A stretch of 64,000 nt of DNA from Apostichopus japonicus (lineage: Eukaryota > Echinodermata > Holothuroidea > Aspidochirotida > Stichopodidae): NCBI RefSeq assembly GCF_037975245.1, contig NC_092582.1, positions 5,496,001 through 5,560,000 of the forward strand, read 5' to 3'. The translations under genes were made by a program, and so were the position numbers. Shown here piece by piece: positions 1 through 64,000 of the stretch. Every line of letters starts with the position of its first letter. Within the stretch, counting starts at the first letter, position 1. Below the pieces are notes generated by a model. It was not told the origin of the DNA, did not search any database, and was given only the letters and a program-made list of their open reading frames with translations.

Positions 1-339
1 CTTATCAACTGTCAATTTGCAAATCCACAAAATAATAAATAAATGAAAATAAATATAAATGACCCTGGCAAACTGTAACTGTGATATATAATATGCACAT
101 TAAATATACTGTGGAAAACCTGCCTTGTTTGGAACCAAGTTTACACGTAAAATACATCATTAATGCAAAATGCAAAGGGACAAAAGTAACAGCGAAAAGT
201 TCCTTTCAGCTCAGTATCGTCCCTTATTATCAATTACTTGAAGATTGTAAACTCTAAACTTCTTGGAGATGGCACATTGCCAAAGTGAATGATCAATACA
301 TTGTTTAATACCATGTAAAATGAATAAATAAACTATTTC

Positions 340-762
340 AATCATCTAGGTTATTGATTAGTACTTACAGAAAGAGGTACCAAGGTTCTTCTAGACTTAC
401 TCATAGATCATATTCTAGGTTATTAATTAGTTTGGCTAGGGTTGTCAACTTACATCAAGGCTTCCTGTTTATTATTCAACTACTGATAGTTGGCTAGTGT
501 TCATCCAGACTTATCTACATTTCACATCCAGTTAAAGTATTACTCAGCTGTTGCTAGGGCTGTAGACTTACTCCAAGTCTTCTTCCAGAGTTCTGCCAGA
601 ATGACCTAAATTTCACACTTTATAATTTATATGACCAGCTGTTGCTGGGGCTGTATAGACTTACCCCAAGTCTTCTTTCAGTTCATTTATTAACTATCAT
701 TAAGAGTTCTTTCACACTCTTATTTATTGTATAATCAGCTGTTACCGGGGCGACAGACTTAC
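340..762 (-). repeat. Tandem decayed copies of a CCDC18 exon end with its splice donor
   Basis: The 3' end of CCDC18 exon 19 and its donor (AGACTTACCCCAAGTCTTC on the plus strand, about 756-774) recur downstream in the intron: nearly exact at about 656-674, slightly changed at about 562-580, and more decayed near 449 and 390. Each is preceded by a relative of CAGCTGTTGCTGGGG (starting at 736, 636 and 545). Spacing is roughly 91-100 bp, and similarity falls with distance from the exon. Confidence 0.7.
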
Positions 763-3700
763 CCCAAGTCTTCTTCCAGCTCATTTATCAGCTGTTTCTT
801 TTCTTTAACCTCTGCTCTACTTCTCTGAAGTAGATGCTGCAGTTCTGTCAGCTGTCTAGATGCCTCCTGCAGCTCACCTCTGGCTCTGTTTCGCTCTACA
901 TCTAATTCTCTTGAGTGAGTCTGATGTTCACTAACCTCGTCAACCTTGGCACTGAGGGCTTCCTCTAACTCAGAGACTAACAGACAGGAAAAGTACAAGA
1001 ATGAAACATTAGATTTACAACATGATTATAAAATTACTCCCAAATGCACAAGGAACCGACGGCAATTGCCCTACAATGCCAATTAACGTGGCATTTAACA
1101 AGAAATGTCAAACATTTAATACCACAGCAGCAAACCAGGTGCAGATATGATAAATGGTGAGTACACATCAGTAAATCAAGAAATGTTCGAGTGACAGCGA
1201 TACATAGCGTCCCCATTACAAGCAGTTTAATGGCATAAAATACTAATTTATGAATGTTTGAAAAACTATACTATGAACTGCATTCTGACCTCAAAAGTCA
1301 CGATATCTACTCGTTATAAGTCACACTCACCGTGTGGATTTATTGTGTTGGCTACCGCTGGGGTGAGATAAGGAAGACAGCTTCGGTTACTTCGTAGACC
1401 ATATGATACCCGGAAAATCCGGGTATAAACCAAGCAAGGGCTAACCGGGTTGACCTTGTAATGAAGGCATAGTTTTAAATAAGTACTCAAATATGGTGAT
1501 TTCCAAACTAGTGATTTATATCATTACCTTTTTGCTTTTCTTCTGTCAATTTCTTCTCCAGTGTCTGTAGCTGACACTGTACAGCAACTAATTGGTCATT
1601 TTGTTTGGATTCAGTCTTCTGATGACCACTGACCTCTGTCTCTAGAGAAATAGTTTTCCTCTGAAGTTGCTGCAATTCCACTTTGACTTTACTGTACAAT
1701 GGAAATAAAGGGAATTAGGTTGGTTATCTACCGGCCGAGCTTGGTAAACTTGACTATATAGTTGAGGGTGCTGGATACTGGCTGCACTCAATTGGATGCC
1801 CTCAGTGACATGCTGTACTGCTTGAACTGTGCACACTTGGGTGTGACAAGACTATTAACCAAAACAACTATTATAACAATAACTCTGTGCACGTTCAAAA
1901 TCTTAATGTGCATATCATATAGGCATGCATCGGTTATACATCGCATGCCAATAACATACAATCATTTGCCGTGTTATTACCCTTCCATATTGGTTATAAT
2001 CATTGGGGAAGTCGTTACAATAATAATGATAATAATAATATCAGTTTAACCATTGAAAAAGACATTGCAAATTACTTTTCTTTCAGTAGGTGCCTGAAAA
2101 ATTCTCAGCATATTGCCCGAATTTTCACAAAAAGAAATTGGTTTGGGGGGCTGCAGCCCCCCCAGCCTCCTACGCCTATGAAAACTATCGGTGTACATGG
2201 AAATGAAAATTCTTTCTTCATTTATATCTCCCCTGAGTATGTAGACTGTACTAAAACATCACATGAATTGTACACATATTCATGAATCCAAACCAATTTG
2301 TACCAAAAACTATCAGGTTATTAACTACAAACCAATTGTTATATTTGATTCAGTTGGCTAAAAAAAAAAAAAATGCATTATTAGCAGAGATTGAGCTCAG
2401 AAACTGGAAAGTTGTGGCAAGTTAGCATGATGTAGTATGAGCATTCCTCAATGGCATGTTTTTCCACATCTCTGTGATGTTAAATAACCAGGAAAATGGA
2501 TTTTGAACAGATGGCCACCTGGCCACCCAGCCAGCCTTCAAACCCACCTTTCCAGGGTTTCTTCTTTATATCTAATCTAATAAACGAATAAGTTAAACGG
2601 AGACTCATCGATACAGGATATGAGCAGTAAAGTCTCAAACATGACTCACACCCCCGCACACACACGCAAGATGGTACGACACTCGGTACACACCATATGG
2701 TAAAATGAAATAATAACCTTGCTACAAACATCTGTTGTTATCACACCATTTACCTGTGTTCTTTCAACAGTTCTTGTAATTGCTTCGTCTTCTCGTCGAG
2801 CTTAACGGTAGCTTGATTAAGTTTCGTGTCCAGACTATCCGATTCCTCCATACTCTGTGCTCTTAGCTTGGTCAATTCTCTCTCAAAGTAGCTCACCTGC
2901 AAAATGGAGAAATTTTACTGAGAGTCTCAAGGGAGGGAGGAGGTGGGAACAAGGGTGTAGGGATTTCCTCTGGGTCTGTGGTACATGGGGGTGCTCTTAC
3001 GACCATCTCCTTATCTATTATTGCCCTCTTCATTAATTGTTGACGTTACTCCTAACCACTAGGAGTGTCACTACCCATACTCTTTGCAGATTTTAAGGAT
3101 ACTAACCTGTTCTTCAAGTTGACTTTTTCTTCTAGTTTAGTGATGTGTTGGTTGCTCCTTAGTAACATATCTTACTAAACCACGACCCCTGGGGCTGCCT
3201 CCCCCTCACCCGGCCCATTACTATCAGCCACTGCCCCTGCTCTTTACAGGTTCACATTACAAACCTGTTCTTCAAGTTGGCTCTCTCTTTCTTCTAGTTC
3301 AGTGATTCGTTGATTGCTCCCTAGTAACATCTGTTGTCTCTCATCCAAGGCTCTCTCCAGGCTAGTTGTCTGGTTTGCCTTCTCTTCCATCTCATCAATG
3401 GTACGTTGTAGCTGGTTTTCAAGCGTCAGTACCTAAAGATATAAAGGTCATCCTTCTCAATCTTCTTCATTCTCATTACATAAATTAAATGAATCTATTC
3501 AAGTGGTGTATAAGTGTGAAAATGCCAAGTCAAAGATAGTTATACCTATTTAATTATAACCTAACCTAACTTAGTTATACCATTCAGCTAACTTATTCAC
3601 ATTTCCTTAAAAGTATCTCTTGGAATTTATTCTAGAAAGCTAAGAATTAATTGGTGAGAATGTGTTTCAAAGCAATCTCGTCACAAGAATAGTAAAGAGG

Positions 3701-6700
3701 AAACCAATTCAAAACCATGATCAGATAGCTTCTGTATAAGATCACAGTTTCTGTTTAACTGAAATCACATACCGCCTGATTTGTAAGGCAAACAAAACTA
3801 CTAAGAAACAAATTTCACTCTGAAGCTACTTCTCTTGTGTATTGAAGAGGACATTGAGCGGCGGTCCCGAGAGCAGGAATGGGTGTGACAGTACACGCCT
3901 GTCTTGAACATTCACCAAAAAAGAAAGGCTAAGAATCAGCTGGTGTTTATCCATGATCATCAAGTGCATAGTCTTTCAAATGAGCTTTGTTAGGCTTCTT
4001 AACACTTGGGGAATACTAAAAATATCTAAACTAAACTAAGCTGAGCTAAACTAAACTAACCTAAGCTTAACTAACCTAAACCAACCTAACCTAAACTAAC
4101 CTAAACTTACCTTACCAACCTAAACTTACCTAAACCATACTAAGCTAAACTAACATAAACCAACCTAACCTAAACTAATCAAACTTACCTAACCTAACCA
4201 GGGATGTGCCCACACTGGGCGGTCCCACCCAGCACTAAAAATTACCGCCCAGCACTGTCTGAAAATCGTGAATCCCCCCCCCCCCAGCACTATTTTCATC
4301 TGAAATCCCGACATTCCTAGCAATATATTCAACATAAATTGGGCCTAGCCTATGCCAAAATCATACAGACTAATAATACATCAGTTACGCATGCGAGATA
4401 CATTACTTACGGCTCTCAATCGGTCCCTTGTGAAATCTTTTTGAAACAAACTAATAACTTTTTCCAGGTACTTAATATATTTCACTGAAAAAAAATTTAA
4501 AAATGTAAATTATTAGCAAAACTAGTTCTTGTGTATGTGCTTAAAAAGCTACACAAGTGCCAGCATATGTCATCTGAGCACCTTCAAAAATCGATAATTT
4601 CTCAAAGGGGAGGGGGACACCCCTCCCGCTTAGACCCAGGACGGTGATCAGTATCCCCGGCACTCACGAAATCCTGGGCACATCCCTGCTGACCTAAACT
4701 TACCTAAGCCGTACTAACCTAAACTATACTAACCTAAGCTAAACTAACCTTTAAACCAACCTAACCTAAACTTAACTTACCTAACCTAAACTAACTAACC
4801 TTAACTAACCTAAGCTAAACTAACCTAAGCTAGACTAAATTGTGTACAAAATACTAATATTATGATTCACAGATTAAAATTGTTTTCCTACCTCATGAGA
4901 TTTTGTGGCTGTTTCCAGTTGATGTTTCTCTCGGCTTTGTTTTAGTTTGGTGATGTACATGGCTAATTCCTCCTTACAGATGACCAGAGCTGCCTCTAAC
5001 TGAGATGATCTACTCCAGCCTTCCTTCATTTGTCTCTCAAGGGTTTGTCTGGCTACATCATACTCTGAATCTTTCTGCTGGAGAATCTACATGACAAATC
5101 AAGATTAACAAAAAGTTTGACAAATTTTGGTTCCTTTTGTTGTTGTTTTTCTTCAAATTTTACATACCATTTTCTACTTCAAAAGTAGGATTCATCTCAT
5201 TATGAATTCACTACAGTCATTGGGATATTGCTAACTTCATAGCCACTTAGATGAAGACCCTCTCTAGTCAAAGCTCATGACAAAATTTAAACAGCTCTAG
5301 GATTCCTTGCAAATCTTTGTTGTGTTAGATTGACCTGGAATGAAATCCTTTTGAGATGCTAACAAGCCATGGATATATGTGGGAGAAGCCACATGGCTTT
5401 TAACTCACACTTCATGTTGGGGGGCTAGTTAATTTACAGTGTTAGCTTATTTTGAATTGGTTTTGGCCATTTGGAAGACAATTTCAGTTGGGAAAAGAAT
5501 GGATTTCTCCTGGGAGCAAAAACCTCCCAGAAGCTAGGTTTCATTGCTTCCAATGCCAACTCAACCATAGCACTGATTATGTCAATCATTGAGCTGCAGA
5601 GCAGGTTCATTTATTTATTCATTCCAGTATATATATAAAATTTTATAAAGATACGTTAACAGGAAGAATAACTAACATAAAAAGATACAGGATATCATAT
5701 AAAATACAGCTAAACGAGCAAAAGTTAATACATGTTAGATATGGCATTGAGCTGCATAAGAGCTTTTCTAATCCCACAATTTGCTTTCAATGTGAGTGCT
5801 TAATGTTGGGAACTATATATCCATCTATAGCGCCCAAACTGCTAAACTAAAATGCCCACATCCGGGGAATTAATCAATGACAAACACTGGGAATATTCTT
5901 CTGCAAAATCTTCTGGATTATACAGCAAAGAAAGATGAACCTTCACATACTCGATTGTATACTTACCATCAAAAATTTGTATAGAACCAGAACCAACCAT
6001 TGAAGCAGGCCCCCACTCACCACCATCACCACTGCTCATCGCCTCTTCCAACCCTAACATGCTACCTTCCTGTCACCGTCCAGTCACGTGTCTCTCAAAC
6101 CCGGCCCACAAAGTTCAAATTTAAAAATAACTCTCTAATTTCCGATCTCTCACTTTAGGAGTCTTTTTTTTACTGGTCGCCTTTTGGAGGAAACAGCTAT
6201 TTACAAGACAATCTATGCTATACTTACCATCTGAGTCTGATGGAGTTTGGCTTCCAGCTGACCGACCCGAACCGTCTTCTCCGTTATCTGTTTCTGAGAA
6301 TTTTCATTTCTTTTGTTTTCATCTTCCAGATGAGACTTCAAGTTAACTACCTCATCCTGGAGCTGAAGATGAAGATAACAAAAAGAGTGTACAGGATCTC
6401 AAAGGATTTCTTGATAATTGAACAAGTGATAAAGACAGATAAAATACTACATTGTCTTATCTAAGCCTGGTCAAATTATAACCGTTTTTATCACAGTTAG
6501 TCATAAATAAAATAACAGGAGAATGCATTTCCTTCCAATACATCATTAAAAACCAGGACACTTCCTTTTGACATTTGCGACGCAAGATGTGGATAGTTGA
6601 GTGGATATCGCTTTTACTTGTTGAATATTCATGAGGGTCTCACAGGGTATATAATATCTATTACCTGGCCAATGTGATGTTCCAGTTCTCTACACTGTTC

Positions 6701-9700
6701 AGAATGCAACGATTGTTCTTCTACTAACTTCTCTGAAATTTCTTCCACATGTTTAGACTTCTCTGAGAATTTCTTCTGTGAAATTTTACAATATGAGATA
6801 GGCAGCCTTTAAAAGATTGAATACATAAATGGTGTTTTTGTAAATATTTTTTGTATTAATATGTAAAGAGCACATATGAAGGAAATAATAAAAGAAAATA
6901 TGGCAGTAATACTTGTTTACATTAAGATCACTATAATCACTAATCAGCATGCACATAATTAATGAGCACTATCTATTTATTTTTCCTTCATGTGTGAGGA
7001 TACACATAGTAAATGAGCACTATTTGTTTTTATTTTCCCCCATGTGCAAGTATATACATTGTTAATGAATACAATCTGTTATTTTCTCACATTTAATATT
7101 CATTAGCACTATTTGTTTATCTTTCACATAATTATGTGAAGATACACATATTTAGCAAGCACTACTTGTTTATATTGGTAACATGTGCAAGTATACACAA
7201 AGTTAATTAGCACTATTTGTTTCTTTTTCCCATGTGCCAGGATACACATAGTAAATGAGCATTATTTGTTTATTTTTGGGACATGTGCATATATACAGAG
7301 TTAATTAGTGTTATTTACCTCCTTCCTTTTACCTCCTCTAAACCAACGACAATGTCGTATTCCTAACATAGTTACTAAACACATAGTTACTACTAATCCC
7401 CTTACATCTATCTCTTTGTGTTCACCATGGTCATTACCCTGTCTGTATTCTGTGTGTGTTTTTGTCCCTTCTGTTACTGTTACTTGTCATTTAGCTTATG
7501 AAGATGATCCTGCTAGGATCGAAACGTCAGGCCAATTTATATTTACACATTCTCTTACACAGGCTCTCTAGTGGATAAGCAGTTTGCTACCAGTTTTATT
7601 ATATTTTGAATTTCGTAACATAGTTATTAAAGTTAATAGCTCAACTTCTCAGGTTTACTAATTAAAAACTCTCATCAGGAGGGAAATTCAGAAAACATGC
7701 AGAAAGGCAAAGTGTGTAATTTACCTCCAATATGTCAAACTGGTTACTCTTTTCCCTGAGTTTAAGATCGACCTGAGATAACGATGAGAGTTGTTCTCTG
7801 AAGTCGGTGGTCGTCTTCTCCAGCTGACTCTCCAGACTCACAATCTGCATCTCTTTCCTTTGAAGCTGAAAACAGAAGAAACATGACCGAATGAACTTAA
7901 CGACATCGTTAGTGATTTGTGTAATTGTAATATCATTGGTACCAGATTACTGTTTTATTTGAAGGCTACAACTTTCCAATTGTCACCTCAGAAGGATGTG
8001 TTAAGTGCTTTCGATAGTAAATCACACACTATGATGTAGAGAAAATCTTTTATTTTCATTGAAATCTTACATTTTCTCTATTTTGATTGTTAAACTAGGT
8101 TATAAATTTGTATGTAGAACAGGGATAGTCTTTTAGGAAACCATACTTAGCTTAGAAGGATGTGTCAAATACTTGTAAGGACTGTGTGTTAATATTATTC
8201 TTATTGCTATTGTTTTTATACTGTTGTTGTTGTTGTGATTGACATTGATCGTTGTGATTGTAACTGGCATAGCTATGGCGATAAGAGGTTCTATGGTTAT
8301 CTGTGAGGGTTTTCCTGCAGAGCGAGGAGTAGCGGAAAAAAGGAAACATACAAGATGTGTTACGTGTGTGACGGTTAAAATGACACGTATAGGGTTATTT
8401 CCACTGGTCATAGACTAATTAGCATAATATGCAAGGTGTTTGTAGCGTATTCAACAGTAAATGCCAAAACGTATTGTTAAGGAGCGAGGCGCGCTAAATA
8501 AAAACAAAAGGTCTCTTACAAAGGATGAATATTTGAAACACATGCCCCTAATTGCAAGCATTGCTTCCAGGTGGAAATGGGCAAATGAAATGGAACACGA
8601 GGTTTAGAAACTTCACTTCACTCTGAGCATTTAGGCAGAGTAGACGGCGGTTTTAGGCGTTAGCAAATAGGGCGTCGATCACAGTATATATGTCGTGGAG
8701 ACAGGCCTAGGGTATATATTAACGGGAGAGGCTACATTGTCTGGGTAGACATTAAGTTCATATATAGACAAAGTGTCTCACTCCAGACTCCCGAATTATT
8801 GTGGTTACTGCTGTCGTCATTGTGGTTGTTACTTCTGTCGTTACTGTGGCTAGTTACTGTGGTTACTATTGTTGTTAGAGTGCTTACTTCTGTTGTTATT
8901 GTGGGTGTTACTGATGTTGTTATTGCATTTGATACTATTGTTGTTATTGTGGTTACTGTTGCTGTTGTTACTGTTGTTGTTATTGTGGTTGTTACTGTTG
9001 TCGTTATTGTGGTTGTTTTGTTCTTGTTACTACTCCCAATGTAACAAGCCACATTTAGCTGCCGTTCAGAGATAAATCAAAGTTATCTCACATCCTGTGC
9101 CATCATTCCCTATCAGACACATACTGTAACTTTACATTATATATACAAATTATAAGTATTTGTCATAGCTGTATTAATAATCCCAACATACTTTGTGATT
9201 GCTTCAATGACAGTCAACTTTCCTCTAACTATGGTTAACTTAAGGTGATTGTGCAATATATATGACTTGCAAATTGGCTGAATTTCATCAAAAGTGACTG
9301 AAATCCTGACCATAGGACTTACCTCTTGGGTCAGATGGGAGAGTTTACTGCCTTTCTCTTCCATGTCCTTCTGTATTTGCGTGTAATGAGAATCTCGTAA
9401 TTTAATCTGTCGGCCGAGGGCGTCCTTTTCTTCCTTTACCTCTTTCAGCTGACTCTGCAGTATCTGTAGTTTCTTAACTTGATGATTCCTTTCTTCGTCT
9501 AATTTGTTTATTATTTCTTGCAATTTAGACGACTTTCTTGCATCTGTACGAAAAACGAGAAGAGGAAGATAAACCAGAGGTTAGAGCTAAGCGGGGGGGG
9601 GGGGGGGTATGCAAGCAAAAGATGTGTTAACTTGTAACACTAAGCGCTGTTCTTTCATCACAGGTACCAATCTACCAGAAAGTTTGAAAGATACTTTCTT

Positions 9701-12700
9701 AGCATTTCAGCAACAATAAATTTGATGGTACTTCTCAAAGGATTATTTGGCAAATGTTGTTTTTTATCTTTTATTATATATTAAATTCAGGTGAAAGAAG
9801 ACTTCTCGCTGTATTTCCACACTATAACTTTTTTTAAGAAAACTTCCGAATTAACAGATAGATCTCCATATCTACAGTTCAAAAGCATGGCATTGAGGAT
9901 GATATCATAAGTAAGCATACAAATAAGCATTTTCCATAGGTTTTTACATGGTTGCTAAAATAGATTTTTCTGAAGACCTTTAAGCAAATGCCGTCCGGTA
10001 AACAATTCCCATCATGCTTCATTCTATGTAGCGCATGACTTGGAGTTGATTGAGGAGTGAGAAAATATAGAGAACGTAAATCGTTACACACTTACTCTTG
10101 CTGCAGTCTTTACTTACGTACATGTTCTTCCTACCGTCTAACGGTGTAATGCGAGAACTGCTATTTTGGGAGCCTAACCAAGCTTTGCATCTGTACATTA
10201 ATACTAATACTACAAATACACCATCCGATATAACACAAGTGTCAATCAATATTGGGTACTCCTCTAATCTGTCTGACCTACCAATCTTGCTCTGCTCTAC
10301 GATTGTGAGGAGTTCCGATCGCAGCCCATCCAGGACACTCTGATCGCTGTCCAGTCCGGCCGATCTCTGCTGCAATCTGGCGTGATTCCTCTGAAGTTCG
10401 GCATTCTTGATAGCCTTCCTCATCCTCCAGTAGATGACACACACAAATGATACGAAAAGAGTTTCAAATATATAATGGAATTACTATTAGTGCTGACATA
10501 TTGCATAGCCATTTTGAGGGTTGTGGATTTTCCTAATTTCCATAAAATACCACAAAATGTTAAGGTTCTGCATACAAGAACAGCAAGCATCTCAATTTGC
10601 AGCCGAAAAAAAGCAATTTGGTCACTTTGTACAGTAGAATAGTTTGCTATGTGAAAGTGTATAGTTATTGGTGATTTTGGTAGATACTGTTCCAGAGCGC
10701 TGAGAGCGGTAGTCTGAAAATGCTCGTACTTGTTTTTTTTCCTGACAAGATTTATAGGTTCTTAAGACTATAAGGCAGATGATATTTAATTTTAGGACCA
10801 TATCCATTAATAATTTTAATTTTGTGTAAAATTTGCAGACTGAAAAATCTAGGAGGCTGTCTCAGCTTTATCATTTACAATCTCATCTTGACCATCGTTG
10901 CTGAAGGATTGGGGAAATCATCAGAAATAGGAGAGTAGAAATGAATCTCCCACAGCCCTTCCACTTTTTCAAATAAACGAACAGACATGTGACAAGGTTC
11001 CTATAATTACCAGAATGATATTAAACAAATCTAGTCTTGTAAGTCCCCACACCATGATTAAAATTGAATCCACAAATCTAGTCTTGTAAGTCACTACACC
11101 ATGTTTATAATTGAACCTACATGCTATTATACCTTAATTCGGCAGCAGCAGTTCTAGGGCTCTTCTTGCCGTCCGCCTCTAAGGTACTGTGTTCTTCCTC
11201 CAGGGTCTCTGCTCCAACCCCGTCCAGCCTGGCTGACTCGGGAGATAAATAAAAGTGTCTCTCATCTACGGGTGCCGAGTGACTTATTGTGCTCAGGCTG
11301 CTCTCACTTGTTACACTAGGAAGCCTCTGACAAAAAAGAAGCAAACATACCCAAAAATGGATGGAAATAAAGCAAACAATAGAAAAAAATTCTCTTAATT
11401 ACATGCATGCATCATTGAATGATTATGAAGATAGAACATGAATACTGATAGAATCAGCTGTCGATATCTACATAAACATACGCAAATCAGACGCTGCGAG
11501 CAGGCCAGTTTCTTTTCCCTCCATTCTTCTCGTAGGCTTCCTACAAGTGTCAATTAACGTAATTACTCTATGCAAACGAGGACAACAAAAGCAGGTGCTC
11601 CAACATGGGTGCAGTGAGAAATGTGTCTTTGAATTGAGGAAGCAAGTCACACAGATACCTCCAAACTTTCTGACAAATTATATATTTATGCTCTGTGCAT
11701 TCAGTAACAAAAATTCCATTATTTTAAAATTTTCTAACAAGAGTGTACTTTGGAATTACATATTTATCTTCATTTATCAACCAAAGGGCACTTTGTAATT
11801 GCAATTTTTTTGGCATCAAATAGACACTTTCCAAAGTGGGAATAGGCTACTTTGTATAACCAATGGGTAGCTTTATGACACAGGATGCATTGAGGTTTTT
11901 CAAAACCCTGAGGGGAGGACTGGATGGAGAGGGGGGGGGTGAACGGTGTCCTCCTACTATGCCAACCCTGTATGCAAATGAGCAACTGTTCCGTACCTTT
12001 CTCTGTTCTTCTCTGAGCTTTCCAAAGTTATCTTCACTCTTCTCTATATCTTTCCTGACATCTATCAACTGTTGTCTCTGCTGTTGATTTGTTTCCTGTA
12101 GTTCTACATTCTCTCTTTTGGCTTCATCGAGCCTGTTTCTCAATTGTTCTAGTTGCTTCTCTTGACCTGATATGACATCTTCTAGCTCTTTGCTCACTGA
12201 CTGAACACCAGACAAGCTATTGAGGTTGATTTTCAGTGATCTATGAATAACGATATGATACAATGATGCCATAAGCTTCGATTGCTGACACTCCAAAGAG
12301 CAAAATATTTGCATAGCACAGAACATGAAACATTATGGGGCTATGATGTCAATGGTATGTCCACGCTCATGTATTCAAGGCTCTCTCAGCTCACAGCAAA
12401 CCATAAATGTTAAGACTTGAACACTCATCTCACTCCTTGAATGTGTCTCTCAGATCCTCAGACTAGGGATGACATGAAATCAGAACTTAGCAGTAGGATA
12501 ACAAGCTTAACTTTAATTAGTACTGAGTAATGAGAACAAGCTCATGTAAATCCTAACCGCTAATCCACTGATAAAGTAGATTCTGTGGTATCAATCACTT
12601 TAGAAAAAAATATCTTTCACTCTACCACGATTACTACCCTCCTCCATAATGTTAATCTCCAACATATAAAACTAATCCTAACACTGCGCAAGCATTTCTC

Positions 12701-15700
12701 TTCTTCCCATCTCAAATCATAAAACAAAGAAATCCTCAAACAGTCCAAAATTAGTCCTTAAAAAAGTTATCTGATTCACATGCCTGACGCATTGCTCTTA
12801 AATTCCTTGCTAGGTTAGCAGCATGCAGGTCCTTGATGCTGGCAATTACACCTTGCATTTACCCCATCTTAATTTCACAAATATCACTGACTACAATAAT
12901 GTTCTCACAAAGGACCCACAACTCCTTCTGCTCTATTACATCACTATAATCAGGTTCCGCCCAAACAAAATTGTTTGATCTCAGTGATCTGTAGTCCAGT
13001 GGACACATCTTGATATAAACAAGGCTATATTGTTCACATTCTTCCACTGCCGAGACTCTGAGTTATAGAGTATGCAAACTTTGGTAGATGTAGGGAATAA
13101 TTTAGTGTAAAAAGTTTGCAGAGCAGATTTTGAGGCTACGGAATACTCTCTTATAAATTAATAATAATTAGCTATTAGTTACTATCTCTACCCGACCATA
13201 CTCACCGGACTTCTTCTCTAGCATTCTGTAGTTCTTCCTCCAGAGATGTTGCCTTTTCCAAGAGCACCTCCCTCTCTCTATCACAGTGTTGAAGACTTGT
13301 CTCAAGATACTGTTTAGCATGCTCGTGCTGTTGACATAATTTAGACAAGCTCTTTCAATCCCTTGTTATTTTAGAGATTAAGAGTAGTTTCAAGATGCTA
13401 ATGATGCAGAATATCATCTGAAACAGAGCCACAGGTCCCTACAAAGCCTTACAATTTGGCTGAAGGCAAATCACTTAACAATCTCTTAACAAACGGGGTC
13501 TGTTATGGGACATTTTCCTAGCATATTTATGACAGCAAAACGAAAAAGACAAAAATGAACACAGATAATTATTGCAGAGTATTATAACAACAGAACATAA
13601 TACATCACCTCTTTAAGTTCTTTTGCTACCTTAGATTTGTAATCCATCATTTCCTGCTTGTTAGAATCCAACATCTGTTTAGCTTCAGCTTTCTCTCTTT
13701 CAGCTCTGAAAACACAACATAAAAAGAGCACCTTTGAAATGACAAAGAAAATACACATACACAAAATGAATATGCAAAACTTTGATCTTTAGATTTTGTT
13801 TGCTACACGGGTAGGTATTATCGACATATTATAGAACAGACATTTTGGAGGGGGGGCAAGGAAGGGACTACAGTAATTCATTATTTGTTTTTAACTTTTA
13901 ATACAAACAATTCCATCCTTCTGATCCTTTCACTTCTCTTCACCTCATTCACCTCCCACCAACACCCGCCCCCCCCCCTCCATCACCCCTGCCTTTCTTC
14001 TTTTCTACTTCACTTCACTGACTTTATTAATGGTAATGTAATATTTACTCACAACTGTCGGTCACTTTCTCAACCAACCAGTGGCAAGCAATGTATCCCA
14101 TAATTCCCATTTCATGGTATATGTGCCATGACAGCCATCTTTAATGTTATTACACCTGAATCCACTGTCAGTCACTATCTTAACTGACCAGTGGCATGCA
14201 ATGTACTGTATCCCGTAATTCCCATTTTAGGTTATATGTGCCGTGAATGCCATCTTTAATGTTATTATACACCTGAATCCACTGTCAGTCACTGTCTTAA
14301 CTGACCAGTGGCATGCAATGTATCCCGTAATTCCCATTTCATGGTATACAGTATGTGCCATGAAAGCCATCATTAATGTTATTACACCTGAATCCACTGT
14401 CAGTCACTGTCTTAACTGACCAGTGGCATGCAATGTATCCCGTAATGTCCATTTCATGGTATATGTGCCATGAAAGCCATCTTTAATGTTATTACACCTG
14501 TCTCTAATGGCCGACCTGTGGCATGCAAGGATGTCCTATAGTAGGCAATCCAAGATATATATGCCATAAATGCCACCTGCTTGGTAATTACCTTTGCCTT
14601 ACTTCAGCTTCTGACCTGAGATCATCTCTGATGGAGTCTGCTTCACGTCTGCTCTCGTTGATGAAGTCTTCCCATTGTTGCTGCTGAGATAAACTTCTCT
14701 CTAATTCTCTCTCCACAGATCTATGGGTCGTTTAAACCATTTGAAAGACACAAAAACCTTCACATTTTTTCTCCAATTATCGCAATAACCTTGAATAGTT
14801 AGATTCTTATTTCCCCTTCATTTTGTTGGTAAACTTCAGTACATGGTGTTAAACTGAATAAATTAAGCATGAAATGTTGCATTAATGAGGCTACCCTTAT
14901 ATTGCATATCTCTACAGTCTTCATAGTTAACCAAAGTACATGAAACAGAATTTTAGTTCCTTGCAGATTCTCAGTTTTACGATATGCTCATGCTGATATG
15001 GAACATTAAACTAGTAATGAACTTACTTTATGGACTGATAATGCTTCGAAAAGGAGTCATTATGCTTTTTGAATTTCAGGGTTAATTAGCTAACTTGAAA
15101 TTATACACCATATCCTCTAAGCTTCTACATAATTGGAATCTATTTAATTCTCCGTACAAGAAGAAACCATAAAAACAGCATCCAAGTTACCAGAATACAC
15201 TAAATTACTGTGGAGGCATCAGTTACCATGGATAAAGTCATTACCACCCAGTTCCATCAGAACTTATGAAGCTCTTATCACATAGGATGCACTAAAGGCA
15301 CTAGAAATTCCACTGGATTTTTTCGTTTAAATCATCTAACCCCCTCCTCTTCCCCCCTATCATTTTTAGACTGGCTTGACTTGATTCTGAAATATTTTAC
15401 ATCAATTTCTTAATGATTGAGATATTTCCATTTTATTTACCTGAGATCTTTGTCCTTGGATTTCAGGTCACTTTTCAACATCTTCACCTGTTTCTTCAAT
15501 AAATCCATATTGTCTATTTGCTGAAGAATCTGTGCAAAAACAGAGGGGAGAAGAAATATTAATAAATCATATAACTAAGTTATTTCCAAACATAACTGAT
15601 CTAGATGACAGTGGTCTTATACTCTTGATGCTGAATAATTAACAGGCAAGAAATGCATAAAGTTTGACTGTTAGTACCTGCATCTGAGAAGCCCTATCAT

Positions 15701-17039
15701 CAGTGTTACAAGATTCCACTTCGTTCTGCAATCTGTTATTTTCGTTCACCAAAAGGCTGTTCTCTTCTCTCAGCTGATGAAGTTTCTCCATGAGGAATTT
15801 CTGATCTCGTTCTTCTGATGTCTTTGTCTGTGAATACTGTATATGGAATAACTCCCATGTAAAAGGTTCAACTCGGCAGTATTTTTATTTCCCCAACACA
15901 CACAGAACCAAAGAGTTTAATTAGGTTTGTTTATGTAGAATCAGCTCAGCAAGCAGTGTACTCTTTCACAAAGTCTAACATACGTAGGTGCCTAAACTTG
16001 TACACACTCACATAGAGGTAGCACTCGAACTTGGGCCAAAAATAGTTTTGAAAACCTACACAAGCATACAGTAGGTTCCAGTCCAAGATTATGTACTCGC
16101 ACTCACATGTAGTGACTTATACTTGTATGTTTATACAAGGGGATCTCTACCGATTCATTTACGATTGTGTTTTAAAATAGATTGGTTTGAAATGGATACT
16201 TATACTGATAACTTACTTACAGAAACACCAGCTTACCAACTTAGACCAGCTTCTACTTTCTCTGTACTTTGAAGATGAATTCTTGCGGACTGATTGGTCA
16301 CTGACTGATCTCCGTTCTGAGGGGTGTGCATGATCATCCAAGTCCCTCAACGAGAGGAAGGGGAGCAGTTCATGAGAGTCTGATTCAGTGAGTGAAGGAT
16401 GTCTACAAAAAGGAAAAACACTCAATATATCCCTTCATTTGTACAATTTTTCTATCTGTAACTCTAAAGTATAGCAGTAATTATCTGTAGCACAGAATTT
16501 TTTTGTTACATTGAAAAAAAAAGTTTCTTAGGTCTAATGCTATACACTGTGGAACAGTTACATATTCATGTACTTCACTGCATTATATGATTCAAAATAA
16601 TGATCTTAAAAGAAATATATGATATCAGAGCTCATCATTCTTCTTACCAAAAGATATTCATTCAAATTCAGCTTTTTCTACATTAGAGTTTCTAAATATT
16701 ATCTCTGGCTTCCATAGCCTGGTAATAGAAATTATAATTCAGCTTTACCTCAAAAGCCACTGATGGAGGGCACTTCACAAATCACAGCTAACTGTATGTA
16801 AAGTATCATAAAATGAAGTGAACACATCCTTTCCCTGAAGATTTCATATTCATTTCATACCATATCTTGCATATATCTTGCATGTATTGTCAATATCAGT
16901 TGTGAGAGTATGTAGCCTATACATCACCCTACCTTGGGGCCTGTAACTTTTGAAGACTAACTTCCGTTTGATATAGACGTCGCTTTAATTCAGAGACATT
17001 CCTGAAAATTTCTTCGTTGTCGTCAAATTCACTGGCCAT
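763..17039 (-). CDS. CCDC18: CCDC18-like long coiled-coil protein (3' end outside window)
   Basis: Nineteen exons join in consistent phase with GT/AG borders. In transcript order: 17039-16933, 16402-16237, 15827-15678, 15529-15441, 14720-14592, 13705-13609, 13327-13206, 12240-11997, 11326-11133, 10424-10282, 9543-9323, 7865-7725, 6775-6665, 6362-6228, 5086-4892, 3432-3265, 2896-2754, 1691-1528, 976-763. They encode about 978 residues. The last exon ends in phase 2, so the gene runs off the left edge. The start MASEFDDNEEIFRNVSELK resembles the human CCDC18 N-terminus (DNEE..L.NV..L...L..TE.SLQ.L), and exon 6 (RAEREKAEAKQM, YKSKVAKELKEV) matches its early coiled coil. Nearly all of the rest is heptad-rich Glu/Lys/Gln/Leu coiled coil; residues of exons 2 and 9 are Ser-rich and less helical. 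From family knowledge CCDC18 is a poorly characterised, centriolar-satellite-type coiled-coil protein; the sequence shows only the fold. Paralogous coiled-coil families could confuse the name, but the N-terminus and the RPL5 linkage favour it. Confidence 0.85.
1892..2177 (+). repeat. Dispersed ~280-bp repeat, copy 1
   Basis: Shares with two loci near 42.2 and 43.0 kb the words ATAGGCATGCATCGGTTA, CGCATGCCAATAACATACAA, TTACCCTTCCAT, GGGGAAGTCGTTACAATAAT and AGGTGCCTGAAAA. The copy sits in a CCDC18 intron. It ends in a C/G-rich palindrome (GGGGGGCTGCAGCCCCCC), as in non-autonomous DNA elements. No coding capacity was seen. Confidence 0.65.
3088..3240 (-). repeat. Tandem duplicate of CCDC18 exon 16 3' half (pseudo-exon)
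   Basis: Plus-strand 3104-3172 closely repeats 3255-3330: ACCTGTTCTTCAAGTTG, CTTCTAGTT.AGTGAT, GCTCC.TAGTAACAT, each preceded by CTCTTT(G/A)CAG. The copy keeps a GT donor, but a 4-nt deletion relative to exon 16 shifts the frame. The unit is about 150 bp and lies just downstream of the real exon in the same intron. Confidence 0.75.
4014..4850. repeat. CTAACCTAAA minisatellite split by a MITE
   Basis: Degenerate repeats of CTAACCTAAA/CTAAGCTAAA run from about 4014 to 4198 and resume from about 4691 to 4845. A 490-bp element sits between the two blocks. The minisatellite lies in a CCDC18 intron. Confidence 0.75.
4199..4688 (+). mobile_element. Non-autonomous DNA transposon (CAGGGATG family), copy 1
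   Basis: Ends CAGGGATGTGCCCA and TGGGCACATCCCTG are perfect terminal inverted repeats. The interior matches a second, inverted copy at 38975-39413 (TAGGCCCAATTTATGTTGAA and CGGCTCTCAATCGGTCCCTT in one or the other orientation). No ORF. The CAG..CTG ends suggest the hAT type. A target duplication is not clear here because the host DNA is itself repetitive. Confidence 0.75.
5842..6060 (-). other. Unexplained 72-codon ORF with E-box-type upstream sequence
   Basis: In the CCDC18 intron between exons 14 and 15, same strand as the gene. The ATG opens MLGLEEAMSSGDGGEWGPAS and a 72-residue frame of ordinary composition (SIQIFDGKYTIEYVKVHLSL, NPEDFAEEYSQCLSL). CACGTGAC lies about 35 nt upstream. A GTAAGT after IFDG could be a donor. 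I do not recognise it; it may be a captured gene fragment or an unused first exon. Confidence 0.3.
6935..7315. repeat. Minisatellite of about 60 bp
   Basis: Six to seven diverged copies of a unit containing GAGCACTATTTGTTTATTTT, CATGTGCAAG and ATACACATAG in a CCDC18 intron. No coding potential. Confidence 0.6.
7498..7528 (+). mobile_element. Penelope-type hammerhead-like motif, copy 1
   Basis: ATGAAGAT, a GATCC/GGATC stem and GAAACGTC resemble the hammerhead-ribozyme core found in Penelope-like retroelement repeats. The C of CTGANGA is replaced by A, so this copy is probably inactive. About 60 bp of 3' flank is partly shared with the copy near 43.65 kb. Confidence 0.4.
8790..9036. repeat. 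Trinucleotide-like GTTRTTGTGGTTAC minisatellite
   Basis: Low-complexity repeats of GTTGTTATTGTGGTTACT. Long open frames on both strands (poly-Thr/Ile or poly-Leu/Val) are artefacts of this composition. Confidence 0.8.
11025..11122. repeat. 50-bp tandem duplication
   Basis: TCTAGTCTTGTAAGTC, CACCATG and AATTGAA recur twice with a spacing of about 50 bp in a CCDC18 intron. Confidence 0.7.
14041..14575. repeat. Tandem repeat, unit about 112-121 bp
   Basis: About four and a half copies of a unit with ACTGTCAGTCACTGTCTTAA, CCAGTGGCATGCAATGTA, GTAATTCCCATTTCATGG and GTGCCATGAAAGCCATC in a CCDC18 intron, immediately downstream of exon 5. Confidence 0.75.
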
Positions 17040-17580
17040 GACAGTATAAAAATACGGTGATGAACCTATGAAGGAAAAAAAGATATATTGCATGAAGTAA
17101 TACAATATAGCATAGGAGCCTAGCCTATGTGACATAGGCCACCCTTCACTGTACCTTGGTTAATACATTAGACAGTAGTATGCTACAGTACAGTACTTTA
17201 ATTTTATAACATTAATAACTGTTATTACCCTACAGTCGCCAGCCTAGCCGTAACTAATGTTAGGCTACTGGCACTAGTCATAATTCACATGAGCTTAAAA
17301 AATTAGGCCTAGCCTAGTTTTAATTTAACAAATACGAATAGTAAGGCCTAGGTTAAGCCTGTGAAGATGCGATATTTTCTTACAATCTTTAGAATGAAAT
17401 AAACAGCAAATAACCCATCCTGCAGAACAATTTTAATCTAGGCATCAATCGATGATTAACAATGTTTGCCAAGAAACTAAGGTTTCACCTGCCTTCTATA
17501 ACTTAGGCAAACATAACCAGGTCGAATGCGAAGTTTTGAATATCAGTTTTCGTGCGCCATTACTGTCGTCTGCTGTGTGA
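17040..17580 (-). promoter_or_regulatory. CCDC18 5' UTR exons and promoter, with a five-codon uORF
   Basis: The coding exon extends upstream to an acceptor (minus-strand ..TTCATAG) at 17065, leaving 26 nt of UTR before the ATG. A good upstream donor (GGCAG/GTGAAAC) at 17489 defines a likely noncoding first exon of about 80-90 nt. That exon holds an ATG within ATGGCGC followed by MAHEN and a stop, i.e. a very short upstream ORF. The region just upstream has an inverted CCAAT box (ATTGG near 17580), a CRE-like TGACGTG near 17591 and CCAAT near 17603. The exact start site is inferred. Confidence 0.5.
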
Positions 17581-17870
17581 TTGGCAGGCGATGACGTGTT
17601 TGACCAATAGACCTAGTACATACTTCTGCTTGTTTGTACCCATGCCTCGTTCGAGCTAAACTATGACATACCGTTACATTTATACAAAACTACCAAAAGA
17701 TTTGCAACATATTTACGAAACTTTTGTTTGACTTAAGTTATCATACCATTGTTTCCGTTGTTTTACGTTTCAAAATATAGAGACAGAAATGTTATTTGGC
17801 ATTTTCGTTGCATCGAAATGACAGGCTGCTGAATAAATATTTTGTAGTTGTAGCCCTCTATCGTCCTTTT
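17566..17870. promoter_or_regulatory. Divergent CCDC18/RPL5 promoter
   Basis: CCDC18 (minus) and RPL5 (plus) start head to head, with probable start sites about 300 bp apart. Between them lie ATTGG, TGACGTG and CCAAT, close to CCDC18. On the RPL5 side there is an AT-rich TATA-like AATAAATAT (about 17832-17840), 25-34 bp before a pyrimidine tract CCTTTTC (17865-17871). That spacing and tract are typical of a terminal oligopyrimidine (TOP) ribosomal-protein promoter. Start sites were not measured. Confidence 0.5.
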
Positions 17871-17937
17871 CACCGTCGGTCACCCTCAGCCGAGGCTATC
17901 AAGAAAACCCTACATTGAAAGGGGTTCAAAATTTACG

Positions 17938-23270
<5,333 letters not shown>

Positions 23271-23310
23271 GCAACCGTGATTGGTTACCGAACCTGCATG
23301 ATCTCGTATT

Positions 23311-23335
23311 TGAATACATCTGGCATTCAGCGTTT
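23311..23335 (+). terminator. Possible RPL5 poly(A) signal
   Basis: No AATAAA occurs soon after the RPL5 stop. AATACA at 23313-23318, 43 nt downstream, is a known weak variant followed by a T-rich stretch. This would give the very short 3' UTR usual for ribosomal-protein genes. Tentative. Confidence 0.25.
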
Positions 23336-26300
23336 TATTTAAGCGGTGCTGGTTAATAGAGAAATGTTACAAATACATGAGGGTTACAGTAAAAAAGTAT
23401 TTTTGTCTTGTCCATATTTGTGTCTTGTTACTATACTAACTGCTCTATTCCATAGAAGTGGGCGACTTACAGTTATAAACTGCTCATCATATTGTAAAAC
23501 AGCTAATGTTACTTGGGAAGGCAACACATATATATTTTCAAATCGTTATAGCAAATTATTAAGAAGTTTCCCCAGAGCTGTATTTTTTGTAGAGTTAGAC
23601 ACACTCTGGTGGTATATCTTTAATATGCCATTGAAAAGAATAAGTAAGCACAAAGAAATATAATTATCTACTTAAATCTCCTGGAAATGAAACTAGGGGT
23701 CGCAACCCACTTCAGGTTTGTCAACAACTTTTAAAGGGCACTAAATAAAAATCTGAGGATGAAAGATATTTGTGTACAAAAAAATTTGAAAATATCGTGA
23801 TCACGAATATCTCCTGAAGTTTTGCAGCTTAGCAACCTTAATCATACAAATAAATCTCAAAGGGCCCCCTTCCCCTGGCAACAACATTCATCAATGAAGG
23901 GTAGTCTAGCTAGATCATAGATGATGAAGGTGAAATTGGGGCCATGAAGCAAAAAAGGGAAAGAGAAGCTGGACTGCAGCCACGGACAGCACATAGGAAT
24001 AATGAAACTACTAACACAGCAAGGCATGTTAAATTTATGGGACTTGAAAATTGTTTATGTTGGAGTAAATAGTAACTTTAATTGTCAGCAAGGAGCAAAA
24101 TGGTTGTAACTTATAAAATATAAAGACTTCATATATATGTTTGAGGTGGGTGGAAGTATATATAAATATGAGATGGGTTAGTCAGCATTGTGTAACTTTA
24201 CAATCACTAGTTGTTTTGGCTGGCTCTCTTTATTCATTTGAAAGCTGCAAGAGTCCTGTGATATCACACTTAAATGTTAATAACCTGGCCACAGACATAA
24301 CCACTTCAGTCCAAAAAAACGCACCAGGTACGATGAAACTAAGGGGGTGAAACTTTTCTGAAGTGGAGTAAAGGTGTCTTGTTAGTAAAGAAGAGCCAAC
24401 AATTTTAGTAACACAGGTCTCTGAGTGGTGGTTATCCAATTACAATACGATATTATTCTGCTTGACTTTGTCACAAAGTTCCAACTCCAGTGTGTATCTA
24501 GCCTGAGAAAACCTATGTTAGTATATGGCATGATCCAAATATAATGTTAATCAGAAGTGTGGTACCAGTACAACACCATGCGTACAGATAGTGCATATCA
24601 AATTTCCTTGGTAAGAGTACAAGGTCGTTAGTAGAAGTTTTTCACTAAGACTTTCTCTACTATATTACCAAAATGCCCAGAGTACTGGAAGGAGTACAAA
24701 TCCAAGAGGGCAAATATGAGGACAGTTGGGCAACTATCTTAAAATATGAGTATTAACTCACAGTATGAGTATTAACTCACAAGCACTACACAGAGAAAAC
24801 TGCATAATGAAGAGAAATAGAGAAGAAAACATAATACCTTCCCTCTTTCCAGGTCGCTCCCCCCCCCCTCCCCCAACTCACTGCACTGCTCTTTTGTTAT
24901 CTGTTTCAGTGAGTAGGTTCCATATAACAGGATTTTCAGGTTGCAAACAACGTGAAACATTGAAGAGAAAACGAGTCGTCACTGCTAGTTAAAAGCCCCA
25001 TCTCTGACAATTAACTTGCCCCTAACATGAGATATGGTTGATTGAATGCAACATATTCTTCGGTTAAAACCATCCAAGATTCGCCCTAAACCACGTGCCG
25101 CCCTCTGAAAAAAGATAACTTTCCGTTGCTTGCAAGTGAAGTTTTTTTCTTGTCAATACAAAATGCAGACAGTAATGAAACCTGATATCTTTTATCTAGA
25201 CCTGAGAAGTCCACGCTGCTATATACACTGTGTTGTGGGTATTGACCGTAGCTGCATGTATTGACTGTACACTAGTGTCTAATTACCGACGGTAGCAAGC
25301 TGTGTGTGTGTATTTTCTGGGATCGATGGTGGTGTCTAACACCTCTGTTACACCTCATTTGAAACTAGGTCAGATTAGCACACCGGACGTTTCTTTGTGC
25401 ACGAGTCTTCACTCCCTCTAAACCTTCAACTACTACAGGAAGTTGGATCACAGTAGGAGGTCAATGATGTCATATGGGCAAATGCTCTTCAAAATCTTTA
25501 CAGCGTTCTCTCTACTATATCATCAAAATTCAACCATTTTTGTAGAAATTTCCTTTTCCTCTGTGGCTAAATGATTCACAAATTATAAAGAAAGCCAAGG
25601 ACATTTCCAGCTGTAGTGCACTGATAACATCATCCATTCTGCTGTTGCCAGATACATTTTAAAAGATATCACAAAATTTGAAAAATTCCTATCTCTGTGA
25701 TACAAAGTGCTATGAGGATGCACCTAGTAAAGATTAAGAAAATTCAGCAATTTGCAAAGAAATAAGCTACAGCCACCAGAATATCCTTTTAAATGTCCTC
25801 ATGCGCACAATGTAACTGAATCGTGCTTGTTCCACTGCTATTCAATGCAGACCCCCCAAAAAATGAAAGAAACACAAAATGTGAAATAATTATATTTGGC
25901 ATTATATTATAAAATTCCATTGCAATAATCTGAAAACAGGGGACAACAATAAATACACATAAGGCACCACGCACATGAGAAAAACAAAAAGAAATTGCTG
26001 TAAATTGTTTTGAGCTGTTTCTTACACAATATGCACATATAAATGTGGATGCTGCAAAGGGAAAACATATGCTCCAGTATCCAAACCATTACACTGAGTA
26101 AAATATTATTATTAATATTACTGATATATTTAGTTTGATTTTAAAAGAATTTTTGTGCAGAAACTGCACCGATACTCAAGTTACTTTATAATGCTGAAGT
26201 CAGTATTAATACATTAGAGGGCATCTGCATTACACCCCCTCCCCCTCCCCCCCCTTCCCATTCGTGAAGAATAGAGCTTCATGGCAGGAAAACTTTTCAT

Positions 26301-26599
26301 TCTGTCACAATTTGACTATGGACAATCATTTCTTGACTTTCTAGTATCTGTGGGGACAATATACAGATAACGTTTTAACAATAAGGTCTTTCCTCAGATG
26401 GTATAACTCAAAGCTACATCCCATTTTTGCTAAAAATGGCAAGAAACTGAGGAAAATGTGTCCTAACATCAAGTATCAGGACTTCCAAAAAGAGTTCCAG
26501 ATAACTTGACCATTGCAAAGGTACTACCCTTCTGAAAGATGATGATGGATAAGTCATTGGTGGAAGTGGAAAACCCTCTCAGCCCCGGAAAGGCCAAAG

Positions 26600-27080
26600 G
26601 TCAATTCCTGTGACAGTGACAGAAAAAACCCATTCATCAAAGAAATGGTTTGCATTTGAGAGCTTAGATTTTCTGACATTGCCCTCTGTTGACATAAAAC
26701 CTTTGACCTTCACAGAAAACTCAATATGGTGCATTCACATACTAACTATGAAGTTCATCCACCTACAGTTTTTGAGCCATTATGTTTACAGTTTTCAGAC
26801 TTTGATCTCTGTTGACCTCAACAGAACATAATAGTGTTCTTCTACTCAATCAGATGGATCCATTGACTGCATATGGAGTTTATCCAACCTCTACTTTGTG
26901 AGTTAACATGTTACAAGGTTTTCAGACTTTGACCTATTTTGACCTTCCACTTCTACAGAAAAATATGAATTTCTTGTTCTTGGTATGAAGCATCCACGTA
27001 TCAAATATACAGTTCATCCACTTTACGGTTCTTGAGTTCTCGTGTTAACAACCAAGGGTATCACATGCTATTACCATCGC
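26600..27080 (-). repeat. DR4-bearing repeat family, locus 1
   Basis: Three or four diverged head-to-tail units of about 120-140 bp, inverted relative to the copies at 61.3-61.8 kb. They carry TTTCAGACTTTGACCT and GAAGTTCATCCAC-type words. TGACCT half-sites spaced by 4 bp occur at 26803-26818 and, perfectly, at 26930-26945. Confidence 0.6.
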
Positions 27081-27989
27081 ATAGATTCCTTTTGCCTTTC
27101 GCAGGAAAAGTTTGTAATTACTGCAAATTTTCTAGCAATTGGTAAATTTGGTTTACAGCTGTATTTTAAGAGCTGATTCCAGTATATTGTCCTTGCTAAT
27201 TACAGTAGCTTGACTAGTCCAGTGTAATTCTAAATAATGAAATGTCAATATTTTTCTTATTTGCATTTTCCCAAAAAATGCAAAATAAAAGAAAAAATTC
27301 AATATTATTCTTCACCATAAAATCATCTATATAGTTGTACAAAGTTTCAAAGGCTTCATAGATTAAAATGATGTCTTAAAGAACCCCAGAAAATGAAAGA
27401 TATTTAGTGGTTACTATGCCTAAACATATTCATAGTGTGGCAAGCCACTACATGTTAATATACATGAACTTGTGCACACCAAAATGAAGAGGATTATCAT
27501 TGACTGATGCGGCAACAAATACAGATAGGTATCAGGAATCAGTTATTTTGTTGACAAAGTATTAACCATTTAATTCAATGGTAAGGATTTTACAGTATAA
27601 AATTGTTATTCCAATTCCTAATGTAGGCCTAAATCCCTTTAAGACTTGCTATATAGGCTGAGAGCCTGCATGAGATTGTTTACATGCACAGGGAAATATT
27701 TTGACAAATAAACAGTCATCTGGTATAAATCACAAAACCAATTGCCAATTGGAGACCAATTGATATAACCTTTTAACCCCTTGGGCCAATTTTTCCACAA
27801 CATGAGATAACCTGTTGATCCCTTGAAGTTCAGAGGGTGAAACTGGATAGCAGCAGCTTGAGTGTGCAATACTACATATCAACTTTTCTTGAACTTTCCT
27901 GGATAACTGTATGTTCTGTTTAAGACCTGTAGAGACCCTTCACAAAATGTAACTGAACTGAATTTGACCAATCTATATTCACCAAAAGA

Positions 27990-28170
27990 ATACCATACCA
28001 TTGGAGAATTGACATATTGATAGTAGCTTTAATTTTGGAGTTATCATGTTTAAAAGGTTATCCGACATTGACACTTGTTGACCTCCACCAATTTCAATCA
28101 TGGAGCATCTATATATCAAGTATGACATTGATTCAACTTGTGGTTGATGAGATATCATGTTTACAAGCTG
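27990..28170 (-). repeat. DR4-bearing repeat family, locus 2
   Basis: Same family as locus 1 (GAGTTATCATGTTTAAAAGG, TTGTTGACCTCCACC). TGACAC and TGACCT are separated by 4 bp at 28069-28084. Confidence 0.5.
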
Positions 28171-28645
28171 TTTATTACTATTTCCAATTAAGCCCCACCA
28201 ACTCATTAATAGTAATAAGGTCAATGTTGATAGTGAGGTACAATCTCATTGTGACAGACTTGATCATGTACAGTACATGTTAATGTAAAAATCAATTATT
28301 CACAGAGCAAGACAATATTCTTATTTCATAAAATGCATTTTGATGTGAAGATTTGACTTTGTAGTACATTGACAGCCAAACAAACATTTCAGACACAACT
28401 TGTTTCAAGGAGAGATCAACATTATTAAAGGAGAGCAGAGCTTTTCGCTAATAAAGAAAGTATTTACTATGAAATCCCTGACAACCTATTCAGATTTATT
28501 TCCTTGAGAAACAAAGTATTAAACAAAAAGTCAACTAACCTCAAACAGCTGAAGTAAGATAAACAAGAGACAGACAATTGAATTTCAGCTAGTCACATGG
28601 AATATGTTTGGCATCCTTGTATTGATCACATATATGACACTAGAA

Positions 28646-28997
28646 CAGGGGTGGGCATTCTTTTTGAATAAATGGGCCAGATATAAGGAGTGAAACATTG
28701 ACTGGGCGCACCTAACCATCGACCTGCTGTTGACTTCAAATCTTTGGTTCCCAGAACTTTCAAGCAATAGGTGTGTGTACTTAATCTGTATTCACAAAAA
28801 CATAATGTCAATACAGTACAGGTGATCATTAATGGGGATAATAGGCCTACCTGACAGCATCATTACTGCTGATAAATTCTAAGCAGCTAGCTTGTATTTT
28901 GTTATGATGTAAAATAGATTGATTTTTTTTTCTTTGTCTTGAGACATCTCACGGGCCGCAAAAAAATCACTGGCGGGCCGTAGGTTGCCCACCCCTG
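28646..28997. mobile_element. hAT-type MITE with perfect 8-bp target duplication
   Basis: The 352-bp element begins CAGGGGTGGGCA and ends TTGCCCACCCCTG. It is flanked on both sides by CACTAGAA (28638-28645 and 28998-29005). End sequence and 8-bp duplication fit a non-autonomous hAT transposon. No ORF. Confidence 0.9.
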
Positions 28998-29316
28998 CAC
29001 TAGAACAACCCTTTAAAAAATAGCCCCCCACTCCTTCCCCACCCTCATTCCCCATTTAAAATTCTGCTGAACCAGTTGATCATAGTAATGCCACTTTCCA
29101 TTTACACTTTATACATAAAATGCACTGTCTACACTTGACAGTCTTCAGTATGGTACCTTTAAAAGTATTATATATGCACTATGAACTGGAATCTTTCATC
29201 ATATTTAAATAGCAACCCCAACATCTGTGATGATTTGAAATCTCAACTGAAGCACTTCCAGGCAACTTTTGGGAATTTTATCATACTTACATTCTGGGGT
29301 AATAGACAATTTTACT

Positions 29317-29322
29317 TTTAAT
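29317..29322 (-). terminator. Possible SCYL3 poly(A) signal
   Basis: ATTAAA on the minus strand, about 130 nt past the SCYL3 stop codon. It is the nearest canonical-type hexamer I see, but cleavage-site context was not tested. Confidence 0.25.
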
Positions 29323-29454
29323 GCATCTATAATGAAACACAATATTGCAGCCTTTTGAAGACTAATTGGCATAACATGCAATACACTGTGACAACCTTAC
29401 AACTATGATAAAATATGACTCAAATATTATTTGGGGATAGTACTCGGGTATGAT

Positions 29455-32400
29455 TCAGAAATCTTCTACATCTAGGTCAAGGTCTTCATCTTCACCCCAT
29501 CCTGCTGGTTCCTGCAAGGAAAAATTTTGAGTAAAAGTTATCTTTAGACATTTGAAGTGTCCTCAAATAATGATTTCACTTCATTTGTTCATATTTCGAA
29601 TAAAATTATTATTTTCTATCGGAAGCCGTTGAGTGTCAACGTACAAATCTGGTAGTAGTTAGGCTATAAAGAATGTAACAAGCATCTCACTGTTATGGTA
29701 CATGACAAGTACTTATAGTCTGAAAATTGTTATTTTGAGAGCACAGCTTTGCAACTGGACCATATTACACTGAATAGATGGCTTCACAAATTTTATTCAG
29801 AAATCAGAAAAATATTTATATAGCGCCAACATCAACAACAGTTGTTCAAAGGCGCTAAAAGAAAGTTGCATGAAATTATCACAATACACTTGTTTAAACA
29901 GATCAAATTTTAGCAGTTTCTTGAATATATATGTACACAGTCTGAGCATTTATCATGTGGTTGGGAAGAGCATTCCATTGTTCAAGACCAAAACAAGAGA
30001 ACTAAACAAAACAAAAATAATAATATTCAGAAGATTACGGAGCAAAACACAACAGGCATAATGCATACCTCTACTGAAACATGTGCGTCAAAGTTTGCAG
30101 CATGCCCCCCCTCCGGCAATAAATTTTCAGAAGAAGTTGAAGCTCTCACGGCAGATTCCCCTGGCAAAGAAGAACTTTTTGGAACTTCCCGTGAATTACT
30201 GTCACTTTTCTGTTTCGTTTGAAAATGAAAGTCCGGTTCCATGTCTGCAAAAAAGTCTGGCTCGGTACTGGTGCTTCTATTTAGTTTGATCTCTGGTATC
30301 TCGTACAAGCCACCAAATCCATCTTTCGATTTTGAACTGGCCTGGACATTCTCCTGTTCCGTCCTTTCAGAAACACTGGGTTTGGATTCTTTTTTGTCTA
30401 AAGTATTACTACTCCTCTCAGATACATCATCACCTACTGACCAATCATATTTGTCATTGTTCCAACTTTCATCCCAAGAGTCACCTTTACCCGGTGATTG
30501 CATATTCATGACTGGATCAGCTAACGTCCCTTCTATCGGTTCAAAAGTTTCCTCTGATTCTTCTTCCCCTTCCCAATCCAGCCAACCAGAATCCTCTATC
30601 TCCTGGTCACCCTCTGTGAGAAACGTTTCCTTCTCTGCATCATCTGCTCTGTCTGCGTCTCCTGAATATCCATTGCTATCATTATCATCAGGGGATAACA
30701 ATCTGTTCTCTAATGACCTCCCAATCCTCATGGGACCTAGTGAAAGATAGACACATGTTACATGTGAAGAGCAGAGTGCATGATAAACAGAGAAGGGAAA
30801 TAAAATCAAAAATGATAAGAGCAAAGCAATTATTAACTAGCGAGAGGTTGTTGTCTAGCATCACCAAAGGGGATTGCCAACAATGTATAGGTCTTGATAG
30901 GCTCTGTTGGTGAAACACAGGTTACCTAGTAGAGTGGTACCTGACTAGCATCACCAAAGGGGATCGCCAACAATGTATAGGTCTTGATAGGCTCTGTTGG
31001 TGAAACACAGGTTACCTAGTAGAGTGGTACCTGACTAGCATCACCAAAGGGGATCGCCAACAATGTATAGGTCTTGATAGGCTCTGTTGGTGAAACACAG
31101 GTTACCTAGTAGAGTGGTACCTGACTAGCATTACCAAAGGGGATCGCCAACAATGTATAGGTCTTGATAGGCTCTGTTGGTGAAACACAGGTTACCTAGT
31201 AGAGTGGTACCTGACAAGCATCACCAAAGGGGATCGCCAACAATGTATAGGTCTTGATAGGCTCTGTTGGTGAAACACAGGTTACCTAGTAGAGTGGTAC
31301 CTGACAAGCATCACCAAAGGGGATCGCCAACAATGTATAGGTCTTGATAGGCTCTGTTGGTGAAACACAGGTTACCTAGTAGAGTGGTACCTGACTAGCA
31401 TCACCAAAGGGGATCGCCAACAATGTATAGGTCTTGATAGGCTCTGTAGGTGAAACACAGGTTACCTAGTAGAGTGGTACCTGACTAGCATCACTAAAGG
31501 GGATCGCCAACAATGTATAGGTCTTGATAGGCTCTGTAGGTGAAACACAGGTTACCTAGTAGAGTGGTACCTGACTAGCATCACTAAAGGGTATTGCCAA
31601 CAATGTATAGGTCTTGATAGGCTCTGTTGGTAGAACACAGGTTACCTAGCAGACTGTTTGCTGACTAGCATAACCAAAGGGGATCACCAACAATGTATAG
31701 GTCTTGAGAGGCTCTGTTGGTAGAACACAGGTTACCTAGCAGAGTGTTTGCTGACTAGCATAACCAAAGGGGATCACCAACAATGTATAGGTCTTGAGAG
31801 GCTCTGTTGGTAGAACACAGGTTACCTAGCAGAGTGGTAGCTGACTAGTATAACCAAAGGGGATCACCAACAATGTATAGGTCTTGATAGGCTCTGTTGA
31901 TAGAACACAGGCTACCTAGCAGAGTGGTTGCTGACTAGCATCACTAAAGGGGATCGCCAACAATGTATAGGTCTTGATGGGCTCTGTTGGTATTTCTAGT
32001 TTTGTATTTCTAGGTCACTTTCATTCCGTCCTGTTCTAACCAATAATTTCTTTGCCTTTTCAACAACAATAAAGCACAATTGTGCTATAATATTGTATCA
32101 TTATTTGCCACCCATTGCTTTGAAAACATCACACATACTTCATCTCCTGGAGCAGTTTCACCATGCGACATGGCCTCACCAACCAGAAGATTACAAGACC
32201 CTTTTATAGGTTAATTCTCGTGTAAAATGAATCCTGTAAAACACTTCACCTCTTTCCTCCCTTATCAACTAAACGGTCCATTTGTTCTGTCAGCATCATT
32301 AACTGATGCTAGTTTATTTCCGGGGATAACATTGATAAGTTTACAGCATGACTCAGATACAAATTTAAGTGTGGATATGTCATCAAGGCCAAATTGCTGA

Positions 32401-35400
32401 TGAGGCCTGCTCCTCAGTATAGAAGCAAATTGCTTGAGCTCACTCATTTTTCTTTCTTCAACTCAACCACATGTTTATTGTACTTTTAATCTCAAATGAA
32501 CAATAGCTGAAATAATTTATACCATTCCCTGTTTACAACTGAACTCGTCAACTCCATTTAACGATTAAATTTATCTTCTTACTTGTCTCTGGTTCCTGCT
32601 TCTTCGACCTCTTCTCTTCTCGTTCCTTCCTCCTCTGCTCATTTTTTAACCTCATCTCTTGTCTCTTCTCTTCCCTCTCCAACTTTCTGGCATCGCTGGT
32701 ATCTTCCACAGGACCTCTGTTATGTTCTTCGGTCTTGTAGATTGGGAGGGGTTGTGGGGGTGCAGTGGGGGTCATCCTAGGGATAGTGATAACCCCACTG
32801 ACAGCTGTGAGTTGCTTGCCCTGTTTTGCTAATGCTTGATTACTGTTACTGGTACTATCAGGGAACTGAAATAGACGAGAAGTCATTATTGACATTTGAA
32901 TGAATCGAGGACTATTTAAATGGCAGATTTATGTCAAACCCAAACACGTCGAAATGCTATTAATACCTCCTGGTGCATACGTCAAACCTAGTTTCCAAAT
33001 TGGTTGATCAAAATTGTAATTTTTCTCCATCTCCATCAGTTTTCTGTTTTTTAATTTGCTTTGTCATCTGGAAACTGATACCAACTGAATTGAAATAACG
33101 AAATCTTACTGAATTGAAATAACAAAATCTTACCTTTGGTCTACCCTCAACAAAATATCGGACTCTGTCACCCCCCACTACAACTGAAGCACCTAAGAAA
33201 GGAACCAGATCGGCCAGCCCCCGAAGATTCCAAGCGACCATATCATTGTTAGTGTCCTTCAGACCTACGAGAAGCTGAAAGTGAAAGGCATATGAAAGTA
33301 AAATGTAATAGCACGTAATGTAAAATTGTGGGAAATGGCAGGTATTGAGCTACCGGTATCTTACCAGCTGATGTAGGGCTAACTCTTACACACTATAGTG
33401 CAACTATAGATAAGATAGAACTCTATTTCAGATGAGATTTACTTAGGGTTTTGATTAATTCAGACAACCTCTGACAGAAATTCAAACTAAATTCTGATAG
33501 TCCTGCAAAGAAAAAAAAATCTCATTTTGCAAGTCATCGTTCTCAATTTTTTTTAGTTTTCAAGAAATTTACATTTGAATAAAGGCAGAGCAGATTTCTG
33601 TTCTGAAGTTTAAATCAACTTTGGAGGTCATCTGCCAGACGACTAGTTTATTACACCAAATTGCACACACTGCAAGAAAACTAGTTGCTATGGAAACACC
33701 TCAATGAAAAAACACCCACAGATATGCCAATACTGGAAAATCTCCCTTTTTCTTTCTGCACAATAAATCCAATGAATCAGATGAAGTTTGATATGTACTC
33801 ACCAAAGGTAAAATAGTTCCTTTTAGCACCTTTTGTTCAAAGAGATGTACGTAACCAGAAAAGAATTGAAGAAGAACGTGTCGTACATGGATTTCCCTGG
33901 AAGGGAACATCTGCAGTAAACTGGGTATAACATGTTCCTTAAACAGTTCCTCTGAGAGAATAGGATTCACCACTTGGGGGTCAAACTCTTTACCTCGTTT
34001 GCTGCTGTCTGTCGATCCAAAATTTTTTTTTTAAAAATTAAAATGGGCATAAAATGATCATTTATTTTTAAAAAGCACCATTTACTGCTACAAGGCATAA
34101 CCAAATTGTTTGTCAAGAAACAAAACAAGGATTTTAAACTTGCCTATTAATTGTATATTCATGTCATGTTTTAAGTAATGTATTAAGTCATGTATAATAA
34201 TTGTATATTAAGTTGTGTATTATGTCATGTATAGTAATTGTATATTTAGTCCAGACCAGATGCAATACAAAAATTTATTTGAGTCAAAGTGGTTAGACAA
34301 ATTAGGTTATTCTACAATTTAGTAGTACAACTGGCTATAGTTTTGGTGTCCCTGTTACACTGTCCATCACTATGATATACTTCATATAATTGCCATGTAA
34401 TTAATTATACCACAGAACAATTTAAATAAATTAACAAGACAAATAAATGTGTTAGAGTACAACAGATGACACAAGTGTATATACTATATATATTGAAATT
34501 TTTTCAATCCTAATACTTTAAGACTGATCAGTAATTCAATGAACACTTCCAACAGTTTCATTCTTTGTGGAGCAAGACACGAAACACACCACATAGGTAG
34601 ACCACAAAATTAAACAATGGCCTTCATTCAGCAAAAGTAGGCATGTGAATAACTGACCTTTGACCGGGGTAAGTACATGCGGAAGAAGCAAGGACACGGC
34701 TACAGGTTCTGCTATAGCGAAACTAGTTAGGAGTAAAGGCATTATTTTGGTGGCCACCAGATGTTGTGGAAGAAGATACAGCCTGGGTGCCAAACCTTCA
34801 AAGAAGAGATTCTTCTCAGATTCTGTTTTGATGGTGATGTTACGAAGAAAGCGTGTGATGACAAGAAAATCATTCCTGTATAACGAGAAAGAGGAATGGA
34901 CAATATATGAGTGAAACAATCAATTCTAAACACAGCAAATTAGCAATGAAACAACAGGGAATACTTTATCTAGTTCTAGTATCGCACAGCAATCTGCTAT
35001 CAACTATGACTAACGTTGCTACATTAATACAAAGGTGCATTGCATTTTTTATATGCAAAACCCAAAATATAGGGATAGAAAACTGTCCAAAAACTTCAAT
35101 ATTGACATGTAAAGTTTACAGCAAACTGAAGCATTTGATCAGTATTTTGTCCCCCACACAATTTTCAAATCTACTTTTAACACACATCTGAAAGTAGTTC
35201 AGAAAATTATCCAAACTATCCAATTTTGTATAATTTTTTGGAAACCCAATAGACTAATGAAACATCTCGCCCAAATTAAATTAAAATTCCCCCGTGTCAG
35301 TTTACCGAGAATTTCAAGAAGCAAATGCAACTCTCTTAGTTACAAGGAACATGCTTAAGACAAAATATGTGCAAGTGCTACTGATTATTAATTAAAAGTT

Positions 35401-38400
35401 GACAGCCATCTACCAAGTTTCACATCAAGATGTATCGAGAAGTAAAGAACGAATACTCACTTGAAGAACGGGTCGTTAAGTAGAGTCGATAGCTTTGGCC
35501 TTAGCTTTGGTTCTTCGTTCAGAAAGTCTCTCTCAATTTTCTCATTGAATGATTCGGTCATTTCACCTGGAAATGGATGAATTTAAAAATTTAACAAAAA
35601 AAAATTAAGAAAGAAAAGCTAGTCTTGTATTTCGAGTTAAAGGACAGCGATAATGGCATTAGGGGGAGTTTGAAAAATGGGAAAATGGAAAATAAAAAGT
35701 TACCCAGTTAACATCTTTCTGAAGTCTTCCTTGACCCTAGCTTACAATCACCATTATATTCTCTGTTTAATGGGCATTTAGGGTACAACAGTGTTGAGAA
35801 CGCAGGCACATTGCATGTATGAAGCGTTACAAGGGCCCATTGTAGCCTAACACTAGTCACTGCTAGTGAGGAACCTAATGTTATAATATAGTAAGTATTT
35901 GAAATTGCCTATGTGACAAATTAATGTTTAAGAAATTAGGTCGGGTTACCGTGTCAGAATGTTATAATACACAATTGTTCTGGTATATTCCTTATGATGA
36001 CACGCTGGTCTCGGGTTAACGTTGGTTTATGTGAAGTCCCGTTGCGCTGTGCACACATTTTCGTGGATTCTCTGGAATGTTCGCGAGATATGCAAAGGAC
36101 TTCCAAGAACGGTGAAACTGGGTCGAGTTGTTACTCAGGTGTATCGAGAAAGATCTAGATGATTCTTGACCTGGCGAATCGTATAAACCCCACCCAGATC
36201 GGAGAGTTTCTCAGTTTCTGAACGAATACAAGCGACGACACATATTATACCATTCTACTATATATCGTCAGTGCTCAACTGCCAGTAGTTTCTGAGGGAT
36301 TGAGATATCGATACCAAGATTGATTCTACACTTCCATTCAGAAGTTTGAAGAGGACTTTGCTGTGAAACTACAGTTTTCCAGTCTTTATTTCGGAGGTGA
36401 AGAATTTCTGTCTCCGTTGAGGAAGTTCGTTACGCCAGGAGTTGGTGGCTATAAAGCTGATTTTGGACTGACTCTGGTAATATTTAGTCGGCCAGAAGTT
36501 CGACTTGTGCTTCACTCGATTGTGGCTGGAAGTCCGTCTTCTATTTGGGAGCATCGCTGGAAAGAAGGTGACTGCTGTTTCTGGGATCGCGAGAAACTTC
36601 GTCAAGGACCAGTGAATTTCGCGGTACAACGGACCGAGAATCGTCGTCATCGAGGTCGTGGCCTCTGAGGGATATCGCCGTTGGAAGAGACCAGCGTGTT
36701 TTAAAGTGTATCCTATCTTGTTAAGTTTGTGAGTAATTTTCTATATATTTGTACCTGTAATTACCACTTGTTGTTGTTAGTTCAAACTCCATTGTTCAAT
36801 ATAGTTTACGTTCTCATTCAAATTCTCTAGACTTGTTAATTTGTCTGTGTTCCTTACGGAAACGAACCGAGGCTTGTGTCTCGTTACAAATTAATTATCG
36901 AGACCTCTCGCATTCCAACGTAACAGAAGACTTAATGAACAACTTACAGATGCAACTAAAACTCTAAATCCCAATTACAAACATTATGAAATTTAAGTTT
37001 GTTATAACAAATAACTGTGGCACTTTATGTTACAGTATTATTTTGAGTAAATTTATTTTTCCTTGTAATTTCTAAATACCAAAACTTTTTCTCACTGCCT
37101 CCTTATGTGACCAATACTGTTCACATTGCACAACTCTTCTTGAGGCTAAAGAAGACATAGACAAAACTGTAGATGGTTCTTAATATCAGAGCTAGGTCTC
37201 TGCTTCTCTCTTGAGTTTGATCATTGCTTTGACTGCCTTTTCCTTCTTCTATTCTAGCTTTCCCTCCACCCCCTCCCTCTCCTTCTCCTCCCCTCCGACT
37301 TTTTGTTTTTCTTATAAGTTTGCATAATATTTTCTGAAACTTCTTCCCTGGTTATCTTTTCATTTCAGCCACAAAGTTACATCTCTGTATTCCCATGCAG
37401 TACTTGCTATGTTTTCTTCTATCATAATATTTTGTCCTATTTGTAGCAGCAAAGACTCTTTTCACAATACTGTAAACTTATGAATATCTATGATGTAAGA
37501 CAGTAAGAGTATCCGGATTTCCATATTTTAATCAAATCATTTTCTTACCTAGATTGCCAATATGTTCAAGCATTTCTTGAATTAGGACTCCAAATGCATA
37601 TGCATCACGGGCGTGGCCAATGTCTGGAGCAATGGATGTCTTCATTGTTTCATCTTGCTCTTCTGGGGGGATGGCTCTCTTCAAACGTTGCTCTCTGCAC
37701 TGGTTGAGAAACTGAAAGAGATCACAGAATTTTTATCTTAGTTACAAGTGATGTTACAAGTGTATAAGTAAATAAATGTTAGAAAACTGACTGAGAAACT
37801 ATAAGTGAAAGATAATCATGAGCAAATCATGAGCATATCATGAGCATATCATGAGTAAATCATGAGCCTATCATGCATGCATCATGAGCATATCATGCAT
37901 GCATCATGAGCATATCATGATCATATAATCTATACATTAAGAACATATAATGCATGCATCATGATCAAATCATGAGCATATCATGAGCAAATCATGAGCA
38001 TTTCATGAGCATATATCATGAACAAATCATGAGCTTATCATGCATGCATCATGAGCATATCGTGAACAAATCATGAGCATATCATGCATGCATCATGAGC
38101 ATATCATGCATGCATCATGAGCATATCATAAACAAATCATGAGCATATCATGCAAGCATTATGATGATATTATGCATGCATCATGAGCATATGATGCATG
38201 CATCATGATGCTATTGTAACAACAGACAAAAAACCACCTTTCATCAACACAACCAACATCCCTTCTCCTCCCTTCCAACACCAACCTCAATACACACTTA
38301 CAACCAATATGGACGTCAAACTTTTACGAGGTCACTCACCGAGACTGTAGCATCTTCAAATTTACAGACGTGCTCCATGCCTCCCAATCTCCACCCTCCA

Positions 38401-40922
38401 TCTTTGCTACTGACATAGATGGCAGCAATGGAGACATTGTTGTGAGATACGCCTCCCTGAAAATAGATGAAGGCTAACATGTGAATACGAAAGCCTTTGC
38501 TGATCATTCTAACCTGTAGCACAACTACCCACAGTTGGTTACAACCAAGGACTCAAGGGTAGTCCTTTAAACTAGCACTCTGATATCAAAAGTCGAGTCA
38601 GAGTCTTCTTGTCTTCTTTACCATCTGTCTCTCGTTGTTTCCTTTTTGCTTTGTTTTATGGTATTTATAAAGGAACAATAATTAACTTAAAGTTTTACAA
38701 ATTTGTTAGCATTTTCTTTGTTTCAAAGACAAAAGAATTTCATATAATTTGAAAAGTAAAAACTTAACTACAAGGTTGACATCTAATGTGCCTTAGAAAG
38801 GCAGAGATTCTACAGTAGATTGAAAAGCAATCTGCATGTATACCAGGTTGGCCAGTTATTGGCCAGTATAACTCCAGACTAAAAAAAAATTGATCTGTAT
38901 GGTTTCATTAATCCATGGAATAAATGGTCAACAAAATTCATATGTGCATTAAAATTTTAAGACAAAGATGACATCAGGGATGTGCCCAGGATTTCCTGAG
39001 CGCTGGTTATACTGATTTTTGAAGGTGCTCAGATGCCAAATGCTGGCACTTGTGTAGCTTTTTAAGCACATACACAAGTAATAATAGTTTTGCTAACAAT
39101 TTACATTTTTAAATTTGTCTTAGTGAAATATATTACTGTACGTACCTGGTAAAAATTATTAGTTTGTTTCAAAGAGATTTTACAAGGGACCGATTGAGAG
39201 CCGTAAGTAATGTTTCTCGCATGCATAACTGATGCATTATTCTGTATGATTTAGACATAGGCTAGGCCCAATTTATGTTGAATATATTGTTAGGAATGTC
39301 AGGATTTTAGATGAAAATAGAGCTGGGATTCACGATTTTTAAGACAGTGCTGGGTGGTAATTTTTAGTGCTGGGCGGGGCCGCCCAGTGCCGCCCAGTGT
39401 GGGCACATCCCTGTGACATTATTTCATTTTTCCCACCAACAAGAACACTATAAGCAGATTTGAGCATACCTTATCATGCAGAAAAGCAAGAGCTTCGACA
39501 ATATTGAAAAGTCCTGAGCAAATTTCTTCAGGACTCAATCTCTCCAAAGCTAGCTCCAATGGTTGCACCTGCTCTGTTATTAGAAATGTGCCTTCTAAAT
39601 TCTTACAGCAGTCAAAGAATTTTAATATCGTAGGATGTCTCAGGATCTTCAGTTGCTGCCAAAAAATAATAATAGTTATGCTATGAAAGATATGTACAGT
39701 AAGCAATGAAAAGAATTAATTACTGTATGAGGTTAAAGCACTGGGTATCTATAGAGCATTTGAACAATATTAGCTATGTTGTCAGCAGTCCCCCCCCCCT
39801 CCTCCCCAGTACCCAGTACCACATTGTACCAATTGCACATAGTACAGTAAGTTTACGAAATGGGCTTTTCTTATCATAGACATTTTTGTTAAGCTACAAA
39901 TTGAGACTTAAATTTCCATCCCTTTTTGGAAATTTTGATCATTTGCGGTTGAATTATGTAGTGTTATGCTCCTATTCAATCACAGAGATAGGGAATATTT
40001 AGGTTTACATCACACTGCTATCAAGTGGGGCCAGCATGCCACTTGAGGGCCACAAGCCAGTTTTGTACAGCCTGTCAATACCTTCTCAAAAGCTTGTTAA
40101 GGCTGCCTACATGACCTTATGGCTATGGAAACATGAAATAGTTAGATGTATACTTCATGGAGTTTGTACAGGACCTTCTCTCCAACATAAGCATATCGAC
40201 AATTATCATGCAAAATTCTGTTGTTCTATTTCCTATAGGACTAAGGTAGTATGTCCAATTTTGTCACAGGAGTGGACTAGGTTTATTCTTAATGCAGTAG
40301 GCTATAGTTGCACTGCTGCTAGAAGACGGCAGGTAGGTTTGTATCAGCTTACTTACTATAATATGTCCATCTTCTCCACAGGAGTTGGCTATGTTTGTCC
40401 TTAAACTTAAAAGTCAAATGTTGTGGTCAGTAAATTCCGAACAAGTTAATTTTATTCTATAACCCCCAGAACGATTTTGAACCCACCCCTGGTTTACATA
40501 CATATAACAATAACATTGACAATGTTGTGAATTTTGTTAATGTTACTGATCATCAGTTTGCAGCCTTTACAGTTTCCATGCACTTTTGATCAAATTGTCA
40601 GCATTCATATGGTATAAAAATAGCATCTATAGGCTAGGCCTTACTGTATATTATAGTACTACAGTATAGTCAAAATAGTATTACTAATACTACGTCAGGC
40701 CTACAGTAGATTGGTGTAAATCTTAATTTCCAGGTTACAGGTGTTTACCCGCGTAGCATTCTTAATATGTTCTTCATCTTCTTCTTCTTTATTTTTGTTA
40801 ACAAAAACTGTGACTTTAGAACCATCTGACCTTCTGCCTGGATGAATGGACCAGTCTTGAGTATTAACATCAAGTGGTTCCCCTAACTCACAACTCTTCA
40901 GAAGACTGTTTTCAGCACCCAT
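29455..40922 (-). CDS. SCYL3: SCY1-like pseudokinase 3 (PACE-1)
   Basis: Eleven exons, all in phase: 40922-40749, 39655-39470, 38456-38340, 37711-37549, 35566-35461, 34875-34658, 34008-33803, 33274-33134, 32865-32583, 30736-30069, 29511-29455 (TGA), giving 772 aa. The N-terminus MGAENSLLKSCELGEP parallels human SCYL3 (MGSENSALKSYTLREP) and keeps Gly2 for probable myristoylation. A degenerate kinase fold follows: LRHPTILKF, TEQVQPLELALE, SHNNVSIAAIYVS in place of HRD, and LGGME in place of DFG, so catalysis is not expected. Exons 5-8 are helical HEAT-like repeats (FLVITRFLRN, EPVAVSLLLPHVL, ASVVVGGDRVRYF). Exon 9 ends in a basic, charged helix (RKLEREEKRQEM). Exon 10 is long, acidic and disordered, with WLDWEGEEESEE; the tail is GWGEDEDLDLDVEDF. 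Known family role: Golgi/lamellipodial protein that binds ezrin. Identification is firm. Confidence 0.95.
29821..29857. repeat. Small hairpin motif (TAGCGCC/GGCGCTA)
   Basis: TAGCGCC and GGCGCTA enclose AACAAC/GTTGTT, a compact inverted repeat in the last SCYL3 intron. It resembles a dispersed fragment common in invertebrate deuterostome repeats. Confidence 0.35.
30854..31992. repeat. 90-bp satellite, about 12.6 copies, in SCYL3 intron 9
   Basis: The word GG(A/T)(A/T)(C/T)(G/A)CCAACAATGTA recurs every 90 bp exactly, thirteen times from 30871 to 31951. Copies 1-8 are nearly identical. Later copies carry a second variant set (TAGAACACAGG, CTAGCAGAGTG). Each unit holds two inverted repeats: CCAACA/TGTTGG, and CAGGTTACC with GGTACCTG. 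All frames hit stops, so it is not coding. Confidence 0.95.
35960..36925 (+). mobile_element. Probable solo LTR in SCYL3 intron 4
   Basis: A GC-richer block of 966 bp begins TGTTATAATAC and ends CCAACGTAACA, with TGTTA/TAACA as inverted ends. It has a TATA-like GTATAAACC near 36181. It has no partner LTR, primer site or protein ORF, so a solo LTR is the simplest reading. Flanks are CAGAA (left) and GAAGA (right), not a clean 5-bp duplication, so the exact borders are uncertain. Confidence 0.45.
37817..38217. repeat. Palindromic minisatellite (ATCATGAGCATATC, ATGCATGC)
   Basis: About 400 bp of irregular units built from ATCATGAGCATATC, ATCATGCATGC and AACAAATC in SCYL3 intron 3. TCATGA and ATGCAT are both self-complementary hexamers, so the array can fold on itself. 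Confidence 0.9.
38975..39413 (-). mobile_element. Non-autonomous DNA transposon (CAGGGATG family), copy 2
   Basis: Ends CAGGGATGTGCCCA and GTGGGCACATCCCTG; interior matches copy 1 in reverse orientation. TGACAT occurs immediately on both sides (38969-38974 and 39414-39419), a likely target duplication of at least 6 bp. It lies in SCYL3 intron 2. Confidence 0.8.
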
Positions 40923-41563
40923 CGCTATAAGTATAACCTAGGCCAACGTAGATTTATTTACGTCAGTTCACAGGTAGGCTCATCCAAGTCCTCTGTAATA
41001 TGGAGAAAAGGTTTCACATGACTGTTTGGCCCTAGCATAGGGTAATGTTAAAATTTATATAATATTATTGCAACGGATACGATGAACAAGTGTGTAGGCC
41101 TAACTCTAACTGTGTTATTGTGTACTACTTCATCTCAAGCTAGTAACACTGATAATAATACAATACATGTGTTGGTTGTACACCCATTCCCATGTTCCCT
41201 GCAATAATGAAAACGTTGTGACGGTGGGCGCACGTAACTTAAAATTGTACTATGCCATCCGAGCAGGAAGATCGCAGTTCCGCAACAAGGGATACAGTAT
41301 GTAACACATATTTTTCAAAACGCATTGCGTTTCTAGTTTGGTAAAATATCAACCTTATTACTGATCATATGATGAAAGTATTCCTCATATGTGCCATGTT
41401 TGGTCTTCGGTCATGCATCCATGCCATGAACCATATAAAATGCAATTCTAAGTGATTAAAAATAACTGTATTAGTTAAATTACTAAATAAGGCAATCAAG
41501 TAAAATGTGAGAGCCCCAAATTCTTGATGTTAGAAATGGATGTAAATTTCACCATTACCCAAC

Positions 41564-42930
41564 ACCAGAGCTCCCAACTGACCCGCATTTCGCGGGTTGA
41601 ACCCGCATTCTAACACCCAAACCCGCTGATCCGCGCAAGCGTCCGAAAAACCCGCATTGTAATTGTCAAGTATACATAAAAGCAACTGCATCAAATTTTG
41701 ACTTAGCAACCATCATTTCTTTAGCATTTAGCATAATTTAATAGAGTATAAAACCTCCTTTACAGCATCAATTGAACCTCAAATTAGCCTATATTTCTTT
41801 TCATTGGGGCGAGCAGCGAACATTTTCATGCCACGGGAAAGCATGAATTATCACCTACTATTCAATTTATTGATGTTACACACAAAAAAAAAATGCATAT
41901 TTCTCAGAAAATTTGGGGTTACAAAAGCCTTTCTAAGTGCCACCATTTTACATGCATGTATAGGCATCACCAGGATCCCCAAAAAAATCAAAAGGGGGAG
42001 GGGGACAGCCCTCCCCTTATACCCCTCCCCCAGGACGTGGCATGGACCAGCAAGGGCGGCGGAACCGGGGGGCACAGGGGGCACGTGCCCCCACTTTTCC
42101 TCAGGTTAAAAATGTGCCCTTTTTCTACATAAAAATTGTACTCTTGATCACCTTATTAGGTCAGCATAGGCCTATAGGAGCCCAATTTGATTTGGGGGGC
42201 TGTAACGACTTGCCCGAAAAATATAACCAAACTTTTTCGCGGGCTCCGCGCGCGTCCAACGTCGCATATCATATAGGTATGCATCGGTTATTACACCGCA
42301 TGCCAATAACATACAATCATTTGCCCTGTGATTACCCTTCCATTTTATTTATAATTATTGGGGAAGTCGTTACAATAATAATGATCATAATAATATCATA
42401 ATTTCCAAAAATGCATTGCTATGTTAAATTGTGACTTTGTAATAAGCACAGGCGTGTAGCCAAGGGGGGGCGAAGGGGGCAGCCGCCCCCCCCCCGAGCA
42501 TTTTTTTTATATTTTCCCCGTGTGCAGGGACTTAGACTTTATAATGATTTCACCTCATTTTGTCTCAAAAGAAAACTGGTTTCCAATTTGCACATTGGAT
42601 ATTGCAGTGCTAGTATGCATTGTTTCCTTGAGGGGGGGGAGGGGCGTTGATGGAGTGATGTGTATACGCAAATAAGATACTACAATAAGAGTTATAAAGG
42701 GTACTAAATATCAGGCTGCATCAGTTCAATCGAATTTCTGCAAAGTGCCCTTCGACGTCGGTGCCCCCCCCCCCCCCCAGATTAAAAGTGCTTCCGCCGC
42801 CCTTGTGGACCAGCATTTGCCTTCTCAAGAGTAGGGAGCTATGCAACACTGTTTGGATGATATTCACTATTATATATAAACTGAGCCAGTTTGACATGAA
42901 CTGCAACACCGGGTGGATCACCATATGCGT
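41564..42930. mobile_element. Cluster of nested non-autonomous elements
   Basis: Includes a CCCGC-rich palindromic segment (41575-41660), a block like part of the CAGGGATG MITE (41960-42030), and an inverted pair carrying GGACCAG..AAGGGCGGCGGAA (about 42043 and, reversed, 42797-42812). A GTGTAGCC element with long G/C tracts lies at 42450-42500. G and C runs of 8-15 bp are frequent. No intact transposase frame was seen. Confidence 0.55.
42174..42405 (+). repeat. Dispersed ~280-bp repeat, copy 2
   Basis: Same family as 1892-2177, with an added 5' part (AGGAGCCCAATTTGATT, GACTTGCCCGAAAAATATAA). It lies inside the nested cluster. Confidence 0.65.
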
Positions 42931-43210
42931 AGGAGCTCAATTTGATTGGGGGGGGGGGGGCTGTAGCGACTTGCCCGAAAAATATAACCAACATTTTTCG
43001 CGCGTTCAACTTGTAAATGTACATATCACATAGGCATGCATCGTTTATTACATCGCATGCCAGTTACATCATTTGCAGTGTTATTACCCTTCCATATTGG
43101 TTATCATTTATGGGGAAGTCGTTACAATAATCATATCAGTTAAACCATTGAAAAACACATTGCAATTTATTTTTCTTTCACTAGGTGCCCGAAAAAAATC
43201 TCAGCATGTG
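42929..43210 (+). repeat. Dispersed ~280-bp repeat, copy 3
   Basis: Matches copy 2 from AGGAGCTCAATTTGATT through GACTTGCCCGAAAAATATAA to GGGGAAGTCGTTACAATAAT, then AGGTGCCCGAAAAAAATCTC as in copy 1. It is the most complete copy of the three. Confidence 0.65.
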
Positions 43211-43637
43211 TATCACTAGTACCAAAGTATATTACGGTACATCGGAAGAACCACCATAACATTGGGATGGCCCTTAGCAAAGGATATATAAGCCTGTGTT
43301 TGTATACATTCCTCGTTGTCGGTTGTTGTTTAGCTCTGTCAAAGCATTATATGTCAACTTATTGCATCATTAAAGCAGCTAAATACCAACCACTGACGGC
43401 AAGTTCATCAGAAAGACTCCACGAATATTATGTTTAGATCAATGCAATGTGACTTTAAAAAGTTGATAACGTTGAAAATGCCTTAGTTGTTTTACTTTAT
43501 AAGGCTTAGGCCTACTTGAAATTAAGCTACGAACTCACGGAGAATGCGAGAACAAGATTAAAAGGGAAACAGGAAAAGAAAGTTTATCAACATGATTATT
43601 AGTAAAAACCATCTAATCCTCGTTCTTAATTACATTT

Positions 43638-43672
43638 CTGAAGACGATCCTTGCAATAGGATCCGAAACGTC
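43638..43672 (+). mobile_element. Penelope-type hammerhead-like motif, copy 2
   Basis: CTGAAGA (43638-43644), a GATCC/GGATC stem and GAAACGTC (43665-43672) fit the hammerhead core CTGANGA ... GAAACGTC. The base pair next to the core is a C/C mismatch, which weakens it. Confidence 0.4.
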
Positions 43673-45059
43673 AGGCCCACTTACTTTAACACATTAATTA
43701 TAATACAATGGAATTCACTTTGCCAGAACGACTATGAACCACCATATATGATTCCGTAATTCTCTACACCAAATTTATTTAAGAGTAAGAAATATCTTAA
43801 GTAATGATTCCAGAGGTATTTCGAATTCATGTATCTAAGTTATATACATACGGCTCTGATAAGCTTCACAGCAAAAAAGGCTCTGATAAGCTTGTACAAA
43901 GAGCGCCATCAAACGTGAAAGTCGCTCGATAATGTCAAGGCGCTGTGCTATTTTTCGATCAGGGTAGAAAATACACAACCATTCCAGGGCCATATTTTTA
44001 CCTCACAACCACACTTCCATGATATTACCCCATTTATCTCTTCAATGTTGTGGACAGAGGATATATTCCTGGGGGTGGGGGTACCCATTACTTATATTCC
44101 ATCTGGGAAGGCACGTACTCCCTCTGTTTGTTCGATGTTTCGGTAGAATCCCAACCATACTTCACCGCTTCTGTCTCGTTTAATTTTCGGTTATAAATGC
44201 GTCCGCTTACTCATAGGACGGTCGTACGTATATGCTTAATGGTACACGGAGTCCGCACCCGAATTTTTCACACATCACTAAGAAAAAAAGGAAATTTCTT
44301 AGGATAAACAGTACCTTTAAGCTAGTACGATGTCAGAGCCCATGTTCTGTGGTTCAGTTTATTTTTATTTATTATTATATTTTGGTTGGTGTTGTTTCGT
44401 TTTATGTTAATAGTTGATGTAGGTTTAACTCGTTGGAGATATTACGGAACAGCGCCATGGTTCACATTCTACACCATATCTGTTGTTATGTGCGAATGGA
44501 ACTGGAAATTCATTTCCAAGGTTTTTACCAATGCAGCCATCGGAAATCAGCTTTTAAAAAATGTGAATCAACGAAATTCAATTCATTAAGCTGTGCAAAT
44601 ATAAATTATGTCAGAAAGTTGTTAAATGACCAAATTTGGCTCAAAGCGTAGCGCATGATCAAAATTTGAATTCCATGTATATACCCAAACTTTACAATGC
44701 AAACAGTGAGTGGTTCGGGAGGGGGGGGGGGGGGTTGAGGATGGGAGAAGGGTCGAGTATCGAATACATAGCAGATACCAAGTTTTTGAACTCCCTCCTA
44801 GTCGGTTAAAGGCAATAAGTACCCTAATCAGTCTATTCTTGCAACTTGTGGTGATATATTAAGAGTGGGTGGGAAGGGAGTGGGGGTGACACAGATATAA
44901 GTGATACACCAGCAAAATCGTCAAACGCGGGTAGTAATTGCACCGGTAAGGTATCCGGTGTAAGAAGACAATTTGAACTCCTTTAAATCTATGTTAAAGA
45001 CTCACTTATTTGTAAATGCTTATGCTTGATTTTTCTTGTCCAGGTACACAGACGAGGCC

Positions 45060-45290
45060 TTTTCAAACTTTTGAGAAAAAATGTCGAAATTTTGAGATAA
45101 TAAGTCAACACTTTGAGATAAAAAGTCAACGTTTTAACTTCTTAACTTAAGTTTTAACTTAAGTCAACATCTTTACTTGAAAAATCATAGTTTTGAAATA
45201 ATAAGTCAACATTTTGAGACAGAAAGTCAACATTTTGAGATAAAAATAAACATTTTGAGATATAAATTCAACATCTTGAGATTTGGGGAC
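45060..45290. repeat. Minisatellite of about 22 bp (AAGTCAACATTTTGAGATAA)
   Basis: Eight or more diverged copies of TTTTGAGATAAAAAGTCAAC-type units in the gap between SCYL3 and the C11orf98-like gene. Confidence 0.75.
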
Positions 45291-47177
45291 ACATTTTTTT
45301 CTTTCCTATGTCACTATTAAGCCACCGTATTAGTATGATCTTTGCTTAGAAATGACTCGTGCAAGAAGTATCCAACTAAGTAATTCACTCAGTCACCCCT
45401 ATATTGTCAATTAGATGTCACAATAAGGTTATATTAATCTAATTGATTCATTGTCTTTATCTACAGGGATACGAAGGTCGCTTTACAGGAAGCTAGTCCT
45501 CGATTTATTTGATATTTGAACAGAACCATTTACACAAGCCCAGCATACACACATTGACGACGGTCTTTAAAACATGACATGGTTTGGGTGTGCATGACTT
45601 ACATACCACACATGATGACTGCACATACACTGCACATGACAGCTAGAACACGGTAACCTGATAGATGCACACCAAGTGCACACCGAGGGACGGATTTTCC
45701 GTTGGGGGCGAACATCCAAAAATAGAGGGCAGAAAGAAAAAAGAGAGAATATGAGAGAAATGTCATAGAATGTCTTTCAATGAACAATGTTTTATTGCCT
45801 CTCAAGACTAAGTTTCTAATTAGAGGGTATACTGAAACCTGTAAATGAGATCTTTTTTGAAAAGAATTCATCTCGCTGCCCATGCGATGCATACAATGCA
45901 TACACACATATGAACTTTATCCCTGAATGAAATTTGTAAACACAGAGCCAGCATGCCTTGGTTCCCTACCGGATAGTTGGGGCAACGCAACCCAAGTAAA
46001 GTTAGAAACTTCACAACGAGTACACAAGGAACACATGTTTCATATTCATGGAGGTGGAGTAATCTTTGGAGGGGAGGGGAGTGAATGAGGAAACATGATT
46101 TTCAGAAACAGAAAAGTAGGATCTCTGCATATGACCCGAGTGACTGGGAAATCTGTTTTCTTCCCCCTTCCCTCAAGAGGCATGCCTGTTACCCCTACCT
46201 ATCCAAAGTTGAGTAAGATGAGGTACCCTGGACCCTCCAGGTTCCTTCCCTGGAACAGCCCTTAATATCTAACCAAAATTTCTAAAGAAATGATTTACAA
46301 TTAAATATGACAAGAAAGCAGTTTAAGGATTAAGATATCACGTAATACTCTTGGTGCTGCTATAAGAATAAGGAAAACAACTTTTAAGAAGTACTGTACT
46401 TGCAACTAATTAACCAGATTAATGTAGTTTAGAAGAATTAAAGGAGAGTGAGAGAGAGGATGTGGGAGGGAGGGAGGTTGGGATGGGCATGATGGAGGCT
46501 GCAAATACTGGCTAAAGAACTAACGATATATTTCAAACCCATTGTTTCTCAGATACTTTGGTTGTGTTTAAATTACTTGAGAGAAACCAAAAGGACGAGG
46601 GAAGCGTCACTTCCTTCGACTAGTATGACTTGTATGGACTTATTTATATACTAATTCTTTGAATATACATAGATGTCTTGATCACCCAATGTGTCCGTTC
46701 AACAAGCTAAACCCGCAGAAAACTTAATATTACTTGAACTCTGAATGGCTAACGTTTTATAGCAGTTGGATGTTCCCGATTTCAAAAGTCTATATGCAAA
46801 ATTTCATGATTTAAACAAGACCATAATGCATTCCTCTCAAAACAGGATTTCATCATTGGAGAACATGTCCTGTAAATCTCAACAGAGGAAAATAAAAGTG
46901 TAGATCCCTTGAATTATTCTGAAACACACTTTTGTAATTAAGACAACAGAACAACACAGTCACCATACAAATCACTGAGTCTTAAGAACTGACAGTTTTA
47001 AGTCGTTATCTAGTTTGACTTTGTGATGTATTTGGCGAGAGTTTGATCTGTGATGGTTTATAAATCTCCTCGTCTGTTGGTGAGATGACGTTCAGCTTCT
47101 AACTCTGAATCCAGAATATTGAATTGAATGTCATCATCGGTCATCCAATCACAGTCCATTATAAATGGTCACATGGT

Positions 47178-49488
47178 TTACTCAGCTTCCTTCATCTCAG
47201 TATCGTCATTAGCTGCCTCTGCATCCTGTTTAGATTCCTCTTCTGCTTTCACAGGTTCAACATCTGAAAAGGAAAAAAAAAACAATGAATAAAGCCCTAC
47301 CAAGTGGAATATTATAAACATGGATTAGCCAATGCAGTACCCAACCAGCCTGATTTATCTATATCATGAATGATGGGTTACTGACTTACACGTCACCTCA
47401 TTAAGGTTCCTTTTGTGACTGTTGTCCTGATTGGTAACTGCCAGCCACATTATTAAAATGAGGTTCCAAATTTGAGGTACCAGGGGCCAGGGATTCGGCG
47501 GAAGGGGGCGGCAGGGTCATATTCTTCTTAACTAAAAACTATGTGAGTACATTTGTACAGTAGTTCCGATGGAGAGCTTGTGTGATACTAAATAAACAGT
47601 AAAAATGTTTCTTCTTGTCAATCCCCACCCCCCCCCCCACCACCTACCACCACGACCCACCCACCTTCTCTAGATGGCATCCATTTAAATTGTCTGCTGA
47701 TGTCTGTACCTGCATTGCCCCTTAAATTGTCAAGTGTGGTTGTTAGGCAACAAAAGATACTTCATCAAGATTAACGGATTACAATATTGAAAATGACGAA
47801 CTACAATGACCTAATAAATGATGATATAACTCTAGTTGTTTGGATGTGAAATATCGGTTTAATTATTGTCTGGCAGTGACCTTTTTCCTGTCTGTAAGTA
47901 TATTGAAGATAAGCTCGATAGGTTTTTTGTTAACTACCATATAGGCCAGTCATGTACATAATACTTGATTACAGAATTAATAATCAACGTATTTATGCAA
48001 TGATTAACCTATTCCCATCAGGTTACGTGCTTGGATCAAAGGTCGCACACTTCAAAATACTTTTCAGTAATCAATTAGGTCACAGGTGTTACCAGTTCAA
48101 TTATTCAGATTATTTTAGCATTTTAAGGACATGACGGCCTGGGTGATAGACTTAATGTTCCAGCCGCTTTGGTGGAGGTTGAATATGGTATTTCACGAAG
48201 ACTATAAATACAAACTAAGACTAAGTACTATACACATGGAAACTCTAACAGAAAAATAAAATTTTAACTTCTGCGTTACAACCACCTGTAGAGTAAACGC
48301 TAATTAACCAGAATGCTATAACGTATGTTGATACAAACTAATCAATCAACCCTATCTATAATTATTGTAAATGGGCAGGTCTGATACAGGTGGGTTGGGG
48401 GTGGGGGAGGTGGGTTGTCAGGGGGTACAACTCCAGGGCCAGGTGGGCTGATGGCCCCAGGGAAATAAGGGACATAGATTAATGTATTCACATTCCACAA
48501 TGAACTTAGGGGAAATGAAAACTTAAATAAGGATTGGGTGGTGTTAGGGGGGGGAGGGTGAGGACATAATTGTTCCCAGTACCCGGCATGGCTCTCTGCA
48601 GTGTCTGCACCCCTGGGAACGGGAGGGAAGAAAAGAGAATATACCTTCCATCTTGCTTTGCTGTGTTTTTAGCAGACGTGTCATCCTTTTTCTCAGCTTT
48701 CTCTTTTTCTTTCCCGTCATAGGCTTTATTCCTTGTGATTTCCTGTTTAGAATAAAAAGAGGAACAGAAGAGGAACAACGTCAAGAGATATAAGCAAAAG
48801 AACCCGTGAAGAAGTCTAAACGATGGATATAACATTATATCAATACCCTTCATTAGCTCAATTTCAACTAGCCTACTTGTAGATTCACCCAGAAATATTA
48901 AAGTACAACGTTGATCTTTTATCTATCTACGACTACAACAACTTTGTCAAATTTCTCTCTGTTGTGAGGTGTTTGACGAAACAGTGGCAGATCTTTTTGA
49001 AATTGTGCACTCCCCCAACCCCCCCCCCCCCACCTCCCACTCAGAGGTGAGGTCAGCAGTCAGTGGAGCTTGATAAGGGATGGAGGCACAGTGGGATTTG
49101 ACTCTCCAGTTTTGTAAAAAAAAAAAATCAACATTTTTCTCAGAAATACAAACATACAGAGGTGCCCCCTTCTTGGTAAGAAAAGAACATTCTTCCATTT
49201 TGTTCCAAGAAAGTAGGCTTCTTTGCTATCAAAAAATTGTCATATTGTTGCAACGTTTAAAAAAAATATTTATGAAAAACTGTCCAGTACAAGCCTACAG
49301 TTCATTGGAGACCAGTAAAACATCACATAATCATCTCACCTTGTATTCCGTGACGTTTCGTCGTCATCGATTTCCATATTTGGTAATATCAGTTTATTCC
49401 ATAAAACTTTCCTGTTTTTCTTCTGTCTAGCCTTTCTTTTTATTGTTTTCATTGAGCGGCATCCCGAGATTTTTTTCTTTTCTACAGT
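47178..49488 (-). CDS. C11orf98-like small basic protein (first exon not found)
   Basis: Three exons, 49488-49340, 48742-48645 and 47263-47178 (TAA), join in phase (0, then 2, then 1) to give about 110 residues. The product is a Lys/Arg-rich N-terminal half (KTIKRKARQKKNRK), then MTGKKKRKLRKRMTRL and an acidic tail DVEPVKAEEESKQDAEAAND ending TEMKEAE. This follows human C11orf98: a basic start, SGKKRRKLLQQIRLA, and an acidic end DVEMKDLEDES. The middle exon is open in two frames; the phases of both neighbours select the one giving GKKKRKL, which is also the one that resembles C11orf98. Function is unknown; the composition suggests a nuclear or nucleolar protein. The initiator should lie in an upstream exon ending in phase 0, between 49489 and about 51300. 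An internal ATG in the first listed exon is an alternative start. Confidence 0.6.
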
Positions 49489-51358
49489 CTACAAGAAATT
49501 GAAAGAAAGGTCAGGAAATAATATTTAACAATTATAATCATATGAAAATGATACGTTCACTAGCAAAGTGCCCGGTACGACCTCGTATGATCAAAATTCG
49601 TGGTTTGTGGGCCAGATTATATTTGGCGGTCCGGATAGAAATCTTTTAGATTGGACCAGTAAGTCGACCCTACTGAACTTTTAAAGGAAGTTCCATTTTA
49701 CGAAAATGAAACAGTTTTATATGTTCCTTTTTCGAAACGCACAGAATCACTTTAATTCTAGACTTGTGATTTTTATGCACAAAAATGCATATTCTGACAT
49801 TTCTTTTAACGAGTCTACGAGATATGGTGGGCATCCAGGGGCCGGGATGAAACCCGGAAGTTTCAGCACCTCTCCATATTTCTTATTCCCTATTGTATTT
49901 GTTTTCAAGCACATAAATACAAGAGAGTGGAAATCTGAAATCTATTTGGAATGACTAGTACCTTCTTGCTCCCCCCCCCCCCCCCTCCCATTGCAAATGA
50001 TCGGTTTGTGGCAGAGGAGGGAAAGAGGCGGGCGTACGCAACCGACCATCCTTCCCTATATAGGCCTATGACAGTTTAGTTAATACATCTACAGTATACT
50101 GGAGTCACTGCAGTGTCTCGTTAGTCCACTGTTTTCTAGACATGTTCCTGATCAAACTTCTATGTATTTTCCTTTGGTTGAATGAAATCAGCCTTTTCTG
50201 GTAGACGGAATACCGCACGTATTCTTTTTTATCAATGTTATCAAACTGAACCGCAACGTTATATAAGTAAACGTTAACTATTACTAGAGGCTCCATGGAA
50301 ACCATTATATTTACATGGGGTGATACCTTCAACATGTGAAAGTCGATCAGGTGATCACTGTAACAATGCGAATATCATGCCAGCAACATTCTTCCATGGT
50401 CAATGTCACCTTGAATATGATATTGGGGTTATCCTTTTGTATTGTTTATAATATATTTAAAAAAAATTATGTAGGACGTACGAAGCACATTGCGCAATCA
50501 TGAACAAGTATTTTAGAACCTGCAAACATTTCAGCTGGCAATTTCCGATTGGACTGAGACAGGTGTGCATAGTTAACCCAGCATTCTGTCTTGGGGCTTG
50601 GCATCCGATGGCTTACTTCGAAGCATGTTTTTATTTCAACACGCACAAGTCTTAATTCTAGCATGTGAGTGAAACAATAGAGCAATTTTATGTAGAGAAT
50701 TTATCCCAAGACTCAAGGCAAAAGGCTGCGTACGAGTAACACTATAATTGCCAAGTCGTACGTTTATGTCAAGCTGAGCTAATCTGTTATTGTTTGCACA
50801 GTGATATTCATGTGATAACAACTTTACTAAACCAATCTTTACGCGAGAGCTTGAACTTTTGACATTTGTTAGATTACTAGATGGCCACTATCAGTGTCAA
50901 GTTTTGTCGATCCGCTATATAACCGTGTGCAAGAGATATGCCGATACTATAGCTAAGCAACAGTTCAGAGTTCGAGGCTTTATATCGATGTTAATTTGTT
51001 TGTGACTAACTTCTTTGACGCATGGATGGTAGTGATACTGGTGCCTATTTCCATACAGCGATTACACTGTACAACACTCTCGCCATTCAGTCCGGCCAAC
51101 ATCACGGAATAGTTGTTCATAATTAAAATGCCCACTCAAGTTTAGGCTCTTCAACTAGCTAGACGGACGTACGGAAACACCGAATATATTTCAGTCATCA
51201 TAGGCTACCACTGCGAACCAAAGAGAGTGATGAAGCTATAGTGACCGACCATATATACTGTTCCAGTTGGCAGCAAACCGTACCTGGGTGAACGTAAAAC
51301 AGTGACTCTCCAAGGCAACATTAGTCTTCTGCACAGTCAGGCCATACAGTAGGTCACC
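49489..51358. other. Gap between C11orf98-like gene and AGPAT
   Basis: Should contain the missing first exon of the minus-strand gene and the promoter of AGPAT isoform A. I see a 14-bp C tract near 49973 and a TATATAA at 50916, but no exon I can defend. Confidence 0.5.
50916..50922 (+). promoter_or_regulatory. TATA-like box upstream of AGPAT isoform A
   Basis: TATATAA, about 440 bp before the isoform A ATG. It could set a start site near 50945, but orientation and use are unproven. Confidence 0.2.
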
Positions 51359-54300
51359 ATGGGGCAGGTGATTCCTTCCAATTGGTCACTTGGTTGGTCG
51401 CAGTTGGTTATGATTATAATAGCAGCATGTGTTATCTTAAAATTCCGAAGGACGATCATATTCTACACTAAGTATATATTGTATCTTAACTGTTTCATGA
51501 TAATCGGTTCCCTGACCAGTATTCTGATGCTAACAAGACCAGGGCATCGTGATAACTTAACAAGGTAAGCCTCATTTGTGTGCCTCCCCTCTCCCCAGGG
51601 TTATATTATAGTGACGACAAAGCAACCACAAAAAAGTATCAGTCTAGACCCACATACGTTTATGAATTTGTCATGTTAGGTGTACCATTTGTCCATTTCC
51701 ATTATCACAAGATAGCGTTTTGATCTCCATCTCGGATTATTTTTTTAGTGTGTATGTATGGGGAGAGAATAATCGTTCCATGTACACATATTTTGTACTT
51801 GGTTAAGTTGCTCGATTATCGACCGACCACAACATCCCACCCTAATAAGCACAAATGTTAGAGATAGGAAAGGTTTAAGAAGAAACAAAAACAACGCGCA
51901 ATGAACAAAGGTTTCTACAAGTTTGAAAATCACTGCTAAAATCGAACAACTGCACATTTAGTTGCAATCAATTTGATTGCTATGAATTTCCGAATTCGAA
52001 TCGCAGACCAATGAGATCTCAGGTAACCTACGTGTATTAATTTACACATATGCAACCCCTTCTATCGCTATATACCGCCATGCCTCGACAGCTTTTAGCA
52101 GAATTCGTTGCTGCTATTCACAATTGTTTTCAATAATGAAGATAGATCGGTTGAATGAAATTCGATAAAAGATTTAAATGCAAGAAGTTTTCTGAGGAAA
52201 GAATCAAGCGAATTCTACGCTGGCACAAAGTTATTACGAGAGCATACCAATGCTTCAACGTTACCGCTTCACCCGCCTAGCTTTATAACAGAATCTGTAC
52301 ATAACGTTAGTATGATAGTACCACCAATTTTGTTTGGACAGATGTTTGTATAGTGTGCTCGTTAACCAGTGGCCCTGATAACGGTACGAACAAGGGGAAA
52401 AACTAGCCTAGCAGGTGCATTGTACTATGATTACGGTTCTGAGAACATATGTAATAAATCTGCACAGAGCCTGTGACTTTTTGAACTGAACCTGCTCAGG
52501 GTTATTAGCATGTATTGTGTACAGTAGACATAGCCTGGGCCTACACAGCGAAATTTTGATTCAGCACTACGTTTGCAAACTGGATGTGGCTTACAGTCTA
52601 CAGTAACTAGCCTCTGCTGCTATCCCTCTGTGGTCAGGGTAATACTTGCATGGTGCTTGCATACAAAAATAATGACTGCTAATGTTTTTTTAGACTAGTC
52701 AATACAGTCAAATGTTGCTTTTGAAGTAATTTTATGAAGGGGTGTTTCCTTTTTATAACAATGCCAAGGGCCTAGACTCATTTCCAGTTTAACTGAGATG
52801 ATAACAATGTGAGAGTATTACTGTGTAGTACCTTATCATAACATCAAGTCGCAGTGGCCTTGTTGGCTAACTGAAATTTTCTGAAATACATTTGTTCACA
52901 AACGGAGAGAGATCAAACAAAGACTACAGTCATATAATATCTGGTTTACCTTGGACAGTCGTTCACAGAATTGAATAGAGGTTCTAAAATGACAAACACA
53001 GCACTGAGATGAGACAATTCAAGATTGAGAGCAAGCTTTTCTGACTGCCTCACTAAATGATTGGAATCTTTAGGAATAAGATTCACAGTCAATGATACCA
53101 AGGTGCAATTGAAGGAAGTATTCCCAGCTCCTACAGTCACTGCCAACATAATGCCACTTACTAATGCTCAAACATCCTTCTTCCATCTGTCATGGGATGA
53201 ACTTTTCCAGGGTTTTGTGTTTTTGTTCTTCTCTGTGCTTGCAATTTCATTGGCAGTTAGTAGGACTGTTCGATTTTACTGTAAATACTACATATTCAAT
53301 GGAGGCTTTGCATCCCTAGGGCTCATTGCGTTGCCATTCATGATGTTGACCCCATGGAATTCAGACAAAAATGTAAGGTAAGGAGCACTGCATGCTTTTA
53401 GTATGAGTACAACAACAGGACTACAAGTAGCATTCCTCTATTTATATGAGTATGAGTACCAGCGAAGTCCTCTTGTAACAAATACTTGTTGCTGCACTGT
53501 AATTTGTTCTAGATTCCAAAATACCCCGCCCGAGTACAACTTTATGAGTACTTACAAATTAATCAAGGCTGGTGTGAGTACAGATAACACTCTACTAGAC
53601 AACTAGTACAAGTATATATGTTCTTGGTTCAAGTCTGGAGTACTGTCAACAGACGTTATATAAACAGCAAAATTCCATTTCTCTGTCAGGAAATAGCAAA
53701 CACAGTAGGTTACTTTAAAATTAATTGTCGGAAACTGTTTTGTACATCAACTACAGTAAGGTTTGAGAAATAACAAATTTTCTGATCAATATTTTTATAT
53801 CAAACTTGCTGCAAATTTTGAAAAAAAAAAACTCATATATTTTGAATTGGTTCACCAGGGATAGCATTTCAATCAAGTTCTCACGTCAACAACAAATTTA
53901 TTGTACATTGCATAGAGGTCATCTCAAAGTGCTTCATCTATTTAAAAGTAAATGTGATTCATTTCTCTACAACAGATGGGCTGGACTTTTCACCAGATAC
54001 TCTGTGAAGTACATCTATGGCATAAAAATCAATATATTTGGATCAGAGCATCTGAAGACTGAGCGTCCTTTCATAATTGTCTGCAACCATCAGAGCTCGG
54101 TCGACAATGTCGGTGAGTATATTCCCATGATTGAAATTTTGGACAATAATTTTTAATATACTGAAGTGAACACTTTTTATCTGAACTTTATAGCAAATGA
54201 GGTTGAAAAGCTTAATGAGTTAGATAAGAGTGAAAAATTACACCATTTCAGTCTTGAACAAACTCTCATCTTTGTAGTGACATTGACATTCACATGACAT

Positions 54301-57082
54301 TCAATAACCCTACTGTAACTCAAGCAGCATTGAATGCACTATCACTCAATCTTAAGTGACTGCATGCTCCAGTGACCAAGCTTAATAAGAACCCCTGGAA
54401 CTCTGTGTGCAAGTTACTTGTATAACACTGATGTGTTTATACAGCAGCAGCATTGACTACCAGAGACCACATCAAGTAAGTTGTTCTAACTCAGCTGTGC
54501 TACAGTACTAACCTCAATTGAAGATTGTGACACAACCTCATCCTTCAACAATCTGTCAACAAGCCTCTCTTGTCCTCTTGTCATGACCCATCATGACCCA
54601 ACTATCGTCAGTACAAATTGGGTGCCATTTTGAGTCCAACCCAGCCCAGGCTGTGAATGTTATTGTTGGCAACTGTGGAATGTCCTTCAACCCATTCTTT
54701 GTATTCTACAGCAGACTGAACACTGTACAAAAAAACCTTACAATGGCAGCATTACTGTACTTTGTAAGTAAATTTTAGGATTGTTTGCTTAGGAATGAAA
54801 AAGTGAACACTCTTTTCCAATTTTGTTAAAAAAAGAGAAATTGCTGTTACTTTTCTTTGTTTTTTCTTTGATTTTTTTTATATTTTTTTTTAGGTATGAT
54901 GGAGATTATACCAAGGTACACAATCTGTATGATGAAAAAGTCTCTTAAATATGCTGGTCCATTTGGTCTTGCTGCTATTTTGTGTGGAAGCATTTTCGTT
55001 GATCGAAGTAAACCTGAGAAAGCTAAGCAAGCCATGGAAGACACTATTAAAATTATTCTCAAAGAAAAGGTACAGACTTTGAATTCATAGTGACAGACTC
55101 GAGACTTGTAATTTTTGAAGGGCTATATGCACCACACAGTGGTTTACAGTAGGTTGTACCTTCGCCTGATGATTGTGTTGGCGAGCCATTGGATCTTAGC
55201 GGTTAACTGGCTAGAGACGACCTTTAGTCAACTGAGTTTGTCTTTAGTTTGTACAGAACTTTATTCTCATGAAATTACAGGCATGAAACTTTCTCAGCAG
55301 GCTACTGTACCTACATCGCAGAGCTCTTAGACATCAGAGTGTACATCTTAAGAGTAACCGCTAACACAATTTCATGAGGGTTCACATAGTTTAAAAAAAT
55401 AACACTAATATGCATATCACAAAGCAAGTGTACATCCAGTACAGTATAAGTACAGTGGGACAAAAGTGGGCGACTTCAATATTTTAACAGATCGTAGGTT
55501 TTAGCTCAATTTTTTTAAATCCTGTTGAAGTGTCATAACAAATTTAATTTAATAAGGTCTGACAGACAATGGTCTGTAATATGCTTCTCGAACTATTCTT
55601 TCACTTTTCAATGTCCATATTCAGTACAACTTAACCTACAGTCACTGTTTGATACTGTACAGTATGTGTAGTAATGATATGGTTGAGTATATATTCCCCA
55701 CAGGTGAACCTGTGGATGTTTCCAGAAGGACACAGAAATATGATGAAACAGAGAGAAGACCACATGCTCCCATTTAAGAAAGGCGCTTTTAACATCGCTG
55801 TGAAAGCACAGGTACAGGAAAGCAATTAAGTTCAGTAAACTAAACTACAGTATATAACCTTTTTTCTCAAGAGGTCAGCTGCATTTCATGCAAAGGTAAG
55901 CATCCAGTCCTTGCAAGATCCCAGCAAGACTTTCTGTCCTCCTAAAACTGATGCAAATATTCTCAGACACTATAGAATATATATACCGTAGATGTAGACT
56001 CAATGCAATATATTGAAATTGTGAAGTAAATAGTCATTATAGTTCATGCATTTTTCAAGTTCAAAATTTAAATAACATCCCTACTCTCCTGACACACAAG
56101 AAAAAGCACTGATGAACTTTGTTCATTCTAAAGTTTATTTTTTGTTTCTCATTTACAACAGATTCCAATCGTTCCCATTGTTCTGTCATCTCAGGAACCA
56201 TTTTTCAGTTTCAAGCACAGGCGATTTACTTCAGGTACAGTAACAATTCTGAAAGAATGTTATCAAGGAATTTATTTTCCTCTTTGGTTTTTCTAACCTT
56301 GTGGAGTTCTCATCATCCCTGAGTGTCTTGCAATTTTTAAATTTCTCTTTCCATTTCACTTTTTAAAGCCACTGACTTTGTTTGTAACATAATCCCCAGC
56401 CGGGAAAACTTGAACATACAAAATATCAATTTGTCGCAATTGTGTTCATAGTACTTATACTGCAAAGTATGTTGCAAATTTGCGATGCTAACAGCAGAAG
56501 TGATGTCATCAAGGACTAAAAGGTAAAGACACTGTGGCTCTGTAGCGTAGTTTGCTTGATCAGTTTTCACCAGCATGAGAAATCTTGAATCCAGGCAAAC
56601 TTTCCCCATACTGTACTTTGTGTATGCATTGAAGTTTATGATATAATTCCTATAAGTAACATTGCCAATACAAACACCATTACATGGCCTAATAGTACAC
56701 ACCGCTGTGTACACTAGCAAACACACCTACAGTACTTACTGTATCCTAACTGGCCTCGCCTCTAGATTGCATACTGCAGCAACATTGATGGCATGATGTA
56801 ACCATTATTATCATCAACAAGCAAACTTGCATCATTGGCAGGCCATAGCAACGGGCCATGAAGTGCAACTTCATGAAAAAATGCCCTCTTTAAAATCGTC
56901 AAAAGTTAAAACCATTGTTCATTTTCTTTATTCCAGGTACACAGAATATAGAAGTTCTGCCCCCTGTACCGACCGAGGGTCTCACCCTGGACAATGTCCC
57001 AGAGCTGTCTGAGCAAATACGAAAAGATATGATAGAGAGTTTTGTCCGCATCTCTCCAAACCTTCAAAGCAATAGTTCTTGA
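51359..57082 (+). CDS. AGPAT1: 1-acyl-sn-glycerol-3-phosphate acyltransferase (AGPAT1/2 type), isoform A
   Basis: The enzyme acylates lysophosphatidic acid to phosphatidic acid in the ER membrane. Exons: 51359-51564, 53976-54112, 54894-55069, 55704-55811, 56162-56234, 56937-57082 (TGA), giving 281 aa (human AGPAT1 has 283). The first exon encodes two hydrophobic segments around FRRTIIFYTKYILYLN. Family blocks follow: NHQSSVD (the HX4D catalytic dyad), GSIFVDRS (block II), MFPEGHRN (block III, normally FPEGTR), LPFKKGAF and IPIVPIV (block IV). The end, VLPPVPTEGLTLDNVPEL, is close to AGPAT1 rather than AGPAT2. All phases agree. The Thr-to-His change in block III is unusual. A second first exon at 53151 gives isoform B. 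Confidence 0.93.
53151..53377 (+). CDS. AGPAT1: Alternative first coding exon of AGPAT (isoform B N-terminus)
   Basis: ATG at 53151 opens 75 codons plus 2 nt before a GTAAGG donor, the same phase 2 as the upstream first exon, so both can join the shared exon at 53976. The peptide starts MPLTNAQTSFFHLSWDEL, then has hydrophobic stretches with FYCKYYIFNGGF and ends PWNSDKNVR. It aligns with the other first exon (FYTKYILYLNCF ... RPGHRDNLTR), so the two look like duplicated versions of the membrane-anchor exon. Spliced to exons 2-6 it gives 288 aa. The reading frame stays open upstream of the ATG to 53061 without another ATG. Confidence 0.75.
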
Positions 57083-57146
57083 AGCGTGCATTCCTCGTCT
57101 TTAGATTTGAAGTGGTCAGCGTGTTCACACAGGATGGCATCAGATC

Positions 57147-57710
57147 ATGGCTCTCTGTGTGAATCGGTTCCAACGATCGGGAAGAACTCTCTACCAGAGG
57201 AAACTCTGTGAGAATGCCTTTCATGATCAGCTCCATTTCAGTTCCTGTCTGATTCTGATTTTCGTGTTTCTTTCAGTACTATATGTCATGTACGATCGGT
57301 GCAGTAGCGCATTGGTCCACAGAGCTTCCACGAGGACCAAACCACAATTCACCAGAACCCGTCCCTCAAAATATTATTTTAAAGCTGTACTGCAACTTGG
57401 ACTATTGTTGTTGAAAGGAGACTTAAAAACCTTTAATATAACTTTTCTGACTTCTAGCAACCCATGGCAAATATTTCACGACCCACAATTATGGAGGATG
57501 TGCCCCAAATGCAGAAGGTTGCTGTCGAGCAAAGTATTATCTCCCTACTTTAAGCGCTCTGTTAATTTCTCAGGGCATTATAATTTGGGGCTTGCAGGGA
57601 ATAATTTTAAGTTCAAATTTTGTGTAGTATTTTTATCAAAGGCTCTGAAATTTGTCACCTACAGTATAAAAATGATAAATTATGCCCTGGCTTGTGAATG
57701 CGGCTATTGA
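57147..57710 (+). other. 187-codon ORF in the AGPAT 3' UTR, unrecognised
   Basis: An ATG 65 nt after the AGPAT stop opens a 187-residue frame, long for this AT-rich DNA. It has one hydrophobic segment (CLILIFVFLSVLYVMY), several Cys (RMCPKCRRLL) and basic stretches. No known domain was recognised. It may be chance, a downstream cistron or a recent 3'-UTR extension. Confidence 0.3.
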
Positions 57711-60700
57711 CATAGATATAACAAGGAATAGTGTGGGTTTTGAGAAGCCATATTTTCAATGTGAACATGTGAGCCAAAAAATGTTTTTGTTGAAAATAAG
57801 AGCTGTAAGTTACAGACATGGAGAGCCGTCCAAGTGATAGAACCGCATCTTGATCTAGAGAAGAGATTTCTTGTATTGTTTGTAATGTAGTGCTGTACTT
57901 CTAGCAATGTAACCAACTAATCACTTATATTTAATTGATATCAATTAATTAAAGTTCCTTGTTTTAATGAATTAATCTGACTTCCTTTCCGATCAACTCA
58001 CTGTGCAATCTTTTATGAAAGCTTACAGGTTTTATGTTGCAAGGACTCTCACTAATAATTAACCATTTCTTGCATCTCTTATATGAAATGAATGCAACAA
58101 AGAAAAAAAGAAGAAAAAAACACAAGTTTTTACCTTTCAAAATAGAATTCACAGAACCATGCTACAGTTACATGTTGAGTAGATCTGAAGAAATACCCAA
58201 TTGACTAAACTTTTCATCCCACAGTAGTCCATAAAAATGTGGCATTATTTGTGAACTTTAATTTTCAATCAATGTTTAAGACCAATATTTTTTAGCAGAG
58301 ATGCTCTGTTTACAGACTTGGCAGTTACTGTATTTAGTGAGATCCTCCAGTATATTGCACACAATGTGATACATGTATAAAGCTAATTTTGTATCTGTTC
58401 TTTGCACGTTTGATACACAGCTCTGACTGCACAATCAGCAGTCAATGAAAATACATATATGACGAAGTTGATCGATTAGTTACATCTAAGAGATAATATA
58501 AAATATTTCAATTTGTCTACTATTCCTGTGACCTAGAAGAGTAAAGATTCAGATCTGCGAATAGCAATTGCAAGGACATGCATGGCTACACAGTGTACAA
58601 AAACAGTTAAAACAGGGTATTGCACTGTTAGACCTTTGTGTTTTGTAAATTTCTAAAATTCAAATGATCATTGGAATTTGCTTCAATTTATGCCACCATA
58701 CCAATCAACACCTCCAAACATTTTTTTTCCAGTTTTTCTTTATTGTTCTCGCTTTTCAAACTTATGATCAATAATTTCTTTTGTGAATTAGGTAATAGAA
58801 ATTAGTCAAAATCCTTGGTGGTCCAGAGTTGCTGTGTGCTTTTAAAAAGTGCATAACGACAACCATTTATAATTGTAAAATTCTTTTCACGTGAGTTTTT
58901 GTTTTGTTGTGTGTAGTGGGAAGAAATGATGTGTTAAGAATTGAGAAACCTTGTTTTTAAAAGTTATATAATTTTTTAAACTGATGACTTTAGAGAAGTA
59001 AGTAAAGGTATTTTAGAGAAGACTACAGTATGTTTTACAACTGTCTACTGTAAGTATGATATACAGTTATACTGTAAACTTAACAGAAATAATCAAATAC
59101 GTAGGGTGATCTGTGTGATCCATAAATCTGAAGTCCAACTTTTCATATGTTTGGTAAACTTTGGTGTACTATACTTGTAACATTATGAATATTTTATCCT
59201 ACAGTAATATTAACTAATAGTGTTTGAGCGTAACAGATGATTCAAATAATACTGTAGCTACAGTCCCTTCTAAAGTTAAATGCTATGCAAATCCCACCAA
59301 ACTTGAATGTTTTGTTCAGTCTGTTAGGATGTATATACTGATCATTAAAAATGTTGCAAAGTTGGACCCATTCTGTCATGGAAGGACTCATACACTGTGC
59401 ACCCAACAGAGAGCTCAGTAAAGTATGTTTTAGGCTTATATGTTCCGTACATCACTAGTACTTGACAAGCAAACCCCAACACTGTCCGGTTGGTAACCTT
59501 GGGTATTTTCGAATTTACTTACCGGTCTTCATATGAAATGTGTACTGTACAGTACTCCTATGTACATAGTCTTCTACCCAACAACATTGGTATCGTTGTT
59601 GCCTCTTTCAAGAGCTCTTGATAAGTTTTTATTATTATTTATGGAGTCAGAGGAATGAAGTAAATAGACCAAACCTGTGTGTGATTTCACCGTTATTTAT
59701 AGTGTCTCGCTAGATAACTTTAATAAGATAAGTTTAATGAGAACGTCCGAGTGTTGCCTTTCATTTATTGACCCCGAGAGCATAATGTGTGATATATGCC
59801 CAGCAATGACAGAATGGTTATACTGTAAACAGCAACACTGTAGGTACAGTACTGTATTGTAAAATGTTGTGCATACAATTACATACATCCAATATGGATA
59901 ATAAATGTTTCATAGATGTGTGCATGTTACAGGTACTGTACTGTAAGTGAAGATTTTAGATTTTGATCTGATGTACAGTATTCAAAGGGATAACTCTAAT
60001 AATAATATACATACTAAACTTGAACTAAACAAAGCAATGACAGTCCAAGTTAGCAATGTGTCATTGGGTCTACAGTACAGCACGTACTGTACGGTACAGT
60101 ACTGTAACTTGTTTTTAAAGTCACTTCAATAAAAATTCTGAAATTCAAATGATGAGTATATACTAGCTTGGTTGCATCCATTCTCAGTCCCTGTCTGAGA
60201 GAAATAATTGCATGTTTAGCATACTCTGATGCCAGATAAAGTGTCTGTTCAGTGCGGTGCAGTATCTAACTGTACAGTACGTCTCAGCAATGGAGGAAAA
60301 AACAAAATGGGGATGAATCAGTTATGTTGTCTTAAATTTTAGACTTTAGCAGAAGATAGGAGCTGAGCTTTATTCTTTTGAAGCTTGAGACTTCACGATA
60401 AATTAGGGCAAGTTTCCTGCACAGTTTACAAAGTAAGTGCACAGTACTGTAGGTTTAGTAATCTTAAGTCTTGTCTTGTCTCAGCTACTGTATAATGTAT
60501 TGTATCTGATGTGAACTCTCTAAATATTGCATAATTTGTGGTAAATTTATTTTTATAATGTTATCTTATTTAAGCTTTCAGCAACACAATCTCACTAACA
60601 ATGCTTTATGTACAGTATGTACAGGAATTAATGTATTAATCTAAATGGCCAGCACAGCATAAAGTCAGTTCTTTGCAGTAAACTGCTGCATTAGAAGTTC

Positions 60701-61319
60701 CGTATAGTGCATTACTGAAATGAATTGTACAAAGCATTTCAACCTACTGTACTGTGTTTATTTGTTGCTCCCTGACCAAACTCAAGTGGTAGGCCTATTG
60801 TACTCAGTGTGGTACATTATACTGTAGACAGTATCTCTAGAGTTCAATGGAAGTACTGTACAGGGACCTGTTTACTACTTACAGAACACTGCATGTTCAA
60901 TTAATATGTATTACACTTTCCATGTTTTGGTTATTGTGAGCAGTTCAACAATATATTTACATTTCCAGCCAGGCATTAGTACACCTACGTAGTACTGTAG
61001 TCCTATGCAATGTGTCTCTTCTCATCTGTGCAATGTCATCTGTACTCTCATTTCAATAGCAATCATTGTTTAACAATAAACTAAATATGTGAACTTAAAC
61101 CAATGTATTGTCTTTTATATACTGTACTGTAGCAGACATGCAGCATTGCTACTCTGTACTACTTACTGCACACAGTGCACAGACGCACAGTAGAATGTTA
61201 ACAATGAGGATATACTTTAGGATACACAAAGATGAGAACAGTTTTGATTCGTTACCAGAGGCAAAAGGAATCTATGCAAGGTGATAGCATGTGTGTGTGT
61301 GTACATGTATGTGACACTT
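57711..61319. other. AGPAT downstream region rich in TACAGTAC-type words
   Basis: No gene recognised. The stretch is AT-rich and unusually dense in the self-complementary words TACTGTACAGTA, GTACTGTAC and ACAGTACTGT, for example 60070-60110. Confidence 0.5.
57948..57953 (+). terminator. Possible AGPAT poly(A) signal
   Basis: ATTAAA about 866 nt after the AGPAT stop. Further AATAAA hexamers occur near 60128 and 61074, so the 3' UTR may be longer. Tentative. Confidence 0.2.
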
Positions 61320-61800
61320 GCTTGTAAACATGATAACTCAAAAAGTTAATGGTGGATTAACTTCATTCTTGGTATGTGAATCAGTGTTATTGAGTACAAG
61401 AAGCCTATTGTTTTCTCTGAAGTTCAAAGGTCATTCAGGGTCAACAAAGGTCAAAGTCTGAAAACTTTGTGAACACGATAACTGATAAGTACATCTTTGT
61501 TGAACTTCATATGTGGTATGCAAATTCAGCTTGTTAAGTACACTGTACAAGAACCCTTTTGAAATTGGTGGAGGTTTAAGTCATTTGCGGTTAACATACA
61601 AGTGAAAGTCTAAAAATCTTGCAAACACGATAACACAATCTATACATTTTTCTTGAACTTCATACTTAGTATATAGATCTACAGTAGCTTGGTGAGTGCA
61701 AGAATCCTTTTGAAATTGTCAGAGGTCAAAGGTTACATGAAGTCAAGAGGCAACAAAGTCTGAAAACCTTATACAACATGATAACTCCAAAATTAAAGCT
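61320..61800 (+). repeat. DR4-bearing repeat family, locus 3
   Basis: Three to four diverged units of about 140 bp containing AACACGATAACT, TTGAACTTCATA and AAGGTCAAAGTCTGAAAA. AGGTCA-type half-sites at 61428, 61438 and 61448 are each separated by 4 bp. A DR1-type pair lies at 61723-61735. Confidence 0.65.
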
Positions 61801-62767
61801 ACAATTAATCCAATGCTATGATTTTCTTTAGTGAACATAGTTTGGTCAAATTCAGTTCAGATTAGTTCTGTGAGGGGGCTCTATAGGTTTTCAACGAACA
61901 TACCTGGCATCCAGGTAATGATATCTGCTTCAGAGACCATACTCTTGCTTTAATGTGCACTAAAACCTATCAGCTTCTGCTCTCTGAACTACAATGAGTC
62001 AACAGGTTATCTGAAATGGGCACAAACTGGCTCAAGGGGTCAAACGGTTATTTCAAATGGTGGAAAACTTGACCATTTTCTCAAAAATATTTCACAGTGT
62101 ATACAAAATGTCACGTTATAATGCTCAACAATTATTTAAGGGAATCGCTAGCTGAAAACTGGTAAAATGTGTCTACATTTCACATAGGAAGACTGTCCTT
62201 TCTGGATGTTGAAACATTTTGGTTTAAAATTCTGTACTGTAAAATCCTTATGAGTGAATGACATGGTTGATGCCCACAAGGGATTGCTACAAATCTTTCC
62301 TGGTTCTCACTTAATTCTTTAATTCACTTTAATTGCTCTACATTAGTCAGAGAGTTACTTTGAATTTTGAGCACATTGTATGGCAAGTAATCACAAAGCT
62401 AACTGGCATTCTGGTTAAATTACTGTATTTGTTGCATCTCCCCACCCCTCTCCTACAACATTTACATGACAAACAAGTGGGGGGAGGAATGGGGGGGGGG
62501 AGATTGGTGATAATTGGATCACAAAAATCTCCACATGCTTGCAACTGGAAGAAAGACAATCACAATGTCACTATATGTTTCCTGAATTTCAAAGCATAAA
62601 CCATATCTACTATACATATATTTCCTGCACTCCAGAAGTCATGAGGAAATCGGGAGGAGGCTTCATTCCACCTGTTTACAGACTTTACAGTATTAACCAT
62701 TACAACAACTACTAAAGCCTCTCTAGCACTCAAGACTGCCCAACATTCTCAACTTTACTTTTATTTT
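61801..62767. other. Unannotated stretch before the palindrome
   Basis: No gene, RNA or clear repeat recognised. A G-rich tract (GGGGGGGGG near 62494) is the only notable compositional feature. Confidence 0.5.
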
Positions 62768-62910
62768 GACGAGTTGCACACTTACTACCATCTCGACAAG
62801 ATGACAAAATTCAGAAAATTGATGCATTGACGAGATCCGTTATCTCGTCAAAACGACAATTTTCTGAATTTTGTCAACTTGTTGAGATGGTAGTAAGTGT
62901 GCAACTCGTC
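62768..62910. repeat. 143-bp near-perfect palindrome (fold-back element)
   Basis: Two 69-bp arms (62768-62836 and 62842-62910) flank a 5-bp centre CCGTT. Arms differ at only a handful of positions. Outer ends read GACGAGTTGCACACTTACTA and its complement. DNA or RNA from here would form a long hairpin. Confidence 0.9.
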
Positions 62911-63030
62911 AATTTGCAGAAAATTGTTGCATTGACGAGATCCGTTATCTCGTCAAAACGTCAATTTTCTGATTTTTGTCACGTTACCATCTCGTCAACT
63001 CGTCAATTTGCAGATAATTGTCGTTTTGTC
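62911..63030. repeat. Second, imperfect copy of the fold-back core
   Basis: The centre GACGAGATCCGTTATCTCGTC recurs at 62934-62954 with imperfect arms of about 31 bp. Further CTCGTCAA and TTGCAGA.AATTGT words follow, so the palindrome has been partly duplicated in tandem. Confidence 0.75.
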
Positions 63031-63251
63031 AAGTTGGTAACGCGTCAATGCAATGTCCCTTCTACGCTTCCGTAAATAGAATATATGTGGCTGCACTGAT
63101 AGACACTGCAGCTGCTGTCTTTAAATATCAGATCATGGTAACCAGTAACCACTACATATCTCAATGGCAACATGGAAAGTCAAAATGTGGAATGCCAACG
63201 TGGAATGTCAATGTCAACGTGGAATGTCAAAACCTGATGTATAGTGTTTAG

Positions 63252-63450
63252 ATCGCTTCTCGGCCTTTTGGCAAAGATCATGTGTAGTACAGTATCTGTT
63301 CCCTTTCGAGGGGAATGGTGATGCACACCCGATGATGATCACACAGTCACAGTCCCGATGCAAGGGGACTGGGGTTGAGAGCGGATCAGTCGTTCGGTAG
63401 TTTGGTTTTTGTGCCCAGGTTCTTTCCTGGGCAACTTTTTCTTAAAAAGA
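63252..63450 (+). mobile_element. U2 snRNA-headed SINE-like retroposed element
   Basis: The element starts with the exact U2 5' end ATCGCTTCTCGGCCTTTTGG. It then matches U2 through the branch-point pairing region (GTGTAGTA ... ATCTGTTC) with two substitutions and a 5-nt insertion. Next comes GGAATGGTGATGCACACCC, like the U2 3' end. An unrelated body follows, with hairpins CAGTCCC/GGGACTG and GCCCAGG/CCTGGGC, then CTTTTTCTTAAAAAGA. TGTTTAG occurs directly before (63245-63251) and after (63451-63457), a 7-bp target duplication. It is not a functional U2 gene because most of U2, including the canonical Sm site region, is missing. Confidence 0.7.
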
Positions 63451-63457
63451 TGTTTAG

Positions 63458-64000
63458 TGTAGTGCAACATGTCAACACCAGTTCCGTACCTTGAAGCACA
63501 TGTATGAATTATTACAATCGCCAGACTTACAGTATACAGAAAACTAAAATGTGTGGATGAATACAGTACTACAGTATAAAGTAGGGTCAATTTATCCTTG
63601 CATAGTGACTTTTGACTTGAGGTCTCAAGAGGTATGTACAAATCTATATCATTCTGGCGGAATCTGATCAAATTTCATTGAAATCACAGACTGGATCCAA
63701 AATACACAACCAAAGAGCAAATCAGAGAAATTGCCATTACTGCTAACCTTTAAAAGTATCTAGTCCAGCTTAAGAAGTTCTATTTTTGACTAATGAAATT
63801 TGAAAATACTACTACTGTACTGTAGAAGCAGCCTGATGAAACTGCATGTATGCAATTCCTACACATTCTGTACCATAACTGTGAAACTGAAGGAACAGGT
63901 GTGATGTCATAGTTGCACATTTACAGCATAATGTTCTGGTTTTTTTTTTTTTCAAACTTTGTTTCGATCTTGAATTGGATAGGGTTCCAACTTTTCTTCA
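63458..64000. other. Right edge, nothing recognised
   Basis: AT-rich sequence after the U2-headed element. No exon, RNA gene or repeat could be supported to the end of the window. Confidence 0.5.

What the first reader, a model, noticed from the sequence alone, without database searches (positions are those of the whole stretch)
63252..63450. A SINE-like element whose head is U2 snRNA
The first 20 nt are exactly the U2 5' end, followed by the branch-point region and a stretch like the U2 3' terminus with the middle missing. A structured, non-U2 body and an A-rich tail follow. A 7-bp duplication TGTTTAG sits exactly at the U2 cap position and after the tail, which shows retroposition of a whole chimeric RNA. 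SINEs normally have tRNA, 7SL or 5S heads; U1/U2-headed SINEs are known mainly from crocodilians. The body end CCTGGGCAACTTTTTC resembles tails of other metazoan SINEs.
Basis: partly seen in the sequence, partly recalled or inferred. Interest (0 to 1): 0.8.

Follow-up and report, generated by a model that had tools for sequence, protein, structure and literature searches.

The report
SINE launched from inside U2 genes
A short jumping element in what looks like the sea cucumber genome carries the first 45-50 letters of the splicing RNA U2, most likely because its source copies sit inside U2 genes, where they seem to borrow the U2 promoter before scattering copies across the genome.

Summary
The element at 63252-63450 is real and belongs to a large dispersed family. 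In the same genome (671.6 Mb; size and chromosomes fit Apostichopus japonicus) the exact U2-body junction occurs 457 times (control 0), with different target duplications. The head is U2 nt 1-45 (to 50 in some classes); no U2 3' terminus is present. The unexpected result is a likely source. At six places in a tandem U2 array on contig C16 the body lies inside U2 sequence with the join AAAAAG|TATCTG (U2 nt 36/37). The 5' ends differ, three are 5'-truncated, and the five upstream regions checked match an intact U2 gene (299-300/300). Keno-like LINEs occupy the same U2 site. One dispersed subfamily (57 further places) matches a U2-embedded copy; 10 of 20 fetched loci show no mismatch. At 59 distinct dispersed insertions the genomic target prefers TATCT, which is U2 nt 37-41. 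No Pol III B box was found. Best reading: a non-autonomous, U2-site-specific retroelement whose head is the 5' flank of its target, transcribed from the U2 promoter and moved by Keno-like machinery; dispersed copies are off-target insertions. U2-headed SINEs and U2-targeting LINEs are known; I found no report of this link in the papers I could search.

The parts
63245..63251 (+). 5' target site duplication TGTTTAG
   Evidence: direct reading
63252..63287 (+). head: U2 snRNA nt 1-36 (one substitution, T22A)
   Evidence: otherwise identical to the U2 gene of L001
63288..63292 (+). 5-nt insertion TACAG after U2 nt 36, not in the consensus (different insertions at the same point in L007 and in the second copy of L024)
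63293..63301 (+). head continued: U2 nt 37-45 (TATCTGTTC)
63302..63309 (+). junction letters CCTTTCGA of class J1 between U2 nt 45 and the common body
63310..63412 (+). structured non-U2 body; no significant similarity to the Keno-like LINE sequences fetched
63413..63432 (+). 3' hairpin GCCCAGG-TTCTTT-CCTGGGC
   Evidence: fold of the J2 sequence, which has the same loop and one different stem letter
63434..63450 (+). 3' terminal palindrome/tail ACTTTTTCTTAAAAAG(A); most other copies read continue GTA
63451..63457 (+). 3' target site duplication TGTTTAG

Best explanation
The element is a dispersed offspring of a non-autonomous, U2-site-specific retroelement. Shown: the ~145-nt body sits inside U2 snRNA genes of a tandem array at the site used by Keno-like LINEs, behind an intact U2 upstream region. 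Its U2 'head' there is the U2 gene's own nt 1-45 or so. Most dispersed copies begin at U2 nt 1-4 and carry the same kind of join. Inferred: source copies in U2 genes are transcribed from the U2 promoter, so the RNA starts at the U2 cap site. A Keno-like LINE (AP endonuclease; Tx1-type by recall) reverse transcribes that RNA at a nick. At U2 genes this renews site-specific sources. At U2-like TATCT sites elsewhere it leaves the dispersed copies, which lack a recognisable promoter and are mostly dead on arrival. Different subfamilies (J1-J6) then reflect different U2-embedded sources with their own 5' joins.
For: (a) Six array places (0 mismatches) and one on C20 (2 mismatches) have SINE tail + U2 nt 36 onward. 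In the loci read (L118, L121, L125, L127, L128, L167) the body lies inside U2 sequence. Three array insertions are 5'-truncated at different points (L118 first copy, L125, L167 first copy), which fits target-primed reverse transcription and not homology of the head. (b) 300 bp upstream of five embedded sites (L118, L121, L128, two in L167) are 299-300/300 identical to the upstream region of an intact U2 gene in L004 (one search had used an interrupted U2 of L004 as reference, with the same result). (c) Keno-like LINEs share the 3' junction at U2 ~36. L090 and the truncated copy L123 also join U2 at nt 50 on the 5' side, the end of the head in classes J3 and J5. (d) Several 5' join classes with one body: J1 457 exact; J2 58 of 74 hits; J3 28, J4 12, J5 6, J6 5 of 87 hits. 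(e) The J2 consensus equals the embedded consensus (distance 0.0%), and J2 copies are young (mean 0.37% from own consensus, n 19). The 189-nt J2 sequence is L128's own, and 10 of 20 fetched J2 loci hold a copy with 0 mismatches to it over 155-189 nt. (f) At 59 in-register sites, after 5 with shared flanks were removed, the genomic target has T37 32/59, A38 47/59, T39 33/59, C40 27/59, T41 33/59 (p 7e-4 to 3e-15), and nt 34-36 show nothing (64 sites before removal, nt 30-36 flat). Simulated random targets give only background with the same procedure. (g) 75 of 120 copies start at nt 1-4, and none of these 75 has more than 6 of 10 letters of the U2 spacer upstream. (h) No B box (best 7/9, reached by 998 of 1000 shuffles) and TTTT inside the head.
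Against: No transcript data: U2-promoter transcription is inferred from position. An A-box-like match (10/11, TGGCTAAGATC) lies in the U2 head, so a Pol III role is not excluded. The SINE 3' end shares only an A-rich end plus GTA with the Keno ends, so the mobiliser is inferred from the shared site. The uniform 3' join of the embedded copies is partly by construction: the patterns asked for it (1 and 3 mismatches allowed), so bodies embedded otherwise would be missed. No embedded J1 source was found; J1 is the largest class and that of the window copy. The C20 copy is similar but older. Embedded copies could be targets rather than parents. Some classes could be mutations of others: 20 of the 87 hits are J1 with one C changed to T, and J2 differs from J4 at two neighbouring letters. 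The target does not follow U2 beyond nt 41: G42 is found in 4 of 59 and C45 in 7 of 56. In the tree the smallest clade with all J2 held 2 embedded copies, but J1, J3 and J5 were not monophyletic.
Confidence: 0.72

Rival explanations
1. A conventional SINEU: the U2 head was added by reverse-transcriptase template switching onto U2 RNA, the element then spread from dispersed copies with some promoter of its own, and U2 genes are only one of its targets.
For: Template jumps of R2 onto U12 snRNA and tRNA are described (abstract of PMC3414825); an A-box-like stretch in the head; embedded copies could be targets; some joins could be mutations of others.
Against: No B box, TTTT in the head; several joins, all at U2 ~45-50, the region of the 5' join of the Keno-like L090/L123; the youngest class equals an embedded sequence.
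Confidence: 0.2
2. Same life cycle, but the moving enzyme is a different U2-site LINE (for example Utopia, which uses the same site) rather than a Keno-like one.
For: Utopia and Keno share the U2 site and Utopia is reported from sea urchins and a starfish (PMC4640811, passages and one section). The SINE and Keno 3' ends are not alike beyond the last letters.
Against: Keno-like copies are abundant in this array (19 of 89 matches); classes J3/J5 share the nt-50 join with L090/L123. Utopia was not searched for here.
Confidence: 0.15
3. Dispersed SINE copies were copied into U2 genes by gene conversion through the shared 45-nt head.
For: The head is identical to U2 nt 1-45.
Against: Embedded copies are flanked by a duplication of U2 letters from nt 36 on, and truncated bodies without their own head sit at the same 3' site; conversion makes neither.
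Confidence: 0.03
4. Ordinary U2 retropseudogenes or chance similarity.
For: U2 retropseudogenes are common in animals (recalled).
Against: 457 identical chimeric junctions, control 0; a constant non-U2 body of ~145 nt.
Confidence: 0.01

Closest known systems
SINEU (SINEs with U1/U2 snRNA heads, crocodilians; Kojima 2015, evv100: recalled from the abstract; the paper is not held; SINEU is listed as a Repbase class in PMC5753468, passages)
   Same: snRNA-derived head and unrelated body; a Tx1-type LINE is implicated (Tx1-Mar there, recalled)
   Different: Echinoderm (by genome-size match) instead of crocodilian; U2-embedded copies are found here; target is U2 and U2-like TATCT sites rather than a Mariner transposon (recalled); sequences could not be compared
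Keno / Utopia U2-targeting LINEs (PMC4640811, passages and one section read)
   Same: Same insertion point in U2 (downstream U2 starts at about nt 36-39)
   Different: The element here is ~145 nt, too short to code for the LINE proteins, and disperses widely; its body has no significant similarity to the Keno-like LINEs fetched
R2 SIDE and R2/R1 hybrid SIDE (PMC3414825, abstract read)
   Same: Short non-autonomous element living in a multicopy RNA gene, with variable 5' joins, moved by the resident LINE (suggested there, inferred here)
   Different: SIDEs are internally deleted LINEs with a 5' ribozyme that cleaves the 28S co-transcript. Here the host RNA's 5' end is kept as the head, and hundreds of off-target copies exist
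U6/LINE-1 chimeras (PMC13174262, passages read)
   Same: snRNA joined to retroelement RNA and reinserted with target duplications
   Different: Those are explained by RNA ligation or template switching; here a family with U2-resident copies

Membership tests
SINE (general) | short, dispersed, flanked by variable target duplications, 3' end fixed, 5' truncations | tested here: met
   72 of 114 testable copies (of 120) with a duplication of 8 nt or more, median 13; 45 of 120 start after nt 4
SINE (classical) | internal Pol III promoter (A and B box) | tested here: not met
   A-box-like 10/11 in the U2 head, no B box (7/9, 998 of 1000 shuffles as good), TTTT at nt 15; sequence test only, box patterns recalled
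SINE (classical) | 3' end shared with a partner LINE | tested here: not met
   no match to the SINE 3' end in the LINE loci examined beyond A-rich + GTA; not an exhaustive survey
SINEU | head from U1 or U2 snRNA | tested here: met
   consensus head identical to U2 nt 1-45
SINEU | sequence relation of body/tail to crocodilian SINEU | not testable with these tools
   no Repbase, paper not held
Keno (the LINE in the same site, L090) | AP-type endonuclease and reverse transcriptase, CCHC ORF1 | tested here: met
   Exo_endo_phos 3.3e-19, RVT_1 2.2e-38, zf-CCHC 2.6e-7
Keno (the LINE in the same site, L090) | insertion in U2 with downstream U2 starting near nt 36-39 | tested here: met
   3' flank GTATCTGTTC.., 5' flank U2 1-50
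Keno (the LINE in the same site, L090) | Tx1-clade placement in an RT tree | not tested
   no reference RT set at hand
R2-type SIDE | body made of the partner LINE's own ends | tested here: not met
   no significant body match in L090, L168-L171 (best E 0.083, opposite strand); the strong one, in L172, is the SINE insertion itself

The most novel reading that the evidence does not exclude
A SINE life cycle with no promoter of its own: the element keeps a small pool of source copies inside the host's U2 snRNA genes by site-specific retrotransposition, uses the U2 promoter and cap site, and sheds promoterless U2-headed copies genome-wide at U2-like sites. snRNA 'heads' of SINEs would then be target-site flanks, not captured RNAs, and the succession of 5' joins (J5, J1, J3, J4, J2) would be a fossil record of successive U2-resident masters.
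Probability: 0.6. Interest if true: 0.85.

Novelty: new variant of a known kind. Interest (0 to 1): 0.75.

Why it matters
How a Pol II snRNA such as U2 can become the head of a SINE is puzzling, because U2 has an external promoter (recalled) that a retrocopy loses. Here an answer can be read in one genome: source copies stay inside U2 genes. It gives a mechanism that can be tested in crocodilian SINEU, a case of a multicopy RNA gene serving as launch pad for a dispersing element, and a young family for experiments. If the genome is A. japonicus, its published annotation lists only 159,644 bp of SINE in total (PMC10344927, one section read).

Tried and rejected
Partner LINE by shared 3' end. 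Of the 68 listed C1-C5 tails, 47 had no exact junction within 250 bp. I fetched 19 regions holding 20 of those 47 places, plus one odd place on C7. The 19 regions hold SINE copies. The C7 place (L072) has only 36 nt of tail next to a repeated sequence; no LINE was found joined to it. RVT_1 loci: 18 further RT loci chosen from 150 matches, each read for 2.4-2.8 kb downstream of the RT, showed no SINE 3' end; some may not reach the LINE's end. A dispersed Keno-like family, L109-L115, has a different poly-A end.

Homology of the body to the LINEs of the U2 array: none significant. Rfam: no match at gathering scores in the window, only U2 and chance-level families at E up to 10. Species test by arginine kinase: the search found exons but the test was not carried through; the species rests on assembly size and chromosome lengths only.

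Tree: classes J1, J3 and J5 are not monophyletic, so I use joins, consensus distances and ages, not clades. Promoter comparison: one search used as reference the upstream region of a U2 copy in L004 that is itself interrupted; one search repeated it with the intact U2 copy of L004, same numbers. Rows dropped before counts: copies without the 3' end, L082 (tandem fragments) and U2-embedded loci; six of 120 copies with too little flank or no A-run (114 testable); five sites with shared flanks or shared start letters of the duplication; L060, L082 and L088 in the earlier count.

Full report
WHAT IS THERE. The window stretch 63252-63450 starts with U2 snRNA nt 1-36 (one substitution), has a 5-nt insertion, continues with U2 nt 37-45, then a structured ~145-nt body ending ...CCTGGGCAACTTTTTCTTAAAAAG, and is flanked by TGTTTAG on both sides. 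Against the whole genome G000 (671,581,487 b, 35 contigs) the 199-nt query gives 42 matches from 40 scored of 2584 candidates. The exact 25-nt U2-body junction occurs 457 times (248 + 209), control 0. Assembly size and the chromosome lengths seen (18.2-46.0 Mb) fit the published Apostichopus japonicus assembly (671.60 Mb, 23 chromosomes of 18.21-46.02 Mb; PMC10344927, passages and one section read). The species is therefore inferred.

A RETROPOSED FAMILY. I read the window copy and 21 good matches, 40 of the 100 listed junction places (of 457), 20 places around a tail pattern, and 38 places with other junctions. Of 120 copies with a 3' end, 75 begin at U2 nt 1-4, 13 at 5-9, 23 at 10-34 and 9 later. 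72 of 114 testable copies have a target duplication of at least 8 nt, median 13. The 75 full-length copies do not continue into the U2 spacer: the best match is 6 of 10 letters.

THE SOURCE. True U2 genes form a tandem array on C16 with a 645-bp spacing (42 of the 46 scored Rfam U2 matches). Reverse transcriptase hits fell into this array. L090 holds a LINE with AP endonuclease, RT and a CCHC ORF1, inserted in U2: 5' flank U2 1-50, 3' flank from U2 ~36. That is the Keno arrangement. PMC4640811 states that U2 downstream of Utopia starts at nt 39 (said of Phytophthora) and that Keno has the same 3' flank. A protein search found 19 of 89 matches in the array, in groups of about 100, 60-62, 55, 49 and 43% identity. 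A search for A-rich end + U2 gave 23 places, 22 of them on C16 at 30.97-31.16 Mb, and reading 11 loci that hold some of them showed that several are the SINE body itself. Seven places have SINE tail + U2: C16:31006749, 31021611, 31059274, 31132291, 31133734 and 31134532 (0 mismatches) and C20:14906433 (2 mismatches). The pattern asked for this 3' join with up to 3 mismatches, so other joins would be missed.

The six array places differ in their 5' joins: U2 1-45|CCTTAGGG (L128), GTATCTG|ATCCCTTAGGG (L121), a truncated copy after U2 nt 40 followed in tandem by a full body after GTATCTGTTC (L118), U2 1-53|CTGACG truncated and GTTC|CCCTCGGG (both L167), and a truncated body behind a Keno 3' end plus U2 36-53 (L125). 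5'-truncated copies at a fixed 3' site with a duplication of U2 letters are the mark of target-primed reverse transcription. The 300 bp upstream of five of the sites are 299-300/300 identical to the region upstream of an intact U2 gene. C20 is an older copy (88%) that keeps a partial second head, so an RNA already bearing the U2 head was probably inserted into a U2 copy.

FROM U2 TO THE GENOME. Among dispersed copies the body is joined to U2 in several ways: J1 GTTCCCTTTCGAGGGG (457); J2 GTTCCCTTAGGG (58 of 74 hits, one of them L128 itself); J3 GTTCTTTTCGGG (28 of 87), J4 GTTCTTTTAGGG (12), J5 GTTCTTTTCGAGGGG (6), J6 GTTCTTTCAGGG (5). 20 of those 87 hits are J1 with one changed letter, so some classes may be mutations of others. 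J3 and J5 carry U2 exactly to nt 50, the 5' join of the Keno-like L090 and L123. Mean distance to own consensus: J2 0.37% (n 19), J4 0.92% (9), J3 2.44% (9), J1 4.54% (34 junction-sampled; 3.69% for all 71), J5 6.48% (4). The J2 consensus equals the embedded one, and the J2 sequence used as query is L128's own. I fetched 20 of the 58 J2 places; 10 of the 20 loci hold a copy with 0 mismatches over 155-189 nt; L131 and L132 share flanks and look like one insertion duplicated. So U2-embedded and dispersed copies belong to one recent burst. Direction (U2 to genome) is inferred from the missing promoter of dispersed copies, the succession of joins and the 5' start at U2 nt 1.

TARGET CHOICE. With the register set by the A-run and G, 64 sites, or 59 after removal of shared flanks, give genomic T37 32/59, A38 47/59, T39 33/59, C40 27/59 and T41 33/59, each above local composition (p 7e-4 to 3e-15); nt 34-36 show no preference. 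Beyond nt 41 the agreement stops: G42 4/59, C45 7/56, with a weak excess of T at 43 and 44 (p 0.03). A simulation with random targets and the same duplication finder returns background values for each of five assumed RNA ends. Dispersed insertions thus favour TATCT, the same letters as U2 37-41, as expected of a U2-specific endonuclease acting off target. Letters between the A-run and the duplication are most often G (25 of 72) or GT (13 of 72), so the RNA carries at least GT after the A-run; whether these belong to the element or to U2 cannot be told apart.

PROMOTER. There is an A-box-like stretch (10/11) in U2 stem I but no B box, and TTTT at nt 15 (box patterns recalled). The J2 RNA folds well (-74 kcal/mol, z -4.49), with a 3' hairpin and a terminal palindrome. 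Whether the fold matters was not tested.

KNOWN AND NEW. SINEU exists as a class (PMC5753468, passages); its paper (Kojima 2015) is not held, so what I say of it is recalled. Paper searches for SINE with U2 snRNA or snRNA heads, Keno with SINE, sea cucumber SINE, target-specific Tx1 SINE and SINE in the U2 promoter listed no report of a SINE source inside U2 genes; several of these lists were capped (20 of 131, 15 of 72, 12 of 226 and 10 of 24 papers), and I saw titles and starts of abstracts only. Repbase entries and most subscription papers were not searchable, so the family could already be named there.

LIMITS. No expression data, no second species, no reference RT tree. The mobiliser is inferred from a shared site. 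The J1 source, which made the window copy, was not found in the form searched.

Noticed in passing
L112, L114 (C15:7599500-7601750, C13:14831700-14833900): A dispersed Keno-like LINE family (about 56% RT identity to the U2 one, poly-A end) lies beside tRNA genes: six tRNA-Gly in L112 and four tRNA-Leu in L114. It may target tRNA genes; the five other copies checked (L109-L111, L113, L115) had no ARAGORN hit.
   Followed up: partly
C16:31.00-31.17 Mb (L090, L118-L126, L167-L172): One U2 array holds several Keno-like groups (about 100, 60-62, 55, 49, 43% RT identity) with 5' joins at U2 nt 50, about 29-30 or about 25.
   Followed up: partly
L089, C16:31041.1-31046.2 kb: A second LINE type (RVT_1 match in an open frame of ~961 aa, poly-A) between two U2 genes of the array; the same frame length recurs at C16:31047280 and elsewhere.
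   Followed up: no
C2:13099706/13102881, C3:5845497/5847490, C3:25407315/25410326, C7:5899542/5902107, C16:10514683/10517728, C16:23429865/23433245, C19:27865157/27867382: J3 copies in seven inverted pairs 2.0-3.4 kb apart; L078, L079 and L159 share the same flank: the SINE seems to ride in the inverted repeats of another transposon, which inflates the J3 count.
   Followed up: no
L138, L082, L024, L009, L087, L118: Head-to-tail SINE dimers and short arrays; in L118 and L138 the second copy sits at the GTATC of the first copy's end.
   Followed up: no
63288-63292; L007; L024: Three copies have different short insertions at the same point of the head, just after U2 nt 36, the Keno 3' join. Unexplained.
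   Followed up: no
classes J1 and J2: In the largest class and in J2 the letters next to U2 nt 45 are CC instead of U2's TT, which turns the join into a stem (UUCCC/GGGAA): selection or fold-back synthesis?
   Followed up: no
62800-63060: Interspersed short repeats of the type TGACGAGATCCGTTATCTCGTCAA just upstream of the element.
   Followed up: no
L088:1845-3212 (C7): Long open frame that looks like a Penelope-type reverse transcriptase (recognised from memory).
   Followed up: no
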